From contig JBDRGX010000144.1 of NCBI GenBank assembly GCA_043817485.1, forward strand, positions 1 to 5,990: a DNA stretch of 5,990 nucleotides. The letters are read 5' to 3'. This DNA comes from JBDRGX01 sp043817485 [NCBI: bacterium] (GTDB lineage Bacteria; JBDRGX01). The notes under the pieces are model-generated. The model worked only from the letters and a program-made list of their open reading frames with translations. It was not told where the DNA came from and ran no database searches. Every line of letters starts with the position of its first letter. Within the stretch, counting starts at the first letter, position 1. This document shows, one piece after another, positions 1 to 5,990 of the stretch. The position numbers and the translations under genes were made by a program.

Positions 1-504
1 AATGATAAAATATATATATATAGTGGTTATACTGGAACTGCTGAACAAAAAGCTTTACTTATTTTTTCACCAAAAGAAAATGGTAATACTGGATCTTGGG
101 AAATAGTTGAAGATTCTAATTTTCCTGATGGAGCAGAAAGAAGAGGTTATGGAACTGTTGTTTATGATGACAAATTATTTATCATAGGAGGAATTCATAA
201 TGGAACATATTCTAATCGCATAGATATATGTTTTCCTTATTTAGAGGGATCAACATGGGTAAGAAAATGGTATCGAGGAAATAATGAAAATTTATCTTCA
301 AGAACACGATTAGCAGCAATGTTATATAGCAATAATAATACTATTTATACTATTGGTGGTTATGATGGTTCAGATTCTGTTTCTACGCAAGCTTTTAATG
401 TTTATAAAAATAAAAAAATAATGGTAAAATTTAATGTTATAAAAAAAATTAAAAACACTTTTCAAGAAGTTTATATTTCAACTAAAATAAATACTCAAAA
501 TTAG
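1..504 (+). CDS. Kelch-repeat beta-propeller protein, C-terminal part (5' end outside window)
   Basis: Frame 1 is open from the first base to a TAG at 502-504, giving 167 residues with no start, so the gene enters from the left edge. At least three Kelch-type blades are visible. Their hydrophobic-strand and glycine signatures are NDKIYIYSGYTGT (residues 1-13), YDDKLFIIGGIHNGT (55-69) and NNTIYTIGGYDGS (112-124), with Trp residues between them (W33, W86, W90). Kelch propellers are usually binding or structural modules, some with enzymatic activity; nothing here identifies a ligand. After the last blade a basic tail of about 30 residues (KNKKIMVKF...STKINTQN) does not look like a blade. The Met at 319 lies inside the propeller and is not a start. 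The stop codon forms part of the ribosome binding site of the next gene, so the two are probably translated together. Localisation cannot be judged because the N-terminus is missing. Confidence 0.85.
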   Translation, partial: NDKIYIYSGYTGTAEQKALLIFSPKENGNTGSWEIVEDSNFPDGAERRGYGTVVYDDKLFIIGGIHNGTYSNRIDICFPYLEGSTWVRKWYRGNNENLSSRTRLAAMLYSNNNTIYTIGGYDGSDSVSTQAFNVYKNKKIMVKFNVIKKIKNTFQEVYISTKINTQN

Positions 505-508
505 GAGG
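503..508 (+). promoter_or_regulatory. Strong Shine-Dalgarno overlapping the upstream stop codon
   Basis: AGGAGG lies 7 nt before the ATG at 516. Its first two bases are the last two of the Kelch gene's TAG stop. This fixes the start of the HAMP gene and implies translational coupling. It is the clearest ribosome binding site among the + strand genes. Confidence 0.85.
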
Positions 509-515
509 TAATAAA

Positions 516-1094
516 ATGAATGAAAAAATGAAAAGGACAAATTATTTTATTGACAAAGAATTTCAATTTAAATATGTATTAAAAATAGTAATTATAACTT
601 TACTTACTATTGTTTATACTGCTTGTATTGTAGGTTCTGCATTTCTAATTTCTTTAAATGAAGGACTTTCTTTTACACAAATATTATTAAAACATCTTAG
701 TTGGATGATTATTCTTTTAATATTTAATATTGTTTTAGTAGCAATTTATTTTTCTCATAAAATAGCTGGACCACTATATCGATTTGAATGGGCACTTGAA
801 AAGATTGCTCATGGAGATCTTTCCATTAAAGTAGAAATTCGCAAAAAAGATGCTTTTAATCCATTCAAAGAAGCTCTTAATACAACTGTTGAAACACTAA
901 ATAAATTTGTACAAGAAGATGAAGAAATTGTAAAAGAAATTTCAGAAATAATAAAAGAATTACAAACAGAATTAAAAAAACATAAAGATTTATCTCAAGA
1001 AAAAATAATTTATTTAATTGAAAAGTTATCTCATATAGATGAAAAAGCTAATAAAATAATACATCCTTTTAAAACAAAAAAAGAGGAAAAATAA
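516..1094 (+). CDS. Two-TM HAMP-domain membrane protein without an output domain
   Basis: 192 residues. A short basic cytoplasmic N-terminus is followed by a hydrophobic segment at about 20-46, a short external loop (about 47-61) and a second hydrophobic segment at about 62-80. A HAMP domain follows directly (about 81-134), recognisable from HKIAGPLYRFE at 81-91 and HGDL at 99-102. Residues about 135-180 are rich in Glu, Lys, Ile and Leu and should form a helical or coiled-coil tail. HAMP domains normally pass conformational signals from a membrane sensor to a kinase, cyclase or methyl-accepting domain. Here the protein stops after the tail and the external loop is too small for a usual sensor domain. 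The start is set by AGGAGG 7 nt upstream. It sits 11 nt after the Kelch gene and 5 nt before a prepilin gene, so a role in assembling or sensing a pilus-like structure is possible but is inference only. Confidence 0.85.
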   Translation: MNEKMKRTNYFIDKEFQFKYVLKIVIITLLTIVYTACIVGSAFLISLNEGLSFTQILLKHLSWMIILLIFNIVLVAIYFSHKIAGPLYRFEWALEKIAHGDLSIKVEIRKKDAFNPFKEALNTTVETLNKFVQEDEEIVKEISEIIKELQTELKKHKDLSQEKIIYLIEKLSHIDEKANKIIHPFKTKKEEK

Positions 1095-1099
1095 GAAAA

Positions 1100-1516
1100 A
1101 TGAATATTTTTAAATCAGAAAAAGGATTTTCTTTACTTGAAGTAATCGTAAGTTTATGGATATTTTTCACTATTTCTATTTCCATGCTTTTTGTAGTTCA
1201 ACTTGGATTAAAAGCTGCAAAAGCAATAACTTGTAAAACTTCTGCAACTAATAGAGCTCAAGAAGCTATAGAAGAATTAAAGTCATGGGATTATTCAAAT
1301 ATTACAGAAGCTAATTTAGTAACAAGAGGTATGCAAAATGAAATAGTGTATCTTACTAAAGGAAGATCCTTACAAGGGAATCTTTGTGCTACTAGACATA
1401 TTTATGTTGAAGAAAATGCTGAACAAGATCAAAAACTAATTATTGTAGAAGTAAAATGGAATGAAAGAAGTATAGAAAAAACTGCAACCTTAACTACTTA
1501 TATATATAAAGATTAA
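1100..1516 (+). CDS. Type IV prepilin-like / pseudopilin protein (PilV/GspI-like)
   Basis: 138 residues. The N-terminus MNIFKSEKGFSLLEVIVSL is a textbook class III (prepilin) signal. The leader is short and basic and ends in Gly9. Mature residue 1 is Phe10, and the Glu at mature position 5 (E14) is present. A hydrophobic helix of about 20 residues follows. PilD-type peptidase would cut between G9 and F10 and methylate the Phe, leaving about 129 residues in the inner membrane or a pilus. The C-terminal domain has two cysteines (C45, C96) that could form a disulfide, and ends in beta-like strands (LIIVEVKW...ATLTTYIYKD). Small size, the N-x-A-x-E-x-I-E-E pattern after the helix and the C-terminal strands resemble minor pilins of the PilV/GspI type; the exact subunit cannot be named. 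The purine stretch AAGAGG at 1081-1086, inside the end of the HAMP gene, lies 13 nt before the ATG, which is long for a ribosome binding site. Confidence 0.85.
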   Translation: MNIFKSEKGFSLLEVIVSLWIFFTISISMLFVVQLGLKAAKAITCKTSATNRAQEAIEELKSWDYSNITEANLVTRGMQNEIVYLTKGRSLQGNLCATRHIYVEENAEQDQKLIIVEVKWNERSIEKTATLTTYIYKD

Positions 1517-1520
1517 AAAT

Positions 1521-2548
1521 ATGGAAAAAATAGATAAAAATAATTTATTAAAAAAATTGGAAATATTTCTCAAATAGCTAATATAGAAGATTATAAAATA
1601 AATAGTGGGCCAGGAAAAGATGTAAGAGTTCTTTCTGTAAAAACAGGTAGTGGTTTTCAATTTTCAGTAATTCCAGATAGAGGTATGGATATTTATCAGG
1701 CTGAATATCAAGGCAATTCATTAGAATGGCGTTCTAATACTGGTCTTATTTCTCCGTATTTTTATGAAAAAGATGGAATAGGTTGGTTGCGTAATTTTTT
1801 TGGGGGCTTATTAACTACTTGTGGATTAACTTATGCTGGAGCTTCTGATGAAAAAAATGGTCTTCATGGAAGAATAAATAATATTCCAGCAGATGAAGTT
1901 AATATTTTAAAATATTGGCAAAATAATGAATATATTTTTGAAATTACGGGTGTAGTAAAAGAAGTATCTGTTTTTGGGGATGCTTTGAAATTAACAAGAA
2001 AAATACAAACTAAATTAGGTGAAGATAAATTATTTATACAAGATAAAGTAGAAAATATTGGCTTTAAAAAATCGCCTTTAATGATTATTTATCATATCAA
2101 TATTGGCTATCCTTTACTTGATTCAAACGCAAAACTTATTACTAATGAAAATTCTATTGTTTCAAGAGATGAAGAAGCAGAAAAAGGAAAAGGTCAAGAA
2201 AAAATATTTAGTGAACCATTGGAAAATTTTAAAGAGCAAGTATTTTATTTTGATCTTAAACAAGATTCTTTTGGATATTCAAAAGTAGCTTTAGTAAATG
2301 AAAAAATTCCATTAGGTGTTTATGTGAAATATAAAAAAGATACTTTGCCTCGATTTACAGAATGGAAAATGATGGGATGTGGAGAATATGTTGTTGGTTT
2401 AGAACCATCTAATTGTTATCCTGAAGGAAGAAAAAAAGAAAAAGAGAGAGGTACTTTAATAGAAATTAATCCTCAAGAAATAATTACATTTGAATTAGAA
2501 ATAGGTATTTTAGATACAAAAGAAAAATGTTGTTCACAAATTTTTTAA
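1521..2548 (+). CDS. DUF4432 aldose-1-epimerase-family protein, split by an apparent frameshift near its N-terminus
   Basis: The body (frame 2, through the TAA at 2546-2548) has DUF4432 / galactose-mutarotase-like features. These are PDRGMDI, GLHGR with a candidate catalytic His, YHINIGYPLLD with a second His, TEWKMMG, and VGLEPSNCYPEGR with a candidate catalytic Glu. Homology clearly continues upstream of the first in-frame ATG (1685): codons 1556-1684 encode IGNISQIANIEDYK through SVIPDRG, which is family sequence. Frame 2 has a stop at 1541-1543 and no ATG, GTG or TTG between it and 1685. An ATG at 1521, 4 nt after the prepilin stop, encodes MEKIDKNNLLKK in frame 3 and then meets TAG at 1575-1577. 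Joining the frames at the A7 run (1550-1556) gives 342 residues, close to the family's usual length. It may be expressed by -1 slippage, be a recent null mutation, or reflect a homopolymer sequencing error. Members are thought to bind or epimerise sugars; the substrate is unknown. Confidence 0.8.
1550..1556 (+). other. A7 run forming a minus-one slippery heptamer at the frame junction
   Basis: In the frame of the ATG at 1521 the codons are TTA AAA AAA TTG, so the seven A read as A_AAA_AAA, the canonical X_XXY_YYZ arrangement for simultaneous tRNA slippage. After a -1 shift reading continues ATT GGA AAT ATT (IGNI), which is in frame with the DUF4432 body. The zero frame ends at TAG 1575-1577. 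I saw no strong downstream hairpin or upstream Shine-Dalgarno-like stimulator. RNA polymerase slippage on the A run (adding one A) would restore the same frame. Confidence 0.6.
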
Positions 2549-2571
2549 TTTTTTTTATTTAAAAATATTAC

Positions 2572-2594
2572 AAATAAATTTATAAAATTTATTT
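2572..2594. terminator. AT-only inverted repeat between convergent genes, possible weak bidirectional terminator
   Basis: AAATAAATTT (2572-2581) and its exact reverse complement AAATTTATTT (2585-2594) flank a 3-nt loop. This makes a perfect 10-bp stem containing only A-T pairs. It sits between the ends of the DUF4432 gene and lpxB and covers the lpxB stop codon (2589-2591). T-rich sequence lies on the + strand after it, and A-rich sequence before it reads as T-rich on neither side consistently. Without G-C pairs the stem is weak, and chance palindromes are common at this base composition. Confidence 0.35.
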
Positions 2595-3734
2595 TATCAT
2601 TTCAAAAATTATTTTCACTAATCGCTCTAATGCTCCATTAGAACCCAAATTATTTATTACCTTTTCTAAATTTATTTTCATATTAGAAGTATAATTAATA
2701 TCATTTAATATTTTTAAAGATAATTCAGTAATATTTTTTGAATTGACTTTTTTTTGTAATAATTCTGGGACAATTTCTTTTTCTGCTAAAATATTAGGAA
2801 GACTGACAAAAGGGTATTTTACTAATAATTTTGCAATATAATAGGTTAAAGCAGAAATTTTGTAAATAACAATTTGAGGAGTTTTAAAATAAGATGCTTC
2901 AAGAGTAGTTGTTCCAGAAGAAGTAATAATTAAAGAAGAATTGTTCATTACATCATAAGAATAGCCAGAAATTATTTTTATAAAATTAGCATTATTATTT
3001 TTAATTTTTTCAATAATTTCTTTTTCAAAAACAGAAGAAGAAACAGAAAGAACAAATTGAGATTTTATTTTGTTTTTAATTTTAATAGCACTTTCGATAA
3101 TTACTGGTAAAAGATTTTTTATTTCTTGAAATCTACTGCCAGGGAATAAGCCAATTATCGGAATATTAGGATCTAAATCGAATTTTTTCAAAAAGTTTTC
3201 TTTATCTAATTTAAGATTAGTAGTATCAAGTAAAGGATGACCAATAAAACTTACATTAGCACCTACTTTTTTATATATTTCAAATTCTTTTTTATAAACA
3301 GCAGCAAATTGAGTAATTAGTTTAGCAATTTTAATACCATTCCATTCACCCCAAATCCAAATTTGTGGAGCAAAATAATAAAGAATAGGAATATTTTTCT
3401 TTTTTGCTAATTTTGCTATATTTAAATTAAATCCTTGATTATCAACTAAAATTAAAAGATTTGGTTTTTCACGATCTAAAATTTCATTTACTTTTTTCAA
3501 AGCTTTTTGATATTTAGAAAGGTATTGTAAAGATTCTAAAATTCCTACAGTATTAAATGATGTTAAATCAAGAAGAACATTCATTCCTGCATTTTTGCAT
3601 TTTTCACCACCTAATCCAAAAATATTAATAGAAGAATTTTTTTCAAATAAAGCTTTTACTAAATGTGAAGCTTGAAGATCTCCAGAAATTTCTCCAGCAC
3701 AAAGCATTATTTTTATTTGTTTAAACATTTTCAT
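2589..3734 (-). CDS. lpxB: Lipid-A-disaccharide synthase LpxB
   Basis: 381 residues, the usual LpxB length. LpxB is a peripheral inner-membrane GT-B glycosyltransferase (GT19). It joins UDP-2,3-diacylglucosamine and lipid X into the lipid A disaccharide, releasing UDP. Motifs in order: GEISGD at 14-19 (canonical GEASGD), GLGG at 40-43, FNTVGILESL at 60-69, LVDNQGFNLNIAK at 96-108 with Asp98 aligned to the essential Asp of E. coli LpxB, YYFAPQIWIWGEW at 119-131, FIGHPLLD at 163-170, GLFPGSRFQEI at 195-205, SSGTTTLEA at 272-280 in the nucleotide-sugar site, and SLPNILA...VPELLQ at 311-327. The ATG directly follows the TAA of the TrpG/PabA gene with no gap (TAAATG), so translation is probably coupled. 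Met3 or Met10 are possible alternative starts; no clear Shine-Dalgarno separates them. An eight-base poly-A run encodes QKK near residues 327-329 and leaves this gene in frame. Confidence 0.95.
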   Translation of the reverse strand: MKMFKQIKIMLCAGEISGDLQASHLVKALFEKNSSINIFGLGGEKCKNAGMNVLLDLTSFNTVGILESLQYLSKYQKALKKVNEILDREKPNLLILVDNQGFNLNIAKLAKKKNIPILYYFAPQIWIWGEWNGIKIAKLITQFAAVYKKEFEIYKKVGANVSFIGHPLLDTTNLKLDKENFLKKFDLDPNIPIIGLFPGSRFQEIKNLLPVIIESAIKIKNKIKSQFVLSVSSSVFEKEIIEKIKNNNANFIKIISGYSYDVMNNSSLIITSSGTTTLEASYFKTPQIVIYKISALTYYIAKLLVKYPFVSLPNILAEKEIVPELLQKKVNSKNITELSLKILNDINYTSNMKINLEKVINNLGSNGALERLVKIIFEMIK

Positions 3735-4301
3735 TTACATCATCACAAAATTTTTCAATAATTTCTTGCCTTCTTTAGTGAGAATTGATTCTGGATGAAA
3801 TTGAACTCCTTCTATTGGATATTTTTTATGCCTGACTCCCATAATTTCATTTTGTTTTGTTTGGGCAGTAATTTCTAAACAATCTGGAATAGTTTCTTTT
3901 TCAATAATTAAGGAATGATATCTTGTAGCTTCAAAAGGATTTTCTAAATTTTTAAAAATTGTTTTACCATCATGATAAATTAAAGATGTTTTTCCATGCA
4001 TTAAATTTTTTGCTCTAATAACATTTCCTCCAAATACATCTCCTATACATTGATGGCCTAAACATACACCTAAAATAGGAATTATTTCAGCAAAATTTTT
4101 AATTACATCATTAGAAATACCAGCTTCTTTTGGAGTACAAGGACCAGGAGAAATAACAATTTTGTTGGGTTTTAATTTTTTTATTTCAGCAATAGTAATT
4201 TTATCATTTCTTTTAACAATTATATTTATGCCCATTTCCCCTAAATACTGAACTAAATTAAAAGTAAAAGAATCATAATTATCAATCATTAAGATTTTCA
4301 T
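3735..4301 (-). CDS. trpG/pabA: Glutamine amidotransferase, anthranilate / aminodeoxychorismate synthase component II
   Basis: 188 residues from the chosen start, typical of the family. The class I glutamine amidotransferase hydrolyses glutamine and channels ammonia to a chorismate-using partner (TrpE for tryptophan or PabB for folate). Visible motifs are the N-terminal [24 protein letters not shown] at 51-54 (oxyanion region), GVCLGHQ with catalytic Cys80, MHGKTS at 101-106, ATRYHSL at 125-131, and GVQFHPES with His169 and Glu171 completing the triad. An upstream ATG at 4316 would add MEVFL, but that codon overlaps the Shine-Dalgarno GGAGG (4314-4310), which lies 8 nt before the ATG at 4301, so 4301 is preferred. 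TrpG and PabA cannot be told apart here, and no TrpE or PabB partner lies in the window; many bacteria share one subunit between both pathways. The stop abuts the lpxB start. Confidence 0.93.
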
Positions 4302-4309
4302 TAAGAAAA

Positions 4310-4314
4310 CCTCC
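4310..4314 (-). promoter_or_regulatory. Shine-Dalgarno deciding the TrpG/PabA start
   Basis: On the - strand GGAGG runs from 4314 to 4310, followed by an 8-nt spacer and the ATG at 4301-4299. It makes the upstream in-frame ATG at 4316 an unlikely start. Confidence 0.8.
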
Positions 4315-4344
4315 ATTTTTATTGGAAATTATTTTTAGTTTTTT

Positions 4345-4350
4345 ATTATA
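4345..4350 (-). promoter_or_regulatory. Possible -10 box for the trpG/pabA-lpxB unit
   Basis: A perfect TATAAT on the - strand (4350 to 4345) lies about 44 nt before the ATG at 4301, in the only gap between the R-M operon and this gene pair. No convincing TTGACA-like -35 sits 16-18 nt upstream (the position is A-rich), and there is no extended TGn. In AT-rich DNA such a match can arise by chance. Confidence 0.35.
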
Positions 4351-4364
4351 AATGGTAATATTAT

Positions 4365-5051
4365 TTATTTTTTCTTCATTATAAACAAATACTTAAATCC
4401 TCTCAAATAAAAATTAAACTGTCTCGCTCTATTATGCCATATATCTGTATTTGATGTTTGGTTGTGTCTGGTTACGCAAATAATGTCAATTGTTTCAAAA
4501 TATTTTTCTAATCGCTGATAGAGCAAAAACCCAGTTGGTGTAAATTTCTTTTTTATCCATTGGTCACCAATTAGCCACGCCATCGCTTTGTTTGGTTTTA
4601 AGATTCTATGAATTTCTTTAGCAACTTTTTCTAATTCCTCAAAAAATTCTTGTTTTTCGCAAGATATTTTTCCAATACATTTACTTTCATCTGAATAATT
4701 GATATTATCTGAATATGGCGAGTCAATGAAAACAAAATCAACACTATTATTATCAAGAGGAATTTGTCTTGCATCATTCCTTATTACATCTGGTCGCACA
4801 ATATTTATATCATAACCAATAACTTTTCGTTTTAGCTCTGTTGCAACATCAATTGTAGTTCCACTGCCACACATAGGATCAACAACTAAATCATTTTCTT
4901 TTGTATAGCGTTGTAATAAATTCCAAATAACAAAAGCAGGGGTTACTCCATTATATTTATTGTTACCATGTGGTTTTTCTCCATAATTTTGAGTAGGAAA
5001 ATCCCATAGCGTAGTAGATTCAAGAATTAATTCTTTTTTATTTTTTTCCAT
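4365..5051 (-). CDS. DNA methyltransferase M2 of a restriction-modification operon (amino-methyltransferase type)
   Basis: 228 residues. This looks like an AdoMet-dependent DNA amino-methyltransferase (N6-adenine or N4-cytosine). The N-terminal region HGNNKYNGVTPAFVIWNLL leads into motif I, VVDPMCGSGTT at 56-66 (AdoMet binding). An acidic loop follows, GYDI at 79-82, then NDAR at 92-95 and the catalytic motif IV FIDSPYSDN at 108-116. Motif IV is DSPY rather than the usual (D/N/S)PP(Y/F/W). A helix with ELEKVAKEIHRILKP (139-153) is typical of the methylase fold. The C-terminal WHNRARQFNFYLRGFKYLFIM is distinctive but I cannot assign it a role. Order I then IV, small size and absence of a clear target-recognition domain make it compact. 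Its ATG lies 14 nt inside the end of the restriction gene, so the two are co-translated. Protecting host DNA from the neighbouring nuclease is the likely role. Confidence 0.85.
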   Translation of the reverse strand: MEKNKKELILESTTLWDFPTQNYGEKPHGNNKYNGVTPAFVIWNLLQRYTKENDLVVDPMCGSGTTIDVATELKRKVIGYDINIVRPDVIRNDARQIPLDNNSVDFVFIDSPYSDNINYSDESKCIGKISCEKQEFFEELEKVAKEIHRILKPNKAMAWLIGDQWIKKKFTPTGFLLYQRLEKYFETIDIICVTRHNQTSNTDIWHNRARQFNFYLRGFKYLFIMKKK

Positions 5052-5715
5052 TTATCAACTTCTTTAAGTCGTCAATGAATTTGTCAAACATTTTAACCTT
5101 GCTGCTTTCATCAATATTCGTTTCACTTAACACATAGCTACCATCTAAATCTACTTCAATTATTGCTCTACCTTTCTTTGCAGGTTTTCTTACTGTTAAT
5201 GTACCATCTTCATCAGATGTTACAAAATAAACTTTTATATGTTTTGTAACTTCGTTAGAAGCAAGTTTTATTTTCCAGTAACCAGTTTGGGCAATTCTTT
5301 CTCGTAAAGTTACCTTACTTGAAAGTACTGCGATAACCTTACTTGTAAATGGGTCATAGATGATAATATCTACATCTGGAAGATGTGAACCAAATTCCCC
5401 ATAATCAATAAGTAAATTTCTTTTTACTAAACTCATCTCTTTTGGTAGATTTTCCCCTTTAGTTCTTTCAAGAGAATTGCCATTTACTACTTCAAGTCCT
5501 AAACTTCTAACTTCATCAGTAATTATATATTCAATAAGTTTTTCAAGATTTTTCCCCTTAAATGCTCTCCATGATTGCTCGTGATCAGTTCCATTAAAAT
5601 CTTTTTCATGTTGTGTTTTTGCTTCTGCCAAAAGGTTTGAAATATAACGATATGCTTCATTGCCATGCATTTGTTTTTTTCTGTCATACAATTTGATGAG
5701 ATCTTTTATATTCAT
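5038..5715 (-). CDS. Type II restriction endonuclease, BsaWI-like (PD-(D/E)XK fold)
   Basis: 225 residues. The sequence resembles what I recall of the BsaWI restriction enzyme family, members of the CCGG group of PD-(D/E)XK nucleases; BsaWI itself cuts WCCGGW. The assignment is from memory of the pattern VKRNLLIDYGEFGSHLPDVDIIIYDP...VIAVLSSKVTLRERIAQTGYWKIKL, not from a search. The candidate active site is PD at 113-114 (or D116), then SSK at 132-134 with Lys134 as the catalytic lysine, and nearby Glu139. SxK in place of (D/E)xK is also seen in CCGG-family enzymes. A second acidic candidate is Glu58 in the helix FKGKNLEKLIEY. The N-terminal 50 residues are helical and charged. The start overlaps the stop of the upstream methyltransferase as ATGA (4 nt), and the end overlaps the next methyltransferase by 14 nt. 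Cleavage specificity cannot be read from the sequence. Confidence 0.8.
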   Translation of the reverse strand: MNIKDLIKLYDRKKQMHGNEAYRYISNLLAEAKTQHEKDFNGTDHEQSWRAFKGKNLEKLIEYIITDEVRSLGLEVVNGNSLERTKGENLPKEMSLVKRNLLIDYGEFGSHLPDVDIIIYDPFTSKVIAVLSSKVTLRERIAQTGYWKIKLASNEVTKHIKVYFVTSDEDGTLTVRKPAKKGRAIIEVDLDGSYVLSETNIDESSKVKMFDKFIDDLKKLINGKK

Positions 5716-5990
5716 ATTTTTTCCATTACTAAAATATATTCGGTTGGATATGCTAATTTTAGATTTTTGTCATTTACTTTTACAAATTGTCCTGTTTTCG
5801 TATCTCGTGTTGATGGTAGCATTTTAGATGGAATTTCTCTATGAATAATATTATAAGTTTTGAAACCAATGTTTTCGAATTGTTCTTGAAAAACTTCAGC
5901 ATTCATAATTTCTACACCTTGAAATTGAGTGTTTCCAATAACAATACAAGCTTTACCACCTTTTTTCAAAGTTCTTTTCATTTCAATAAA
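5712..5990 (-). CDS. DNA methyltransferase M1, C-terminal fragment (5' end outside window)
   Basis: The - strand frame is open from the right edge to the TGA at 5714-5712, giving 92 residues, so the gene begins beyond the window. The visible start FIEMKRTLKKGGKACIVIGNT matches the helix-plus-strand after the catalytic motif in Rossmann DNA methyltransferases (E-x-x-R-x-L-K-x-G-G-K). The Met at 5981 lies inside this helix and is not a start. The rest (GVEIMNAEVFQEQFENIGFK, a Lys/Thr-rich loop REIPSKMLPSTRDTKTGQF, then AYPTEYILVMEK) looks like the end of a methylase catalytic domain. The AdoMet and catalytic motifs are outside the window, so adenine versus cytosine specificity cannot be judged. 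The TGA overlaps the restriction gene ATG (ATGA), placing it first in the M1-R-M2 operon as seen. Confidence 0.75.
   Translation of the reverse strand, partial: FIEMKRTLKKGGKACIVIGNTQFQGVEIMNAEVFQEQFENIGFKTYNIIHREIPSKMLPSTRDTKTGQFVKVNDKNLKLAYPTEYILVMEKI

Follow-up and report, generated by a model that had tools for sequence, protein, structure and literature searches.

The -1 frameshifting or transcriptional slippage of dnaX takes place at an A-rich slippery site lying in phase with the gene; the frameshift site is accompanied by stimulators, and two useful products are formed. The gene described here, a member of the family DUF4432, also carries an A-rich slippery site in phase, but neither stimulators nor a second useful product was seen. 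The dnaX site has been reported as aligned across nine genera (PMC3711429). The slippage-rescued genes of Buchnera and Blochmannia resemble the DUF4432 gene in their AT-rich sequence, isolated poly(A) frame break and preserved body, whereas the endosymbiont rescues reported use long runs (PMC5009743), and the DUF4432 gene has an A7. The closest counterpart is the 5′ poly(A) tract of Listeria monocytogenes inlA (A7 in frame, A6 out of frame), in which the one-base change is reported to break the frame and leave a product of 8 amino acids (PMC2831843). A one-base contraction in an otherwise intact gene, with a very short product, appears to be common to both. The polymorphism and reversion of the inlA tract have, however, been measured, whereas the DUF4432 tract is known from one sequence and a sequence error is possible.

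Organization of the split gene

The window, i.e. the whole stretch of 5,990 nucleotides analysed here, has a G+C content of 26%, and the features discussed are collected in Table 1. Translation from ATG 1521 in frame 3 gives MEKIDKNNLLKKLEIFLK, a peptide of 18 residues ending at the stop 1575-1577; the reading of MEKIDKNNLLKK leads into the A run with the phase A_AAA_AAA. Exactly seven As make up this run (1550-1556), which covers codons 10-12 counted from ATG 1521 and is situated 3% of the way into the gene. In frame 2, no stop is met between 1544 and 2546-2548, and no ATG, GTG or TTG occurs upstream of ATG 1685. When the two frames are joined within the A7 run, a protein of 342 residues is obtained. 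The reading-frame check and the homology described below thus agree with the first-pass annotation, which had described a gene split between an N-terminus in frame 3 and a body in frame 2 that lacks a usable start.

Table 1. Coordinates of the split DUF4432 gene and of the putative restriction-modification genes in the window
Feature	Coordinates	Strand	Description and basis
Zero-frame ORF (frame 3)	1521..1577	+	18 aa; codons 1-12 encode the ancestral DUF4432 N-terminus, remainder out of frame; fit to 30 homologues
A7 homopolymer, A_AAA_AAA in frame 3, frame-break site	1550..1556	+	Sequence, N-terminal fit
DUF4432 gene body (frame 2)	1556..2548	+	330 codons + stop, intact; PF14486, 3ty1_A, model
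287-aa ORF begun at the body's first in-frame ATG	1685..2548	+	Three N-terminal strands of the predicted fold missing
DNA-methylase ORF	4365-5051	-	Pfam, 1.2e-25
BsaWI-type restriction endonuclease ORF	5038-5715	-	Pfam RE_BsaWI, 1.5e-31
Second methylase-like ORF, runs off the window	5712-5990	-	Weak match, below cut-off

No Shine-Dalgarno-like motif was found in the 25 nt upstream of ATG 1521 (1496-1521, + strand), unlike the HAMP-like and trpG-like ORFs of the window, which are preceded by AGGAGG/GGAGG. The ATG is located 4 nt past the stop of a pilin-like ORF. Judging from the sequence, coupling of the DUF4432 start to the upstream ORF, or weak expression, is possible.

Identity and integrity of the DUF4432 body

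With the Pfam profile DUF4432 (PF14486), the body gives a match above the gathering score (3e-102; 341.9 bits vs a cut-off of 32.5) that spans the whole domain, from position 3 to the last, 304. One relative of solved structure was retrieved by sequence, 3ty1 (9.3e-26). For the AlphaFold2 model of the frame-2 protein (P0001; pLDDT 91.6, pTM 0.91), which displays a galactose-mutarotase-like fold, the best Foldseek match (TM 0.90 on the query) is 3ty1_A, a putative aldose 1-epimerase. Sequence and model together identify the gene as an ordinary DUF4432 member, a putative aldose 1-epimerase with a predicted galactose-mutarotase fold. The literature retrieved on DUF4432 itself gave nothing informative.

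In 65 columns a residue is shared by 27 or more of the 30 homologues (at least 90%), and the window agrees with the family in 61 of these, the four exceptions being residues 23, 46, 109 and 244 of the joined protein. The body has no internal stop and displays no further decay of the pseudogene kind; the frame break itself, if the sequence is correct, truncates the product to 18 residues, as in a pseudogene. The full Pfam domain, the conserved columns and the lack of internal stops bear out the earlier description of the remaining 990 bases as intact.

In the model, strands 13-18, 28-33 and 38-43 of the frame-2 protein precede Met 48, which corresponds to ATG 1685. The 287-residue ORF starting there was considered as the product and rejected; it would lose the first three strands of the fold, which makes ATG 1685 an unconvincing alternative start and a functional product unlikely.

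Relatives of the DUF4432 locus

A contig scan of genomes gave three distant loci, with 43-47% identity to the DUF4432 protein. Protein searches in the three genome groups reached from these loci (240, 40 and 201 genomes) gave matches in 60, 20 and 35 genomes, respectively, and none of the matches listed in those groups exceeds 48% identity. The protein scan of viral contigs and a scan for exact 28-base matches recovered no relative. In the plasmid collection, 288 records have a match, each with less than 60% identity. Stops are flagged in 5 of the 119 listed match rows; in the three of these that were inspected, they lie away from the N-terminal junction, at match residue 330 of 338 in L008, 327 of 333 in L009, and 302 and 329 of 334 in L010.

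Homology of the N-terminus across the junction

For the analysis of the N-terminus, 30 of 35 homologue loci were used, leaving out L004, L026 and L032, which are second copies of L001, L003 and L002, and the LpxB loci L034 and L035. These 30 are the best-scoring matches and were chosen as ORFs matching the frame-2 protein, so the set leans to uninterrupted genes; a single open frame runs through the place of the junction in all 30.

When the nine columns ahead of the conserved IG block were scored with the 30 homologous N-termini, IDKNNLLKK of frame 3 ranked first in the set of all 6,461 nonapeptides that are open in any of the six reading frames of the window, a set that includes IDKNNLLKK, and only 0.1% of 20,000 shuffles of this peptide scored as high. 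A leucine stands four residues ahead of the position of the window's I of the IG block in 23 of the 30 homologues, and isoleucine or valine in six more. The nearest upstream methionine lies 9-17 residues before this place in 28 of 30. Closest in form is L019, with MAKIDQKYLREHIG vs MEKIDKNNLLKKIG in the window, and homologues such as this one align without gaps from window residue 2 onwards. The LL of frame 3 aligns just upstream of the A run and the IGNISQ of frame 2 just downstream of it. Frame 3 is therefore homologous up to the run and frame 2 from the run onward, which locates the break inside the A7 run, where the first-pass annotation had placed the junction. By this sequence comparison, the frame-3 start is assigned to the DUF4432 gene.

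The same comparison bears on a rare AUU start, at 1547 or 1556 in frame 2, which would make the frame-3 ORF irrelevant. A product started in this way, in a frame that is open from 1544, would retain the conserved G-x-x-x-Q block; but a frame-3 peptide that gives the best fit to the family N-terminus of all the nonapeptides scored, and the lack of a clear Shine-Dalgarno-like motif before either AUU, argue against it. AUU start codons are, moreover, very rare, and initiation of this kind is considered very improbable.

The A7 run is found in none of the 30 homologues within the 33 bases around the junction, the longest run being an A6 in L009. As all of these homologues are distant (at most 48% identity) and their loci have 42-65% G+C as compared to 26% in the window, the absence of A7 says little on close relatives.

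Frequency of the heptamer and proposed programmed frameshifting

An in-phase heptamer of the X_XXY_YYZ type is present exactly at the junction (1550-1556). Its phase and position are as the first-pass annotation stated when it called the run a perfect -1 slippery heptamer, but the heptamer is not special in this sequence. The strongest -1 heptamer of E. coli is A_AAA_AAG and not A_AAA_AAA, and in the window A_AAA_AAA occurs at chance frequency. In the other coding sequence, comprising nine ORFs or ORF parts (1,950 codons, DUF4432 body included), eight zero-frame A_AAA_AAA were observed as compared to 8.37 ± 2.78 after codon shuffling, and 589 of 1,000 shuffles reached eight. Codon usage alone thus brings zero-frame A_AAA_AAA to about one per ORF (8 in 9 ORFs). 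The same coding sequence has 12 sense runs of A7 or longer when counted by ORF; since the run 5041-5047 is counted in two overlapping ORFs, 11 are distinct, and the heptamer count of eight is unaffected. None of the nine ORFs or ORF parts contains an internal stop.

Programmed -1 ribosomal frameshifting at A_AAA_AAA, which the first-pass annotation had listed among its options, would produce the 342-residue protein from the heptamer as it stands, correctly phased and exactly at the junction. However, the four stretches folded 3′ of the heptamer gave z-scores of +1.36, +2.09, +0.30 and +1.29 in a model that excludes pseudoknots; as all four are above zero, no stretch is more stable than its shuffles on average. 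Within 25 nt upstream of 1547 or 1556 there is no AGGAGG-like motif, a lone GGA at 1523-1525 being all that was found, and the zero-frame product is only an 18-residue peptide. The lack of A7 in the distant, G+C-richer homologues adds little in this respect. Programmed frameshifting is rejected because no stimulators were found and the heptamer frequency is that of the background, and it is regarded as the least credible of the readings.

A heptamer present at background frequency is better regarded, when it coincides with a frame break, as a landing place of indels or errors than as evidence of recoding. The locus matters mainly as a caution against reading a heptamer at a frame break as recoding; if close relatives were to keep the split, it would represent an unusually short rescue tract.

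Possible slippage on the A7 run

RNA polymerase, or incidentally the ribosome, may slip on the A7 run at a rate that keeps the gene functional, as described for endosymbiont genes with a frameshift. The 26% G+C of the window and the preserved gene body are consistent with such productive slippage. Precedents are also available: corrected transcripts amount to 12-50% in endosymbionts, but at long poly(A) runs (PMC5009743); in a laboratory drift experiment, frame-shifting indels in repeats of 3-8 bases are reported to have been bypassed, 8A being highly tolerated (PMC3812077); and productive slippage on eight As seems to take place in some IS elements (PMC1088944).

The A7 run is, however, short by these standards. 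Counterselection of A/T runs is described as evident at nine nucleotides in a large share of bacterial genomes, although the run length concerned varies and some AT-rich genomes show no avoidance (PMC1088944), and programmed realignment sites are often homopolymers of at least eight (PMC3711429). With seven adenines, the tract falls short of the about 8-9 or more associated with programmed transcriptional realignment (PMC1088944, PMC3711429). Insertion by E. coli RNA polymerase at an A7 is given as 0.39%, and for bypass the bacterial enzyme reportedly requires seven thymidines or more, and a still longer run in the case of adenines (PMC6260861). A transcript survey of E. coli and Buchnera (the latter with 26% G+C) reported no restored frame (PMC5574713). 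In addition, the eleven other sense runs of A7 or longer in the coding sequence of the window would slip equally. Slippage sufficient to sustain the function of the gene is therefore judged quite improbable.

Possible phase variation

A reversible on/off tract, with the gene caught in the off state, would overlap with the genuine-mutation half of the contraction explanation given below. The location of the tract at 3% of the gene length agrees with phase variation, as do the reported enrichment of 5-8-base poly(A) tracts at gene starts and the estimate that changes in the inlA A6/A7 tract exceed the average point mutation about 1,000-fold in frequency (PMC2831843). In the window, however, four of the 12 runs of A7/T7 or longer (11 distinct, in seven genes, that of DUF4432 included) fall within the first 10% of their genes, so the DUF4432 tract is not distinguished by its position. 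The usual phase-variable tracts are far longer than A7, and a mutarotase-like enzyme would be an atypical phase-variable gene. Phase variation is accordingly a distinctly unlikely explanation. A broader reading makes A7 a hypermutable or slippage-tolerated switch of this AT-rich lineage: production of the enzyme would be confined to cells whose tract has changed, or would amount to a trickle through polymerase slippage, and selection on this output would preserve the body. This reading is unlikely as well, if slightly less so.

Probable contraction of the poly(A) tract

The gene is laid out in two frames that meet in the A7 run, and apart from this break it shows no decay. The explanation preferred here, with a probability of roughly 0.85, is that the poly(A) tract at codons 10-12 has been shortened by one base, either by a recent mutation or by an error in the sequence, and that the frame of an otherwise ordinary DUF4432 gene has been broken thereby. 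The isolated break, the preserved body and the background occurrence of A runs in the window support such a contraction, although a slippage-rescued gene would have its other 990 bases equally well preserved. The split gene would thus be an ordinary case.

The contraction may have arisen by a recent, possibly reversible, replication-slippage mutation in the 5′ poly(A) tract, or may represent a homopolymer error in the sequence. The two causes appear about equally likely, given relatives no closer than 48% identity among the matches listed. A study covering 1,106 complete genomes expected sequencing errors, and not genuine indels, behind those BLASTp-validated frame breaks that are unclustered (PMC3711429). 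Of the options left unranked in the first-pass annotation, i.e. programmed frameshifting, slippage, phase variation, mutation and sequencing error, the two plainer ones, mutation and error, are favoured.

If the contraction is real, normal translation from ATG 1521 would end after 18 residues and the gene would be off. Incidental slippage of RNA polymerase or the ribosome on the A7 run would yield full-length enzyme at a low level at most, and the gene could be switched back by the same kind of slippage during replication.

Neighbouring genes in the window

Three ORFs lie upstream of the DUF4432 gene on its strand (1-1516, +): one with Kelch repeats, truncated by the start of the window; a small one that is HAMP-like, with a match below the cut-off; and a prepilin-like one with a weak ComGE match, also below the cut-off. 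Downstream (2589-4316, - strand), lpxB adjoins a trpG/pabA-type amidotransferase gene. Matches to LpxB occur in 182 of 197 genomes of a Lentisphaera-related class, none of those listed exceeding 36% identity; the source lineage therefore seems far from this class. In the plasmid collection, 40 records match LpxB, each with less than 60% identity.

The region 4365-5990 (- strand) is probably a type II restriction-modification cassette, in which, as judged from the Pfam matches, the endonuclease ORF lies between two methylase-like ORFs. Both the endonuclease ORF (5038-5715, base 36) and the methylase ORF (4365-5051, base 5) carry an A7 in the first 10% of their length, and the DUF4432 gene is thus not alone in having a 5′ poly(A) tract. 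In the methylase ORF, this A7 doubles as the run at the 3′ end of the endonuclease ORF.
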